Positions 1-64,000 of a stretch of 64,000 bases of DNA are shown here, one piece after another. The stretch is from Amycolatopsis sp. (GTDB lineage: Bacteria; Actinomycetota; Actinomycetes; Mycobacteriales; Pseudonocardiaceae): positions 46,096 through 110,095 of the forward strand of contig NZ_JAODNM010000089.1 in assembly GCF_025464955.1 (NCBI RefSeq). Reading direction: 5' to 3'. Below the pieces are notes generated by a model that saw only the letters and a list, made by a program, of their open reading frames with translations, searched no databases and was not told where the DNA came from. Made by a program: the position numbers and the translations under genes. Position 1 is the first letter of the stretch; the number at the start of each line of letters is the position of its first letter.

Positions 1-854
1 GAGCGCATCTGGCTCAGCCGCGTATCGGCCGCGTGCAGCACCGCGGGGATCCACTCGCCCGCCGGGTCGAGCGCCGTCCGCCAGGCCCGCGCGTTCTGCT
101 CCGCCGTCAGCGGCTCGCCCAGGCGGGCGGTGAACTCCTCACCCGCGCTGGTCCGCCAAGACGCTTCGCCGGAGTAGGCGAGGAAGACGACCGGCCTGAC
201 CACGCCGTCGGCAAGCGCGTCGGCGTAACCGTAGGAGTGGTCGGCCCGGCTGCGCAGCAGGCCTTCGGTGTCCGGTTCGTAGCTGATGAACGGGATCTGC
301 GAATCGTCGCTGCGAAACGGGGTCCCGGTCAGCGCCACGCGCCGGACCGCGGGCGTGAACGCCTCACGGACGGCGTCACCCCACGACTTCGCGTCGCCGC
401 CATGGTGGATCTCGTCGAGGATGACCAGCGTCTTGCGGTTCTCCGTCCGCACTCGGTGCAGCGTGGGATGAGCCGCGACCTGCGCGTAGGTGACCGCCAC
501 GCCCTGGAAGTCCGACGAGGTCGCGCCGGCGGTGTTGCGGAAGTTCGAGTCGATGGCTATCCCGGCGAACGACGCGGCCTCGGCCCACTGGTGCTTGAGG
601 TGCTCCGTCGGCGTCACGATCGTGACCGCGGCGATGGTGCGGTCCGACAGCAGCTCCGCGGCGATGCGCAGCCCGAACACGGTCTTGCCGGCTCCGGGCG
701 TGGCGACCGCGAGGAAGTCCTTCGGCCCGGTCGTGAGGTACTTGGTCAGCGCTCGCCGCTGCCAGGCACGCAACGGCCGGGCAGTCGAATCCTTCTCCGC
801 GGGTGGCGCGCCCAGCGCCGAGCCCGTCGGAGCGTGTTGGGCCGTTTCCGACAA
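1..854 (-). CDS. DEAD/DEAH-box helicase (superfamily II), C-terminus truncated by window start
   Basis: Minus-strand frame not in the ORF track; reads ...LRAWQRRALTKYLTTGPKDFLAVATPGAGKTVFGLRIAAELL...TPTEHLKHQW...VILDEIHHGGDAKSWGDAVREAF...ALTGTPFRSD. Probable TTG start preceded by GAGAGGAG. Confidence 0.85.
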   Translation of the reverse strand, partial: MSETAQHAPTGSALGAPPAEKDSTARPLRAWQRRALTKYLTTGPKDFLAVATPGAGKTVFGLRIAAELLSDRTIAAVTIVTPTEHLKHQWAEAASFAGIAIDSNFRNTAGATSSDFQGVAVTYAQVAAHPTLHRVRTENRKTLVILDEIHHGGDAKSWGDAVREAFTPAVRRVALTGTPFRSDDSQIPFISYEPDTEGLLRSRADHSYGYADALADGVVRPVVFLAYSGEASWRTSAGEEFTARLGEPLTAEQNARAWRTALDPAGEWIPAVLHAADTRLSQMR

Positions 855-1139
855 GGAAGGTCCAACTCCTCTCGCGGGCTAGAAAACCCCTGCTCCACCT
901 GCATTGACACACGGGACTGTGACAGAGAAGAGCCCCCACTGCGACGCCGCCGGTGCCCACCGTGGCCCAGAGTGTGCTCACGGTCTATCCACAGCTGCGC
1001 GGGTGAGGGCGCTGAGGCAATCGTACCTTCCGGCACCGACAGCGGCGGGTACCGGCGGGGGTGATTCGTCCCGCGCCGCGGCTCGCCGGGGCGGGGCGGC
1101 GAGCCAAACCAGGAGCAATGCACCATGCTTGGCGGTGCG

Positions 1140-2330
1140 ATGAGCGAGAAGCAGGCCGACGCGCCGGAGGACGGCGCCGAGCGGGCACCCGAGCCGGGGG
1201 TGGCCCGCAAAACGCCGTGGACCCTGATCCGTCGGACCTTCGCCAAGGCCTGGGGCGGCAACATCTTCTCGGAGGCCGCCGAAGCCGCGTTCTGGCAGAC
1301 GCTGTCGCTGCCGCCGCTGCTGCTCGGGCTGCTCGGCAGCCTCGGCTACATCGGCGAATGGTTCGGCCAGTCCGTGGTGACCGCGGCCCACACCCAGATC
1401 ATCGGGTTCTCGCGGTCGATCTTCAGCACCAACGCGGTCGAGCAGATCATCGAGCCGACCGTCAACAGCATCCTCACCACCGGCAAGGGCGAGATCGTCT
1501 CCGTGGGGTTCGTGATCTCGTTGTGGGCGGGCTCGTCGGCGATGTCCTCGTTCGTCGACGCGATCACCGTGGCGCACGGGCAGTACGGCGTGCGCAACGA
1601 AGTCTGGCAACGGATCTTCGCGCTGCTGCTTTACCTGTGCGGGCTGGTGCTCCTGGTGGTCGGCCTGCCGCTGGTGGCGATCGGGCCGGACCTGTTGCCG
1701 AAGTTCTTCCCGGTCAGCTGGCAGCCGACGGTTTCGTCGTGGGTCGGGACGCTGTACTTCCCGATCCTCGCCCTCGTCATCACCCTCGCGCTCGCCACGC
1801 TCTACAAGCTCGCGCTGCCTCGGAAGCTGCCGTGGCATCGCGGGCTGCCCGGCTCGCTACTGGCCATGGTGATCTTCCTGCTGTCCAGCGTGGGGCTGCG
1901 GATCTACCTCAGCCAGATCACCAAGACCGGCTACACCTACGGCGCGCTGGCGGCCCCCATCGCGTTCCTGCTGCTGATGTTCTTCATCGGGCTCGCGGTG
2001 GTCGGCGGCGCCTACTTCAACAGCGCGATCCAGGAACTCTGGCCGGCGAAGATGACCCGGCGCCAGCGCCGCAAATGGCGGCGGCTGGAGATGGAGCGCG
2101 CGAACGAACGCATCCGCTCCGAGGACGGCCGGAAACTGTGGGACCGCAGCACCATCCCGCTACGCAGGCCGCGCAAGCACGACGACGAAAACGTGCTTGC
2201 CGAGCCTGAAGTGCCTGCCGCGCGTGACGCGTCCGACGCGGCGAGCGAGACCGTCGACACGGCGTCGACAACTGAACTGGACAGCGACGCCGAACAGTCC
2301 GACGAGCCCCGGAAGTACTACAGCAGCTGA
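1140..2330 (+). CDS. YihY/virulence factor BrkB family membrane protein
   Basis: Multi-TM protein, BrkB-like motifs (NIFSEAAEAAFWQTLSLPPLLLGLLG...); charged C-terminus. Confidence 0.85.
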   Translation: MSEKQADAPEDGAERAPEPGVARKTPWTLIRRTFAKAWGGNIFSEAAEAAFWQTLSLPPLLLGLLGSLGYIGEWFGQSVVTAAHTQIIGFSRSIFSTNAVEQIIEPTVNSILTTGKGEIVSVGFVISLWAGSSAMSSFVDAITVAHGQYGVRNEVWQRIFALLLYLCGLVLLVVGLPLVAIGPDLLPKFFPVSWQPTVSSWVGTLYFPILALVITLALATLYKLALPRKLPWHRGLPGSLLAMVIFLLSSVGLRIYLSQITKTGYTYGALAAPIAFLLLMFFIGLAVVGGAYFNSAIQELWPAKMTRRQRRKWRRLEMERANERIRSEDGRKLWDRSTIPLRRPRKHDDENVLAEPEVPAARDASDAASETVDTASTTELDSDAEQSDEPRKYYSS

Positions 2331-2418
2331 GTCCGCCCGTCCACAGTGGACGGACTCGCGCGCGCACGACAAAACGAGCAGGGCGTCACGCCCTACCCGC
2401 TTCGGACGTCGAAGTCGA

Positions 2419-2661
2419 CTACTCGTCGCCGCCGGGGCGGAGACCTTCGTAGATCTTCTTGCAGTCGGGGCAAACCGGGGAACCAGGCTTCGCGGCCTTC
2501 GTCACCGGGAACACCTCACCGCAGAGCGCCACCACGTGCGTACCCATGACCGCGCTTTCCGCGATCTTGTTCTTGCGCACGTAGTGGAACATCTTCGGGG
2601 TGTCGTCGCCCGTGCTGTGCCTGGTGTCGGAGTCAACCTCCGGCAGAGTCTGTGTGCTCAC
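2419..2661 (-). CDS. DUF3039 domain-containing protein
   Basis: Small protein with HVVALCGE...CPDCKKIYEGL zinc-binding pattern typical of DUF3039. Confidence 0.8.
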   Translation of the reverse strand: MSTQTLPEVDSDTRHSTGDDTPKMFHYVRKNKIAESAVMGTHVVALCGEVFPVTKAAKPGSPVCPDCKKIYEGLRPGGDE

Positions 2662-2705
2662 CCACCCATAATGCCTCACCTGCGAGGCAAGGACGGGCGC
2701 CGGGC

Positions 2706-2761
2706 CAGGACTCGTGAGTGGTCAGGCCGCTTCTAACCGGCCGGAACACTCACGAGTCCTG
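2706..2761. repeat. REP-like intergenic palindrome, copy A
   Basis: Perfect 15-nt arms CAGGACTCGTGAGTG / CACTCACGAGTCCTG around GGCCG...CGGCC core. Confidence 0.85.
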
Positions 2762-2806
2762 CCCCAGTGCCTGGTCGGCGCCACCCATCGCCGAAGATGT
2801 CCAGTC

Positions 2807-3709
2807 GTGACTACCCCATTCCTCACCGACGAAGTCTCGAGCGCGCTGCACGACGGCCGCGCGATCGTCGCTCTCGAAAGCACCCTGCTCTCCCACGGCC
2901 TGCCGCCCGGCCGGAACCTCGAGGTCGCGTTGCGGCTGGAGCAGGTCGTCCGGGACGCGGGCGCGGTGCCGGCCACCATCGCGGTGCTCGACGGCCGCCC
3001 GCTCGTCGGGCTGTCGCGGGCGGAGCTGGAGCGGGTCTGCGCGCCTGACGCCGATCTCGACAAGCTGTCCCTGCGCGACCTCGGGCCGGCCATCGGCCTC
3101 GGCCGGTCGGGCGCGACGACGGTCGCGAGCACCGCGTCGCTCGCTTCGGCCGCCGGGATCGGGGTGTTCGCCACGGGCGGGCTCGGTGGCGTCCACCTCA
3201 ACGCCTCGGCCACCTGGGACGTCTCGGCCGACCTGGGCGTGCTCGCCCGGGTTCCGACGCTCATCGTGTGCTCGGGGGTGAAGTCGGTGCTCGACATCGC
3301 GGCGACGCTGGAGGTGCTCGAAACGAACTCGGTGCCGGTGCTGGGCTACCGCACCGACGACTTCCCCGCGTTCTACCTCCGCTCGTCCGGGCTGCCGGTG
3401 CCGTGGCGGGTGGAGGACCCGGCCCAAGCCGCTGCCGTCGTCGCGGCACACCGGGAGCGGTCGGATTCCGGAGTACTGCTGGCAAACCCGATCCCAGCGG
3501 AGTCCGAAATGGACAAAGAACTGCACGACCGGCTGCTCGCGGAAGGCCTCGAACTCCTGCGCACCAAGAACGTGCACGGCTCGGACGTCACTCCGGTGCT
3601 GCTGGAGCACTTCCACACCGCGAGCGGCGGCGTGAGCCTCGACGCCAACGAAGCCCTCGTGGTGTCCAACGCCCAGCTGGCCGCGGAGGTCGCGGTGAAG
3701 CTGTCATGA
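2807..3709 (+). CDS. psuG: Pseudouridine-5'-phosphate glycosidase
   Basis: VALESTLLSHGLPPGRN...ATGGLGGVHLNA...SVPVLGYRTDDFPAFY...NPIPAE motifs. Confidence 0.93.
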   Translation: MTTPFLTDEVSSALHDGRAIVALESTLLSHGLPPGRNLEVALRLEQVVRDAGAVPATIAVLDGRPLVGLSRAELERVCAPDADLDKLSLRDLGPAIGLGRSGATTVASTASLASAAGIGVFATGGLGGVHLNASATWDVSADLGVLARVPTLIVCSGVKSVLDIAATLEVLETNSVPVLGYRTDDFPAFYLRSSGLPVPWRVEDPAQAAAVVAAHRERSDSGVLLANPIPAESEMDKELHDRLLAEGLELLRTKNVHGSDVTPVLLEHFHTASGGVSLDANEALVVSNAQLAAEVAVKLS

Positions 3710-4572
3710 AGGTCATCGTCGTCGGCGACGCCGGCCTCGACATGGTGGCGCAGCACGACGGACCGATCGTCTACGGCGGCGACACCCGCGCGCAAATCGG
3801 CTTCGTCAGCGGTGGCGCGGGCGCGAACACCGCGCTATGGATGCGGTCGACAGGCGTCGACACGACGCTGATCGCCAGGATCGGCGACGACCCCGGCGGC
3901 AGGCTGATCCGCGCCGAACTCGAGTCGTCGGGGGTGCGGTGCGCCTTCGCCGTGGACGAGGAGGCTTCGACGTTCGTCGTGGTCGTGCTCGTCGACGCCG
4001 AGGGCCAGCGCACCATGCTGGCCGACCGCGGGGCCAACGCGCGTTTCGTCCCCAGCGACATCCACACGTCCGAATTCGACGGCGCGCGGCACCTGCACCT
4101 GTCCGGCTACGTGCTGCTCGACCCGTCGTCGCGGCCGGCCGGGCTGGCGGCGCTCGCCGCGGCGAAGGAGGCGGGGCTGACCACCTCGGTCGACCCTCAG
4201 GCCGCGACCCACCTCACCGATCCCGCGGCGTTCCTCGACGACGTCCGCGGGATCGACCTCCTGTTGCCGAACACCGAGGAACTGGTGGCATTGACCGGAT
4301 CCGCCGATCCGGAGTCGGCGAAGGAGTTGCTCGGCACGGTCGGCGCGGTAGCGGTGACCGCCGGGCTGAACGGGGCCAGCTGGGTCGACGCCGACGGGAT
4401 CACCACGGTGCCCGCGGTGCCGGCCCAGTGCGTCGACTCCACGGGCGCGGGCGACGCGTTCGACGCCGGGGTGCTCTCGGCATGGCTCGCCGGGGAGTCC
4501 ACGGTCGAGGTTCTACGGTCGGGCGTCCGGCTCGGCGCGTCCGCGGTCGGCAAAGTGGGCGCGCAGCCCTGA
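3706..4572 (+). CDS. PfkB-family carbohydrate kinase (probable pseudouridine kinase partner)
   Basis: PfkB signatures incl. DSTGAGDAFDAG; ATGA overlap with psuG. Confidence 0.88.
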   Translation: MKVIVVGDAGLDMVAQHDGPIVYGGDTRAQIGFVSGGAGANTALWMRSTGVDTTLIARIGDDPGGRLIRAELESSGVRCAFAVDEEASTFVVVVLVDAEGQRTMLADRGANARFVPSDIHTSEFDGARHLHLSGYVLLDPSSRPAGLAALAAAKEAGLTTSVDPQAATHLTDPAAFLDDVRGIDLLLPNTEELVALTGSADPESAKELLGTVGAVAVTAGLNGASWVDADGITTVPAVPAQCVDSTGAGDAFDAGVLSAWLAGESTVEVLRSGVRLGASAVGKVGAQP

Positions 4573-4580
4573 CTCGTGTT

Positions 4581-4922
4581 TCAGCCTTCGATGATCGGGT
4601 GCGCGGAGTTCTCGATGATCTTCGCGGGCTTCTCGTAGCGGTTGACTTCCTCCGCCTTCCGCGGCGGCCCGTCATTCGCGACGAGTACCGCGATCCACGG
4701 CAGCGGGATGGAGATCACCACGAACGCCAGCGCGAGCCACCAGGTGTGATAGAACACGCCGGCCAGTACCAGGCACGGGATCCGGAACGCCATCATCGTC
4801 ATGTACTTACGTTTCCGGGTGGCGAACTGCTCGTCGTACGACGGGGCGGCTTCGGTGATCAGCACCGGAGCGGCCTCCCGCGGCTCGGGACGCGGTTCAG
4901 GCGTCTGAGCGGGTGTACTCAC
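4581..4922 (-). CDS. DUF3099 domain-containing membrane protein
   Basis: LITEAAPSYDEQFATRKRKYMTMMAFRIPCLVLAGV. Confidence 0.8.
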   Translation of the reverse strand: MSTPAQTPEPRPEPREAAPVLITEAAPSYDEQFATRKRKYMTMMAFRIPCLVLAGVFYHTWWLALAFVVISIPLPWIAVLVANDGPPRKAEEVNRYEKPAKIIENSAHPIIEG

Positions 4923-4959
4923 GACACCACCTCCACGTTCATGCTCCCACTCTGCACGT

Positions 4960-6249
4960 TCATCCGATAGCCGGCGCGGCCAGGTACTTCAAGGCACCGG
5001 TGACCAGCGTCTCGACCCCGGTGGACAACGTCGGGTGCAGCACCGGCGCGTACAGCGGTGAGTGGTTCGACGGGATGTCGGTTTCGAACCGGCCTGCCCC
5101 CATCGCGGTCAGCACCGCCTCCGCGTCCGCGCCGCCGACCAGCCAGAACACCGAAGGCACCCCGGCAGCGCGGCCGAACTCGCTGAAGTCCTCACTGCCG
5201 GTCACCAGCGGCGCCGGCACGACGCGCTCGACGCCGAAGTGCTCACGGAAGACGTCGGTCAGCTCGCCGTTCGCCGTCTCGTCGTTCGAGGTGACGGCGA
5301 AACTGCCGATGTCCGTGATTTCGGGCGGCTTCGGCACTCCTGCCGTCTCCGCCTCGCCGAGCACGATCCGATGCACCGCGGCCAGGACCTTTTGCCGGAC
5401 CTGGTCGTCGAACGTGCGGATGTTGACCTCCAGCACACCCTGGTCGGCGATCACGTTGTTGGCTGTCCCGATGTGCACCGAAGCCACCGTGACCACCGCG
5501 GACTCGGTGGCCGCGATCTCCCGCGCCACGATCGTCTGCAGCTTCAGGATGATCGACGCGGCCAGCACGACCGGATCGACCGTGGTCTCCGGGCGCGAAC
5601 CGTGCCCGCCTCGCCCGTGCAGCACGATCCGCAGCGCGTCGGTGGCCGCCATGATCACCCCTGGCCTGGTCAGCACCCAGCCCGCCGGTCCCGGCACGAC
5701 GTGCTGCCCCAGCACGATGGCGGGTTTGCCGGCCAGCTCGAGCACACCGTCGCGGATCATGCCGCCCGCGCCGTTCCCGGTCTCCTCCCCCGGCTGGAAC
5801 ACCGCCAGCAGCGTTCCCGACCAGTTTTCGCGCCCGCCGGCGAGCAGGTCGGCCGCGCCGGAGAGCCAGGTGGCGTGCATGTCGTGCCCGCAGGCGTGCA
5901 TCACCGGTACTTCGGTGCCGTCGGCGGCGGTGGCGCGAACCGTGCTCGCGTACGGCAGGCCCGTCTTCTCCTCGACCGGCAGCGCGTCGATGTCGGCCCT
6001 GAGCAGCACCGTCGGACCAGGACCGTTGCGCAGCACCCCGACCACCCCGGTGCCGCCGACCCCGGTGTGCACCTCGAACCCGGCGTCAGAAAGCCGCCGG
6101 GCGAGCTCGGCCGCCGTCCGCGTTTCGGCAAAGGACAACTCGGGGTGACTGTGCAGGTCGAGGTAGAGCGCCTCCAGATCGGCGAGCCGGTCGGCGAGCG
6201 GGGCTAACACACTCTGCCGATGGCGAGCGAGGAGCTGTTGGGTGGTCAC
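4960..6249 (-). CDS. M20 family amidohydrolase/peptidase
   Basis: HSHPELSFAE, ADIDALPVEE, MHACGHDMHATWLSGAA, FQPGEE motifs. Confidence 0.92.
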   Translation of the reverse strand: MTTQQLLARHRQSVLAPLADRLADLEALYLDLHSHPELSFAETRTAAELARRLSDAGFEVHTGVGGTGVVGVLRNGPGPTVLLRADIDALPVEEKTGLPYASTVRATAADGTEVPVMHACGHDMHATWLSGAADLLAGGRENWSGTLLAVFQPGEETGNGAGGMIRDGVLELAGKPAIVLGQHVVPGPAGWVLTRPGVIMAATDALRIVLHGRGGHGSRPETTVDPVVLAASIILKLQTIVAREIAATESAVVTVASVHIGTANNVIADQGVLEVNIRTFDDQVRQKVLAAVHRIVLGEAETAGVPKPPEITDIGSFAVTSNDETANGELTDVFREHFGVERVVPAPLVTGSEDFSEFGRAAGVPSVFWLVGGADAEAVLTAMGAGRFETDIPSNHSPLYAPVLHPTLSTGVETLVTGALKYLAAPAIG

Positions 6250-6276
6250 CAGGCCATCGTGGCAGCATTACCGACC

Positions 6277-7782
6277 GTGAGCACCGTTCATCCCCAGATT
6301 TCGGCCGGCACCTGCGCCCGGCTCCGCGAAGCGTTCCTCCGAACCGGGTACCACGTGGACGGGGTGGTCGACGCGCTCGGCGGCGTCGCGCACGCCGCGC
6401 TGGGCCGAGGTGAGCCCGAGCTGGCGGCCAGGGCCAGCCGCGACGCGGGCGAGCTGGGCACGCTGATCCGGCTGTTCCTGCTCGGCTTGACCGAGCCGGC
6501 CAAGGCCGTCACCGCCGCTTTCGCGCCGCTGTCGGTCGAGGACGCGGTCGAGGCCGAGCTGCTGCGCGCGGACAGTGACGGCTACCGCGCCGCGCTCGAC
6601 GTGCGCCCGCACGGAGACGACGAGAGCTCCTGGTGGGTGATCTCCGACCTCGATTCCGACGTGCTCGGCCACCCGGTCGGCGAGGACCACGTGCTCGGTG
6701 TCGGGCACGCCTCCCTCAGCCTGGTCAGGGCGACCAGCAGGCAGGACGTCGACACGCTGCTCGACGTCGGCACGGGGAACGGTGTCCAGGCGCTACACGC
6801 GAGCAAGCACGCCCGCCGGATCACCGCGACGGACGTCTCCGGGCGGGCGCTCGCGCTGGCCGCGGCCACGTTCCGGCTCAACGAGCTCGACGTCGAGCTG
6901 TGCCACGGCGAGTGGTTCGCGCCGGTCGCGCGCCGCCGGTTCGACCAGATCGTCTGCAACCCGCCGTTCGTCGTCGGTCCGCCTCGGGTCGACTACACCT
7001 ACCGGGACTCCGGGCTGGCAGGCGACGACGCGAGCGCGCTCGTCGTCCGGCAGCTCCCCGGGTTCCTCAACGAAGGCGGGGTCGGCCAGCTGCTCGCCTC
7101 CTGGCTACACGTCGACGGCGAAGACTGGGCCGAACGGGTGGCTCGCTGGTTGCCCGCCGAGACCGACGCCTGGTTCGTGCAACGCGATGTCGCCGACCCG
7201 GGCCTCTACGTCGGCACCTGGCTCCGGGACGCGGGAATCGACCCGCGTTCGCCCGAGGGCCGAGCGAAGTCCGGCGACTGGCTCGACTGGTTCACCGAGC
7301 AGAAGGTCGACGGGATCGGCTTCGGGTTCGTGACCCTGCGTCGCGCGGGCGGGCAAACTCCCACTGTTGTGTGCGAGGACCTCCGGCAGGCCTACGACGA
7401 CCCGCTGGGGGCCGAGGCCGCGCGGTGGCTCGATCGGGTGGAATGGTTACGCGCCAACGGTGGTTCGCTGCTGGATGTCCGGTTTGTGGTGCCACCGACG
7501 GTGCTTCTCGAAAGTGTCGACGAGCCCAGTGACGAGGGCTGGCTCACCACCGTGCGCAGGCTGCACCGGACGGACGGACCCGGTTGGCAGCATGAGGTCG
7601 ACGAGCTCGCGTCGAGGCTGCTGGCCGGCTGCCGCGGCGCGCTGCCGCTGGAGGACCTCATCGAGCTGCTCGCGGCGGCGCAAGGACTCGACGCCGAAGA
7701 GCTCGCCGCGTCGGCACTTCCCGTTGTGCGGGAACTCGTCCGGCACGGGATGTTGGTCCCGGCGGGTTCGAGCGCCTTGTGA
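6277..7782 (+). CDS. Class I SAM-dependent methyltransferase (DUF7059-type, HemK-like NPPF motif)
   Basis: [15 protein letters not shown]...[13 protein letters not shown] start chosen, ORF open from 6220. Confidence 0.85.
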
Positions 7783-8204
7783 AGGCTGTCGTCGCCAGGG
7801 TGACCCGGGCGGCCGTCACCGTCGAAGACACCGTTGTCGGCTCGATCGACGAGCCCGGTTTGTTGGTACTGCTGGGAATCCACGTCGACGACGACAGTGC
7901 CAAAGCCGCGGTGATGGCCCGGAAACTGCACGAACTGCGGATACTGCGTGAAGAGCGATCCTGCGCCGAGACGGGCGCGCCGCTGCTCGTAGTGAGCCAA
8001 TTCACGTTGTACGGCGACACCCGCAAAGGACGCAGACCGTCCTGGACGGCGGCTGCCCGGGGCGAGGTCGCCGAGCCGCTCGTGGACGCCGTCGTGGCCG
8101 AACTCGAGCGCCGCGGGGCAACCGTGTCAACCGGACAGTTCGGCGCGATGATGGCTGTCCAGAGCGTGAATGACGGCCCCTTCACCGTTCTGGTCGAGGT
8201 CTGA
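7779..8204 (+). CDS. dtd: D-aminoacyl-tRNA deacylase
   Basis: [34 protein letters not shown]...[17 protein letters not shown]...GQFGAMM. Confidence 0.95.
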
Positions 8205-8355
8205 CCCGCTCCGACCCGTTCCCACATTGGTCTGAACCATTGCGTTCGGCGCGGGTTCGGGCTGATCTCCGCGCAGGCCTGCCTTCTCAGGAAAAGCTCA
8301 GTATTTGTCGAGCAACCGCCTGTCGTACTGGGCCGTCTCTCTAGTGAGCGGCCCG

Positions 8356-8381
8356 GGAACGAAATCGAAAACCGGAGCGTT
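8356..8381 (+). promoter_or_regulatory. Candidate ECF-sigma (SigR/SigH/SigE-type) promoter for sigB
   Basis: GGAAC-N18-GTT about 120 nt upstream of the sigB ATG. Confidence 0.5.
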
Positions 8382-8502
8382 ACACCAAGTGTCCAGCCAG
8401 CAAGCTGGAAGCGCGGCTCCGAGTTCCACAGGCTCGGTGTCGCGAAGCAGAGCTACAGACGTGACGCACAGCACCACGTCAGCCCGTGACCGGGGAGGCA
8501 GA

Positions 8503-9534
8503 ATGTCAGTCCAGACTCTCGAACGCGAGGCCAGGGGGATCAGGCAGCGCACCATTCCTGCGCAGTCTACCGAAGATTCGACCGGGCCGACGTTGCTCGG
8601 CGACGCGGACCTGGACGCCCAGAGTCCCGCGGCCGACCTCGTCCGTGTTTACCTCAACGGAATCGGCAAGACCGCCCTGCTCAGCGCGGCCGACGAGGTC
8701 GAGCTGGCGAAGCGGATCGAGGCCGGCGTCTTCGCCCAGCACGTCCTCGACACCGCCGAAAAGCTCACGCCGAAGCGCCGCTCCGAGATGACCGCGCTGG
8801 TCCGCGACGGGCTGGTGGCGAAGAACCACCTGCTCGAGGCCAACCTGCGCCTGGTCGTGTCGCTCGCGAAGCGCTACACGGGGCGCGGTATGCCGCTGCT
8901 CGACCTGATCCAGGAGGGGAACCTGGGTCTGATCCGCGCGGTGGAGAAGTTCGACTACTCCAAGGGGTTCAAGTTCTCGACGTACGCCACTTGGTGGATC
9001 CGGCAGGCCATCACCAGGGGGATGGCCGACCAGGGTCGCACCATCCGGCTCCCGGTCCACCTCGTCGAGCAGGTCAACAAGCTCGCCAGGATCAAGCGCG
9101 ACCTGCACCAGCAGCTCGGGCGTGAAGCCACGCACGAGGAGATGGCGGCCGAGTCCGGCATCCCGGCGGAGAAGATCTCCAGCCTGCTTGATCACGCGCG
9201 TGACCCGGTAAGCCTGGACATGCCGGTCGGCACCGAAGAGGACGCCCCGCTGGGCGACTTCATCGAGGACTCCGAAGCCGTCGACGCCGAGAGCGCGGTC
9301 ATCTCCGGGCTCCTGCAGGACGACCTCCGCCGTGTCCTGTCGACGCTGGACGACCGTGAGCAGCACGTCATCCGCCTGCGCTACGGCCTGGACGACGGCC
9401 AGCCGCGCACGCTCGACCAGATCGGCAAGCACTTCGGGCTCTCCCGCGAGCGCGTCCGCCAGATCGAGCGCGAGGTCATGTCGAAGCTGCGGCAGGGCGA
9501 GCGGGCCGAACGGCTCCGCGCGTACGCCAGCTAA
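8503..9534 (+). CDS. sigB: Group 2 sigma-70 factor, SigB-like
   Basis: [31 protein letters not shown]...[34 protein letters not shown]...[19 protein letters not shown]. Confidence 0.93.
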
Positions 9535-9702
9535 GCGGGCTAAATCGCCAGTGGGCATCGATCACGGTGCGCAATACCCAATCGGCAGCGTTGACTTATG
9601 ACCTGGGTCACGAGACGGTCGAGGGCACAGATATTTACGGCCTCGGGCGTCTGCCAGGCATGAGCCACGCGGTCAGGGTGTTCGCACCCGAGCCGCTTTC
9701 CC

Positions 9703-9740
9703 CGGAAGGTCGGGTCCGTCGGGGTGGACCCGGCCTTCCG
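9703..9740 (+). terminator. Stem-loop terminator after sigB
   Basis: CGGAAGGTCGGGTCC / GGACCCGGCCTTCCG, 15-bp arms (one G-U), 8-nt loop. Confidence 0.6.
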
Positions 9741-9843
9741 ACTACTTGGTGAGCCGACGCGGCGAGGATGTGGCACGAGGGCGGGCGAAGGCGCTCCGGT
9801 ACGGTCGGAGGCACGCCCGCCCGCGCGCAAAGGAGCCCGCGCA

Positions 9844-11553
9844 GTGCCTTCTCACGCAGTGCCCTCTAAAGAAGTGCCTCCCAAGCTGCCCACCACCACG
9901 TTCAAGCACACCGAAGTCCTGCCGTTGGGCAAGGACGAACACACTGAGTACCGGCTGGTCACCTCGGACGGCGTACGCGTGGTCGAGGCCGCCGGGCGCC
10001 GGTTCCTCGAAATAGAGCCCGAAGCGCTGCGAAACCTGGCCAGAACGGCCATCTCCGACATCCAGCACCTGTTGCGTTCGTCACACTTGGCGCAGCTGCG
10101 CGCCATCGTGGACGACCCCGAAGCGAGCGGCAACGACCGATTTGTCGCGATGGACCTCCTCCGCAACGCCGCGATCTCGGCGGGCGGGGTACTGCCGATG
10201 TGCCAGGACACCGGTACCGCGATCGTCATCGGCAAACGCAGCGAAGGCGTCCTGACCGGCGGCGACGACGAACGAGCGCTGTCCGAGGGCATCTTCGACG
10301 CCTACCAGCGGCTGAACCTGCGCTACTCGCAGATGGCGCCGGTGAACTTCTGGGACGAGCGCAACACCGGCACGAACCTGCCGGCGCAGATCGAGCTGTA
10401 CCACCGCGACGACCCCGGCGCGGCCGACCCGAGCTACGAGTTCTTGTTCATGGCCAAGGGCGGGGGCAGCGCGAACAAGACTTTCCTCTACCAGGAGACG
10501 AAGGCCGTCCTCAACCCGAAGCGGCTCGCCAAGTTCCTCGACGAGAAACTGCGCAGCCTGGGCACCGCCGCCTGCCCGCCGTACCACCTCGCGATCGTGG
10601 TCGGCGGCACGTCGGCGGAGTACAACCTGAAGGTCGCCAAGCTCGCGTCCGCGCGCTACCTCGACAACCTTCCTCAGGAAGGATCCGAGCTGGGGCACGG
10701 ATTCCGCGACGTCGATCTCGAGCAGCAGGTGCTCGAGATGACGCGGCACTTCGGCATCGGCGCGCAGTTCGGCGGCAAGTACTTCTGCCACGACGTCCGC
10801 GTGATCCGGCTCCCCCGCCATGGCGCGTCGTGCCCGGTGGGCATCGCGGTGTCTTGCTCGGCGGACCGCCAGGCGAAGGCGAAAATCACCGCGGACGGCG
10901 TGTTCCTCGAGCAGCTCGAGCGCGACCCGGCGCGGTTCCTGCCGGAGGTGACCGACGAGCACCTGTCCGACGAGGTCGTCGCCGTCGACCTGGGCCGGCC
11001 GATGGCCGAGATCCGGGCGCAGCTGTCCCAGCTGCCGGTAAAGACGCGGCTCTCGCTGACCGGGACACTCGTGGTGGCGCGGGACATCGCGCACGCGAAG
11101 ATCGCCGAACGGCTGGACGCGGGCGAAGAGATGCCGCAGTACCTCCGCGACCACCCCGTGTACTACGCAGGCCCGGCGAAGACGCCCGAGGGCTACGCGT
11201 CCGGTTCCTTCGGACCGACCACCGCCGGCCGGATGGATTCCTACGTCGCGCAGTTCCAGGCGGCGGGCGGCTCGCTGGTGATGCTGGCCAAGGGAAACCG
11301 GTCCAAGCAGGTGACGGCCGCGTGCCAGGAGCACGGCGGCTTCTACCTCGGTTCCATCGGCGGCCCGGCCGCGCGTCTCGCGCAGGACTGCATCAAGAAG
11401 GTCGAGGTCGTCGAGTACGCCGAACTCGGCATGGAAGCGGTCTGGAAGATCGAAGTCGAAGACTTCCCCGCGTTCATCGTGATCGACGACAAGGGCAACG
11501 ACTTCTTCGAGGAAACCTCGGAACCCTTGCTGCAAATCTCGTTCCGGAGCTGA
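9844..11553 (+). CDS. fumA: Fumarate hydratase, class I
   Basis: [46 protein letters not shown] motifs. Confidence 0.93.
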
Positions 11554-11614
11554 GTGTTGTGCACTTCACGCGCGGCCGTGTGCGTTCCACGCGCACGCCC
11601 GCGCGTTTCGTGTA

Positions 11615-12436
11615 CTACGGCTCCTTGACCGCCTGGATCGTATAGCTCGCGGCGAGACGCTCGGGATTGGCGCTCAGCCGCCATTCGCCGGCGTCGTCGC
11701 GGACCATGTGCCCGGGAAGCCCCTCAAACGGAACGCTGTCGTGCTCGACGAACTGCGTCAGCTTGAGTCCCGCGGTCATCAACGCGGTGATGATCTCGCC
11801 GAGCCCGTGGTTCCACGAGTGCGACAGCCCGTTCGAGAAGGTCGCGTCGGTGTCGACGTATGTGCCCGGTTCGTCAAAGACGAGCGGTTCCTTCGTCTCG
11901 AAGTACGAATACCCGAGGGTCGGCAGCTCGGCCGTCTCGTCGAGCGCCCACAGCATCGGATGCCCTTCACGGATGAACAAGCGACCACCGGGGCGAAGCA
12001 GGTCCGCGACGACGCGAGCCCATCGGGCCACGTCCGGCAACCAGCACAATGCGCCGACGCCGGTGTAGACGAGGTCGAACGACCCGGCGCCGAGGACGTC
12101 GACGGCGTCATAGACCGTCGCTTCGTGGTAGTCGATGTCCGTGCCTGTGCTCGCGGCCAGCTTGCGCGCTTCGGTCAGCGAGGCCGAGGACAAGTCGAGC
12201 CCGCTCATCCGCGCGCCGAGCCGCGCCAGCGACAACGTGTCGGTGCCGATATGGCACTGCAGATGGACCCCTCGCAGCCCGGTGACGTCACCGAGGCGGG
12301 CGCGGTCGAACCGGACGACCCTGCTCAGGAAGTCGGGCTCGGCGATGAAGCGATCGAAGCCGTAGTCACTGGACGCGGCGTGCGCAGGGGCTCGCTCGTC
12401 CCATCTCGCCTTGTTGATCACCAAATAGTCGTCCAT
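11615..12436 (-). CDS. Class I SAM-dependent methyltransferase
   Basis: VHLQCHIGTDTLSLARLGA..LDLSSASLTEARKLA; start ambiguous with 12472. Confidence 0.85.
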   Translation of the reverse strand: MDDYLVINKARWDERAPAHAASSDYGFDRFIAEPDFLSRVVRFDRARLGDVTGLRGVHLQCHIGTDTLSLARLGARMSGLDLSSASLTEARKLAASTGTDIDYHEATVYDAVDVLGAGSFDLVYTGVGALCWLPDVARWARVVADLLRPGGRLFIREGHPMLWALDETAELPTLGYSYFETKEPLVFDEPGTYVDTDATFSNGLSHSWNHGLGEIITALMTAGLKLTQFVEHDSVPFEGLPGHMVRDDAGEWRLSANPERLAASYTIQAVKEP

Positions 12437-12480
12437 GCGGTCAGGGTCCACGACCGCGGCTGAGTCGTCCATCCAATAAC

Positions 12481-12909
12481 GTGGCGGACGTGTACCCCGT
12501 AACCGATCTCGCCGGCTACTTCACCGGGCGCTGGCTGCTGGAGCGAGACCTGTACGACGCCGATGGCGCGGCCGGCAAGGTCACCGGTTCGGCCGAGTTC
12601 GCCCTGGACGGCGAGTCGTTGAGCTACCGGGAAGAGGGCGTACTCGACACCGGCTTGTACCGCGGTCCGGTCACGCGCGTCCTGGAGTACCGGCTGACGG
12701 GCCCGGGTCAAGCGTCGGTGTACTTCGACCACGGCGGCTTCTTCCACGACGTCGACCTGCGCGAGGGACAGTGGTCGTCGACCCATCCGTGCGCCGACGA
12801 CCAGTACCGCGGCGAGTACCGGATCCTGGGGCCGGACAGGTGGCAATTGGCGTGGTCCGTCACCGGCCCGAAGAAGGACGACGTCTACGTCACCCGATTC
12901 CGCCGCTGA
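12481..12909 (+). CDS. DUF6314 family protein
   Basis: DLAGYFTGRWLLERDLYD...YFDHGGFFHDVDLREGQW...HPCADDQYRGEY. Confidence 0.8.
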   Translation: MADVYPVTDLAGYFTGRWLLERDLYDADGAAGKVTGSAEFALDGESLSYREEGVLDTGLYRGPVTRVLEYRLTGPGQASVYFDHGGFFHDVDLREGQWSSTHPCADDQYRGEYRILGPDRWQLAWSVTGPKKDDVYVTRFRR

Positions 12910-14077
12910 CCCGCTCCACCGGGACCTGAGCCGGCGACCGCAGCACCCTCGCGGCACCTGCGGCAGCGATGCACAAAGCCGCGGGCAGGAAGAAGGTCAG
13001 GTTCAGCGGGATGAAGTGGGTGAGCGGTCCGATGACGGCCGGGCCGGCGAGCATGCCCACGTAACCGAGACCCGCCACCCGGGAAATGTTGACCCCGGCC
13101 GCGCCCTCGTCGGCGTGGCCCGCGGCGCTGAACAGCTGCGCGACACAGCCGGACAGCCCGATGCCGGCCACCGCCCAGCCGATGAGTACCAGCGGAATCC
13201 ACGGAGAAATCGCGACCATGGCCAGCCCGACCGCGCCCAGGGCGGCTCCGTAACGGACCAGAGCGACCGGGCCGAACCGCGCGACCACCCGATCGGCCAA
13301 CAGGCGTCCGATCGTCATGGCGGTCGCAAAGGCACCGTAGGCCAGCGCGGCGGTCGCGGCAGGTGCGTCGAGTACCGTCCGCAGGTCGAGCACGCTCCAG
13401 TCGTTGGCGACGCCCTCACAGAGCATCAGCATGAACGCGAGCGCGGCCATGGCCCAGATTCGTGGAGACATCCTGCGCTTCGTCCTGGCCTGGACGGCGG
13501 CGTCCGGCCGGCTCGCGGGTTCCGGCCGCAGCAGCGAAGGCGAGGCAGACAACGTGACAGCCAGGCCGAGCACGCTGACCCCGACGAGAGTCGCCGGCAT
13601 GCTCCAGCCCCAGCTCAACGTCCGCGCGCCGACCAGTGCGGCAAGCACACCCCCGAGGGAGAACGCCGCGTGGAAGGCGGACATGACGGGCCGCCGGTAA
13701 CCGCGTTCGACCGTGACGGCGTGGGCGTTCATGGTGACATCCAGGCAGCCGTTGAAGAAGCCGAACACCAGCAACGCGGCACCGAGCCCCCAAACCCCGG
13801 TGGCGAGCCCGGGCAGGATCAGCGCGACGCTGCACAACGCCGCGCTGACGGGCATCACCCGGCGGGGGCCGAACCGATCGATCAGCGGTCCGACCACCTG
13901 CATTCCGACGAAGGCGCCTCCGCCGAGCAGGAGCAGCAGGAGGCCGAGCACCGCGTGGTCGATCCCCACCCGCTGTTCCACCGTGGGGATGTGGACGATC
14001 CACATGCCGAGCACGAAGCCGTAGAGGGCGAAGAAGGCGAACGTGGCCAGCCGGGCGGCTCGCAGTGATCTGTCCAT
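12890..14077 (-). CDS. MFS transporter
   Basis: 12-TM pattern; overlaps DUF6314 3' end by about 20 nt tail to tail. Confidence 0.87.
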   Translation of the reverse strand: MDRSLRAARLATFAFFALYGFVLGMWIVHIPTVEQRVGIDHAVLGLLLLLLGGGAFVGMQVVGPLIDRFGPRRVMPVSAALCSVALILPGLATGVWGLGAALLVFGFFNGCLDVTMNAHAVTVERGYRRPVMSAFHAAFSLGGVLAALVGARTLSWGWSMPATLVGVSVLGLAVTLSASPSLLRPEPASRPDAAVQARTKRRMSPRIWAMAALAFMLMLCEGVANDWSVLDLRTVLDAPAATAALAYGAFATAMTIGRLLADRVVARFGPVALVRYGAALGAVGLAMVAISPWIPLVLIGWAVAGIGLSGCVAQLFSAAGHADEGAAGVNISRVAGLGYVGMLAGPAVIGPLTHFIPLNLTFFLPAALCIAAAGAARVLRSPAQVPVERVSGGIG

Positions 14078-14078
14078 G

Positions 14079-14112
14079 TTTCGAACATAACAAACAATTT
14101 TCATGTTCGAAA
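14079..14112. promoter_or_regulatory. Candidate operator of the DeoR-type regulator in the MFS/DeoR divergent promoter
   Basis: Perfect inverted repeat TTTCGAACAT-N14-ATGTTCGAAA. Confidence 0.6.
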
Positions 14113-14149
14113 GGTTGTCTAGCACACATGGTTGCTGTTCAATGGGAGT

Positions 14150-14908
14150 ATGGCCAGCATTGAGCGACTTCGGCAGATCACCGAAGCGACCAAACACGCA
14201 GGACAGATGAGCGTTGGCGAACTCTCCGAGCTCACCGGCGCTTCGGAGATGACCATTCGCCGCGACCTGGAGCTCCTGGCCGACCAAGGTGTGCTGGAAC
14301 GCTTCCGGGGAGGAGCCCGAAGCCTGCTGCTGCGAGGCGAAGAGCCACCATTCGCGATGCGGGCGCAGGAAGGGCTGGACGTCAAGCGGCGCATCGGCGC
14401 GAAGGTCGCCGAACTGATCGCCGACGGCGAGGCGGTCGTCCTCGACGGCGGCACCACGTGCCTGGAGGTCGCGCGAGCACTCGAACACCGCCGCCTGACG
14501 GTGATGCCGCTGTCGCTGCACGCCGCGAACGCGCTGACCGGCGCGTCCCAGGTGAAACTCCTGCTGCCGGGCGGTGAACCGCGGCCGGGCGAACTGGGAG
14601 TGACCGGCCCGCTGGCCGAGGCGTCGCTCTCCGCCCTGCGCTTCGACACCGCCGTCATCGCCTGCTGCGGACTAAGCGCCGCCGAGGGCCTGACCGCCTA
14701 CGACCTGGCGGACGCGGCGACCAAACGCGCCGCGATCACCAGCTCCCGCCGGGTCATCGCCGTGGCCGACGGAGGGAAGTTCTCCCGCACCGCACTGGCC
14801 TTTGTCGTGTCCGCCGCCTCGCTCGACGCCGTCGTGACCGACGAAACCGTTCCGGAGGAGGAAAAAGCCGCGCTGACGGCAGCCGGTGTGACGGTGCTCG
14901 AAGCATGA
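14150..14908 (+). CDS. DeoR/GlpR family transcriptional regulator
   Basis: N-terminal HTH (MSVGELSELTGASEMTIRRDLELLADQGVLERFRGGA) and sugar-sensing C-terminal domain (VVLDGGTTCLEVARAL). Confidence 0.92.
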   Translation: MASIERLRQITEATKHAGQMSVGELSELTGASEMTIRRDLELLADQGVLERFRGGARSLLLRGEEPPFAMRAQEGLDVKRRIGAKVAELIADGEAVVLDGGTTCLEVARALEHRRLTVMPLSLHAANALTGASQVKLLLPGGEPRPGELGVTGPLAEASLSALRFDTAVIACCGLSAAEGLTAYDLADAATKRAAITSSRRVIAVADGGKFSRTALAFVVSAASLDAVVTDETVPEEEKAALTAAGVTVLEA

Positions 14909-15050
14909 CGTTCCTGCGCTCCTGCCTGTTCCACCACGAAAACGCGAATCCGTTGCCAAATCCGCAGGACAGCGCGTAACTCCTTGGCTACTCACCCGTT
15001 AAGTACTCGGGTGACATGAGTCACCCCAAAGGTCTTCCACAGAGAGGTGG

Positions 15051-15998
15051 ATGGGCATGGGTGCTCGGATCTTCGGACGACGACGATCACGCGGACTGGT
15101 AGCCGTCGCGGCGCTGGCGGGGTTGCTCTTCAGTACCGGGGCGGCGCAGGCCGCACCGCAGGACGCGACCGGACCGGTGCAGCCGAACATCATCGCGGCG
15201 GCGCTGTACTCCCTGAGCAACCCGACCCTGTCCCCACCCGGCACCAACGACTGGGGCTGCCAACCCAGCGCGGCGCACCCGGACCCTGTGCTGCTTTCCA
15301 ACGGCACCACGGCCAACGCCTACGAAAACTGGTCGAACCTGTCCCAGCGGCTCGCCGATGCCGGCTACTGCGTGTTCGCCGGGAACTTCGGCGGCTCCCC
15401 CGGCAGCTTCCTGCAGACCGTCGGCCCCATCGAGACGACCGCGAGCCAGCTCGCCGCGTTCGGCGACAGGATCCTTCAAGCGACCGGCGCGAAGAAGCTC
15501 GACGTCGTCGGGCACTCGCAGGGCGGTATGAACATCCGCTACTGGATCAAGAACCTGGGCGGCGACAAGAAGATCGGGAAGTTGATCGGGCTCGCGCCGT
15601 CGAACTACGGCACTAACCTGTTCGGCCTGCTGACCACGCTCGAAGCCATTCCCGGGGTGCCGGGCGTCCTCGGCCTGGCGTGCGCGTCCTGCAACCAGCA
15701 GGCGACGAATTCGAGCTTCCTCAAGGCGCTCAACGCGGGCGGCGACACGGTGCCCGGCGTGGACTACACGGTGATCGAGACCAGGTACGACGAGGTCGTC
15801 ACGCCGTATACGAACGCGTTCCTCAAGCCGGCGCCGAATGTACACAACGTCCTGCTGCAGGACCTGTGCGCGCTCGACAACACCGACCACCTCGGCATCC
15901 CGTACGACCCGATCACCGGCACCCTCGTGCTCAACGCCCTCGACCCGGCGCACGCGGTCACCCCGAAGTGCCAGTACGTCCCACCCGTACTGAGCTGA
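15051..15998 (+). CDS. Secreted alpha/beta-hydrolase, triacylglycerol lipase-like
   Basis: Signal peptide; VVGHSQGGMNIRYW nucleophile elbow; D-H dyad region DNTDHLGIPYD. Confidence 0.88.
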   Translation: MGMGARIFGRRRSRGLVAVAALAGLLFSTGAAQAAPQDATGPVQPNIIAAALYSLSNPTLSPPGTNDWGCQPSAAHPDPVLLSNGTTANAYENWSNLSQRLADAGYCVFAGNFGGSPGSFLQTVGPIETTASQLAAFGDRILQATGAKKLDVVGHSQGGMNIRYWIKNLGGDKKIGKLIGLAPSNYGTNLFGLLTTLEAIPGVPGVLGLACASCNQQATNSSFLKALNAGGDTVPGVDYTVIETRYDEVVTPYTNAFLKPAPNVHNVLLQDLCALDNTDHLGIPYDPITGTLVLNALDPAHAVTPKCQYVPPVLS

Positions 15999-16003
15999 GT
16001 TTT

Positions 16004-16039
16004 CGTGGAGGTCTCCGCCGACGGGCGGAGGCCTCCACG
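16004..16039. terminator. Bidirectional stem-loop terminator
   Basis: 16-bp arms CGTGGAGGTCTCCGCC/GGCGGAGGCCTCCACG (one G-U), GACG loop, between convergent genes. Confidence 0.7.
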
Positions 16040-16055
16040 GATCGAACAGCCGCAC

Positions 16056-16493
16056 TCAGCCGGGGAACATCTCCGCGAGGCGGGCGAGGGTCTTCTCGAT
16101 GCCGTCCTTGTTCTTGCGCGGGAACGGGCTGATGCCGATCAGGTAAGGCGCCTTCGCCGTGGACCAGTCGAAGGTTTCGGTGATCTCCGTCTTCCCGCCG
16201 TCGACGGGCTTGAGCGCCCAGCGCCAGCGGTGCCCGTTGAAGTGGCGCCACGCGATCAGCCGGTTCTCCTCGAACTCGACCACGGTGTTGTCGATCTTGT
16301 AGGACGCGCCGATCTTCATCTCCATGCCGAACTTCGAACCCAGCTCAAGCCGCTGCGGGCCGCCGGGACGCGCTGCCCGCACCGATCCCGAACCGTCGAT
16401 CAGCGCGTGCTTGGCCGGGTCGAGGAGCAGCTCGAAGATCTTGTCCGGGGTGGTGCCGACGGTCCTGGTGACCGAAACCTGCCGTTTTCCCAT
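16056..16493 (-). CDS. SRPBCC family protein
   Basis: VTRTVGTTPDKIFELLLDPAKHALIDGSGSV. Confidence 0.82.
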   Translation of the reverse strand: MGKRQVSVTRTVGTTPDKIFELLLDPAKHALIDGSGSVRAARPGGPQRLELGSKFGMEMKIGASYKIDNTVVEFEENRLIAWRHFNGHRWRWALKPVDGGKTEITETFDWSTAKAPYLIGISPFPRKNKDGIEKTLARLAEMFPG

Positions 16494-16516
16494 AACGGGC
16501 AGCCTAAGCCTCACCG

Positions 16517-17014
16517 TCAGGGCATGCTCGGCGCACTCGGTGCGAGCTTGATGACCAGGGTCCGGTCACCGAGCGCGGCGCCCAGCGGCACCGAAACCAT
16601 GGGATACCGGATGTCCATCGTGCACATCTGGTGCCGGTTCGGCGTGCTCTCGGCGAGGTTGACGACTACCTTCTGCGCGTCCTGCAGCGACGTCGTCGCG
16701 CTGGCGTGGCTGCAACCGCCTTCCAGCGCCTTGACCGAAACAACGGTGCCGCCGCGGCTTACGAAGGCGATCCGCGGATAGTCGGCGGGCAGCGAGCTCG
16801 CGTCGATCTGCTTGGCGGGCACCGGGACGCTGCCGTCCGGCACCGACTGCGCCGGAGCTTCGGCGGGACCTCCTCCCGGAGCCGCCGGTTTGTCGACGTT
16901 CGAAGCCGGCGGCTGACCCGCCGCGGCTGGGTTGGCAGGGGCTGGTTGACCGGCACAGGCCGTCGCCGCGATCAGGAGGAGACCCGCACCCGCGAATTTC
17001 GTTAGGTACCTCAT
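16517..17014 (-). CDS. Putative secreted lipoprotein (paralogue of 20216..20728)
   Basis: Lipobox ATACAG; C-terminal domain DASSLPADYP..GGTVVSVKALEGGCSHASA..QKVVVNLAES shared with 20216..20728. Confidence 0.7.
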   Translation of the reverse strand: MRYLTKFAGAGLLLIAATACAGQPAPANPAAAGQPPASNVDKPAAPGGGPAEAPAQSVPDGSVPVPAKQIDASSLPADYPRIAFVSRGGTVVSVKALEGGCSHASATTSLQDAQKVVVNLAESTPNRHQMCTMDIRYPMVSVPLGAALGDRTLVIKLAPSAPSMP

Positions 17015-17051
17015 GGTTGTGGAGACGGAACGAACCGCCCGCGGGGTTGCA

Positions 17052-18035
17052 TCACAACCAGCCGTTCCGCTTGGCGTGCAGAGCGAGCTGGAACCGGTTC
17101 GCCGCGCCGGTCCGCGCCATCAGGCTTTCGAGGTAGCGGAAGACCGTCCGGCGGCTGACACCGAGGCTCCTGGCGACCTGGTCGTCACCGAGTCCGGCGG
17201 CCAGCAGGGCGAGCATCCGCCGTTCGCTGGGCAGCAGGTGCAAACCGTTCGGCTGCTCGGCGAAGTTCAGCGGCAGCGCGGCCCGCCAACACATCTCGAA
17301 CAGGCCGATCAACGCGGAAAGCAGGCTGCACGGCCGAATCAGGAACGCCGACAGGCCGACGTCGGCCTCGGCGACGGACGGCGAAACGACCGCGCATTCG
17401 TCGTCGATGATCAGCAGCTTGACCGGGACGTCGGGCAGGATGCGCGCTTCCTCGCCGGCCTTGCCGCAGGGCAGAACGTTGTCGGCGAGGTACTCGGGCC
17501 GCTCCAGCGCGACTTTGCCGTACACGGCCCGGTAGCGGACGCCGCCGCGCAGGTTGTCCAGTTCGACGTCGTTTCCGTCGGCATCCGCGTAGTAAGGCGG
17601 GGAATCCAGGCCGCGGACTTCGACCCTCGCCGCGCTTTCCAGCTGATGGATCCGGTCGCTGACGGCAGGCCCCACCACGACTTCGATCAGCTGGTCGGCC
17701 GCGTCGCCGGTGGAGGACCGCCGGTAGGAGTCGAACGCCCTGGTGACGTCGATCCGAGCCTGGGCCAGTTCGGCCTCACGGTGGCGGGACAACAGGTCGA
17801 GACCGAGACTCGGTGGCACCGGGCGCGCCGAATCCAAGTTCATCTTCGCCAGGCTCACCAGCCCCGCGGTGGCCAGCGCGCTGAAACATCCACTCACGAC
17901 TTTCGGTGGAAGTCCGGTCTTTGCGGCAATCTGCTCAGCAGTGGACAAACCACCAGCCAGCAATGTCAGGTAGACCTCGGCGTCGTCCCTTTTCAACCCC
18001 AGTGTGATGAGATGACCGACTGCCTTGGCGACCAT
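17052..18035 (-). CDS. Transcriptional regulator with TrmB-like N-terminal wHTH and LuxR-type C-terminal HTH
   Basis: N-term LGLKRDDAEVYLTLLAGGLSTAEQIAAKTGLPPKVV; C-term LLPSERRMLALLAAGLGDDQVARSLGVSRRTVFRYLESLMARTGAANR. Confidence 0.82.
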   Translation of the reverse strand: MVAKAVGHLITLGLKRDDAEVYLTLLAGGLSTAEQIAAKTGLPPKVVSGCFSALATAGLVSLAKMNLDSARPVPPSLGLDLLSRHREAELAQARIDVTRAFDSYRRSSTGDAADQLIEVVVGPAVSDRIHQLESAARVEVRGLDSPPYYADADGNDVELDNLRGGVRYRAVYGKVALERPEYLADNVLPCGKAGEEARILPDVPVKLLIIDDECAVVSPSVAEADVGLSAFLIRPCSLLSALIGLFEMCWRAALPLNFAEQPNGLHLLPSERRMLALLAAGLGDDQVARSLGVSRRTVFRYLESLMARTGAANRFQLALHAKRNGWL

Positions 18036-18169
18036 GCAGCGCTCCTCCGGTCCAGTGGAACGACACTTTTGCGCCACTGACCTTAACGTGACACCGCGCG
18101 TTTCCCACTCCTTGTAGACAACTGACACCGATGGGTGACCCCCTATCGAATCGACCCCGAGGAGGGATC

Positions 18170-20119
18170 GTGCGCAGTGTCAAACGAAGACTGTTCAGCA
18201 TCGCGGGACTGGCCGCTGTGGTGCTCGCCGCGCCGGCAGCACCGGCGCTCGCGAGTCCGCAGGTAAACCAGCCCGCGGCACATCCGACCGCCAACGTTTG
18301 TTCCCAGGTCGTCAAACCCGGGATGGCGACGTGTTTCGCGATCAGGCAGACCGACACCATGCAAGCCCACCTCGCGCCGAACGCCGCCCCCAGCGGCTAC
18401 GGCCCGGCCGACCTCCGCTCGGCCTACAGCCTGACGTCGTCGGGCAGCGCGAGCGCGACGGTGGCGATCGTCGACTCCAACGACGACCCCGCGGCCGAGT
18501 CCGATCTCGCCTCCTACCGGTCCACCTACGGCCTGCCCGCCTGCACCACGGCCAACGGATGTTTCAAGAAGGTCAACGAAAACGGCCAGACGAGCCCGCT
18601 GCCGACCGCGGACAGCGGCTGGGCAGGCGAGATCTCGCTCGACGTCGACATGGTCTCGGCGATCTGCCCGAACTGCCACATCTTGCTGGTCGAAGCGAGC
18701 CAACCGTCCACAGCGGACCTCGGCACCGCGGTGAACACCGCCGTGTCGCTCGGCGCGAAGTACGTCTCCAACAGCTACGGCGGTAGTGAGGACGGCACCG
18801 AGAACACCAGCGACAGCAGCTACTTCCACCACCCCGGCGTCGCCATCACCGCGAGCACCGGAGACAGCGGCTACGGCATCAGCTACCCCGCGTCCTCGGC
18901 GTACGTGACCGCCGTCGGCGGTACTTCGCTCAACCACAGCGGCGGCGGCACGCGCGGCTGGTCGGAAACGGCGTGGTCCGGTTCCGGCAGCGGCTGCTCG
19001 AGCGACGTCGCCAAGCCCGCGGTCCAGAACGGGGTCACCACCAACTGCGCCAACCGCGCCAACGCGGACGTGTCCGCGGTGGCCGACCCGAACACCGGTG
19101 TCGCGGTCTACCAGACCTACGGCGGCAGCGGCTGGGCCGTCTACGGCGGCACGAGCGCGTCTTCGCCGATCATCGCGTCCGTCTATGCGCTCGCCGGCAC
19201 CCCCGGCGCGTCGGACACCCCCAACACCTACCCGTACGCCCACACCGGCAACCTCTACGACGTGACGTCGGGCAGCAACGGCAGCTGCTCGGTGAGCGTC
19301 CTCTGCAACTCGGGCAGCGGCTGGGACGGTCCGACCGGCCTGGGCACACCCAACGGCACCGCGGCCTTCACCGCCGGCGGTGGCGGCGGTCCTGGCCCGG
19401 TCAGCGTGTCCAACCCGGGTAGCCAGAGCGGCACCGTGGGCACGGCGACCAGCCTCACGCTGTCAGCGTCGGGCGGCACGTCGCCGTACACCTGGACTGC
19501 GACCGGGCTTCCTGCCGGTCTCACGCTGAATGCGTCGACCGGCGTCATCTCCGGCACGCCCACCACCGCCGGCACGTCCTCGGTGACCGCTACGGCCAAG
19601 GACAGCGCGAACGCGACCGCCAGTGCCTCGTTCAGCTGGACGATCTCGCCCACGGGTGGAGGTGGCGGCTGCTCCGGTCAGGTGCTCGGCAACGCCGGTT
19701 TCGAAACGGGAACCACGCCATGGACCCAGACCTCTGGCGTGATCAGCAACGCGTCCGCCGGCGAAGCCGCCCACTCCGGTAGCTACCTGGCCTGGTTGAA
19801 CGGCTACGGCTCCACGCACACCGACTCGCTGTCCCAGTCAGTGAAGATTCCCAGTGGCTGCCACGCATCGCTGACCTTCTGGCTGCACATCGATACCGCG
19901 GAAAGCGGCTCGACGGCCTACGACAAGCTGACCGTCAAGGCCGGCACGACCACGTTGGCGACATACTCGAACGTCAACGCGAACACCGGTTTCGCGCAGA
20001 AGACGTTCGACGTCTCCTCGCTCGCCGGACAGACCGTCACCGTCGGTTTCAGCGGCACGGAGGACTCGTCACTGCAGACGTCGTTCGTACTGGACGACAC
20101 CGCCCTAACGCTCAGCTAG
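18170..20119 (+). CDS. Secreted sedolisin/S53-like serine protease with putative Ig (He_PIG) and C-terminal carbohydrate-binding-like domain
   Basis: Signal peptide; GYGPADLRSAYSL; E/D pair in SGWAGEISLDVDMVSA; YGGTSASSPIIAS; PGSQSGTVGTATSLTLSASGG Ig-like segment; GGAGGG RBS, GTG start. Confidence 0.87.
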   Translation: MRSVKRRLFSIAGLAAVVLAAPAAPALASPQVNQPAAHPTANVCSQVVKPGMATCFAIRQTDTMQAHLAPNAAPSGYGPADLRSAYSLTSSGSASATVAIVDSNDDPAAESDLASYRSTYGLPACTTANGCFKKVNENGQTSPLPTADSGWAGEISLDVDMVSAICPNCHILLVEASQPSTADLGTAVNTAVSLGAKYVSNSYGGSEDGTENTSDSSYFHHPGVAITASTGDSGYGISYPASSAYVTAVGGTSLNHSGGGTRGWSETAWSGSGSGCSSDVAKPAVQNGVTTNCANRANADVSAVADPNTGVAVYQTYGGSGWAVYGGTSASSPIIASVYALAGTPGASDTPNTYPYAHTGNLYDVTSGSNGSCSVSVLCNSGSGWDGPTGLGTPNGTAAFTAGGGGGPGPVSVSNPGSQSGTVGTATSLTLSASGGTSPYTWTATGLPAGLTLNASTGVISGTPTTAGTSSVTATAKDSANATASASFSWTISPTGGGGGCSGQVLGNAGFETGTTPWTQTSGVISNASAGEAAHSGSYLAWLNGYGSTHTDSLSQSVKIPSGCHASLTFWLHIDTAESGSTAYDKLTVKAGTTTLATYSNVNANTGFAQKTFDVSSLAGQTVTVGFSGTEDSSLQTSFVLDDTALTLS

Positions 20120-20134
20120 CCGACCTCCCGCAAG

Positions 20135-20187
20135 CGACTCGGGGGACCTTTCGTACAGCGGTTCTGTACGAAAGGTCCCCCGAGTCG
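20135..20187. terminator. Very strong bidirectional terminator hairpin
   Basis: Perfect 24-bp stem CGACTCGGGGGACCTTTCGTACAG / CTGTACGAAAGGTCCCCCGAGTCG with CGGTT loop. Confidence 0.85.
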
Positions 20188-20215
20188 TACTGGCGCGGCC
20201 GGGTGGCTGAGGGGG

Positions 20216-20728
20216 TCAGGCGCTGGTGGCCTTGAGCACGACGGTGCGTGCGGCGAGCGGCGCGGACAGGGTCACCGAGATGGTGACGTTCCTGATGTAG
20301 TCCGGGCACATCTGGCCGGTGTGCGCGATCGTCTTGACCAGGTTGACGACCACGTGCTGGGCGTTCTGCTCCGGCGGAGCCGCCGTGACGTGCTCACAGC
20401 CGCCCTGCTCGGCGACGACCGAAAGCACCGTTCCGCCGTTGCCGGTGAACACCTGGCTCGGGTAGCCGGGAGGCAGGGCCGACGCGTCGACCTGCCCGGC
20501 CGGGACAGGAGCGTCACCGGGGGGAACAGCCTGCTTCGGCACAGTGGGCTTTTCCGGGGCGCTGGACGACGTCGGTGCCGAGGTCGGCGAGTCACTGCTC
20601 GATGGCGATGGGCTGCTGGTCGACGAGGTCGGCGGGCTCCCTGGACTGGCGTTGCCGGCCGGGGAACCGCAGGCCGTAGCCGCGACCAGCACGAGCCCCG
20701 CGCCGATGACCTTCGCTGTGTGCCTCAT
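20216..20728 (-). CDS. Putative secreted lipoprotein (paralogue of 16517..17014)
   Basis: Lipobox ATACGS; low-complexity Ser/Pro linker; DASALPPGYP..GGTVLSVVAEQGGCEHVTA..QHVVVNLVKT. Confidence 0.72.
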   Translation of the reverse strand: MRHTAKVIGAGLVLVAATACGSPAGNASPGSPPTSSTSSPSPSSSDSPTSAPTSSSAPEKPTVPKQAVPPGDAPVPAGQVDASALPPGYPSQVFTGNGGTVLSVVAEQGGCEHVTAAPPEQNAQHVVVNLVKTIAHTGQMCPDYIRNVTISVTLSAPLAARTVVLKATSA

Positions 20729-20783
20729 GCCCCTGAAGACGGATCGGCCACCCGATCGGGTTGCACGCGGCCGAGAATCAGCG

Positions 20784-21461
20784 TCAGGAATTCAGGACGG
20801 CGGGCAGGTCACGGACGGAATCGAGGACGTGGGTCGCTCCGGCGGCCGCGAGGTCGTCCGCCCGCCCGGCGCCGGTCAGGACCCCCGCCACCACCGAAGC
20901 GCCGGAACGGACACCCGTGAGCACGTCGGACGGGGTGTCCCCGGCGATGGCGATACGCCGTACATCGGTGACCTCCAGCTTGAGTGCCGCGGTGAGCACG
21001 AGGTCCGGGTACGGCCGCCCGCGCACGCCTTCGCCGGGTGCGAGGACGAGGTCCGCGAGGTTCTCCCAGCCCAGCGCACCGAGGATGGCGTGCTGCGTCG
21101 AGGGCGCGAACCCGGTCGTGAACGCCACGCGGATGCCGCCGTCGCGCAGGCCGCGAATGGTGTCTTCCGCGCCGGCGATCGGCGTGCAGTGTCCGTCCGC
21201 GATGAGCTTTTCGTACGCCCGCTGGAACTCCGCGTTCGCGCCCTGCGCAGCGCCCTCGTCGCCACCGAGCAGCGTCCGGAACACGGTGATCTTCGACTGG
21301 CCCATGGTTTTCCGCACGTGGTCGAGCATTCCGGCGTACCGCTCGTCCGATTCGGACACTCCGGCGACGCCGATCGCAGTGGTGAAGGCCTGTTCGACGA
21401 GCCCGCCGTCCTCGACGGTCGTCCCGGCCATGTCCAGTACGACGAGTTCGATCGAGGTCAT
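20784..21461 (-). CDS. Phosphonatase-like HAD hydrolase
   Basis: LVVLDMAGTTVEDGGLV; GRPYPDLVLTAA; IAGDTPSDVLTG. Confidence 0.87.
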   Translation of the reverse strand: MTSIELVVLDMAGTTVEDGGLVEQAFTTAIGVAGVSESDERYAGMLDHVRKTMGQSKITVFRTLLGGDEGAAQGANAEFQRAYEKLIADGHCTPIAGAEDTIRGLRDGGIRVAFTTGFAPSTQHAILGALGWENLADLVLAPGEGVRGRPYPDLVLTAALKLEVTDVRRIAIAGDTPSDVLTGVRSGASVVAGVLTGAGRADDLAAAGATHVLDSVRDLPAVLNS

Positions 21462-22576
21462 AGTCCTAGTTCCTTCGCGGTGTCTTCGGCGATGGCAGGT
21501 GAGCAGGTCATGCCGCGACCGCCCGGTCCGGTGACGAGCCAGGCGTTGCCGGCGACCTGCGCGCGGTGCACGATCGCCGACGGGTCGGTGGCCTGCGCGT
21601 AGACGCCGGCCCAGCGGCGGGCGATCCGGGGAAGCGGCCGGCCGAGCAGCGAACCGGCCACTTCGGACAGATGGTCGTACGGGTCTTCGGTGACATCGAA
21701 GGAAAATGGCTCGTCGTACTCATGGGTGTCACCGATGGTCAGGCCGCCGTCGGCCCGCTGGACCAGCAGCAGCTGCATGGCGTTTCCGGCGGCGACGGGA
21801 GCCTGCGGCTGCCCCTCCTTGAGCGCGTCCAGTGACGCTCCGCGGTACGCCGGGTAGTAGCGGAAGCTGTCCGCGTCCGCGACCGACGTCGTCAGCCGCT
21901 CACCCAGCGGTTCGGTCTGCGCCATCTGCAGCCGTACCCGGCGCACCGGGACTTCGCCGGCGATCTCCTTGACCAGCCCGCCGAGCCAGGCGCCCGTGCA
22001 CAGCACGACGACGTCGGCGTCGTGCCGCTCACGCCGGTCGTCGACGACGCCGCGATCGGTGAGTTCCCGGACCTCCCGCCCGGGCAACCATTCGTAGCGG
22101 CCGCTCGCCGCCATGGCCGCGCGCAGGGCAGGCTGTGTCACGCGCGGCTCGACGGCTGCGTCCCTGTCGCACCACAAGGCGCCCAGGAAGTCACCGCGCA
22201 GCGCGGGGTTCAGCTCGCGAACCTCGGTGGGATCGAGCAGCTTGTAGCCGCGGTCCGAGGCCTCGCCACCGGCGGCGACCTCCCGCGCGACGGCGTATTC
22301 GGCGTCCGTCTTCAGCACGGTGAGCGAGCCGTTCGCCCGGAAGCCGATGCCGGGGACACGCTCGCCGATCCCCGCCCACAGCTCCCTCGCGCGCAACGCC
22401 GTCGCAAGTTCGAGCCCGGACGCCCGGCCGCCGACCCACACGAGCCCGAAGTTCCGCACGGACGCACCGCGCGCTTCGGGTTCGCGCTCGAGCTGCACCA
22501 CGTCATGGCCTCGTTCGACCGCCTGCCACGCGTGCATGGTGCCCAGCACGCCGCCACCGACAATGAGAATTCGCAC
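21458..22576 (-). CDS. FAD-dependent oxidoreductase (DAO fold, TIGR03364-like)
   Basis: RILIVGGGVLGTMHAWQAVERGHDVVQLERE; 4-nt overlap with downstream hydrolase. Confidence 0.85.
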   Translation of the reverse strand: MRILIVGGGVLGTMHAWQAVERGHDVVQLEREPEARGASVRNFGLVWVGGRASGLELATALRARELWAGIGERVPGIGFRANGSLTVLKTDAEYAVAREVAAGGEASDRGYKLLDPTEVRELNPALRGDFLGALWCDRDAAVEPRVTQPALRAAMAASGRYEWLPGREVRELTDRGVVDDRRERHDADVVVLCTGAWLGGLVKEIAGEVPVRRVRLQMAQTEPLGERLTTSVADADSFRYYPAYRGASLDALKEGQPQAPVAAGNAMQLLLVQRADGGLTIGDTHEYDEPFSFDVTEDPYDHLSEVAGSLLGRPLPRIARRWAGVYAQATDPSAIVHRAQVAGNAWLVTGPGGRGMTCSPAIAEDTAKELGL

Positions 22577-22678
22577 GAGGAAAAGGTCTCCCGTCAAGAC
22601 GAACAGCAAGTGGAGACCAGGCTAACCGGGGGCCAAGCGCCTCGGAATATTGGATCAGATGAGTTACCGTTCTGTTAT

Positions 22679-23446
22679 CTAAGCCGGATCGAGGCGGCTG
22701 GTGAAGCTCAGCCTGTCGCCGCGGAACAGCGACCGCACCCGCTCGAACGGACGCCCGTCCGAACCCCACGACACGCGGTGCATCAGCAGCATCGGCAGCG
22801 CCGGGTTCGTGCCGATCAGCAGCGCCTCCCTGGGCGTGGCCAGCACGGTCTCCAGCCTCTCCTCACCGCCGGCGAACACAACACCGAGCTGGTCGCGCAG
22901 GCACGCGTAGAGCGAGCCGGCCGGGTCGAACACGTCCAGCAAGGTCGGAAACAGCGCCGAGACCAGGTAGGTCGACTCAAGCCCCACCCGTTCGGAATCG
23001 GCCAGCAGCACCCGCTCGATGTGCACGACCTCGTCGCCAGGCTCGATCCTGAGTTCGGCAGCGAGGCCGGGATCCGCCGGACGACGCTCCAGCGTGATCA
23101 CCGAACGGCCGGGCTCGATGCCCTGCAGCCGGAGGCCTTCGGTGTAGCTGACCAGGGCAAGGGGCTGCACCAGCTTCGGCCCGGCGACGAACGTGCCACT
23201 GCCCTGACGCGTGCGAAGGCGGCCTTCGAGGACGAGTTCGCCAACGGCCTGACGGACAGCCGCCCGCGAAACGTCGAACCGTTCGCACAGTTCACGCTCG
23301 GTCGGCAGCGCGGCGCCGACGCCCAGCTCGGCGATCACGTCGAGCAGCTCGACCTTGACCGCGTAGTAGCGCGGAATGCGCCCGTGCTCGGGGATACCGG
23401 CACGAACCGGGCCTTCGGCCGGGGAGAACGACTGGGATGGCTCCAC
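22679..23446 (-). CDS. GntR (HutC-type) family transcriptional regulator
   Basis: IPRYYAVKVELLDVI..LPTERELCERFDVSRAAVRQAVGELVLEGRLRTRQGSGTFV plus UTRA domain. Confidence 0.92.
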   Translation of the reverse strand: MEPSQSFSPAEGPVRAGIPEHGRIPRYYAVKVELLDVIAELGVGAALPTERELCERFDVSRAAVRQAVGELVLEGRLRTRQGSGTFVAGPKLVQPLALVSYTEGLRLQGIEPGRSVITLERRPADPGLAAELRIEPGDEVVHIERVLLADSERVGLESTYLVSALFPTLLDVFDPAGSLYACLRDQLGVVFAGGEERLETVLATPREALLIGTNPALPMLLMHRVSWGSDGRPFERVRSLFRGDRLSFTSRLDPA

Positions 23447-23666
23447 AAGGAGCGAGCTTAGAGCCTCATGGCGACCTGCGAGCGAAAGGGCAAGTCGTGC
23501 CGCGCGAGTGGAGGTTTTGCTTCGTTTTGTTCACCCACAAGAGGCAATTGCCGCCTTCCGGCAAGAACTTCCACCCTCGGCGATTGCCCCAAGCGGTCTC
23601 GCTCTGCTGTAGTTGATCTACCGGCGCGGGGCTCCCCGGCCGTCGAAACTCCACTGTAGACAGTGA

Positions 23667-24485
<819 letters not shown>

Positions 24486-24514
24486 CCGCGCCACCGGGCC
24501 TACCGGGCTGGGGG

Positions 24515-25618
24515 TTACTGGGTCTTCCCCAAACGTACCAACGCCTCGTCGTAACCATCGACGAGCTCGGCCATCACCTCGGCGACCGGGCGCACCCGGT
24601 CCATCCGGCCGACGATCTGCCCCACCGGCATGGCGACCACCGTCGGATCGGCCGCCGCCTGGATCCGGTTGTGGGCGTGGGAGACAAGGAGGTTCTGCAA
24701 GGGCATGGGCAGCGGCTCCGGCGCGCCGGGTGCCGACCAGGCGGCCGTCCAGCGGGTCTTGAGCAGGCGCGCGGGTTTCCCGGTGTAGATCCGGGTACGC
24801 ACGGTGTCGGAAGAGCCGGCGGCGATCAGCGCCCGGTGCAGGGCACCGGACTGGGTCATCGTCTCGGTGTACTCCTCGGTGGCGAGCCAGAACGAGCCCA
24901 TCCACACCCCGGAGGCGCCCAGCGCCAGCGCGGCGGCGACCTGGCGCCCGCAGCCGATACCCCCGGCGGCGAGCACCGGTACTTCGCCCACCGCGTCGAC
25001 GACCTCCGGCACGAGCACCATCGAAGCGATCTCGCCGGTGTGGCCGCCGGCCTCGTATCCCTGCGCCACCACGAGGTCGACACCCTGCTCGACGTGCCGG
25101 ACGGCGTGTTCGGCCTTACCGGCGAGCGCGGCGACAGGCACGCCCTTCGCGTGCGCTTGTTCGATGACATCAGGAGGTGGTGAACCAAGAGCGTTGGCGA
25201 TCAGGGCGATCGGGTGCTTCAGCGCGACCTCGACGTGCGAACGCGCGACCGAGTGCAGCCAGCCCAGGACCCCGTCGCGCTCGCCGGAGCCGTCCGGCAG
25301 CGGCGGGACACCCAAGTCGAGGAGCGTGCGTTCGACAAACGCCAGATGGCCAGGCGGAATGAGCGCCGACAGGTCGGCCGGAGTGCCTTCGGTCGGGATC
25401 TTCGCGGGCATCACGATGTCGACGCCGTAGGGCTTTCCGCCGGTGTGGGCGTCCATCCAGCAGAGGACGCCGTCGAGCTCGTCGGCGTCGTTGAACCGGA
25501 CGCAGCCGAGCACGCCGAGTCCGCCCGCGCGGCTGATCGCCGCCGCGACGTGTTCGGACGGCGTGAAACCGAAGATCGGGAGGCCTATGCCGAATCTGTC
25601 ACACAACGGAGTCCGCAT
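24515..25618 (-). CDS. Nitronate monooxygenase-family flavoprotein
   Basis: GLPIFGFTPSEHVAAAISRAGGLGVLG; VVAQGYEAGGHTG; AAGGIGCGRQVAAALALGASGVWMGS. Confidence 0.88.
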   Translation of the reverse strand: MRTPLCDRFGIGLPIFGFTPSEHVAAAISRAGGLGVLGCVRFNDADELDGVLCWMDAHTGGKPYGVDIVMPAKIPTEGTPADLSALIPPGHLAFVERTLLDLGVPPLPDGSGERDGVLGWLHSVARSHVEVALKHPIALIANALGSPPPDVIEQAHAKGVPVAALAGKAEHAVRHVEQGVDLVVAQGYEAGGHTGEIASMVLVPEVVDAVGEVPVLAAGGIGCGRQVAAALALGASGVWMGSFWLATEEYTETMTQSGALHRALIAAGSSDTVRTRIYTGKPARLLKTRWTAAWSAPGAPEPLPMPLQNLLVSHAHNRIQAAADPTVVAMPVGQIVGRMDRVRPVAEVMAELVDGYDEALVRLGKTQ

Positions 25619-25621
25619 GGC

Positions 25622-27238
25622 TCACCCTTTCGCGCCGAACGCGGGTTCGTGTTCTCCGGCGTACCGGCACGCCCACGGATAGTCCGGTTTGCCGCTGGGC
25701 GAACGGCCGATCTCGTCGGCGACCCACCACGTCCGGGGGACCTTGTAGCCGGCGATCTCCGCGCGGGCGTGGGACTCGATGGCGGGGAAGTCCAGGGGCC
25801 GGCCGGGCCGTGGCTCGATCACCGCGGCAACGCGCTGGCCGAGCCGGTCGTCGGGGATGCCGAAAACGAGCGCGTCGAATACGTCCGGGTGGGACTTCAG
25901 CGCGCCCTCGACCTCCTCCGGATAGACCTTCTCGCCTCCGGTGTTGACGCACTGCGAACCGCGGCCGAGCAGCGTGACCGTGCCATCCGCTTCGTATCGC
26001 GCGTAGTCACCGGGAACGACGTAGCGGACGCCATCCAGCTCGACGAAGATCGTCTTGCTCTTTTCCGGGTCGTTGTAGTACCCGAGCGGGACGTGTCCTC
26101 GCCGGGCGATCAGGCCGACAGCGCCGGCCGAAGGCTCGACACGGCGGCCCAGTTCGTCGAGGAGGACGGCGTCTTTGCCGAAACTGACCCGGGGGCCTGC
26201 CGAATGGTCGGCGTCCTTGCTCACCATGCCGATCCCGGTGAAGCCGCTCTCCGAGGCGCCGATGGCGTCGGTGATCACGACATGGGGCAGGGTCCGGAGG
26301 AACTCCTGCTTGACGCTCTGGGAGAACAGCGCGGCATGGCTGGACACCGCGACCAGCGACGAGGCGTCGTAGGAGCCTTCGGCGTAGGCCTCGATCAGGG
26401 GGCGTGCCATCGCGTCCCCGACGATCGTCAGCACCTGGACGCTATGGTCCTGCACGGCCCGCCACACGTCGTGCGCGTCGAACCGCGGCACGAACACCAC
26501 CGGGCTGCCGGTGAACAGCGCGCCGAACGCGGCCCACTGCGCCGCGCCGTGGATCAGCGGTGCCGCCGGGAGCCGCACCAGGCAGCCCGCCTTGCCCTGC
26601 TCAGACAACGTCCATTCGTCCGCCACGTACTCGCCGGTGACGAAGTTGATGCCGCCGCCGAGTGCGCGCCAGATGTCCTCGTGGCGCCAGAGCACGCCCT
26701 TGGGATAGCCGGTGGTACCGCCGGTGTAGAGGATGTACAGGTCGTCAGCGCTGCGTTCGCCGAAGTCGCGATCCGGCGAGCCTTCTGCCAACGCCGTCTC
26801 GTAGTCCACGCCGCCGTAACCCGAGTAGTCGGCGCCGCTGCCGTCGTCGATGACGACAACGTGTTTCACTTTCGGCGTCTCGGGCAGGACACCGGCTACC
26901 TTGTCGGCGTACTGCCGTTCGTGGACGAGCGCCACGAGGTCGGCGTCGGTGAACAGGTGCCGGAGCTCCGGGTGCACGTAACGGTAGTTGACGTTGACGG
27001 CGACGGCTCGCAGCTTGTACGCCGCGATCATCGCTTCGACCGTCTCGATGGAGTTTTTGGCGTATACGCCAACATGCGAACCGCGGCTCACACCATGGGC
27101 CGCGAGGTGGTGCGCCAGGCGGTTGGCGCGTGCTTCAAGTTCGGCGAAGGTGACCCGCCGGTCGCCGCAGATGACCGCGACGCGGTCCGGCACGGCGTCG
27201 ACGGCGTGCTCGATGAGGTCCGCGATGTTGAGTGCCAC
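25622..27238 (-). CDS. fadD19: Steroid side-chain acyl-CoA synthetase, FadD19-like
   Basis: [72 protein letters not shown] closely follows mycobacterial FadD19; alternative ATG at 27256 lies inside an operator-like palindrome. Confidence 0.85.
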
Positions 27239-27248
27239 CCGATCAAAG

Positions 27249-27262
27249 TAGAACATGTTATC
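27249..27262. promoter_or_regulatory. KstR-like operator (site 1)
   Basis: TAGAACATGTTATC, 7/8 fixed positions of TnnAACnnGTTnnA, in fadD19/echA19 divergent gap. Confidence 0.6.
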
Positions 27263-27297
27263 GTTCTGGGCAAACATCCCGGGCGAAGGATGACGAA

Positions 27298-28086
27298 ATG
27301 GCCGAACCGCACGCACTGGTCGACAAGCGCGAGCACACACTGGTGGTGACGATGAACCGCCCGGCCGCCCGGAACGCGCTGACCGGCGAGATGCTGTCGA
27401 TCATGACCGCGGCCTGGGATCAGGTCGACGCCGATCCCGAAATCCGCGTGTGCGTCCTGACCGGCGCGGGGGGCTCGTTCTGCGCGGGCGCGGACCTGAA
27501 GTCGATGGCCGGCAACTCCCCGGGCGACGCGTACGAGCGCGGCGCCTTCGACCCGTCGCGGATCGAAGGACTGCTCAAGGGCCGGCGGCTCACGAAACCG
27601 CTGATCGCCGCGGTCGAGGGCGCGGCGATCGCCGGCGGGACCGAGATCCTGCAAGCCACGGACATCCGCGTGGCCGGGGAAAGCGCGAAGTTCGGCGTGT
27701 CCGAGGCGCGCTGGGGCCTGTTCCCGATGGGCGGCTCCGCGGTCCGGCTCCCCCGGCAGATCCCGTACACGGTGGCCGCGGACCTCCTGCTGACCGGACG
27801 GCACATCACCGCCACCGAGGCGAAGGACATCGGCTTGATCGGTCATGTCGTACCGGACAACTCGGCGCTGGACTACGCGCTGGGGCTCGCGGACCAGATC
27901 GCGGCCAACGGCCCGCTGGCCGTTTCGGCGATCCTGCGGACGATGCGCGACACCGAAGGCATGCCGGAAGAAAAGGCGTTCGACGTCGAATCACGCTACG
28001 GAATCGAAGTGTTCACCAGCGAAGACGCCAAGGAAGGACCGCGCGCCTTCGCCGAACATCGCAAACCGCGCTTTCAGGGGAAGTAG
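27298..28086 (+). CDS. echA19: Enoyl-CoA hydratase, EchA19-like
   Basis: Crotonase fold ([17 protein letters not shown]); divergent from fadD19 as in Rv3515c/Rv3516. Confidence 0.83.
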
Positions 28087-28249
28087 GCCACCGGCGGCAC
28101 CAAGATCGTTCAAGATGGCCGGATTCTTGACCGCGTGTCTCCGCGGGCCTACTCTGAGCACTGTTCGTAAGTAAAGTTTCCTAACTACCTACACCAACTA
28201 CTTCGGGGTGCTCGTTTTGACGGCGGCGGCGTGAGCAACCCGGGGAAAC

Positions 28250-28288
28250 GTGCGCTGGACGGAACGCTCGAAGTTCCGTTCAGCGCAC
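28250..28288. terminator. Bidirectional terminator between convergent genes
   Basis: 16-bp arms GTGCGCTGGACGGAAC/GTTCCGTTCAGCGCAC (one G-U), 7-nt loop. Confidence 0.7.
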
Positions 28289-29827
28289 CCCATCCGCCAA
28301 GTACTGCTCGCGGAGCTTCCGCTTGTACAGCTTCCCGTTGGGGTCGCGCGGGAGTTCGGCGACGTAGTCGACGGTCTTGGGCAGCTTGAACTTCGCGAGC
28401 CGGCCGCGGGCGAAGACGAGGAGTTCCGCGGTGAGCTCGTCACCGCCTTCGACCCCCGGCGCGGGTTGCACAACGGCTTTGATCTCCTCACCCCAGTCGG
28501 CATGCGGAATACCGAACACCGCCACGTCGGCGACCTTGGGGTGGGTGATCAGCTCACCTTCGATCTCCGCCGGGTAGATGTTCACCCCGCCGGAAATGAT
28601 CAGATCCGCTTTCCGGTCGTGCAGGAACAGGTAACCGTCCTCGTCGAGATGGCCGACGTCGCCGAGCGTGAACAGGTCGCCGACCCGCGTCTGCTCGGTT
28701 TTCTCCCGGTCCTTGTGGTACTCGAACCGCGAGTCGCCCATCTTCAGGTAGACCGTGCCGATCTCCCCCGGCGGTACCGCCGAGCCGTTGTCGTCGAGCA
28801 CTTTGACGGTCGAACCCGGCCACGGTGTGCCGACGGATCCCGGTTTCCGCAACCAGTCCGCGCCGGTGATGACCGTGCCGCCCCCTTCGGTCGCGGCGTA
28901 GTACTCCGTGACAACCGGGCCCCACCAGTCGAGCATCCGGCGTTTGACCTCAAGCGGGCAAGGCGCGGCGCCGTGGATCATGACACGCAGCGACGACAGG
29001 TCGTAGCGCTCGCGCACCGGCTCGGGCAACGCCAGCAGACGCCTGAACTGCGTCGGCACGAGGTGGCTGTGTGTCACGCGGTGCCGCTCGATCAGCCGCA
29101 GCGCTTCCTCGGAATCCCAGCGGTCCATCAGCACCGCGGTATGGCCGAGCTGGATCGAGATCGCGACGAAGTTGAGCACGGCCGTGTGGTAGAGCGGGGA
29201 GCCGCAGAGGTGCACGTGTCCGTCGAACGGCTTGAGCCCGAAGATCCCGAAGAACCACGTCGACGCACCGGGAACCTGATCGGGGTCGGCGCCCGTGAGC
29301 GGACGCCGGACGCCTTTCGGCCGGCCCGTCGTGCCGGAGGTGTACAGCATCGGCGAGCCCGCGGTGCGCTCGTTCGGGCGACCATCGCCCTCCCCCGCGC
29401 CGAGCTCCTCTAGGCGGCGGAAGCCGTCGATGTGTCCGGCTGCGAATCGCGCGCGGACAGGGATGCCGGCTTCGTCGGCCGCCGCGACGGCCACCTCGGC
29501 GAAGCGTTCGTGTGCGAGGAACGCCTTGGCGCCGCTGTCCGCGAGAATGTACGCGACCTCAGGCGCGATCAGGTGCCAGTTGACGACGACGATGTACAGC
29601 CCGGTCTGCAGGGCTGCGAACTGCGCTGCCAGGAGCTCGACCCCGTTCGGCTGCAGGACGACGATTGCGTCGCCGGTTTCGAGACCGAGCGACCGCAAGC
29701 CACGCGCGTACGCGTTGGCCTTCGCGGCCAGCTCGCCGTAGCCGACCTCTCGACCGTCCGGCTCGACGACAGCCGTGCGCTCCGGTTCGCCGGCGGCGAT
29801 GGTCCACAGTCCCAGCGAGGTGTCCAT
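28280..29827 (-). CDS. Acyl-CoA synthetase (FadD family)
   Basis: SPMLYTSGTTGRPKGVRRP; EYYAATEGGG; DRKADLIISGGVNIYPAEIE. Confidence 0.9.
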   Translation of the reverse strand: MDTSLGLWTIAAGEPERTAVVEPDGREVGYGELAAKANAYARGLRSLGLETGDAIVVLQPNGVELLAAQFAALQTGLYIVVVNWHLIAPEVAYILADSGAKAFLAHERFAEVAVAAADEAGIPVRARFAAGHIDGFRRLEELGAGEGDGRPNERTAGSPMLYTSGTTGRPKGVRRPLTGADPDQVPGASTWFFGIFGLKPFDGHVHLCGSPLYHTAVLNFVAISIQLGHTAVLMDRWDSEEALRLIERHRVTHSHLVPTQFRRLLALPEPVRERYDLSSLRVMIHGAAPCPLEVKRRMLDWWGPVVTEYYAATEGGGTVITGADWLRKPGSVGTPWPGSTVKVLDDNGSAVPPGEIGTVYLKMGDSRFEYHKDREKTEQTRVGDLFTLGDVGHLDEDGYLFLHDRKADLIISGGVNIYPAEIEGELITHPKVADVAVFGIPHADWGEEIKAVVQPAPGVEGGDELTAELLVFARGRLAKFKLPKTVDYVAELPRDPNGKLYKRKLREQYLADGVR

Positions 29828-29837
29828 CCCACAAATC

Positions 29838-29851
29838 TAGAACGTGTTCCA
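29838..29851. promoter_or_regulatory. KstR-like operator (site 2)
   Basis: TAGAACGTGTTCCA, exact match to TnnAACnnGTTnnA, just upstream of the fadD start at 29827. Confidence 0.65.
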
Positions 29852-29893
29852 TGCGAGGCGCAACCGTCTCGGGCCTACCATTGCGGACAATTC

Positions 29894-29907
29894 GAGAACG
29901 TGTTTCA
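29894..29907. promoter_or_regulatory. KstR-like operator (site 3)
   Basis: GAGAACGTGTTTCA, 7/8 fixed positions, just upstream of the DUF35 protein start at 29916. Confidence 0.6.
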
Positions 29908-29915
29908 CTTCGAAG

Positions 29916-30878
29916 ATGACCGGTATCGAAGCGCCCCTCTCCGCGCCGCTCGACGTCGGCTTCGACTACACGCGCTCGCTCGGGCCGGTCCTCGGCCGGT
30001 TCGCCGACGGCCTGCGGCACCGCCGGATCGAGGGCATCCGAGGCAGCGACGGCCGGATACACGTGCCGCCCGTCGAGTACGACCCCGTCGACGCCGCGCC
30101 GCTGGACGAGTTCGTCCCGGTGGCCGACGAAGGAACCGTCCTCTCCTGGTCGTGGGCACCGGAACCCCTTGACGGACAACCGCTTTCCCACGCGTTCGCC
30201 TGGGCCCTGATCCGGCTGGACGGCGCGGACACCGCGTTGCTGCACGCGGTCGACGCCGGCGATCCTGAGCATGTCCGCAGCGGTATGCGGGTGCGCGCCC
30301 GATGGGCGGCCGAACCGGTCGGCCACATCCGCGACATCGTCTGCTTCGAGCCGGCGGACAGGCCCGAGAAGCCCCAGCCCCCGGTGCGCGACGGCGAGCC
30401 GGTCACCAGTGTGATCACCCCGATCCACCTGCGCTACCAGCACTCCGTCTCCCCCGAGGAAAGCCGCTACCTGCGCGCGCTGGGGGAAGGACGGCTGATC
30501 GGCCAACGCTGTCCGGCCTGCGAGAAGGTCTACCTCCCGCCACGCGGCGCGTGTCCCACCGACGGCGTGCCGACCACCGACGAGGTCGAACTCCCCGACA
30601 CCGGCATCGTCACGACGTTCTGCGTGGTCAACGTCCCGTTCCTCGGCCAGCGCATCAAACCGCCGTACGTCGCCGCGTACATCCTGCTCGACGGCGCGGA
30701 CATCGCGTTCCTGCACCTCGTGCTCGGCTGCGACGCGGCCGACGTCCGCATGGGACTGCGTGTCCGCGCCCAGTGGAAGCCCCGGGACGAATGGGGGACT
30801 TCATTGGAGAACATCGACCACTTCGAGCCGACCGGTGAACCGGACGCGCCCTACGCGTCGTTCGCCCACCACCTCTAG
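29916..30878 (+). CDS. Tandem OB-fold/DUF35 protein, Rv3521-like
   Basis: C-terminal copy has zinc ribbon CPACEKVYLPPRGACPTDG plus OB domain; N-terminal copy lacks cysteines. Confidence 0.83.
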   Translation: MTGIEAPLSAPLDVGFDYTRSLGPVLGRFADGLRHRRIEGIRGSDGRIHVPPVEYDPVDAAPLDEFVPVADEGTVLSWSWAPEPLDGQPLSHAFAWALIRLDGADTALLHAVDAGDPEHVRSGMRVRARWAAEPVGHIRDIVCFEPADRPEKPQPPVRDGEPVTSVITPIHLRYQHSVSPEESRYLRALGEGRLIGQRCPACEKVYLPPRGACPTDGVPTTDEVELPDTGIVTTFCVVNVPFLGQRIKPPYVAAYILLDGADIAFLHLVLGCDAADVRMGLRVRAQWKPRDEWGTSLENIDHFEPTGEPDAPYASFAHHL

Positions 30879-30887
30879 GAGTCGTCC

Positions 30888-31943
30888 ATGGCCGAAGTCG
30901 CGATCGTGGGATTCGCCCAGGCGCCGAACGTGCGGGCGAGCACCGGGACGACCAACGGCGTCGAGCTGCTGGTGCCGATCTTCGCCGAGGTCTTCGCGCG
31001 CACCGGACTGTCCAAATCGGACATCGGGTTCTGGTGCTCGGGTTCCTCGGACTACCTCGCGGGGCGCGCGTTCTCGTTCATCGCGGCGGTGGACGCGATC
31101 GGTGCCGTCCCGCCGATCCACGAATCGCATGTCGAGATGGACGCGGCCTGGGCGCTTTACGAAGCCTGGCTGAAGATCCGGATGGACGAGGTCGACACCG
31201 CGCTCGTGTACGGGTTCGGCAAGTCGTCGGCCGGGGACCTGCGCCGAGTCCTCGCCCTGCAGCTCGACCCGTACGTCGTCGCGCCGCTCTGGCCGGATCC
31301 GGTGGCCATCGCCGGGATCCAGGCACGGCTCGGACTGGAAACCGGGCTCTGGACCGAACAGGACATGGCCGGGGTCGCGGCGCGCAGCCGGACCGACGCC
31401 GTCGGCAACAGGTTCGCGCAGGTAAGTGGCGAGGTCGACAGCGCCGAGCTCCTCGACACCCCGTACGTCGCCGATCCCTTGCGTGCCCACGACATTCCGC
31501 CGATCAGCGACGGCGCGTCGGTCATCGTGCTGGCGTCGGTCGACCGTGCCCGCGAGCTCGTGGAACACCCTGCCGTGATCACCGGGATCGAGCATCGCGT
31601 CGATTCACCGGTGCTCGGCGCACGCGATCTGACCCGCTCGGCGTCGACCGAATCCGCCGCGCGCGGCCTCGACCTCGACGGCGTCGAGATCGCCGAACTG
31701 CACGCTCCGTTCACCCACCAGGAGCTGATCCTGCGCTCGGCCCTCGGCCTCGGTGACGACGTGCGGATCAACCCGTCCGGCGGCGCCCTCACCGCGAATC
31801 CGATGTTCTCCGCCGGTCTGGCGCGCATCGGCGAAGCAGCCGACCGGATCCTCAACGGTCAGGCACGCAAAACCCTCGCCCACGCGACGAGCGGGCCCGC
31901 CCTGCAACAGAACCTCGTCGCCGTGCTGGAAGGGATCGGCTGA
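30888..31943 (+). CDS. ltp4: Thiolase-fold lipid-transfer protein, Ltp4-like (Rv3522)
   Basis: Thiolase-superfamily fold, LHAPFTHQELI, NPSGGALTANPMFSAGLARIGEAA; follows the DUF35 gene as in Rv3521-Rv3522-Rv3523. Confidence 0.78.
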   Translation: MAEVAIVGFAQAPNVRASTGTTNGVELLVPIFAEVFARTGLSKSDIGFWCSGSSDYLAGRAFSFIAAVDAIGAVPPIHESHVEMDAAWALYEAWLKIRMDEVDTALVYGFGKSSAGDLRRVLALQLDPYVVAPLWPDPVAIAGIQARLGLETGLWTEQDMAGVAARSRTDAVGNRFAQVSGEVDSAELLDTPYVADPLRAHDIPPISDGASVIVLASVDRARELVEHPAVITGIEHRVDSPVLGARDLTRSASTESAARGLDLDGVEIAELHAPFTHQELILRSALGLGDDVRINPSGGALTANPMFSAGLARIGEAADRILNGQARKTLAHATSGPALQQNLVAVLEGIG

Positions 31944-33106
31944 TGGGCAAGCAACTCGCCGCGGTACTCGGCACCGGCCAGACACACCACCGGGCCAAAC
32001 GACTCGACGTCTCGATGCCCGGCCTGCTCCGGGAAGCCATCGACCGCGCGATGCTCGACGCGCAGGTGGGGTGGGACGAGATCGACGCCGTCGTCCTCGG
32101 CAAAGCGCCCGACCTGTTCGAGGGCGTCATGATGCCGGAGCTGTTCCTCGCCGACGCGCTCGGCGCGACCGGAAAGCCGCTGCTGCGGGTGCACACCGCG
32201 GGTTCGGTCGGCGGGTCGACCGCGCTCGTGGCCACGTCGCTCGTGCAGGCCGGGATCCACCGGCGGGTGCTGACCGTCGCGTTCGAAAAGCAGTCGGAGT
32301 CCAACGCGATGTGGGGCCTGTCGATCCTGCCGCCGTTCCAGATGCCGGTCGGCGCGGGCGCGGGCGGGTACTTCGCCCCGCACATCCGCTCCTACATCCG
32401 GCGGTCCGGCGCGCCCGAGCACATCGGCGCGATCGTGGCCGCGAAGGACCGCCGCAACGGCGCACTGAACCCGTACGCCCATCTTCGGCAGGCGGACATC
32501 ACCGTGGAATCGGTGCGGGCGTCCAAGATGCTGTGGGACCCCATCCGGTACGACGAAACCTGCCCGTCGTCGGACGGCGCCTGCGCGATGGTGATCGGCG
32601 ACGAGGCCGCGGGGGACGCCGTGCCGGGCGGCGCCGCGTGGGTCCACGCCACCGCGATGCGCACCGAACCGACCACCTTCTCCGGGCGCGACCAGGTCAA
32701 CCCGCAGGCCGGCCGGGACGCGGCGGCCGAGCTGTGGAAGCAGGCGGGGATCACCGACCCGCTGTCCGAAGTGGACGTCGCCGAAATCTACGTGCCGTTC
32801 TCCTGGTTCGAGCCGATGTGGTTGGAGAACCTGGGTTTCACCGCCGAAGGCGAGGGCTGGAAGGTCACCGAGGCCGGAGAGACGGCGCTCGGCGGACGCC
32901 TGCCCGTCAACCCGTCGGGCGGGGTGCTGTCGTCGAACCCGATCGGCGCATCCGGCATGCTCCGGTTTTCCGAGGCGGCGAAACAGGTCATGAGCCGTGC
33001 GGGCGACTACCAGGTCGACGGCGCTCGCATCGCCCTCGGCCACGCCTACGGTGGCGGCTCGCAGTATTTCTCGATGTGGGTAGTGGGCCGCGACAAACCG
33101 GCCTGA
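31943..33106 (+). CDS. ltp3: Thiolase-fold lipid-transfer protein, Ltp3-like (Rv3523)
   Basis: VHTAGSVGGSTALVA, NPSGGVLSSNPIGASGMLRFSEAA, ALGHAYGGGSQYFSMWVV. Confidence 0.82.
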   Translation: MGKQLAAVLGTGQTHHRAKRLDVSMPGLLREAIDRAMLDAQVGWDEIDAVVLGKAPDLFEGVMMPELFLADALGATGKPLLRVHTAGSVGGSTALVATSLVQAGIHRRVLTVAFEKQSESNAMWGLSILPPFQMPVGAGAGGYFAPHIRSYIRRSGAPEHIGAIVAAKDRRNGALNPYAHLRQADITVESVRASKMLWDPIRYDETCPSSDGACAMVIGDEAAGDAVPGGAAWVHATAMRTEPTTFSGRDQVNPQAGRDAAAELWKQAGITDPLSEVDVAEIYVPFSWFEPMWLENLGFTAEGEGWKVTEAGETALGGRLPVNPSGGVLSSNPIGASGMLRFSEAAKQVMSRAGDYQVDGARIALGHAYGGGSQYFSMWVVGRDKPA

Positions 33107-33109
33107 GCG

Positions 33110-33925
33110 TCAGGCGAGGGCGATGAGGGTGGTGCCGTCGTCCTCGGGGAGTTCAGGCTCGGCGGTGACGAGGACGGTGCTGCCGAGGAACTCGATCTCG
33201 CTGCCGAGGGTGGCGAGGAACGCCGTGTCCGCCGCGTCACGTCCGGTCGCGATGCGGGTCAGGCTCTGCCGCGGCGCCAGGCCGGTCGCGTCGAACACGT
33301 ACCAGTGGCCGTCGATCGCCGCCTCGAACACGGCATGGAAGTCCATCGGGGACAGTCCCGGCGCGTAGACGGCCACGAACCGTGTCGGGATGTCGACCAC
33401 CCGGCACAGCGAAATACACAAATGCGCGAAGTCGCGGCAGACGCCTTGGCCCTCGAGCAGGCTGTCGATCGCGTCGTCGTTCGGGCCGCCCGCGCCGATG
33501 ACGTACCCGAGGTTCTCGGCGACGTACCGGACGATCGCGTCGACCTGTGCGCGCACGTTCGGTAGCGAGCCGAACCGCGCCATCGCGAGCCCGCCCATGC
33601 GGTCGGACGGGCAGTACCGGCTGGGACGGGTGTAGGTGACGAGGTCCGCGCCGGTGAGTTTCTCCGGCACGGCCGGGCCGAGTTCGCGCTCGGCCCGGTA
33701 CCGCACGGAGTACTCCCCCAGCGGCAGGTCCACGATGTGCGCGCGGGTGCGGTGCTCGAACTCGACGGCCTCGGGCACAAAGCCGGGACCGGACGTCTGA
33801 AAGGAGTTGAGGAAAAGGAGCTCCTCGGTCTCGGCCCGGTCCGCGACGGCCACCGAAAAGACCATCTTGCCGGGCTTGGTCACGCGCAGGGTGAGTTCGA
33901 CATCGATCAGGCAGCGCGGGGTCAT
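33110..33925 (-). CDS. Transglutaminase-like domain protein
   Basis: Cys-His-Asp triad context GQGVCRDFAHLCISLCR .. MDFHAVFEAAIDGHWYVFDAT. Confidence 0.88.
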   Translation of the reverse strand: MTPRCLIDVELTLRVTKPGKMVFSVAVADRAETEELLFLNSFQTSGPGFVPEAVEFEHRTRAHIVDLPLGEYSVRYRAERELGPAVPEKLTGADLVTYTRPSRYCPSDRMGGLAMARFGSLPNVRAQVDAIVRYVAENLGYVIGAGGPNDDAIDSLLEGQGVCRDFAHLCISLCRVVDIPTRFVAVYAPGLSPMDFHAVFEAAIDGHWYVFDATGLAPRQSLTRIATGRDAADTAFLATLGSEIEFLGSTVLVTAEPELPEDDGTTLIALA

Positions 33926-33952
33926 CGCCCCATCATCCCCCGCGACGTCGAG

Positions 33953-35179
33953 TCACGAGTACTTGCACTGATAATGTTTGATGCCGTTGAGCCAGCTCGA
34001 CCGCAGCCGCTCCGGCGGGGAGAGCTCGCTGATGTCGGGCATCGTCTTCGCTAGCGCGCTGAAGATGAGGTCGATTTCGAGCCGGGCGAGGTTGGCGCCG
34101 ATGCAGTAGTGCGAGCCCGTGCCGCCGAATCCGACGTGCGGGTTGTCCTTCCGCAGGATGTCGAACCGCTCCGGACCGTCGAACACCTCCGGGTCGAAGT
34201 TCGCCGAGCTGTAGAACATCCCGACGCGGTCACCGCGGGCGATCCGCTGGCCGCCGAGCACGGTGTCCCTGGTCGCGGTGCGCTGGAAGGACACGACCGG
34301 GGTGGCCCAGCGGACGATCTCGTCGGGCGCGGTCTTCGGCCGCTGCTCCTGGAAGATCTTCCACTGGTCGGGGTGGTCGATGAACGCCTTCATGCCGTGG
34401 GTGATCGCGTTCCGGGTCGTCTCGTTGCCGGCGACGACGAGCAGGATCACGAAGAACCCGAACTCGTCGGACGCCATCGACTCGCCGTCGATATCGGCTT
34501 GGATGAGCGTGGTGACGATGTCGTCCATCGGGCACTTGCGCCGCTCTTCGGCCATGTTCCAGGCGTAACCGGCGATCTCCGCCGAGGCCGCGAGCGGTTC
34601 GACGTCGTATTCGGGGTCGTCGTAGGCGACCATCTGGTTGGACCAGTCGAAGATCTTGAGCCGGTCCTTCTGCGGGATGCCGAGCAGCTCGGCGATGGCC
34701 TGCAAGGGCAGTTCGCACGCGACGTCGGTGACGAAGTCGCCGGAGCCCTTCGCCTTGGCGTCGTGAACGATCCGCTCAGCTCGCTCGCGCAAGGCGTCTT
34801 CGAGCTTCGCGATGGATTTCGGGGTGAAGCCCTTCGAGACGACGCGGCGGAGCTTCGTGTGCTGGGGCGCGTCCATGTTGAGCAGGACGAGCCGGTTGGC
34901 GTTGAGGTTGTCCTCGGTCATGTGCTCGTCGAAGCGGATGATCGCCGTCTTCTCGTGCGAGGAGAAGAGCTCGGTGTTGCGTGAGACCTCTTTGACGTCC
35001 TCGAGCCGGGTGACGACCCAGTAGCCGTCGTCTCCGAAGCCGGCGAGGTTGCGTCGCTGTGGATTCCACCAGACCGGCGCGGTCTTCCGCAGCCGCGCGA
35101 ACTCCTCCACCGGCAGTCTCGTGGCGTACAGGTCCGGGTCCGTGAAATCGAAACCGGTCGGGAGCAGCGGAGCGACCAC
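33953..35179 (-). CDS. cyp125: Cytochrome P450, CYP125 (steroid C26-monooxygenase)-like
   Basis: VAGNETTRNAITHGM, EIVRWATPVVSFQRTA, HVGFGGTGSHYCIGANLARLE, C-terminal WLNGIKH; divergent from FadA5. Confidence 0.88.
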   Translation of the reverse strand: MVAPLLPTGFDFTDPDLYATRLPVEEFARLRKTAPVWWNPQRRNLAGFGDDGYWVVTRLEDVKEVSRNTELFSSHEKTAIIRFDEHMTEDNLNANRLVLLNMDAPQHTKLRRVVSKGFTPKSIAKLEDALRERAERIVHDAKAKGSGDFVTDVACELPLQAIAELLGIPQKDRLKIFDWSNQMVAYDDPEYDVEPLAASAEIAGYAWNMAEERRKCPMDDIVTTLIQADIDGESMASDEFGFFVILLVVAGNETTRNAITHGMKAFIDHPDQWKIFQEQRPKTAPDEIVRWATPVVSFQRTATRDTVLGGQRIARGDRVGMFYSSANFDPEVFDGPERFDILRKDNPHVGFGGTGSHYCIGANLARLEIDLIFSALAKTMPDISELSPPERLRSSWLNGIKHYQCKYS

Positions 35180-35196
35180 GACGACCTCCCTGTCGT

Positions 35197-35210
35197 TGAA
35201 ACACGTTCTA
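35197..35210. promoter_or_regulatory. KstR-like operator (site 4)
   Basis: TGAAACACGTTCTA, exact match to TnnAACnnGTTnnA, upstream of cyp125. Confidence 0.65.
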
Positions 35211-35361
35211 CAGCTGATTAGAGCATACGGTGTTAACTAAGTGAAGAGTCTTGGGTGATACCCGTTTACTTCACCGATCGAGAAGACGAAAGCGCTGGTC
35301 GGACCAGTTTTGACAGGGAGTGATCAAATACCGCCCAGCCCAGGGAGTCCTTGCCAAAAAT

Positions 35362-35375
35362 AGTAACGTGTTCTA
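35362..35375. promoter_or_regulatory. KstR-like operator (site 5)
   Basis: AGTAACGTGTTCTA, 7/8 fixed positions, 10 nt upstream of fadA5 start. Confidence 0.6.
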
Positions 35376-35376
35376 G

Positions 35377-36516
<1,140 letters not shown>

Positions 36517-36555
36517 CCCCCTCCCCCGTTGCACACGCGCGTAACCCGCGCACGC

Positions 36556-36626
36556 AAGGACCGCAACTCGACGGCGAGTTGCGATGGTTGCGGACGCTAA
36601 GGACCGCAACTCGACGGCGAGTTGCG
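36556..36626. repeat. Two tandem copies of AAGGACCGCAACTCGACGGCGAGTTGCG, period 43
   Basis: Identical 28-mers at 36556-36583 and 36599-36626; each contains hairpin GCAACTCG-ACGG-CGAGTTGC. Confidence 0.85.
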
Positions 36627-36642
36627 GTGGGTCGGGGAGGGG

Positions 36643-37548
36643 CTAGGTGCCGTAGGCGGAGGGTGGGGTGGGGGCGGCGGCGATGAGGCGGGCGACGACG
36701 GGGCCGAGTTCGGCTGGGAGGCGCCGCGCGGCCTTGTCCTCGGCCGGGCCGTGCTGCCAGCCGGTGGCCAGCGACACCCGGCCGCCGTCCACTTCGAACA
36801 CCCGGCCGGTGATCCCGGCGGACTCCGCGCTGCCGAGCCAGACGACCAACGGCGAGACGTTCTCCGGCGCCATCGCGTCAAAAACGCCCGCGCGGGCAGC
36901 CATTGCGTCGGCGAACGTCGTCTCGGTCATCCGCGTCCGCGCGGCCGGCGCGATGGCGTTGACCGTCACGCCGTACCTCGCGAGTTCGGCCGCCGCGGTC
37001 ACGGTCAGCCCCGCGATACCGGCTTTGGCTGCCGCGTAGTTGCTCTGGCCGACGCTGCCGAGCAACCCCGCCCCAGAACCGGTGTTGACCACCCGCGCCT
37101 CCGGCGCCCGACCCGCCTTGGCCTCCGCACGCCAGTAAGCCGCAGCGTGTCGCAACGGCGCGAAGTGCCCCTTGAGATGCACTCGGACAACGGCGTCCCA
37201 CTCGTCCTCGCCGAGGTTGACCAGCATCCGATCACGCACGAATCCCGCGTTGTTGACCAGTACATCCAACCGGCCGAAGGTCGCGATCGCCTGCTGCACC
37301 AACCGGAACGCGCCCGCCCAGTCCGCCACGTCGTCGGTGTTCGCCACCGCCTTGCCGCCCGACGCCATGATCTCGTCGACGACGTCCTGAGCCGGTCCGG
37401 TGGAACCGCCGCCGCCGTCCGCACTGACACCGAGGTCGTTGACGACGACCAGCGCCCCCTCAGCCGCGAACGCCAGCGCGTGCGCCCGCCCGATTCCCCG
37501 GCCGGCGCCGGTGACGACAACCACCCGGCCCTCAACGATCCCGCTCAC
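36643..37548 (-). CDS. Short-chain dehydrogenase/reductase (Rv3548c-like position)
   Basis: VVVTGAGRGIGRAHALAFAAEG; NNAGFVRDRMLVNL; YAAAKAG. Confidence 0.9.
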   Translation of the reverse strand: MSGIVEGRVVVVTGAGRGIGRAHALAFAAEGALVVVNDLGVSADGGGGSTGPAQDVVDEIMASGGKAVANTDDVADWAGAFRLVQQAIATFGRLDVLVNNAGFVRDRMLVNLGEDEWDAVVRVHLKGHFAPLRHAAAYWRAEAKAGRAPEARVVNTGSGAGLLGSVGQSNYAAAKAGIAGLTVTAAAELARYGVTVNAIAPAARTRMTETTFADAMAARAGVFDAMAPENVSPLVVWLGSAESAGITGRVFEVDGGRVSLATGWQHGPAEDKAARRLPAELGPVVARLIAAAPTPPSAYGT

Positions 37549-38297
37549 GAAAAGCCTCCCAGGGCACCGAGAAACGCCGGAACTTCGCCTCCACCATGGA
37601 CAGTGAGCGTCGTGCCGGTGACGTACGAAGCGAGCGGCGACGCGAGGAACAGCGCGCAGTTGCCGATCTCGTCCGGCTCAGCCAGACGTCCTAACGGGAC
37701 AGTCGCCGCGACGGCCGCCAGTCCCGCCTCGCCGCCGTAGTGAGGCAACGCCCGCTCGGTCCGAACCAGGCCGGCGGCGATCCCGACGACCCGCACCTTC
37801 GGCGCCCATTCCACCGCGAGGGTCTTCGTCAGGTTGTCGAGCCCGGCCTTCGCGGCCGCGTACGACGACGTCCCCGGCGACGCCCTGCCACCGCTGACAC
37901 TGCTCACGTTCACGATCACCCCACCCGACGGCTGCGTCTGCATGACAGCGTTCGCCCGCTGGGACACCGTCAGCGGAGCGAGCAGGTTCAGCCCGACGAC
38001 CTTGGCGTGGAACCGAGGTGAAGCCGTTGCCGCAGGGGCGAAAGGCGCGCCACCCGCGTTGTTCACCACCACGTCCAGGTGGCCGTATTCACCGACGACC
38101 GCGTCGATCAGTCCGTCGACCTGGTCCGGCTCGCGGACGTCGCATTGCCGGAATCCCAGCGTTTCCGACGGAGTCCTGGCACATGTCACCACCTGCGCCC
38201 CGGCCCGCCGGAAGACCCGGGTGATGCCGGCCCCGACCCCGCTGACACCACCGGTGACCAGCACGACCGCGCCCTCCAGCCCCAGCTCGATCGACAC
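37545..38297 (-). CDS. Short-chain dehydrogenase/reductase (Rv3549c-like position)
   Basis: VLVTGGVSGVGAGITRVFRRAGA; NNAGGAPFAPAA; SYAAAKAGLDNLTKTLAVEWAPKVRV; GTG start. Confidence 0.9.
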   Translation of the reverse strand: MSIELGLEGAVVLVTGGVSGVGAGITRVFRRAGAQVVTCARTPSETLGFRQCDVREPDQVDGLIDAVVGEYGHLDVVVNNAGGAPFAPAATASPRFHAKVVGLNLLAPLTVSQRANAVMQTQPSGGVIVNVSSVSGGRASPGTSSYAAAKAGLDNLTKTLAVEWAPKVRVVGIAAGLVRTERALPHYGGEAGLAAVAATVPLGRLAEPDEIGNCALFLASPLASYVTGTTLTVHGGGEVPAFLGALGGFS

Positions 38298-38347
38298 CGG
38301 GAACCTCCTCGCGGGTCTGTACCGGGCCACCGGCACCCTGCTAACGT

Positions 38348-38361
38348 ACCAAGCAAGTGCT
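38348..38361. promoter_or_regulatory. Partial KstR2-like operator in SDR/echA20 divergent gap
   Basis: ACCAAGCAAGTGCT versus AnCAAGnnCTTGnT (second half-site degenerate). Confidence 0.45.
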
Positions 38362-38386
38362 AGGTTTGTAACCCGAAGAGGCGCGA

Positions 38387-39142
38387 ATGCCGGTAACCCT
38401 GGACTGTCCCGAACCGCACGTCGCCGTTGTCACCGTCGACGTCCCGCCGGTGAACGCGCTGACCGTGCACGACTGGTTCACGCTCGCGGACGCCGTAACG
38501 AGCACGGGCCGGAACCCGGCGATCCATGTCGTCGTCCTGCGCGCCGCGGGACGCGGGTTCAACGCGGGCGTCGACATCAAAGAGATCCAGCGCGATACCG
38601 GGCACGCCGCGCTCATCGGCGCGAACCAGGGTTGCGCCGCGGCTTTCTCGGCCGTCTATGACTGCGAAGTCCCGGTGATCGCCGCCGTCCAGGGATTCTG
38701 CCTCGGCGGCGGAGTCGGGCTGGTGGGCAACGCCGACGTCGTCATCGCCGCCGAGGACGCGACCTTCGGATTGCCCGAAGTGGACAGAGGCGCGCTGGGC
38801 GCCGCGACCCACCTCTCGCGGCTGGTCCCGCAGCATCTGATGCGCGCGCTGTACTACACCGCCGGCACGATCGACGCGGCGCAACTGCACCACCACGGTT
38901 CGGTGTACGCCGTAGTCCCGCGAGCCGAACTCGACGCGGCGGCGCTGAAGCTGGCGCGACAGATTGCGGCCAAGGACACCCGTGTCATCCGCGCGGCGAA
39001 ACAGGCGATCAACGGCATCGACGTCCAACCGGTACACCGCAGCTATCGGTACGAACAGGGCTTCACCTTCGAACTCAACCTGGCCGGCGCCTCCGCCGCG
39101 GCACGCCAGGACTTCATAAACAGCAAGGGGACCCATGGCTGA
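38387..39142 (+). CDS. echA20: Crotonase-family hydrolase, EchA20-like
   Basis: VPPVNALTVHDWFTLADAV; GFNAGVDIKEIQRD; position upstream of ipdAB. Confidence 0.85.
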   Translation: MPVTLDCPEPHVAVVTVDVPPVNALTVHDWFTLADAVTSTGRNPAIHVVVLRAAGRGFNAGVDIKEIQRDTGHAALIGANQGCAAAFSAVYDCEVPVIAAVQGFCLGGGVGLVGNADVVIAAEDATFGLPEVDRGALGAATHLSRLVPQHLMRALYYTAGTIDAAQLHHHGSVYAVVPRAELDAAALKLARQIAAKDTRVIRAAKQAINGIDVQPVHRSYRYEQGFTFELNLAGASAAARQDFINSKGTHG

Positions 39143-39995
39143 CAAACGCATGACCCCGGACGAGGTCGTCGCCGAACTCGCCGACGGAATGACCATCGGC
39201 ATCGGCGGCTGGGGGTCGCGCCGCAAACCGATGGCACTGGTCAGGGCGATCCTGCGGTCGCGCCTCACGGACCTGACGGTGGTGTCGTACGGCGGCCCGG
39301 ACGTCGGGCTGCTCGCGTCCGCGGGCCGGATCCGGCGGCTGGTGTTCGGGTTCGTCACGCTCGACACCATCCCGTTCGACCCGTGGTTCAACCGCGTCCG
39401 CGAGGCCGGGGAGATCGACGTCACGGAGTACGACGAAGGCATGCTCGGACTCGGGCTTTCCGCTGCCGCCCAGCGACTTCCCTTCCTGCCGACCCGTGCC
39501 GGGATGGGTTCGGACGTCGTGCGCTTCAGCTCCGAACTGAAGACCGTCCGCTCCCCCTACGACGACGGGGAGGAGCTTCTCGCCGTGCCCGCATTGAAGC
39601 TCGACGCCGCGCTCATCCACCTCAATCGGGCCGACTCCCGCGGAAACGCGCAGTACCTGGGCCCGGATCCGTACTTCGACGAGCTGTACGCGCTCGCGGC
39701 CCAACGCTGTTACGTGTCAGTGGAAAAAGTCGTCGACACCGCCGAACTCTGCACGTCCGGCCCAGTGCAAAGCCTGCTGCTGAGCCGCGCGAACGTCGAC
39801 GGCGTCGTCGAAACCCCGCATGGCGCACATTTCACCACCGCGGCCCCGGACTACAGCCGAGACGAGCGCTTCCAACGCCACTACGTCGAAAGCGCCAAAG
39901 ACCCCGACGCCTGGCCCGCGTTCGTCGACCGGTTCCTGTCCGGCGGCGAGGCACGGTACCAAGCCGAAGTCGCCAAGTTCGGGGCCGCGGCATGA
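39135..39995 (+). CDS. ipdA: CoA-transferase-like hydrolase alpha subunit IpdA
   Basis: MTPDEVVAELADGMTIGIGGWGSRRKPMALVRAILRSRLTDLTVVSYGGPDVGLL. Confidence 0.9.
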   Translation: MADKRMTPDEVVAELADGMTIGIGGWGSRRKPMALVRAILRSRLTDLTVVSYGGPDVGLLASAGRIRRLVFGFVTLDTIPFDPWFNRVREAGEIDVTEYDEGMLGLGLSAAAQRLPFLPTRAGMGSDVVRFSSELKTVRSPYDDGEELLAVPALKLDAALIHLNRADSRGNAQYLGPDPYFDELYALAAQRCYVSVEKVVDTAELCTSGPVQSLLLSRANVDGVVETPHGAHFTTAAPDYSRDERFQRHYVESAKDPDAWPAFVDRFLSGGEARYQAEVAKFGAAA

Positions 39996-40708
39996 CCGCG
40001 GCTCGCGCCGAAGTCGTCGCCGCCGCCTGTGCGGACCTGTTCCGCGGCGACGGCGAGATCGTGGCGAGCCCGATGGGTTTCCTGCCTTCGCTCGGCGCGC
40101 AGTTGGCCAGACTGACTTTCGAACCGGACCTCCTGCTCTCCGACGGCGAGGCGTACCTGCTGACTCCGGACGAGCTGGTCGAAGGCTGGCAACCCTTCCG
40201 TAAGGTCCTGGAAACCGTGGTGCCGCAAGGGAAACGCCATGTGGTGATGGGTGCCAACCAGATCGACCGGCACGGCAACCAGAACATCTCCGCGATCGGC
40301 AGGCACGACCGTCCCCGTAAGCAGCTGCTCGGTGTCCGCGGCGGGCCCGGGAACACGGTCAACCACCGCACCAGCTATTGGGTTCCGCGCCATGCGACCC
40401 GGGTGTTCGTCAACGAGGTCGACGTCGTGTGCGGGGTCGGTTTCGCACGCGCGGCGGGCCAACGGTTCCACGACGTCCATCGCGTGGTGACCAACCTCGG
40501 CGTGCTCGACTTCGGCGGCACCGACCACGCGCCGCGGCTCCTGTCGACCCACCCGGGCGTGTCCGTGGACGAAGTCACCGACGCGACGTCGTTCACGCTC
40601 GACACGTCGATCACGATCGAAACCCGGCAGCCGACGCAAGAGGAACTTCGCCTGCTGCGCGAAGTCCTGGATCCGAAGTCCTTGCGCGACAAAGAGGTCC
40701 CGGGGTGA
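39992..40708 (+). CDS. ipdB: CoA-transferase-like hydrolase beta subunit IpdB
   Basis: ASPMGFLPSLGAQLARLTFEPDLLLSDGEAYLL; GGPGNTVNHRTSYWVPRH; ATGA overlap with ipdA. Confidence 0.9.
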   Translation: MTAARAEVVAAACADLFRGDGEIVASPMGFLPSLGAQLARLTFEPDLLLSDGEAYLLTPDELVEGWQPFRKVLETVVPQGKRHVVMGANQIDRHGNQNISAIGRHDRPRKQLLGVRGGPGNTVNHRTSYWVPRHATRVFVNEVDVVCGVGFARAAGQRFHDVHRVVTNLGVLDFGGTDHAPRLLSTHPGVSVDEVTDATSFTLDTSITIETRQPTQEELRLLREVLDPKSLRDKEVPG

Positions 40709-41751
40709 AGACGGCAATCACCGCACTCGTCGGAATCGAGCACCCGATCGTCCAGACCGGCATGGGCTGGGTCGCCGGGCCGCGCCTGGTCTCGGCCACC
40801 GCGGAAGCCGGCGGGCTCGGGATCCTCGCGTCGGCGACGATGACCCTCGACGAGCTCGAGGCCGCGATCAAGGAGACCCGCGGCCGCACGACACGTCCGT
40901 TCGGGGTGAACCTGCGCGCCGACGCTTCCGACGCCGCCCAGCGCGTCGACCTGCTGATCAGGGAAAACGTGCGGGTCGCGTCGTTCGCGCTCGCTCCGAG
41001 CCGAGAACTGATCGCCCGGTTGAAAGACCATGGCATCGTTGTCATCCCGTCGGTCGGCGCGGCCCGGCACGCCGAGAAAGTGGCCGCTTGGGGCGCCGAC
41101 GCCGTCATCGTGCAGGGCGGTGAGGGCGGCGGCCACACTGGCGGCGTCGCGACGACGCTCCTGCTGCCGTCCGTACTCGACGCCGTCGACATCCCGGTGG
41201 TCGCCGCGGGCGGCTTCTTCGACGGACGAGGGCTCGCCGCCGCCCTCGCCTACGGTGCCGCGGGCATCGCGATGGGCACCCGATTCCTCCTGACCAGGGA
41301 AAGCACGGTGCCGGACGCCGTCAAACGCCTCTACCTCGAGCATGGACTGAACGGCACCGTTGTCACCCGAAAGGTGGACGGGCTGCCGCACCGGGTCCTC
41401 CGCACCAGCCTGGTCGACGCGCTCGAAGGCGCCGGCCCGGTGAGCGGTTTTGCCCGCGCGGCACACAACGCCGTGCGCTTTCGGCGGCTGACCGGACTTT
41501 CGTGGCGATCACTGGCCCGCGACGGGCTGTCGCTCCAACGCTCCGGCGATCGAACCTGGTCACAGGTGCTGATGGCCGCCAACACCCCCATGTTGCTGCG
41601 GGCCGGGTTGGTCGACGGCGACACCGACGCGGGCGTACTGGCGTCCGGGCAGGTCGTGGGGCTGCTCGAAGACCTGCCCGCGGTCGGCGAGCTCATCGAG
41701 GCCGTCACCGCGGACGCGGCCCGGATCCTCCACCGGCTGGGCAACCTCTGA
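40705..41751 (+). CDS. ipdC: NMO-family flavin reductase IpdC
   Basis: IEHPIVQTGMGWVAGPRLVSATAEAGGLGILASATMT; VQGGEGGGHTGGVATTLLLPSVLDAVDIPVVAAGGF; GTGA overlap with ipdB. Confidence 0.9.
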   Translation: MKTAITALVGIEHPIVQTGMGWVAGPRLVSATAEAGGLGILASATMTLDELEAAIKETRGRTTRPFGVNLRADASDAAQRVDLLIRENVRVASFALAPSRELIARLKDHGIVVIPSVGAARHAEKVAAWGADAVIVQGGEGGGHTGGVATTLLLPSVLDAVDIPVVAAGGFFDGRGLAAALAYGAAGIAMGTRFLLTRESTVPDAVKRLYLEHGLNGTVVTRKVDGLPHRVLRTSLVDALEGAGPVSGFARAAHNAVRFRRLTGLSWRSLARDGLSLQRSGDRTWSQVLMAANTPMLLRAGLVDGDTDAGVLASGQVVGLLEDLPAVGELIEAVTADAARILHRLGNL

Positions 41752-41781
41752 GCGCACAAAACGTTGTGCTTGACTGGATTC

Positions 41782-42591
41782 ATGATCTCGGAAGGTCTCG
41801 TCACGGAAGGCCGCTGCCCGGTCGACGGCGGCGAGCTGTACGTCAGCAGTACCGGGGACGGGCCGCCGCTGCTGATGATCTCGGGCGGGATCGGCGCGGC
41901 CGACGACTACCGCGCGCTCGTCAAGCAGTTCAGCGACGAGTACACCGTGGTGACCTACGACCGGCGAGGCCACTTCCGCAGCACGGACCACACCGAGGGA
42001 CCCATCTCGGTCCGGCGGCACGCTGAAGACGCCTTCGCCGTCATCGAGTACATCGACGCCGGCGAGGCGACCGTTTTCGGCACCAGCGCGGGTGCGCAGA
42101 TCGGTCTGGAACTCGCCGTCCGGCACCCCGAGGCGCTGGTCGAACTGGTCGCCCACGAGCCGCCGGCGGTCCGGTTGATGCCGGACGCCGACCGCTGGCT
42201 CGCCGAGGCCGCCGAGCAGGTGTCGTTGGCCCGATCGGGTGACCTGCTGGGTGCGTTCACCCTGTTCGCCAGCCAGATCGCCGGCGCCGGCCTGCCCGGT
42301 CTGCGCACGGTCCGGCTGTCGAACAAGCAGGAGTGGGCCTTCCTGTTCGACCGCGAGGTGACGTCGTTCCTCGGCTACCTGCCGGACCTGGCCGCCCTGC
42401 GGAAGTCGCGCGTGGACATCACGCCCATCGCCGGGGTGGGCAGCCGCGGGCGGTACCACTACCAGCCGGCGAAGATCCTCGCGCTGGAGCTGGGCCTGCC
42501 GTTCGTCGAGGTGCCCGGCAACCACCTCGCCCCGCAACGCAACCCCGCGCAGTTCGCGGAAGCGCTGCGCGGACTGTTCCTCGAGCCGTGA
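41782..42591 (+). CDS. Alpha/beta hydrolase
   Basis: VVTYDRRGHFRSTDHTEG; VFGTSAGAQIGLELAVRHPE; VEVPGNHLAPQRNP. Confidence 0.88.
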   Translation: MISEGLVTEGRCPVDGGELYVSSTGDGPPLLMISGGIGAADDYRALVKQFSDEYTVVTYDRRGHFRSTDHTEGPISVRRHAEDAFAVIEYIDAGEATVFGTSAGAQIGLELAVRHPEALVELVAHEPPAVRLMPDADRWLAEAAEQVSLARSGDLLGAFTLFASQIAGAGLPGLRTVRLSNKQEWAFLFDREVTSFLGYLPDLAALRKSRVDITPIAGVGSRGRYHYQPAKILALELGLPFVEVPGNHLAPQRNPAQFAEALRGLFLEP

Positions 42592-43899
42592 TCAGCTCCC
42601 GCTGACCACCTTGTTGCGACCGGTGCTTTTCGCCCGATAGAGGGCAGCGTCGGCTGACGCGAGAAGCCGTTCAACGGCCGTACCGGCGTCCGGGTAGATC
42701 GCCACCCCGATCGACGCCGACAGCCCGGTGACCCGCACGGGCGCCTCGCCGAGGTCTACCCGGACCGTCAACCCCGAGATGGCCGCCCTGATCCGTTCGG
42801 CGACGACAACGACGGCCGCTTCGGAGACCTCCGGGAGCAGTACGACGAACTCCTCCCCGCCGAACCGCCCGACGGAGTCGTAGGCGCGGACTGCCGTGCC
42901 GATCGCCGTCGCGACCTCCTTCAGCACTACGTCCCCGGCGAGATGGCCGTAGGTGTCGTTGATGCGCTTGAAATGATCGAGGTCGATCATGAGCACGCCG
43001 AGTGTGGCGCCGCTGGTGCGGCCCACCCTGGCGAGCTCGCGCGTGGCCAGCCGATGCCAGCCCGTGGTGTTGAGCAGCCCGGTCTTTTCGTCCGTCGCGG
43101 CCGCGATCTCGAGCTGCTTGAGCAGCACGTGGCGGTGCAGCAGCATCAGCGGCGGAAGAACGAGAAGCACCAGGACCGGCTGGTACACCAACGCGAGCGC
43201 GGTCAACCCGCCCAGACAGAGTGTGACGAGCTCGAGGACGTTGTCTTCCCAGGTGCCGAACAGGTCCGAGACCGACCGCTCGCGGGTGTAGAGGTAGATA
43301 CCGGTCGAGACGACGAGGGCGTTGACGACCTCGAAGACCACCGCCGCGGTGAGGACGATCGCCGTGCCGCGGCCGCCCATGCCCGGTGTGTCGGCCGGCC
43401 CGCCCAGGCCGACGGCGCGAACGACGTACGACGCCGCCAGGCACGAAAGGACGGCCCAAGCGGTGCTGGCCACGATCCGGTGAACGGGGCGGCTGCGCAC
43501 ATGACGCCACACGCGGAACCACAGGTGCAGGTAGAGGGCTGCCGAGAGCAGCGCCACCCAGCCGGGATCAAGGAGGACGGCGCCGGCCAGATACCAGACC
43601 GAGGTGACGTTGATATGGGTCTGACCGCCCATCCAGCGCCGCATCCGTTCGATCCGGCTGGACATCTCGGCCTGTGCGACCCCCAGGACCAGCAGCACCG
43701 AGAACCACCCGACGTCCGACCGGCCTGACTCTGTGACCAGACCGAACACGGCCAGGACGACAGCACCGACTTCGCTCGCGAGCGCGTACACCAGCCACCG
43801 CGGCCGAACGGTCGTCCACACGTCCCACCGAGCCGGCCGCGACGCCCAGGCGAGCGTTTTGCGGGCGGTCAGCTGTGCGGTACGCCGGAAACGACTCAT
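42592..43899 (-). CDS. Membrane GGDEF-domain diguanylate cyclase
   Basis: LGVLMIDLDHFKRINDTYGHLAGDVVLKEVA...RFGGEEFVVLLPE. Confidence 0.92.
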   Translation of the reverse strand: MSRFRRTAQLTARKTLAWASRPARWDVWTTVRPRWLVYALASEVGAVVLAVFGLVTESGRSDVGWFSVLLVLGVAQAEMSSRIERMRRWMGGQTHINVTSVWYLAGAVLLDPGWVALLSAALYLHLWFRVWRHVRSRPVHRIVASTAWAVLSCLAASYVVRAVGLGGPADTPGMGGRGTAIVLTAAVVFEVVNALVVSTGIYLYTRERSVSDLFGTWEDNVLELVTLCLGGLTALALVYQPVLVLLVLPPLMLLHRHVLLKQLEIAAATDEKTGLLNTTGWHRLATRELARVGRTSGATLGVLMIDLDHFKRINDTYGHLAGDVVLKEVATAIGTAVRAYDSVGRFGGEEFVVLLPEVSEAAVVVVAERIRAAISGLTVRVDLGEAPVRVTGLSASIGVAIYPDAGTAVERLLASADAALYRAKSTGRNKVVSGS

Positions 43900-44038
43900 A
43901 CTCGTGGTGTCCTGCCCAAAAGTCCGATAACCCCAGGCTAGATGTTGTGCCGGACGGTGTCAGTCGGCCAACCGGTCTGTTCCCATCCCCTAAGGAGGCC
44001 TGAGATGCGTACCCGTGAAGGCTGAATCAAGCACAGAA

Positions 44039-45271
44039 TCAAGCGAGCCAGACGTCGGGACGGGCGGCGGTCGCGCGTTTCCACGCCACCGCCGCCGGAA
44101 CCGCCACCACCAGCCCGACGAGCCCGACAATGCCCACGGTCTGGGCCGTACCGATCCGGTCGGCGAGCACTCCGGCGAACAGCGGGCTCAGGCCCTGGAT
44201 GGTCGCGACGCCCGACTGCGAAAGGCCCAATGCCTGCGCGCGGCTGTGGTCGGGAACGCCGCGGGTGAACGACGCTGTGGACTGCATCATCACCGCCGTC
44301 CCCAGCGCACCTGCCACGGCGAACACGGCGATCGACGCGACCAAACCCGGCTTCAGGAAGCACACCAGCAGCGGCAGGCAGCTCACCACGGTCAAAGCGC
44401 CGAGGATCCGGGGCCGGCGAGCTTCGGACACGAACCGGCTGAACAGCATCGCGCCGACCACGCTGCCCAGCGGGTCGGCGGCCAGAATCAGTCCGATCGC
44501 GACCGCGCCGCCGCCGATTTCCGCGGTGTACGGCGCGGCGAGGCCCTCGTAGACGATCAGGAACGCCGACAGCCACCCGACGAGCACCAGCGTCCGCAAA
44601 CCCGGACTCCGCCAGATCAGCTTCGCTCCGGCAACCGCGGACGACCCGAACGACGGCTTGCGTTCCGCCGGGGAGGCCGTCGCCGGCCTGCTGCGCACCC
44701 CTGAACGGACGAACACCGCCGACAGCAGGAACGTCGCGGCGTCCAAGCCCAGCGCGACATGCGGATCGATCGCGCTGACCAGCACGCCACCACCGGCGAA
44801 CCCGATCATCTGCGCGGACTGCATCGTGATGCTGCGGATGCCCATGCCCACGACGTAGAGGTCGCCCGGCAGCACCGCGGGCAGCAGGGCCAGCTGCGCG
44901 GCCTTGAACGGTGCCTGGAAAAACGACACCCCGGCCACCAGGACGCACAGCACTCCGAACGGCACTCCCGGCACGGCGACCAACCCGATCAACACCGCCC
45001 GCAGCACGTCGGCGAGCACCATGATTTCCCGCCGGGGGAACCGATCCGCGAGGCCGGACAGGAACACGCCACCGAGGAACGCGGGAGCGAGCGTCAGCGC
45101 GTACGTCAAGCCCGTCAGCGCCGCCGACTGCGTCCGCTGATACACGAGCACGGCCAACGCGACACGCGCCAACTGGTCGCCAGCCTGGGAAAACGCCTCC
45201 GCCGCCCACAGCGCCCGAAACTCCCGCACCGCGAACGCGGACCGGAAGGTCGTCCGTTTCGAATCACCCAC
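44039..45271 (-). CDS. MFS transporter
   Basis: FRALWAAEAFSQAGDQLARVALAVLVY; 12 hydrophobic segments. Confidence 0.9.
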   Translation of the reverse strand: MGDSKRTTFRSAFAVREFRALWAAEAFSQAGDQLARVALAVLVYQRTQSAALTGLTYALTLAPAFLGGVFLSGLADRFPRREIMVLADVLRAVLIGLVAVPGVPFGVLCVLVAGVSFFQAPFKAAQLALLPAVLPGDLYVVGMGIRSITMQSAQMIGFAGGGVLVSAIDPHVALGLDAATFLLSAVFVRSGVRSRPATASPAERKPSFGSSAVAGAKLIWRSPGLRTLVLVGWLSAFLIVYEGLAAPYTAEIGGGAVAIGLILAADPLGSVVGAMLFSRFVSEARRPRILGALTVVSCLPLLVCFLKPGLVASIAVFAVAGALGTAVMMQSTASFTRGVPDHSRAQALGLSQSGVATIQGLSPLFAGVLADRIGTAQTVGIVGLVGLVVAVPAAVAWKRATAARPDVWLA

Positions 45272-45686
45272 GACGCCCCTTCAGCCGCTCGGATCCAGCC
45301 AACAGTAGCCACTCCGTCGCAGCCTGTCGCCGTTTTCGGGGAACCCGAAGTCTAGCAGCGCTAGGATTTCTAGCGTTCCCTTAATGCGCCGGCGAGGGTC
45401 GTCCAGAGGTACTTCCCCCATGGAGCACGAGTCGTCCGGGAAATTACCGGGCGGTGAGTTGTCGAAGATATTTCGGCGCAGTGGCGAACCATTCTCTTTT
45501 CCACCACCCCGAACGGAAGCACCAAAGACGACATTCCGAACGGTCACGTAACCACGTGTCACTTCGGCCGAAAAAGCGTTGCCACTGCGGATAAACACGA
45601 CGTTGACGACCCGCATCCCTGGCGTTAGCTTCGCACTGGATCTTCGATCAGCAGCCCACCCCAACGTTTTACTCGAAGGGATCATC

Positions 45687-45998
45687 ATGGGAATCAAGGA
45701 ACAAATCGCCGCGGGAGACCTGGAGAACCTCACCTTTCAGGGTGACGTCACCGACGGACACCTTGTGCCCGGAGGACTGCTGGGTGACCAGGCGGCCGTC
45801 GACGACATCGAGGTCGGCATCTACGTCCTGGAAAAGGACGGCACCCTGATCTCCTGCAACAAGACCGCGATCGCCGCCTGGGGTCGGACCCCCGAACTCT
45901 GAACGAGCGAGAAGTACTGCGGCGCCTTCAGGTTGCGCTATCCCTCGGGCGACGTCATGCAGGTCCCGGGCCTCCTGGCGGCCGCGGGCACGAACTAG
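45687..45998 (+). pseudogene. PAS-like small protein interrupted by in-frame TGA (45900-45902)
   Basis: MGIKEQIAAGDLENLTF..GIYVLEKDGTLISCNKTAIAAWGRTPEL-stop-TSEKYCGAFRLRYPSGDVMQVPGLLAAAGTN-stop; post-stop sequence still resembles PAS continuation. Confidence 0.6.
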
Positions 45999-46002
45999 AG
46001 AC

Positions 46003-46056
46003 CCCTCGGGGCCACCACCCCCGTGGCGTTCAACGCCGCAAGGGTGGCCCCGAGGG
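46003..46056. terminator. Bidirectional terminator
   Basis: CCCTCGGGGCCACC / GGTGGCCCCGAGGG perfect 14-bp arms between convergent genes. Confidence 0.65.
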
Positions 46057-46066
46057 AACGCCGCCG

Positions 46067-47272
46067 CTACCCCACCGCCAGCACGCCGTCCTTCCAGACC
46101 TGGCGGATGTTGCCGCCGAGAGCCGGCAGGTCGTAGGCGTCGCCTTCGACGACGACGAGGTCCGCGCGCAGGCCGGGCGCGATCCGGCCGAGTTCGCTGT
46201 CGAGGCCGAGAAGCTGCGCGGCCGACGCGGTCGTGGCTTCGAGGACGGCGGCCGGGCTCATCCCGCAGCCTTCCATCAACGCGAGTTCCTCGAGGTTCGT
46301 CCCGTGCGGGCCGACCCCGCTGTCCGTGCCCATCGCGATCCGCACCCCGGCTTCGATCGCGCGCCGGATGGCCTCGCGGTGGATGTCGACGACCTCCCTG
46401 GCCTTGCGGACGATCGCATCCGGCAGGTCCGCGCCCGCGTCGACCGCGCGGATCACGTTCACCGGCGCGACCAGCGTCGGCACCAGCCAGGTGCCGCGCT
46501 CCAGCATCATCTCGATCGCCTCGTCATCGAGGTAGATGCCGTGCTCGATCGACCGGATGCCGGCGCGCACGGCGTTCTTGATGCCTTCGACGCCCTGCGC
46601 GTGCGCCATCACGTACTTGCCCTGCATGGCCGCCTCGGCGACGAGGACGTCGAGCTCGGCCGGGGTGAACTGCGAGTGCCTCGGGTCGTCGCGCGGGGAC
46701 AGCACACCCCCGGTGGTGCACACCTTGAGCACATCGGCCCCGGCTCGCAGTAGGGTCCGCGCGACCCGCCGCATCTCGTCGGGACCGTCGGCCAGCCCGC
46801 TCGGACGGCCCGGATGCTCGACCGAGAGCGGGACACAGTGCCCGGACGGGTTCCAGCCGTCACCGTGTCCGCCGGTCTGGCTGATCAGGCCGACCGAGAT
46901 CTGCAGCCTCGGCCCGGGGATCAACCCGTCGTCGACGGCCTGCTTGATACCGAGGTCCGCGCCGGCGGCGTCGCGCACGGTCGTGATGCCCAGGTCCAGC
47001 GTGCGTTTGAGGTTCCGCGCGGCTTCGTAGAACTGGTACGAAAACGGCGTCTGGACCCGGCTGACCAGGCTCAGCTGGGACACCGTGACGTGCACGTGGC
47101 AGTCGAACAGCCCGGGCAGCAGGGTCTTGCCGGTGCAGTCGACAGCCTCGTCACCGTCGAGGCCGGGGCCGACGTCCACAATGCGGCCGTCGGCGATGGC
47201 GACGTCGGCGGGGGCGAGGTCGCTCCCAGTGCCGTCGAACACCAGTCCACCGGTGAAAACCGTGCGTGTCAT
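46067..47272 (-). CDS. Metal-dependent amidohydrolase (imidazolonepropionase/prolidase-like)
   Basis: GKTLLPGLFDCHVHV; YVMAHAQGVEGIKNAVRAGIRSIEHGIYLD; GTDSGVGPHGTN. Confidence 0.9.
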   Translation of the reverse strand: MTRTVFTGGLVFDGTGSDLAPADVAIADGRIVDVGPGLDGDEAVDCTGKTLLPGLFDCHVHVTVSQLSLVSRVQTPFSYQFYEAARNLKRTLDLGITTVRDAAGADLGIKQAVDDGLIPGPRLQISVGLISQTGGHGDGWNPSGHCVPLSVEHPGRPSGLADGPDEMRRVARTLLRAGADVLKVCTTGGVLSPRDDPRHSQFTPAELDVLVAEAAMQGKYVMAHAQGVEGIKNAVRAGIRSIEHGIYLDDEAIEMMLERGTWLVPTLVAPVNVIRAVDAGADLPDAIVRKAREVVDIHREAIRRAIEAGVRIAMGTDSGVGPHGTNLEELALMEGCGMSPAAVLEATTASAAQLLGLDSELGRIAPGLRADLVVVEGDAYDLPALGGNIRQVWKDGVLAVG

Positions 47273-48711
47273 ACGAATTCTCCCGTCTTGTCCGACGCTA
47301 CAGGTGCCCGTCCGACGCTCCTTTCCACGAGAGTAGCCACGGCCAGGACGACCAGGTTCAGCCCGAGTCCGACCAGGCCGACGTTCACCGTCCCGACCAG
47401 GGTCTTGTCGACGAAGGTCAGCCAGATGACGACGATCTCGCCCACGATCAGCCCCAGCAGCACCGGCACCTTGCCCACCGGCACCCGGTTCAGGAAGCCC
47501 AGCGCGTTCGCCGGGGCGAGCTGCACGGAACCGCTGTAGGTGAGCAGCAACAGGTTCGCCAGCAGGTCGGGCCGGTAGATCCCGAGCATCAACGCCAGCG
47601 TGCACGCGACGACGACAGTGCCGTGGTTGACCCAGAACTGCTTGCGACCCGCGTCGACCCGCACGATGTTGCGCGCGACCAGCGAGGAGATGCCGATCAG
47701 GATCCCGGCGGCCGGCACCATCGCGGTGGCGACAGCGGCGACCACGACCAGCCCGGCGGCCCACGGCGGCAATGCGTCCTTGCTCAGGGTGAGCAGGACG
47801 CCGTTCGAGTCCGTGCCCTTTTTTATCACCAGGATCGCCGCGAAACCGACGATCATCGGCATCAGCAGGCACAGTTCGTACAGCGGCATCCAGGTGTAGT
47901 TCCGGCGCAGGACTTTGGGATCGCGCGCGGACATCAGCGCGGGCCAGCTGTGCGGGAGCGTCATGAACCCGATCCCGAGCGCGCTGACGACCATGCTGGT
48001 GATGAACCAGGTGTGGTCGTTGACGCCGGCGTGGACGATCAGCTTCTCGGGGTGCAGCTGGTTGATCTTCTCGAAGACCGACGACACCCCGCCTGCCACG
48101 TGCGTCGGGATGGCGACGATCAGCACCACCAGGACGACGAGCATGATCGCGTCCTTGAAGTACGACGTCGTCGCGACCCCGCGCAGGCCGGCCCAGAGCA
48201 CGAACGCCACCACCAGCGCGGAGCCGATCACCATGCTCAGCGTGCCGGACGCGGCGTTGCCGGTGATCAGCCGGACGATCAGCCCGAGCCCGGTGATCTG
48301 GAGCTGCAGGTACGGCAGGACGAACAGCACGCCGAGGACCGCTGCCAGTGTGCCGAGCGCCTTGCTCGAATAGCGGTCCTCGATGAAGTCGCCCTGGGTG
48401 AGATAGCCGCGGTCCCGGCCCATCGTCCAAATGCGTTTGGCCAGGAAAAACAAGATGATGTAACCGATCGGGACATACGGCAGCGCGTACATCGCCGCCA
48501 CGCCGCCGCTGAACGCGAGCCCTGCCATGCCGAGGAAGGTGAAGGTGGTGAACACCTCGCCGGCCTGCAGGAACCACATGGTCACCGCGCCGAACCGGCG
48601 GCCGCCGAGGGTCCATTCCGCGAGGTCCGCGGCCGGTTTGCGGCGGCCGACGAAACCGAGCACGCCGATCAGCAGGATCCCGCCGAAGGTGAAGACGCCG
48701 ATCGTGGTCAT
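47269..48711 (-). CDS. Sodium:solute symporter (SSS) family transporter
   Basis: FTFLGMAGLAFSGGVAAMYALPY; YLTQGDFIEDRYSSKALG; 13-14 TM pattern. Confidence 0.9.
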   Translation of the reverse strand: MTTIGVFTFGGILLIGVLGFVGRRKPAADLAEWTLGGRRFGAVTMWFLQAGEVFTTFTFLGMAGLAFSGGVAAMYALPYVPIGYIILFFLAKRIWTMGRDRGYLTQGDFIEDRYSSKALGTLAAVLGVLFVLPYLQLQITGLGLIVRLITGNAASGTLSMVIGSALVVAFVLWAGLRGVATTSYFKDAIMLVVLVVLIVAIPTHVAGGVSSVFEKINQLHPEKLIVHAGVNDHTWFITSMVVSALGIGFMTLPHSWPALMSARDPKVLRRNYTWMPLYELCLLMPMIVGFAAILVIKKGTDSNGVLLTLSKDALPPWAAGLVVVAAVATAMVPAAGILIGISSLVARNIVRVDAGRKQFWVNHGTVVVACTLALMLGIYRPDLLANLLLLTYSGSVQLAPANALGFLNRVPVGKVPVLLGLIVGEIVVIWLTFVDKTLVGTVNVGLVGLGLNLVVLAVATLVERSVGRAPVASDKTGEFV

Positions 48712-48905
48712 TGGTCCTCACCCCGGCGCGCCATCATGCGCTCGCTGATGAGCAGGGCCGGGGTGACCATGATGCACCAGAACGCGCCCCACACGAGCAT
48801 CCTCGGCAGGCCCAGCCACAGGCCGTCGGAGTTCACGAACGGCAGGAACGGCATGACGATCAGCGCGAGAGCGGGAAGTACCGGTATCCAGTGGTAGGCA
48901 CGCAC
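48708..48905 (-). CDS. DUF3311 small membrane protein (SSS partner)
   Basis: YHWIPVLPALALIVMPFLPFVNSDGLWLGLPRMLVWGAFWCIMVTPAL; overlaps SSS start. Confidence 0.85.
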   Translation of the reverse strand: MRAYHWIPVLPALALIVMPFLPFVNSDGLWLGLPRMLVWGAFWCIMVTPALLISERMMARRGEDQ

Positions 48906-48970
48906 GAAGCCTCCTCGGCAGTCGATCTTCGAGGCCACAGCATCCCTCACCACGGCCCGGAGCGCCGCAC

Positions 48971-48989
48971 ACCAAAGTCGCGCTTTGGT
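48971..48989. promoter_or_regulatory. Inverted repeat upstream of the DUF3311-SSS-amidohydrolase operon
   Basis: ACCAAAG-TCGCG-CTTTGGT. Confidence 0.45.
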
Positions 48990-48997
48990 AAAATCTG

Positions 48998-49037
48998 GTG
49001 AGTGTCGCGGCCGGTTCTAACGCGCCGGAACACTCAC
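48998..49037. repeat. REP-like intergenic palindrome, copy B (overlaps fadA6 stop codon)
   Basis: GTGAGTGT...ACACTCAC with GGCCGGTTCTAAC..CCGGAACACTCACGAG core shared with copy A. Confidence 0.7.
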
Positions 49038-50188
49038 GAGAGACGTTCGATGACGGTGACGTTGGCGGTGCCGCCGCCCTGGCAGGTGGTCAGCAGGCCG
49101 TACCGGCCGCCGCGGCGCTCCAGTTCGTGCAGCAAGGTCGTCAGGAGCTTGGTGCCGGTCGCGCCGATCGGATGGCCCAGCGCGATCGCGCCGCCATTGA
49201 CGTTGACGCGCTCGGGGTCGGCGCCGGTCTCCTCCAGCCACGCCAGCACCACGCACGCGAACGCCTCGTTGACCTCGAACAGGTCGATGTCGCCGATGGA
49301 CAGTCCGGTCGCGCGCAGGGCGTGGGCTGTGGCCGGGATCGGCCCGGTCAGCATCCACACCGGATCAGCCGCGCGCACGGACAGGTGGTGCACACGAGCA
49401 CGCGGCACCAGCCCGTGCGCGGCGACAAAGGCTTCGGACGCCAGCAACACCGCGCTGGCGCCGTCGGAAATCTGACTTGCCACGGCGGCGGTCAGTCTCG
49501 ATCCCTCGCTCAACGGCTTCAACCGGGCCATCTGCCCGAGGCTCGTCTCCCGTCGCGGCCCCTCGTCGTGACGGAAATCCCCGAACGGCACGGTTTCGGC
49601 GTCGAAGCGACCTTCGTCCATCGCGACAATAGCGCGGATATGGCTGCGTAGCGCGAACTCTTCCATTGTCTCGCGCGAGATGTCCCAGTGATCGGCAATC
49701 ATGTCCGCACTGCGGAACTGTGAGACCTCACCATTGCCGTACCGCTCCTGCCATCCTTTCGAACCGCTGAACGGGCCGTCGAAGCCGTACTCCCGCCCGG
49801 CGAGCATCGCGGCGCCGATCGGGATGGCACTCATGTTCTGCACGCCGCCGGCGAGCACGAGGTCCATCGTCCCGGAGAGCACCGCCTGCGCGGCGAAATG
49901 GACAGCCTGCTGGCTCGACCCGCACTGCCTGTCGACGGTCACCCCCGGCACGTGGTGCGGGAACCCCGCCGCCAGCCACGCCGTCCGCGCAATGTTGCCC
50001 GACTGCGGCCCCAACGTGTCCGTGCAGCCGAAGACGACGTCGTCCACCAGCGCCGGGTCGACGCCGGCCCGCTCGAGGACCGCCTTGATCACGTGCGCGC
50101 CGAGGTCCGCGGGGTGGACGGCGCTCAGCGCCCCACCGCGCCGGCCGACCGGCGTCCGGACCGCGTCGATGATGTACGCCTCCGCCAT
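49034..50188 (-). CDS. fadA6: Acetyl-CoA acetyltransferase FadA6-like
   Basis: AYIIDAVRTPVGRRGGALSAVHPADLGA; CGSSQQAVHFAAQAV; NVNGGAIALGHPIGATGTKL; adjacent to kstR2. Confidence 0.88.
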   Translation of the reverse strand: MAEAYIIDAVRTPVGRRGGALSAVHPADLGAHVIKAVLERAGVDPALVDDVVFGCTDTLGPQSGNIARTAWLAAGFPHHVPGVTVDRQCGSSQQAVHFAAQAVLSGTMDLVLAGGVQNMSAIPIGAAMLAGREYGFDGPFSGSKGWQERYGNGEVSQFRSADMIADHWDISRETMEEFALRSHIRAIVAMDEGRFDAETVPFGDFRHDEGPRRETSLGQMARLKPLSEGSRLTAAVASQISDGASAVLLASEAFVAAHGLVPRARVHHLSVRAADPVWMLTGPIPATAHALRATGLSIGDIDLFEVNEAFACVVLAWLEETGADPERVNVNGGAIALGHPIGATGTKLLTTLLHELERRGGRYGLLTTCQGGGTANVTVIERLS

Positions 50189-50193
50189 GTGTC

Positions 50194-50802
50194 CTACCTT
50201 CTCTTCGCGGGCCGCCTCTTCGTCGCGATACCGTCCAGCAAGATGCCGAGGTACTGCTCCGCGACGGCCTCGGCCGACAATGCGCCGTCGGGGTTGTACC
50301 AGCGCACCGCCACCCACACGGTGTCGCGGATGAACCGGTACACCAGCTCGATGTCGAGATCCGCGCGGAAGACGCCGGCTGTGACGCCGTCGGTCAGAAT
50401 CCCGTTCCACAGTGCGCGGAACTCGGCGTTGCGGTCGTTGAGGTAGGCGAACCGCGGCAGCTGCATGAGGTGCTTGGCCTCGCTCTGGTAGATCGCGACC
50501 TCGGCCGGACGCCGGTGGATCGACTCGAACGACGCCGCGACCACGGCTTCCAGCGTCTCCCGTGGACTCTGGCCGGCCGCGAGGATCTCGGCGTAGGTAC
50601 CGAAAAGCTCGTCCAGGAACCCGGTGAGGATCTCTTCGGCCATCGACTCCTTCGAGTCGAAATGGTGGTACAGGCTGCCGGACAGGATGCCCGCGGCGTC
50701 GGCGATGTCCCGCACGGTCGTCGAGACATAGCCGCGCTCGGCGAACAGACTCGCCGCCAGCGCCAGCAGTTCCGCTCGCCGGGAGCCGGTGGACGTCTTC
50801 AT
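50194..50802 (-). CDS. kstR2: TetR-family regulator KstR2-like
   Basis: SRRAELLALAASLFAERGYVSTTVRDIADAAGILSGSLYHHFDSKESM...LVYRFIRDTVWVAVRWYNPDG. Confidence 0.88.
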   Translation of the reverse strand: MKTSTGSRRAELLALAASLFAERGYVSTTVRDIADAAGILSGSLYHHFDSKESMAEEILTGFLDELFGTYAEILAAGQSPRETLEAVVAASFESIHRRPAEVAIYQSEAKHLMQLPRFAYLNDRNAEFRALWNGILTDGVTAGVFRADLDIELVYRFIRDTVWVAVRWYNPDGALSAEAVAEQYLGILLDGIATKRRPAKRR

Positions 50803-50809
50803 CGCTACC

Positions 50810-51574
50810 TCACGCATGCTGGGAACTCACGGACACGACTTCGCCGGTCAGGTACGACGCGTACTCGCTGGCGAGGAACACCATCACATTCGCCACTTCC
50901 CACGGTTCGGCCGCCCTCCCCGACACCTCGCGCGCGGTCAGCTCGGCGAGCAGCTCGTCGCTGGTGACCTTCGCCAGGAACGGGTGCATCGCGAGGCTGG
51001 GGGCGACGGCGTTGACCCTGATCCCGTGCTCGGCGACGTCGACGGCCGCGCACCGCGTCAACGCCATCACGCCCGCCTTCGCCGCCGCATAGTGCGCCTG
51101 CCCAGCCTGCGCCCGCCAGCCGAGCACCGACGCGTTGTTCACGATCGCCCCACCGCCGCCCTGAGCGATGAACTGCCGGATCGCGGCGCGGGTCGCGCGG
51201 AAAGTGCCATTCAACGTGACGTCGATGACCCGCGTCCACTCGTCGTCGGTCATGTCCACAACGGACTTCGTGCCGCCGAGACCGGCGTTGTTGATCAGGA
51301 CGTCGATCCGGCCGAACCGGGCTACGGTCCCAGCGATCAGTGCCTGAACGTGGTCCTCCCGGGTGACATCACAAGCGATGGCGGGCAGACCCAGCTCATC
51401 GGCCTTCTCAGCGAGCCGCCGCTCGTGCCAGTCGCTGAGGACGACCTGCGCACCCTCTTCCTGACACCGTTTCGCCGCCGCCGACCCGATACCCGTACCC
51501 GCGGCAGCCGTCACGACGACCACTTTGTCCCGTAGCAGGTCGTGCCCGCGCGGGTAGTCCGGGACAACGATCAC
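50810..51574 (-). CDS. ipdF: SDR-family dehydrogenase IpdF-like
   Basis: DLLRDKVVVVTAAAGTGIGSAAAKRCQEEGAQVVLSDWHERRL; synteny with Rv3559c. Confidence 0.85.
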   Translation of the reverse strand: MIVVPDYPRGHDLLRDKVVVVTAAAGTGIGSAAAKRCQEEGAQVVLSDWHERRLAEKADELGLPAIACDVTREDHVQALIAGTVARFGRIDVLINNAGLGGTKSVVDMTDDEWTRVIDVTLNGTFRATRAAIRQFIAQGGGGAIVNNASVLGWRAQAGQAHYAAAKAGVMALTRCAAVDVAEHGIRVNAVAPSLAMHPFLAKVTSDELLAELTAREVSGRAAEPWEVANVMVFLASEYASYLTGEVVSVSSQHA

Positions 51575-52707
51575 GGCCTCGCCTCCTTTGGCAGCCCGAG
51601 CACACGTTCGGCGATGATGTTGAGCTGGATTTCCGTCGAGCCGCCGTAGATCGTGTCCGCGCGGCTGAACAGGAACAACCGCTGCCACTCGTCCGGCCCG
51701 TCCTCCTCGACCATCGACGCGGCGCCGCGGATGCGCATGGCCAGCTCTCCCAGTGAGCGATGCCACCTCGACCAGACCACTTTGGACACCTCGGCGACAC
51801 CGGGTTCCCGCGACCCCAACGTCCGCAGCGCGTGCGCGCGCATGACGTCGAGTCCCACCCACGCCCGCGCGAGCCCTTCGGCGATCACGGGGTCACGCGC
51901 GGAACCGTCCGACTCGGCGAGTTCGGTCAACGCCTGCAGTTCCCGCCGGAAGCCGACCTGCTGGCCGAGTGTGGCGACTCCGCGCTCGAACGCCAACGTG
52001 CCCATCGCGACGCGCCAGCCGTCACCGGGCTCGCCGACGACCATCGCGCGGCCGGTCCTCGCGCCGTCGAAGAACACCTCGTTGAACTCGGAAGTGCCGG
52101 TCAGCTGGCGAATCGGGCGGACGTCGACCCCGGGCTGCCGCATCGGCACCAGCAGAAACGACAGCCCGCGATGCCGTGTCGACCCCGATTCGGTGCGAGC
52201 CAAGACGAAACACCAGTCCGCGACATGCGCCAGCGACGTCCACAGCTTCTGGCCGGTGACCACCCACTCGTCGCCGTCGAGCACGGCCTTGGTCGACACC
52301 GCCGCGAGGTCGGATCCGGCACCGGGCTCGGAATAGCCCTGGCACCACAGCTCCTCCACCGCGGCGATCGGCGGCAGGAACCGCCGTTGCTGCTCCGGTG
52401 TGCCGAACGCGATCAACGTCGGCCCGAGCAGCTCCTGGCCGATGTGGCCCACCTTCGCCGGAGCGCCCGAACGCGCGTACTCCTCATGAAAGATCACCTG
52501 CCGTTCCAGCGACTCGCCGCCGTACTCCGGTGGCCAGCCGAGGCAGGAGAACCCGGCGGCAGCGAGGTGCCGCTCCCAGGCGACGCGCTCAGCGAACGCC
52601 TCGTGCTCGCGGCCGGGACCGCCGAGGCCACGCAGCGTAGTGAACTCGCCGATGAGGTTCTCCTCGAGCCATCGGCGAACCCGCTGCCTGAACTCGGTGT
52701 CGACCAC
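51571..52707 (-). CDS. fadE30: Acyl-CoA dehydrogenase FadE30-like
   Basis: LRGLGGPGREHEAFAERVAWERHLAAAGFSCLGWPPEYGG; ELWCQGYSEPGAGSDLAAVSTKA; RADTIYGGSTEIQLNIIAERVLGLP. Confidence 0.88.
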   Translation of the reverse strand: MVDTEFRQRVRRWLEENLIGEFTTLRGLGGPGREHEAFAERVAWERHLAAAGFSCLGWPPEYGGESLERQVIFHEEYARSGAPAKVGHIGQELLGPTLIAFGTPEQQRRFLPPIAAVEELWCQGYSEPGAGSDLAAVSTKAVLDGDEWVVTGQKLWTSLAHVADWCFVLARTESGSTRHRGLSFLLVPMRQPGVDVRPIRQLTGTSEFNEVFFDGARTGRAMVVGEPGDGWRVAMGTLAFERGVATLGQQVGFRRELQALTELAESDGSARDPVIAEGLARAWVGLDVMRAHALRTLGSREPGVAEVSKVVWSRWHRSLGELAMRIRGAASMVEEDGPDEWQRLFLFSRADTIYGGSTEIQLNIIAERVLGLPKEARP

Positions 52708-52716
52708 GGCGGCTCC

Positions 52717-52740
52717 TCTGGTCAAACGTCTGGTCAAACG
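52717..52740. repeat. Perfect 12-bp tandem duplication TCTGGTCAAACG x2 in fadE30 leader
   Basis: TCTGGTCAAACGTCTGGTCAAACG directly upstream of the fadE30 GTG start. Confidence 0.75.
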
Positions 52741-52764
52741 GGGACGTCGTGCGTAGGCTACCCT

Positions 52765-52778
52765 ACCAAGCACTTGCT
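52765..52778. promoter_or_regulatory. KstR2-like operator in fadE30/fadD3 divergent gap
   Basis: ACCAAGCACTTGCT, exact match to AnCAAGnnCTTGnT. Confidence 0.75.
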
Positions 52779-52806
52779 AGGTTCGTGCGATCCCACGGGA
52801 GGGATC

Positions 52807-54294
52807 TTGGCGAGTTCACCGCAGACGGTTCCGGCCGCGCTGGCTCGCGCGGCCGAACGGTTCGGCGAGCGCGAAGCGGTGGTGGACGGCAAAACCCGGT
52901 TCACCTACGCCGAACTCCATTCCCGGACACTGGACTTCGCGCGATTCCTCAGCTCCGAAGGACTCCAACCCGGAGACCGGGTGGCGCTGTGCTCGCCCAA
53001 CACGTGGCACTGGGTCGTCGCCGCACTCGGCGCCCTGAGCGCCGGGGCGACGCTCGTGCCGGTCAGTACGCGGTTCACCGATCCGGAGATCCGGGACATT
53101 CTCGACCGGTGCCAGGCCAAGGCGTTCCTCGTCGCGGACGAATTCCTCGGCGTCGACAGACTCGCTGAAGCGAGTAGGCCATCACCTCCGATCACTGTGC
53201 GCATTCCTCTCGCAAGCCGTTCGGCCGCGTGGGATATCCGTGGGCGCACCGCGACAATCCCTGAGGTACACGCGGACGACGTCTGCGACATCCTGTTCAC
53301 CTCGGGCACGACCGGTCGCAGCAAGGGCGCGATGAGCTGTCACCGCCAGTCGCTCGGAGTCGCCGAAGCCTGGGCGGACTGCGCCGAGCTCACCGAGACC
53401 GACCGCTATCTGGTCCTCAACCCGTTCTTCCACAGTTTCGGCTACAAAGCGGGCATCTTGGCGGCGCTCCTGCGCGGGTCCACTTTGGTCCCGCAAGCCG
53501 TGTTCGACGCCGAAGAAACCCTGCGGCTGATCGAATCCGAGCGCATCACCGTGCTGCCGGGTGCACCGGCCGTCTACCGCATGCTGCTCGACCATCCGGC
53601 CCGCGCGGCATGCGACCTGTCCAGCCTGCGGCTCGCGGTCACCGGCGCCGCGACCGTGCCGGTAAGCCTGGTCGACAGCCTGTATACGCAACTCGGCTTC
53701 GACACCGTGCTGACGGCGTACGGCCTGACCGAAGCCGTGGTCGCGACGATGTGCCGCGCGGACGACGACGTCGAGACGGTCGCCCGCACCTGTGGACGAG
53801 CAGCTTCCGGGTTCGAAGTCGCTATTGGCGAGCGCGAGGAAGTCCTCCTGCGCGGGCCGAACGTCATGCTCGGCTACCTCGACGATCCCAGTGCGACAGC
53901 CGAGGCGATCGACGAGCACGGCTGGCTGCACACCGGTGACGTCGGCGTACTCGACGAGCACGGCTACCTCACGATCACCGACCGATTGAAGGACATGTAC
54001 ATCTGCGGCGGGTTCAACGTCTACCCGGCGGAGGTCGAGCAGACACTCGCCACTCTCGACGGGGTCGCCGAGTCTGCGGTGATCGGTGTTCCGGACGAGC
54101 GCCTCGGTGAGGTCGGCAAGGCATACGTCGTCCTGCGAGCAGGTTCACGACTGTCCGTTGAGGACATCCTCGCGCACTGCAAGCAGAACCTGGCGAACTA
54201 CAAACTGCCCAGATCAGTCGAGTTACGTGACGCGTTGCCGAGGAACCCTTCGGGCAAGGTGGTCAAACGAATCCTGCGGGAGGAGTTCCGATGA
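52807..54294 (+). CDS. fadD3: HIP-CoA ligase FadD3-like
   Basis: DILFTSGTTGRSKGAMSCHRQ; LTAYGLTEA; DRLKDMYICGGFNVYPAEVEQ; TTG start after GGGAGGGA RBS. Confidence 0.87.
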   Translation: MASSPQTVPAALARAAERFGEREAVVDGKTRFTYAELHSRTLDFARFLSSEGLQPGDRVALCSPNTWHWVVAALGALSAGATLVPVSTRFTDPEIRDILDRCQAKAFLVADEFLGVDRLAEASRPSPPITVRIPLASRSAAWDIRGRTATIPEVHADDVCDILFTSGTTGRSKGAMSCHRQSLGVAEAWADCAELTETDRYLVLNPFFHSFGYKAGILAALLRGSTLVPQAVFDAEETLRLIESERITVLPGAPAVYRMLLDHPARAACDLSSLRLAVTGAATVPVSLVDSLYTQLGFDTVLTAYGLTEAVVATMCRADDDVETVARTCGRAASGFEVAIGEREEVLLRGPNVMLGYLDDPSATAEAIDEHGWLHTGDVGVLDEHGYLTITDRLKDMYICGGFNVYPAEVEQTLATLDGVAESAVIGVPDERLGEVGKAYVVLRAGSRLSVEDILAHCKQNLANYKLPRSVELRDALPRNPSGKVVKRILREEFR

Positions 54295-55124
54295 ACGAAG
54301 TCCGCTACGAGCGGCGCGGGCCGGTCGCCATGGTCACGATGAACCGTCCCCAGTACCGCAACGCGCAGAATTCGGCGATGACCTATGCCTTGGACGCCGC
54401 ATTCACCCGAGCGGTCGACGACGACGAGGTCAACGTGATTGCGCTGGCCGGCGCGGGCGAGCATTTCTCCGCCGGACACGACATCGGGTCTCCGGAGCGA
54501 GACGTGGACGTCTCCTTCGATCGCAAGTCCCTGCTGTGGTGGGATCATGTGGGTGCCGAAGGCGGCGACGCGCGGTTCGCCCGCGAGGCCGAGGTCTATC
54601 TCGGCATGTGCCGCCGGTGGCGGGAGATCCCGAAACCGACCATCGCCGCCGTGCAGGGCGCGTGCATCGCGGGTGGGCTGATGCTGGCCTGGGTGTGCGA
54701 TCTGATCGTCGCCGCCGACGACGCGTTTTTCGCCGACCCCGTGGTGCGGATGGGCATTCCCGGGGTCGAGTACTTCGCTCATCCGTGGGTCCTCGGTCCG
54801 CGGGTGGCCAAAGAAATCCTCTTCACCGGTGAAAGGTTCACCGCGCACCAGGCAAAGGAATGGGGAATGCTCAACCGGGTCGTCCCCCGCGCGGACCTGG
54901 AATCGGAAACGCTGGCACTGGCCGGGAAGATCGCCGCCATGCCACGGTTCGGCCTGGCGCTGGCCAAGAAAGCGGTCAACCAGGCCGAGGATCTGATGGG
55001 CCTGCGGTCCGGAATGGACTCGGTGTTCGGCCTGCACCACCTCGCGCACGCGCACAACGCCGAGGTGTCCGGTGGCGATTCCCTCGGCGGCCAGAACGCG
55101 CGCTCGATGCGGGACACCCGCTGA
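54291..55124 (+). CDS. Enoyl-CoA hydratase/isomerase family protein
   Basis: VTMNRPQYRNAQNSAMTYALDAAF; AGEHFSAGHDIGSPERD; ATGA overlap with fadD3. Confidence 0.9.
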   Translation: MNEVRYERRGPVAMVTMNRPQYRNAQNSAMTYALDAAFTRAVDDDEVNVIALAGAGEHFSAGHDIGSPERDVDVSFDRKSLLWWDHVGAEGGDARFAREAEVYLGMCRRWREIPKPTIAAVQGACIAGGLMLAWVCDLIVAADDAFFADPVVRMGIPGVEYFAHPWVLGPRVAKEILFTGERFTAHQAKEWGMLNRVVPRADLESETLALAGKIAAMPRFGLALAKKAVNQAEDLMGLRSGMDSVFGLHHLAHAHNAEVSGGDSLGGQNARSMRDTR

Positions 55125-56254
55125 TGGACCTCGACTTCGATGAGCGTACAGCGCTTTTTCGCGCGGAGGCACGAACGTGGTTGGCGGACAACGTTCCGGA
55201 CGAGCCGCTGGCGTCGTTCGACACCGAATCCGGATTCGCCCAGCACCGCGGCTGGGAAGCGAAACTTGCCGACGACCGATGGTCGGTGGTTTCGTGGCCG
55301 GAGGAATTCGGCGGCCGGGACGTGAGCCTGCTGGACTGGTTGGTGTTCGAGGAGGAGTACTACGCGGCAGGTGCGCCGGGACGGGTCGGCCAGAACGGTA
55401 TCTTCATGCTGGCGCCGACCCTGTTCGCCCATGGCAGCGAGGCCCAACGACGTCGCATCCTGCCAAAAATGGCGCGAGGCGAGGAAATCTGGGCTCAGGC
55501 CTGGTCGGAACCTGACGCGGGCAGCGATATCGCCTCGGTTCGAAGCCGAGCCACGCCCACGGGCAATGGCTGGTTGCTGTCCGGGCAGAAGACATGGAGC
55601 TCGCGGGCCGCGTTCGCGGACAAGGCTTTCGGTCTGTTCCGGAGCGACCCGGACAGCGCACGGCATCACGGTCTGACGTACTTCCTGTTCGACCTGCACG
55701 CACCCGGCGTAAGCGTCCGGCCGATTGCCCAACTTGATGGCGAACCCGGTTTCGCGGAGATCTTCCTCGACGACGTGTTCGTTCCGGCCGACGACGTCGT
55801 CGGCGAAGTCCACCAAGGCTGGCGGGTCGCGATGACCACGGCCGGCAACGAACGCGGCCTGTCGTTGCGGAGCCCAGGCCGGTTTCTCGCCGCCGCCGAC
55901 AGGCTTGTCACGTTGTGGGCCAAAACTCGCGACCCGGCGTTTTCCGACGCCGTCGCCGACGCGTGGATCGACGCCCGCGCCTACCAGCTCTACACCTACG
56001 GCACGGTGACCGACCTGGCGCAGGGCCGTCAGCTCGGTCCGGAGTCCAGTGTCAACAAGCTCTTCTGGTCACATCTCGACGTCGCCTTGCACGAAACGGC
56101 GTTGGACCTCCTCGGAGCGACGGCCGAAATCGATCCGAAGTGGACGGACGGCTGGCTGTTCTCGCTCGCCGGTCCGATTTACGGCGGCACCGACCAGATC
56201 CAGCGCGACATCGTCGCCGAACGACTGCTGGGCCTGCCCAGGGGTGACCGATGA
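55124..56254 (+). CDS. fadE31: Acyl-CoA dehydrogenase FadE31-like
   Basis: WPEEFGGRDVSLLDWLVFEEEYYAAGAPGRVGQNGIFMLAPTLF; WAQAWSEPDAGSDIAS. Confidence 0.85.
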   Translation: MDLDFDERTALFRAEARTWLADNVPDEPLASFDTESGFAQHRGWEAKLADDRWSVVSWPEEFGGRDVSLLDWLVFEEEYYAAGAPGRVGQNGIFMLAPTLFAHGSEAQRRRILPKMARGEEIWAQAWSEPDAGSDIASVRSRATPTGNGWLLSGQKTWSSRAAFADKAFGLFRSDPDSARHHGLTYFLFDLHAPGVSVRPIAQLDGEPGFAEIFLDDVFVPADDVVGEVHQGWRVAMTTAGNERGLSLRSPGRFLAAADRLVTLWAKTRDPAFSDAVADAWIDARAYQLYTYGTVTDLAQGRQLGPESSVNKLFWSHLDVALHETALDLLGATAEIDPKWTDGWLFSLAGPIYGGTDQIQRDIVAERLLGLPRGDR

Positions 56255-57192
56255 AGTTCGCGCTTTCCGCTGAGCAGAAAGATTTCGCCGCCAGTATCAC
56301 CGCACTGCTGTCCGATGCGGACACGGCGACCGCGAATCGGCTTTGGGCCGAGGGCAAACCGGAAGCCGGGTTGGAGATTTGGCGAAGCCTCGCCGGGCTG
56401 GGCGTCACGGCACTCGGCGTGCCCGAGAAGTTCGCCGGCCTGGACGCCGAAACAACCGATCTGGTGGTCGTCTTCGAGCAGTTGGGGTACCACGCCGTCC
56501 CTGGTCCATGGGTCGACACCGTGGCGGTCCTGCCGTCGCTGATCCAGGACGACGACCTCGTCGCGGTCGCCGAGGGCGAGACGCTGGCATCGATCGTCGC
56601 GGCTCCCCACGTCCCCTACGCGCTCGATGCCGACGTCGCCGACATTCGGATTTCCCTCGAGACCGACGGCCTTCACACCTTCACACCGATCCGCCGACTG
56701 GACTCCGTGGACGCGGCCCGACGGCTCTTCGAAACGACCCTGGGCGAGCGACGGCCAGGTGAACCGGACGTGGCGCGGGCGTTGAACCTGGGTGCGCTGA
56801 CGACGGCGGCTGTGCAACTCGGAGCCGGTCGCTGGCTACTGAATACATCGGTGTCCTATGCAAAACAGCGACGCCAGTACGGAAAAGAGATAGGGCACTA
56901 CCAGGCGGTCAAACATCTGCTCGCGGATGTCGTGACAAGCCTGGACTTCGCCACGCCGCTCCTGTATGCGGCAGCGATCACGTTGGACAGTCGTGACGTG
57001 TCCGCCGCAAAGGTCGCCGCGAACCGCGCGTCGACGCTGGCCGCACGCACCGGCCTGCAGGTCCACGGCGCCCTCGGTTACACCGCGGAATACCCACTGG
57101 GCCTGCGGCTGACCAGGATTCGCGCACTGGCCGGGGCTTGGGGGACGCCGTCGTTCCACCGGGCACGGGTGCTGCGCGCGGTGGCACCGTGA
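56251..57192 (+). CDS. fadE32: Acyl-CoA dehydrogenase FadE32-like
   Basis: Acyl-CoA dehydrogenase fold (SYAKQRRQYGKEIGHYQAVKHLLADVV; GLQVHGALGYTAEYPL); coupled to fadE31. Confidence 0.85.
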   Translation: MKFALSAEQKDFAASITALLSDADTATANRLWAEGKPEAGLEIWRSLAGLGVTALGVPEKFAGLDAETTDLVVVFEQLGYHAVPGPWVDTVAVLPSLIQDDDLVAVAEGETLASIVAAPHVPYALDADVADIRISLETDGLHTFTPIRRLDSVDAARRLFETTLGERRPGEPDVARALNLGALTTAAVQLGAGRWLLNTSVSYAKQRRQYGKEIGHYQAVKHLLADVVTSLDFATPLLYAAAITLDSRDVSAAKVAANRASTLAARTGLQVHGALGYTAEYPLGLRLTRIRALAGAWGTPSFHRARVLRAVAP

Positions 57193-58226
57193 CGTTCACC
57201 GAGGAGCAAGAGGCACTGCGTGCCGCGGTACGCGCGCTGCTCAGCCGCGAATCCGCGCCGTGGGCGCCCCTGTGCGAGCAAATCGGCGTCGCCGGCCTCG
57301 GCGTACCGGAAAGGTTCGGCGGCCTCGGCACGGGCTTGAGGGAGGCTCAGATCGTCGCCGAGGAACTCGGCCGGGTGCTGAGTCCGGTGCCGTTTCTGGG
57401 TTCGGCGATCGTCACCACTCAAGCGATCCTCGCCTCCGGCGAGGACGAGGCTTGCGCGCGACTACTGCCACTCCTGGTGAAAGGCACAATCGGCGCGCTG
57501 GCCTGGTGCGGACAGGAAGGCGGCTGGCCCACTGAGGACGTCCCCCTTCGAGCCACGTCGGATGACCGGGTGACCGGGCACGCGCACTACGTTCTCGACG
57601 GCGACCGAGCCGAAATCCTGCTTGTCATCGCGAAAAGCCCAGGCCGACTGGGCCTGTATGAGGTGGACGTCACATCGACCGGGGTCCGCCGCACTTCCAA
57701 AGTTGGTCTGGACCAGACTCGGCGGCTGGCGACCGTCGAATTCGACGGTGCTCAGGCCCGGCAGTTGGGTGAGAGTGACTTTTCCGTAGCATTGCGGAGA
57801 GTACGCAATGGCGCCTGCGCGGTCCTCGCCGCCGAGCAGGCCGGAGCCGCCGCGCGAGCCCTCGAGATCACCGTCGAACACACCAAGCAGCGGCACCAGT
57901 TCGGCCGGCCGATCGGCGGCTTCCAAGCACTGAAACACCGCATGGCCAACCTCCACATCCTGGTGGAGACCGCGCGCTCGGCCGCGTATGCCGCGCCGGA
58001 CTCGGAAAGGGCCGCCACGGTGGCGAAAGTCCACTGTTCCGAAGCCCTCGAACAGGTCGCGGCCGAGATGATCCAGCTGCACGGCGGGGTCGGGATCACC
58101 TGGGATCACCCGGCGCACCGATACCTCAAAAGGGCACACGGAAGCTCACAGCTTTTCGGACGGCCACACGAGCATCTGGCCCGCTTGAGGGAGCTGCCAG
58201 TAGCCCTCGACACCACGTCCGAGTGA
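57189..58226 (+). CDS. fadE33: Acyl-CoA dehydrogenase FadE33-like
   Basis: VEHTKQRHQFGRPIGGFQALKHRMANLHI; EMIQLHGGVGITWDHPAHRYLKRAH; GTGA overlap with fadE32. Confidence 0.85.
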   Translation: MTFTEEQEALRAAVRALLSRESAPWAPLCEQIGVAGLGVPERFGGLGTGLREAQIVAEELGRVLSPVPFLGSAIVTTQAILASGEDEACARLLPLLVKGTIGALAWCGQEGGWPTEDVPLRATSDDRVTGHAHYVLDGDRAEILLVIAKSPGRLGLYEVDVTSTGVRRTSKVGLDQTRRLATVEFDGAQARQLGESDFSVALRRVRNGACAVLAAEQAGAAARALEITVEHTKQRHQFGRPIGGFQALKHRMANLHILVETARSAAYAAPDSERAATVAKVHCSEALEQVAAEMIQLHGGVGITWDHPAHRYLKRAHGSSQLFGRPHEHLARLRELPVALDTTSE

Positions 58227-58327
58227 GGCTCGAGAGCGTGACGGTGTGTCACCGGGGGCAGGCCCCACCCTGAGAACTGGGGTGCCCCTGATTGTGCACG
58301 ATCGGGAGACTGTCCACACTCTCACGT

Positions 58328-59365
58328 GTGACCACAGACAATATCGTCCAACCGGCGCCTCCAGCGGCGACCGGCAGCGACTTCGCCCGGCTGTGCCGTG
58401 AGATCACCAGCGCCGGCCTGATGGCCCGGCGGCCGGGCTATTATGTGGCGAGGATCGGCATCATCGCCGTTCTCTTCGCCGCTGCCTGGGCCGCGTTTTT
58501 CCTGATCGGCGATTCCTGGTGGCAACTGCCCATCGCGGCGTTCCTTGCCGTGATGTTCGCCCAGATCGCGCTCGTCTCCCATGACCTGGCGCACCGCCAG
58601 GTGTTCCGCACCCGTCGCCCGAGCCAGTTGGCCGGCTGGATCGCCGGAAACCTCGGCATCGGGATGTCCTACGGCTGGTGGATGGACAAGCACACCCGCC
58701 ACCACGCCAACCCCAACCACGAGGACCTCGACCCCGACCTCAACCCCGACGTGCTCGTCTGGACCGACGGCCAGGCCAAGGCGTCCAGGGGAATCCCCCG
58801 TTTCATCGGCCGGTGGCAGGGCTACCTGTTCTTCCCGCTGCTCACCCTCGAAGGTTTCAACCTGCACGTGTCCGGCTTCCGCGCGCTGTTCAGCCCGTCG
58901 TTGAAGAACCGCTGGATCGAAGGCGCCACGCTGGTCGTCCACGTCGCCGCCTACCTCACCGCGGTCTTCCTGGTGCTGTCCCCCGGGAAGGCGATCGTCT
59001 TCATCCTGGTCCACCAGTGCCTCTGGGGCATCTACATGGGCTCGATTTTCGCGCCGAACCACAAGGGCATGCCGACGCTGGCCGGCGACGACCGGCCCGA
59101 CTTCCTCCGCCGTCAGGTCCTGACCTCGCGCAACGTCAACGGCAACTGGCTGATCGACAACGCCATGGGCGGTCTGAACTACCAGATCGAACACCACCTG
59201 TTCCCGAGCATGCCGTCGGCGTACCTGCGCCGCGCGCAACCACTCGTCGAGGCGTACTGTGCCGAACTCGGCGTGTCCTACCTGACCACGGGCCTCATCG
59301 AGTCGTGGAGGCAGGCGCTGCAACACCTGAACCACGTCGGGGCGCCGATCCGGGAAAACGCGTAG
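58328..59365 (+). CDS. Membrane fatty acid desaturase family protein
   Basis: His boxes HDLAH, HTRHHANPN, NYQIEHHLFPSMP. Confidence 0.92.
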   Translation: MTTDNIVQPAPPAATGSDFARLCREITSAGLMARRPGYYVARIGIIAVLFAAAWAAFFLIGDSWWQLPIAAFLAVMFAQIALVSHDLAHRQVFRTRRPSQLAGWIAGNLGIGMSYGWWMDKHTRHHANPNHEDLDPDLNPDVLVWTDGQAKASRGIPRFIGRWQGYLFFPLLTLEGFNLHVSGFRALFSPSLKNRWIEGATLVVHVAAYLTAVFLVLSPGKAIVFILVHQCLWGIYMGSIFAPNHKGMPTLAGDDRPDFLRRQVLTSRNVNGNWLIDNAMGGLNYQIEHHLFPSMPSAYLRRAQPLVEAYCAELGVSYLTTGLIESWRQALQHLNHVGAPIRENA

Positions 59366-59375
59366 TTTCGAAACC

Positions 59376-60476
59376 ATGTCGAAGAGAAAACTCGCGGTGG
59401 CGCTCGGGCTGGCCGCAGCCGGTACGGCCTGGGCGCTCCGCGATGTTCCCGCGGAGCTCGGCGAACGAGCCACCGGGGCGCGTGCGGAACGCATGCGCAA
59501 CTCGCCCCAGTACGCCGACGGGGTCTTCCGCAACGCCGCGCCACCGGTGTTGGCGGAAGGCGTCAACTACCGCAGGCTCGCCCGGGAGATGCTCTTCGGG
59601 GAGAACCGGAAACTGCGGCGGCCGTCGGGACCGATCCCGCTGGTCACGCCGACCGATAACGACTCGGCCGGGCTGCACATCACCTGGTACGGGCATGCTT
59701 CGGCGCTGATCGAACTCGACGGCGCCCAGGTGCTGTGCGATCCGGTGTGGAGCGAACGGGTGTCGCCCGCCCAGTTCGCCGGACCGCGGCGGCTGCACGA
59801 ACCGCCGGTCTCACTCGGCTCGCTGCCGCAGGTCGACGCGATCGTGATCTCCCACGACCACTACGACCACCTCGACCGGGCCACCGTGCTCGACCTCGTC
59901 CGCACCCAGACCGCGCCGTTCCTCGTGCCGCTGGGCATCGGCGCGCACCTCGAACGCTGGCACGTGCCGGCCGCGCGCATCATCGAGCTCGACTGGGGCG
60001 AGCACGCCGACGTCGCAGGGCTGCGGCTGACGGCGTCGCCCGCCCAGCACTTCTCCGGCCGCACGCTGACCCGCAACGACACGCTGTGGACCTCGTGGGT
60101 CGTCGCAGGCCCCACCCGGCGCGTGTTCTACAGCGGCGACTCGGGCTATTTCGACGGTTATGCCGCTATCGGCGCCGAGCACGGCCCGTTCGACGCGGCA
60201 CTGATCCAGATCGGCGCGTACGACCCGGCCTGGCCGGACATCCACATGACCCCCGAAGAAGGCGTTGCGACCGCCGTCGACCTCCGGGCGAAGCTGCTGG
60301 TCCCGGTGCACTGGGCGACGTTCAACCTGGCCCTGCACCCCTGGACCGAACCGGCCGACCGGGTCTGGCGCGAAGCGAAGGCGCAGGATGTCTCCCTCGC
60401 CATCCCCCGCCCCGGCGAACGCGTCGACGTCGACGACCCACCCGCGGTCGACGGCTGGTGGCAGACACTCGGCTGA
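59376..60476 (+). CDS. MBL-fold metallo-hydrolase (UlaG/NAPE-PLD-like)
   Basis: ITWYGHASALIELDGAQVLCDPVWSER; ISHDHYDHLD; LVPVHWATFNLALHPW. Confidence 0.92.
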   Translation: MSKRKLAVALGLAAAGTAWALRDVPAELGERATGARAERMRNSPQYADGVFRNAAPPVLAEGVNYRRLAREMLFGENRKLRRPSGPIPLVTPTDNDSAGLHITWYGHASALIELDGAQVLCDPVWSERVSPAQFAGPRRLHEPPVSLGSLPQVDAIVISHDHYDHLDRATVLDLVRTQTAPFLVPLGIGAHLERWHVPAARIIELDWGEHADVAGLRLTASPAQHFSGRTLTRNDTLWTSWVVAGPTRRVFYSGDSGYFDGYAAIGAEHGPFDAALIQIGAYDPAWPDIHMTPEEGVATAVDLRAKLLVPVHWATFNLALHPWTEPADRVWREAKAQDVSLAIPRPGERVDVDDPPAVDGWWQTLG

Positions 60477-60489
60477 TCGGGGACCGGCG

Positions 60490-60744
60490 ATGAAGCTCAA
60501 ACTCGACCTGCACGACATCTACAACCGCAGCGGCGACATCGACAAGGCTCTGCGCGGAATCATCGACGAAGCCGTCGCGAAAAAGGCACCGCTGGTCGAG
60601 ATCATCCCCGGCAAGGGCTCCGGCCAGCTGAAGAAACGCGTCCTGCGGTTCCTCGCGCAGAAGGAGATCAAAGCCCTCTACCACCGCGTCGAAAAGGACT
60701 CCGACAACTTCGGCCGAGTCTTCGTCCACTTCCGCTGGAAGTAG
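60490..60744 (+). CDS. Smr-domain protein
   Basis: MKLKLDLHDIYNRSGDIDKALRGIIDEAV..VEIIPGKGSGQLKKRVLRFL. Confidence 0.85.
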   Translation: MKLKLDLHDIYNRSGDIDKALRGIIDEAVAKKAPLVEIIPGKGSGQLKKRVLRFLAQKEIKALYHRVEKDSDNFGRVFVHFRWK

Positions 60745-60817
60745 CTGCGCGGCGGCCCACGCCCCGGCTATTCTTTCGCGCGCAAGGGAATCTACCCACG
60801 GCGTGGAAAGGAACCGC

Positions 60818-61489
60818 ATGTCCTCGTGGCGGCGTTTCGCTTCGGTTGTCCTGTTGGTGCTCGCTTCCGGCACGCTCGCGTTGCCCGCGGCGGCGGCCCC
60901 GGCGCCCCACCACGTCGTGTCGATGGCTCAGGCCCGCGCCCTGCCGCTCGGCACCGTCGTCACCGTCGATGGCACAGCGACGACACCATCGGGCGCCTTC
61001 GAGTCCAGCCGAGACGACGGTTTCGGCCTCCAAGACTTCACCGGCGGGATCTACGTGAGTCTGCCGACCAACCCGCATATCGCTCCGCGCACCCTCGTGC
61101 GGGTCACCGGCACACTGACCGACAGCGTCGGCCTGCTTGCTGTGGTACCCAGCGACCTGTCCAAGGTCGTCACCCACGGCACGTGGCTGCCTGCGCTGCC
61201 GACACCGAGGCTGACCGGGTCGGTCAACGAGTCGTCGGAGGGCAAACTGGTGTGGGTGGTCGCCACCATCACCCAAGCGCCAGCGTCGGATCTGCCGTAT
61301 GGCTACAAGTTCTTCGTCAACGACGGTTCGGGCGAGGTCACCATCTACGTCAACACCCAGACCGACATCACCCTGTCCGGTCTCGCGGCCGGGCAGCTGG
61401 TGCGGGTGGTGGGCTTCAGCAGCCAGTACGACACCCATTACGAAATCGATCCCCGATTCCCGGCCGACATCCTGGTGCTGCGCCGATAA
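60818..61489 (+). CDS. Secreted protein with predicted OB-like beta domains, function unknown
   Basis: Signal peptide then GTVVTVDGTATTPSGAFES...GGIYVSLP..RVTGTLTDS repeated theme. Confidence 0.65.
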   Translation: MSSWRRFASVVLLVLASGTLALPAAAAPAPHHVVSMAQARALPLGTVVTVDGTATTPSGAFESSRDDGFGLQDFTGGIYVSLPTNPHIAPRTLVRVTGTLTDSVGLLAVVPSDLSKVVTHGTWLPALPTPRLTGSVNESSEGKLVWVVATITQAPASDLPYGYKFFVNDGSGEVTIYVNTQTDITLSGLAAGQLVRVVGFSSQYDTHYEIDPRFPADILVLRR

Positions 61490-61652
61490 TGCCCTTGGAG
61501 CTGTTGCGTGACGCGGTACGGCGTACTGGTGAGCTGACGCGCGATCGGCCGGCCACTGGCCGCACCCACGGCGACGCCGACGAAAGCGCCGGCACCATCG
61601 GCACGGACAGTGAAGTGTTGCTGGTTGGCTTCGTGTCACCGGACGCTATTAC

Positions 61653-61991
61653 ATGGATAGGGCAGATATGATGGTCGACAGTGTTGAACAGCGCTTGGCT
61701 CAAGCGTCGGGAGATTTCCTGGTCGCTCTGCGTATGAACGACGGGTTTCAAAGTAATTTGTATGATGCCTTGACTTCTGTTCTCTCTGAATGTGCGGTTC
61801 AATGGCAGTCTGAAGACTGTATTCCGAGACTGGCTGTCAACGTGATGGTTGATCTCGTGATCGCAACTCAGGGGGCGGCAGAACTCTATCCAGAACCAGT
61901 TCGGCAGCAGGTTTACGATGCGAGCTTCCATTTTAATGACCTTATCGGCGAAGCTGTTGGGATCGACCCGGTCGGCAATGAGGAGTCCTGA
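61653..61991 (+). CDS. Small hypothetical protein, lower-GC accessory gene
   Basis: 112 aa, helical-looking; noticeably AT-richer codons than surroundings. Confidence 0.55.
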   Translation: MDRADMMVDSVEQRLAQASGDFLVALRMNDGFQSNLYDALTSVLSECAVQWQSEDCIPRLAVNVMVDLVIATQGAAELYPEPVRQQVYDASFHFNDLIGEAVGIDPVGNEES

Positions 61992-61992
61992 T

Positions 61993-62986
61993 TGAGGTGA
62001 TCTCATCAACTTTCAGTTCAGGCGGCCGTGTTCGAAATGGGTGAGTACGAGTGCGGCTTTGACGATGGTGCCGATCCTGCGGGGGCTGGTGGTGATGTGG
62101 CGGAGTGCTCGCCAGCGGCCGATGAGGAGCGCGAAGGCGCGTTCACCGAGGCAGCGCAATCCTCGGAGCAGGGCGTTGTAGGTGCGGTTGTCTACATCCA
62201 ACACTTGGCTACCGGCGGGTTGTTTGATCGGTGTGTGCACACCGATCCCGGTGCCGGTGTAGCCGCCGTCAGCCAGCGTGGGCAGGTCCAGATGGGAATA
62301 GGCCCAGTACAAGGCGCCGAGTACATGTTCTCGGGCCGCGGTGATGTCGTGAGTTGAGCCCGGCTCGACCTCGGAGCACCAGAGTGGGAACCCGTCGGGT
62401 TCCATCAGCGCCTGGACGTTTCCGCCCTGTTCGCGGTGTTTGCCGGAGTACCAGGCGTCGATCTGCTCGCCCTTGACGCTGGTGGCCTGCTCGCCGAGCC
62501 GATCGCAGGTGAACAGTTTGCCGTCCAGGATCAGGTGTGTCAGCCCGTCGTCTTTGGCGCGCTGCAACGCTTCGTGCAGGTCCGGGGCTTGGTTGGCGAG
62601 CACCTCGATGACCTCGTCCAGATAGCGGTAACCGGTCGCCCGCGAGATACCGCAGTCCCGTGCCAGTGCGGGCACGTCCCGGCCTTCCCGAAACCAGCGC
62701 AATCCGAACACCGCGTGCTGAAAGCAGGTCAACGCGCGGCTGCGGCGTCGGGTACCTCGCGCGCGACGCTCGGCGTTGAGGAGCTGGCTGAGGTACTGGG
62801 CGAGTGCGCGTGGCACGTCGAGCATGGCACGATAGGCGATCACGTGGAGTCCTTCGGGCGAAGATCACTTTGGCGAGCGTTCTTCTACCAGGGACTCCAC
62901 GTCCGTCTTTACACCGGATCCCCTGCCGCCACCCGGATCCAGCGTCACCCGGCCCAAGCTGACCCGATCTTGGTGAGATCACCTCA
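61993..62986. mobile_element. IS5-like insertion sequence
   Basis: 17-nt terminal inverted repeats TGAGGTGATCTCA(T/C)CAA at both ends (one mismatch; outermost base uncertain), enclosing one DDE transposase; no clear target-site duplication. Confidence 0.8.
62013..62843 (-). CDS. IS5-like DDE transposase (HTH_Tnp_4 + DDE_Tnp_4 type)
   Basis: LARDCGISRATGYRYLDEVIEVLA; LILDGKLFTCDRL; YSGKHREQGGNVQAL; STHDITAAREHVL; LADGGYTGTG. Confidence 0.87.
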   Translation of the reverse strand: MIAYRAMLDVPRALAQYLSQLLNAERRARGTRRRSRALTCFQHAVFGLRWFREGRDVPALARDCGISRATGYRYLDEVIEVLANQAPDLHEALQRAKDDGLTHLILDGKLFTCDRLGEQATSVKGEQIDAWYSGKHREQGGNVQALMEPDGFPLWCSEVEPGSTHDITAAREHVLGALYWAYSHLDLPTLADGGYTGTGIGVHTPIKQPAGSQVLDVDNRTYNALLRGLRCLGERAFALLIGRWRALRHITTSPRRIGTIVKAALVLTHFEHGRLN

Positions 62987-63459
62987 GTGCGCGGGGATTC
63001 GATCCATTTCCGATCCTGAGGGCGTTGCACTCGGCCGGCGCCCGCGTTGTCGTGATAGGACAGGTGGCCGGAATCCTGCACGGATCCGCCGAGCTGACCG
63101 GAGACCTGGACCTGCTCTGGGATGGCGATCAAGCCCAAGCCGAGGCTCTGGCTGCCGCATTCGTTGCCGTGGGCAGCAGACTGATCGACGATGACGGCGT
63201 TCCCGTCCCGACGAGCCCGGATGCGTTCCTACTACCCAAAGTCCAGTTCGAGTCTGATCGGGTGAGCGGCGATTGCTGCACTCCGGCGCTGCCGTGGGGC
63301 AAACTGGCCGTCCGGGACTTCCTGAACCGTGCGCACACTACCGCCGACCCGGATGGGTTCGAGGTCCACTACCTGTGTCGAGCTGACTTGATTCGCATGC
63401 GCCGCGCGGTCGGACGTCCCAAGGATCTGCGTCGGGCGGATGAACTCGAACGACTGTAG
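62986..63459 (+). pseudogene. Nucleotidyltransferase-fold (Pol-beta-like) protein, 5' end apparently removed by IS insertion
   Basis: SARGFDPFPILRALHSAGARVVVIGQVAGILHGSAELTGDLDLLWDG...RPKDLRRADELERL; frame open right up to the IS edge; first usable start (TTG) at 63025 is inside the fold. Confidence 0.65.
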
Positions 63460-63689
63460 CAAGTTCTGGACCACCGATTGGCAGGACAAGCCCGAGGGTT
63501 CAGGCGTGCCATAGTGCCCGAGCTTCCATCTACTGAAGCAAGGACCGGGGCGGAGCGGGCGCGTGGTACGGATCCGAGCGCCACTCCCGTCACGCAGTGG
63601 TGACACCGGTGCCGATGTGACCACTCAAGCTCGCCGCGCCCTGTCCCATTCGTATCGGGGGACGGAGTCAGTAGTGCTGCGGCGCGTTC

Positions 63690-63709
63690 GCAACTCGACG
63701 GCGAGTTGC
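63690..63709. repeat. Third copy of GCAACTCGACGGCGAGTTGC hairpin
   Basis: Identical 20-mer to 36563-36582 and 36606-36625. Confidence 0.85.
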
Positions 63710-63729
63710 TGGTGTGCCGGGAATGCAGT

Positions 63730-63784
63730 CAGGGCTCGTCAGTGTCGCGGCCGGATGATCCGGTCGCGACACTCACGAGCCCTG
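63730..63784. repeat. REP-like intergenic palindrome, copy C
   Basis: 27-nt arms with 2 mismatches: CAGGGCTCGTCAGTGTCGCGGCCGGAT-G-ATCCGGTCGCGACACTCACGAGCCCTG. Confidence 0.85.
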
Positions 63785-63799
63785 GTACGGGATATTCTG

Positions 63800-64000
63800 T
63801 TACACGTGCATGGTGTTACGCCTCGGTCTTCGAAGCGGATCAAGATGGGCAGGCGGGATGAAGTCCGGTCTCCCGTCACCACCCATCCGCACTTCCCAAC
63901 CACCGCAATGGACAAGACGGTGGTGGCGTTCACAGAGGAGGGTCAGGTTGTCCAGGTCGGTTGGCCCGCCGAGGATCCAGAAAATAATGTGGTGACCCTC
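63800..64000 (-). CDS. HNH endonuclease (DUF222/13E12-type) C-terminus, truncated by window end
   Basis: Minus-strand frame absent from ORF track: EGHHIIFWILGGPTDLDNLTLLCERHHRLVHCGGWEVRMGGDGRPDFIPPAHLDPLRRPRRNTMHV-stop. Confidence 0.85.
   Translation of the reverse strand, partial: EGHHIIFWILGGPTDLDNLTLLCERHHRLVHCGGWEVRMGGDGRPDFIPPAHLDPLRRPRRNTMHV

Follow-up and report, generated by a model that had tools for sequence, protein, structure and literature searches.

The window analysed here (64,000 nt of Amycolatopsis sp., assembly GCF_025464955.1, contig NZ_JAODNM010000089.1, positions 46,096-110,095 of the forward strand; positions below are in window numbering) carries an actinobacterial steroid-degradation (cholesterol side-chain) cluster with five KstR-type palindromes. 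KstR is a TetR-type repressor of cholesterol breakdown genes (Kendall 2007, PMC1995591). The locus raises the question whether these palindromes are operators and, if so, which regulator binds them and how it would act. The analyses described below indicated that they are very probably operators of the genome's own KstR, which would repress the side-chain promoters from within.

Five palindromes in three divergent gaps

The following genes flank the three divergent intergenic regions that contain the palindromes:

25622..27238, minus strand: fadD19-like acyl-CoA synthetase gene (NF005863, 777 bits)
27298..28086, plus strand: echA19 enoyl-CoA hydratase gene (NF051848 EchA19, 426.5 bits, cut-off 400)
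28280..29827, minus strand: fadD-type acyl-CoA ligase gene (AMP-binding domains; FadD4-like, under the cut-off of that model)
29916..30878, plus strand: Rv3521-like gene, ChsH2-type zinc ribbon and OB-fold (PF12172, PF01796)
33953..35179, minus strand: cyp125-type cytochrome P450 gene (P450 family matches; position divergent from fadA5)
35386..36516, plus strand: fadA5 steroid 3-ketoacyl-CoA thiolase gene (NF005889, 656 bits, cut-off 515)

Profile matches indicated orthology to known KstR targets for the fadD19-like, echA19, fadA5 and ChsH2-type OB-fold genes. An earlier note on this DNA had placed one palindrome in the fadD19/echA19 gap and two each in the fadD/Rv3521-like and cyp125/fadA5 gaps. 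All five 14-mers were found there, at 27249, 29838, 29894, 35197 and 35362, and matched the KstR core at 7, 8, 7, 8 and 7 of its 8 fixed positions, respectively; three of the five sites thus lack one fixed position.

When TNNAACNNGTTNNA was searched for across the window with at most one mismatch, 13 matches were obtained, as compared to 5.6 ± 2.3 in shuffled sequences, and the loose motif alone was therefore only mildly enriched. A KstR matrix was derived from the mycobacterial sites in Table 3 of Kendall 2007 (PMC1995591; 43 different sequences) and applied to the 64-kb window, in which the five sites represented the top five scores (16.9 to 25.0 bits). Chance expectation at that score was 0.003 matches in sequence of intergenic length and composition and 0.04 matches per window in first-order Markov sequences; relative to the latter value, the TnnAACnnGTTnnA motif occurred above chance in the side-chain intergenic regions. 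The predicted operators are:

27249..27262, minus strand: predicted KstR operator of fadD19, reading GATAACATGTTCTA toward fadD19, perhaps common to echA19 (matrix score 20.1)
29838..29851, minus strand: predicted KstR operator of the fadD-type ligase gene (25.0 bits, the best site of the window)
29894..29907, plus strand: predicted KstR operator of the Rv3521-like OB-fold gene (17.7 bits)
35197..35210, minus strand: predicted KstR operator of cyp125, GTG at 35179 (23.5 bits; conserved in 20 genera)
35362..35375, plus strand: predicted KstR operator of fadA5 (16.9 bits)

The kstR gene and motif density

Absence of kstR from the window, as observed earlier, was confirmed. The regulation in trans that had been predicted from this absence gained a candidate regulator, as a kstR orthologue was present on another contig. 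Relevant regulatory genes are:

C119:68576-69142, minus strand: kstR orthologue (NCBIfam equivalog NF033703, 332.7 bits, cut-off 280)
L009 2571-3203, minus strand, and 3353-5425, plus strand (acyl-CoA dehydrogenase domains): genes of the kstR/FadE34-like gap, with TGAAACACGTTCTA between
50194-50802, minus strand, in the window: kstR2 orthologue, accompanied by KstR2 palindromes

The kstR orthologue was 61-62% identical to M. tuberculosis KstR (Rv3574), with a strongly conserved DNA-binding region. As in mycobacteria, its divergently transcribed neighbour encodes a FadE34-like acyl-CoA dehydrogenase, and kstR has KstR operators of its own. No KstR2 motif was found at the five KstR sites. A KstR query gave more than 50 matches in the genome, mostly over the DNA-binding domain, which might suggest that another TetR paralogue of KstR-like specificity binds the five sites. 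Such a paralogue is a very unlikely candidate: the best match was the full-length equivalog, at 61%, followed by one at 29%, and the well-conserved DNA-binding region, the KstR sites in the kstR promoter and a site excess that tracked kstR presence across the family all pointed to KstR.

Genome-wide counts were obtained as fixed-pattern matches with a reversed-pattern control, while matrix scoring was confined to the window. The exact core TnnAACnnGTTnnA gave 57 matches, versus 52 in the control. Given these counts, the loose core detects KstR sites poorly, and its genome scan was discarded as evidence. The earlier note had named two tests beforehand, a kstR orthologue in the genome, as described above, and unequal motif density. 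The latter was found with the half-site AGAACRYGTT (87 genome matches versus 25 in the reversed control). Nearly all strong non-coding matches preceded F420-dependent oxidoreductases or steroid genes, the latter comprising kstR/fadE34, two FAD-dependent dehydrogenases, hsaA and an igr-like operon. Many other AGAACRYGTT matches were discounted because they lay inside genes; GAGAACGTGTTCCA at C104:71265, which encodes the end of a protein, was taken as a chance match.

Among 61 genomes of the family (Pseudonocardiaceae), kstR, echA19 and the Rv3521-like gene occurred together in 30 of 30 and were all absent in 31 of 31. AACRYGTTCTA averaged 16.3 matches in kstR-positive and 3.9 in kstR-negative genomes, with control values of 3.3 and 2.6, respectively. 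In about 20 genera, all five sites recurred in the orthologous gaps, whereas their flanks diverged. This recurrence at the same places and the matrix expectation for the window refuted an origin of the palindromes as chance matches in AT-rich promoter DNA, which, despite the poor genome-wide enrichment of the loose core, is next to impossible.

Probable operators within predicted promoters

Four of the five operators appeared to occupy the spacer of a leaderless-looking predicted promoter, flanked by a conserved TTGNNN box on one side and the -10 hexamer on the other. Around the 27249 operator, these elements are:

27245..27273, minus strand: predicted fadD19 core promoter (-35 TTGCCC 27268-27273, 17-bp spacer, -10 TACTTT 27245-27250)
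27259..27264, plus strand: possible, weak echA19 -10 TATCGT within the 27249 operator

Most of the fadD19 spacer is operator, whose last TA provides the first bases of the -10 and whose edge lies 10 nt 5' of the fadD19 GTG at 27238. The same 10-nt distance separates the 29838 operator edge from the ATG at 29827, for which sequence reading suggested a -10 TAGATT and TTGCGC at spacer 18. For the Rv3521-like gene (operator edge of 29894 located 8 nt 5' of the ATG at 29916), the predicted promoter consists of -35 TTGCGG (29881-29886), spacer 17 and -10-like TTCACT (29904-29909), and for fadA5 (edge of 35362 located 10 nt 5' of the ATG at 35386) of -35 TTGCCA (35351-35356), spacer 17 and -10 TAGTTT (35374-35379). 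At cyp125, a Shine-Dalgarno sequence (AGGGAGG) separates operator and start, at a distance that varied between genomes. The TAGTTT edge might partly be extended operator instead of -10, as mycobacterial sites often run on as AGTT; against this reading, in 12 of 16 genera the fadE34 operator retains TANNNT but lacks the GTT extension.

The geometry was conserved. In the fadD19 promoter, 19 of 20 genera had TTG with a spacer of 17 and all 20 had TANNNT; the operator edge lay 10-11 nt from the start codon in most genomes and 10-12 nt from it in 21 of 22 named genera. Its layout was kept in Mycobacterium, Rhodococcus, Nocardia, Gordonia, Pseudonocardia, Streptosporangiales and others, and the embedded-operator design was fixed across 22 genera. 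At the Rv3521-like gene, TTGC was found at the same offset in 17 of 20 genera; of 21 genera compared at fadA5, 19 had TANNNT and 17 had TTG with a spacer of 17-18, and nearly all relatives kept a fadA5 leader with a Shine-Dalgarno sequence. The sites are tied to promoter geometry, beyond the closeness to start codons described in the earlier note. The 27249 site does lie in the fadD19/echA19 gap but fits fadD19 far better than echA19, and it was assigned to fadD19 because its distance to that gene was fixed across genomes, while that to echA19 was variable.

Since the start codons of fadD19, the fadD-type gene, the Rv3521-like gene and fadA5 lie about where transcription should begin, their mRNAs are probably leaderless; no report of leaderless fadD19 was found in the literature searched. 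We infer KstR binding, repression, ligand and transcription starts as follows. Each promoter of the side-chain cluster would have an operator for the KstR encoded on another contig. At these four genes the operator would occupy the TTGNNN/-10 spacer and overlap the -10, so that KstR, bound as a dimer, would deny access to RNA polymerase until released by a metabolite from early side-chain breakdown, either a steroid acid or the corresponding CoA thioester. At cyp125, the operator is further downstream, before the Shine-Dalgarno sequence, probably over a candidate transcription start. The latter operator and the second kstR operator, both downstream of predicted promoters, would fit a KstR that at most promoters covers the transcription start or acts as a roadblock. 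This is improbable as a general mode, as the TTG box of fadD19, fadA5 and the Rv3521-like gene keeps one spacing from the operator in most genera, which favours spacer cover. This gives a simple rule of layout, by which the operator occupies the promoter spacer and shares two bases with the -10, and the start codon lies some ten bases beyond. The rule would be a better predictor of regulated promoters than the loose motif from the literature, which showed no enrichment of its own in the genome.

The fadD19/echA19 operator contains a second, outward -10-like hexamer, kept in 41 of 42 rows. Its echA19-side TANNNT register occurred in 20 of 20 family genera and 21 of 22 named genera and was rare at other operators; the operator half GAT/AGT/AAT/GGT-AAC was likewise kept in 20 of 20 and 21 of 22, respectively. 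In the alignments examined, no -35 box was found at the proper distance for echA19, and the echA19 -10 candidate is therefore weak. In addition, a conserved element was identified in the cyp125/fadA5 gap:

35232..35270, no strand assigned: conserved non-KstR element flanked by the operators of cyp125 and fadA5 (alignment of 17 genomes), with GTTAACT at 35232-35238 and GTGATACCCGTTTACT at 35255-35270

Exactly one copy of GTGAWNNCNGTTWACT per genome, in this gap, was present in nine genomes. Palindromes like GTKAACNCCGTTWAC in other genomes were all intergenic, preceding P450 genes, a GMC oxidoreductase gene and a TetR/MMPL pair. The closest matches to the TetR of this pair, here and in relatives, had no such palindrome in their promoters, with one partial exception, and this TetR was therefore not taken as the element's regulator.

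We tentatively propose that the fadD19/echA19 palindrome may be a class-wide two-way switch and that cyp125/fadA5 may be under a second regulator at 35232-35270. With an outward -10 in each arm, one KstR dimer would shut a leaderless and a leadered promoter. That the non-consensus NNTAAC half is instead kept for tuning of KstR affinity has close to an even chance. The missing -35 box speaks for such tuning, as do imperfect halves that are site-specific at other operators too (e.g., GAGAAC at the Rv3521-like gene), but tuning alone would not predict an outward TANNNT in GAT, AGT, AAT and GGT-AAC as well as in mycobacterial TGTAAC. Through the conserved gap element, a second level of control could be put to the test.

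Comparison with known KstR regulons

In M. tuberculosis, EMSA-positive KstR motifs occur in the Rv3515c/Rv3516, Rv3520c/Rv3521 and Rv3545c/Rv3546 gaps, KstR sites overlap the -10 region, and kstR is divergent from fadE34 (Kendall 2007, PMC1995591). Because the same three gaps were EMSA-positive in that study, the Amycolatopsis sites extend an already known regulon by a new member. Repressor family, motif, the three target gaps, the kstR/fadE34 arrangement and an operator over the -10 region are common to Amycolatopsis and the KstR (Rv3574) regulon of M. tuberculosis and M. smegmatis. Amycolatopsis differs in having two operators, instead of one, in each of the Rv3521-like and cyp125/fadA5 gaps, a fadD-type ligase gene instead of Rv3520c as divergent neighbour of the Rv3521-like gene, and a second conserved operator near kstR in the kstR/fadE34 gap.

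In Rhodococcus ruber Chol-4, two KstR boxes surround the kstD3 promoter between opposite clusters, for which a leaderless transcript was suggested (PMC5348764); that case concerns kstD, whereas the Amycolatopsis sites belong to side-chain genes. The KstR2 regulon, whose orthologue and palindromes occur in the same window, involves another motif and ring C/D genes. In work by Uhia from 2011, the KstR-dependent MSMEG_5228 promoter reportedly gave a leaderless mRNA, with a KstR footprint over its -10 and -35 boxes; this is another gene in another organism, while in Amycolatopsis the layout is predicted at four promoters of one cluster. The mycobacterial cholesterol side-chain regulon holds in this actinobacterial family down to single operators. 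It is an ordinary regulon, to which Amycolatopsis adds a few layout details: predicted spacer-embedded operators, the second hexamer and the cyp125/fadA5 element.

Predicted KstR operators and genes of the side-chain cluster

The five KstR-type palindromes that the earlier note had placed in three divergent gaps of the sterol side-chain cluster were all recovered as 14-mers. One lies in the fadD19/echA19 gap (27249) and two each in the fadD-type/Rv3521-like (29838, 29894) and cyp125/fadA5 gaps (35197, 35362); in this order, they match 7, 8, 7, 8, and 7 of the 8 fixed positions of the published core. That loose core is a weak detector of KstR sites, giving 13 matches with at most one mismatch in the window versus 5.6 expected and, in its exact form, 57 matches genome-wide versus 52 for the reversed pattern. 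A symmetric matrix was therefore built from 43 distinct published sites (Table 3 of Kendall 2007, PMC1995591). In a scan of the 64 kb, the five sites gave the five best scores (25.0, 23.5, 20.1, 17.7, and 16.9 bits), while 16.9 bits or better is expected 0.04 times per window in first-order Markov sequences.

Genes of the cluster and basis of their assignment
fadD19-like synthetase: profile
EchA19: NF051848, above cut-off
FadA5 steroid thiolase: NF005889, above cut-off
Two thiolase-like lipid-transfer genes: profiles
ChsH2-type zinc ribbon and OB-fold protein, at the Rv3521 position: profiles
AMP-binding ligase, divergent from the Rv3521-like gene: profiles
33953-35179, P450 named cyp125: place beside fadA5 and P450 matches, not a CYP125-specific profile

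KstR and its motif in the genome and family

As anticipated, KstR is encoded outside the window, and regulation in trans is predicted. The single full-length kstR of the genome (contig C119, 68576-69142, minus strand) encodes a protein with 61-62% identity to M. tuberculosis KstR (Rv3574) that scores above the NCBIfam KstR cut-off. It adjoins a divergent gene for a two-domain, fadE34-like acyl-CoA dehydrogenase, and the intervening gap contains a KstR-type site, TGAAACACGTTCTA.

Equal motif density elsewhere in the genome, a concern raised in the earlier note, was not seen: AGAACRYGTT had 87 matches versus 25 for the control. Surroundings were retrieved for most of these matches, with genes called by a codon-usage script, and nearly all strong non-coding sites among them lay ahead of steroid genes or F420-dependent oxidoreductases. 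These comprised kstR/fadE34, a 3-ketosteroid dehydrogenase, another FAD-binding dehydrogenase, hsaA, two F420-dependent oxidoreductases, and an operon whose first two genes encode acyl-CoA dehydrogenases and whose gene order is igr-like.

Among 61 Pseudonocardiaceae genomes (47 genera), the same 30 have echA19, the Rv3521-like gene, and a kstR scoring above cut-off, and the same 31 lack all three. AACRYGTTCTA averaged 16.3 matches in kstR-positive and 3.9 in kstR-negative genomes (reversed control, 3.3 and 2.6; Mann-Whitney p = 9e-11, which overstates independence because the genomes are related). One kstR-negative genome (G028, 86% complete) had 13 matches and a fadA5 with both operators. Orthologous gaps of approximately 20 genera carry the sites of the window, with conserved imperfections particular to each site. 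Judged from sequence, the predicted KstR regulon is very probably genuine, and it is an ordinary one.

Promoter geometry and a further element

At the fadD19 operator, an upstream TTG is separated by a 17-bp spacer from a TA at the operator end in 19/20 genera, and the hexamer beginning with this TA has a final T in 20/20. For fadA5, TTG occurs at spacer 17 or 18 in 17/21 and the TA hexamer has a final T in 19/21; the fadD-type gene has TTG at 17 in 8/14 and the final T in 11/14. The Rv3521-like gene has TTGC at a single offset in 17/20, corresponding to a 17-bp spacer to TTCACT. In named genomes from 22 genera of several orders, the fadD19 layout recurs, with TTG at spacer 17-18 in 19, TANNNT in all 22, and the start 10-12 nt off in 21. 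Operator edges lie 10-11 nt from the fadD19 start codon and 8-9 nt from that of the Rv3521-like gene in most genomes. These distances and spacings fit a prediction of leaderless mRNAs, with the operator inside the promoter spacer. In 2011, Uhia reportedly described MSMEG_5228 as a leaderless KstR-controlled gene. In this Amycolatopsis genome, fadA5 has a tight layout like that of fadD19, but in almost every relative, the two congeners examined among them, it is preceded by a leader with a Shine-Dalgarno sequence. Leader and Shine-Dalgarno seem to have been lost from fadA5 (window 35386) in this lineage and in G058, another genome of the family.

The echA19-facing arm of the fadD19/echA19 operator reads NNTAAC in 20/20 family genera and 21/22 named genera, two sets that overlap in part. 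Its reverse strand reads TANNNT in nearly all genera with this arm; an outward TANNNT occurs at other operators in only 0 to 3 of 14-21. This hexamer may be the -10 of echA19, one operator serving both genes. A -35 for echA19 was not found, so the NNTAAC arm may instead serve to tune operator affinity.

Between the cyp125 and fadA5 operators, window 35232-35270 contains GTTAACT, together with an inverted repeat close to GTGAAnCCnGTTWACT; both are conserved in at least 10 genera. In nine genomes, the exact pattern occurred once each, always in this gap. The distance between the two operators is exactly 165 bp in nine genomes from six genera. Elsewhere in the family, every similar palindrome lies in intergenic DNA, ahead of P450, GMC oxidoreductase, and TetR/MMPL genes. 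In six other family genomes (stretches L269, L271, L272, L275, L276, and L280), a GTKAACNCCGTTWAC-like palindrome lies between TetR (TetR_C_33) and MMPL transporter genes; with those found elsewhere ahead of P450 and GMC oxidoreductase genes, these palindromes possibly mark an uncharacterised regulon. No regulator could be assigned to the Amycolatopsis copy of the 35232-35270 element.

Relation to known steroid regulons

Further features of the window were:
38352-38365: one-mismatch copy of the KstR2-type palindrome, ahead of echA20
50194-50802, minus: KstR2 orthologue (235 bits to PDB KstR2)
52765-52778: exact KstR2-type palindrome ACCAAGCACTTGCT, acyl-CoA dehydrogenase/fadD3 gap
62013-62675: gene for a DDE transposase (Pfam DDE_Tnp_4), close to the right end

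With the KstR2 orthologue and palindromes, the window thus spans both steroid regulons. Steroid induction has been studied in Saccharopolyspora hirsuta, of the same family (PMC9782250), and some KstR-controlled genes of R. ruber have been suggested to be leaderless (PMC5348764).

In M. tuberculosis, the same three gaps as here carry KstR motifs, all EMSA-positive, according to Kendall 2007 (PMC1995591), which also describes the KstR site as overlapping the -10 region. As far as literature was found, details of the operator layout would exceed the published record a little. Whereas one palindrome was described in the mycobacterial kstR/fadE34 gap (Kendall 2007, PMC1995591), the gap here has a second conserved KstR-type site, TGGAACAAGTTCCG (about 3222-3235 of L009, the stretch with both genes), approximately 32 nt ahead of kstR, 3' of a conserved TANNCT hexamer and present in most relatives.
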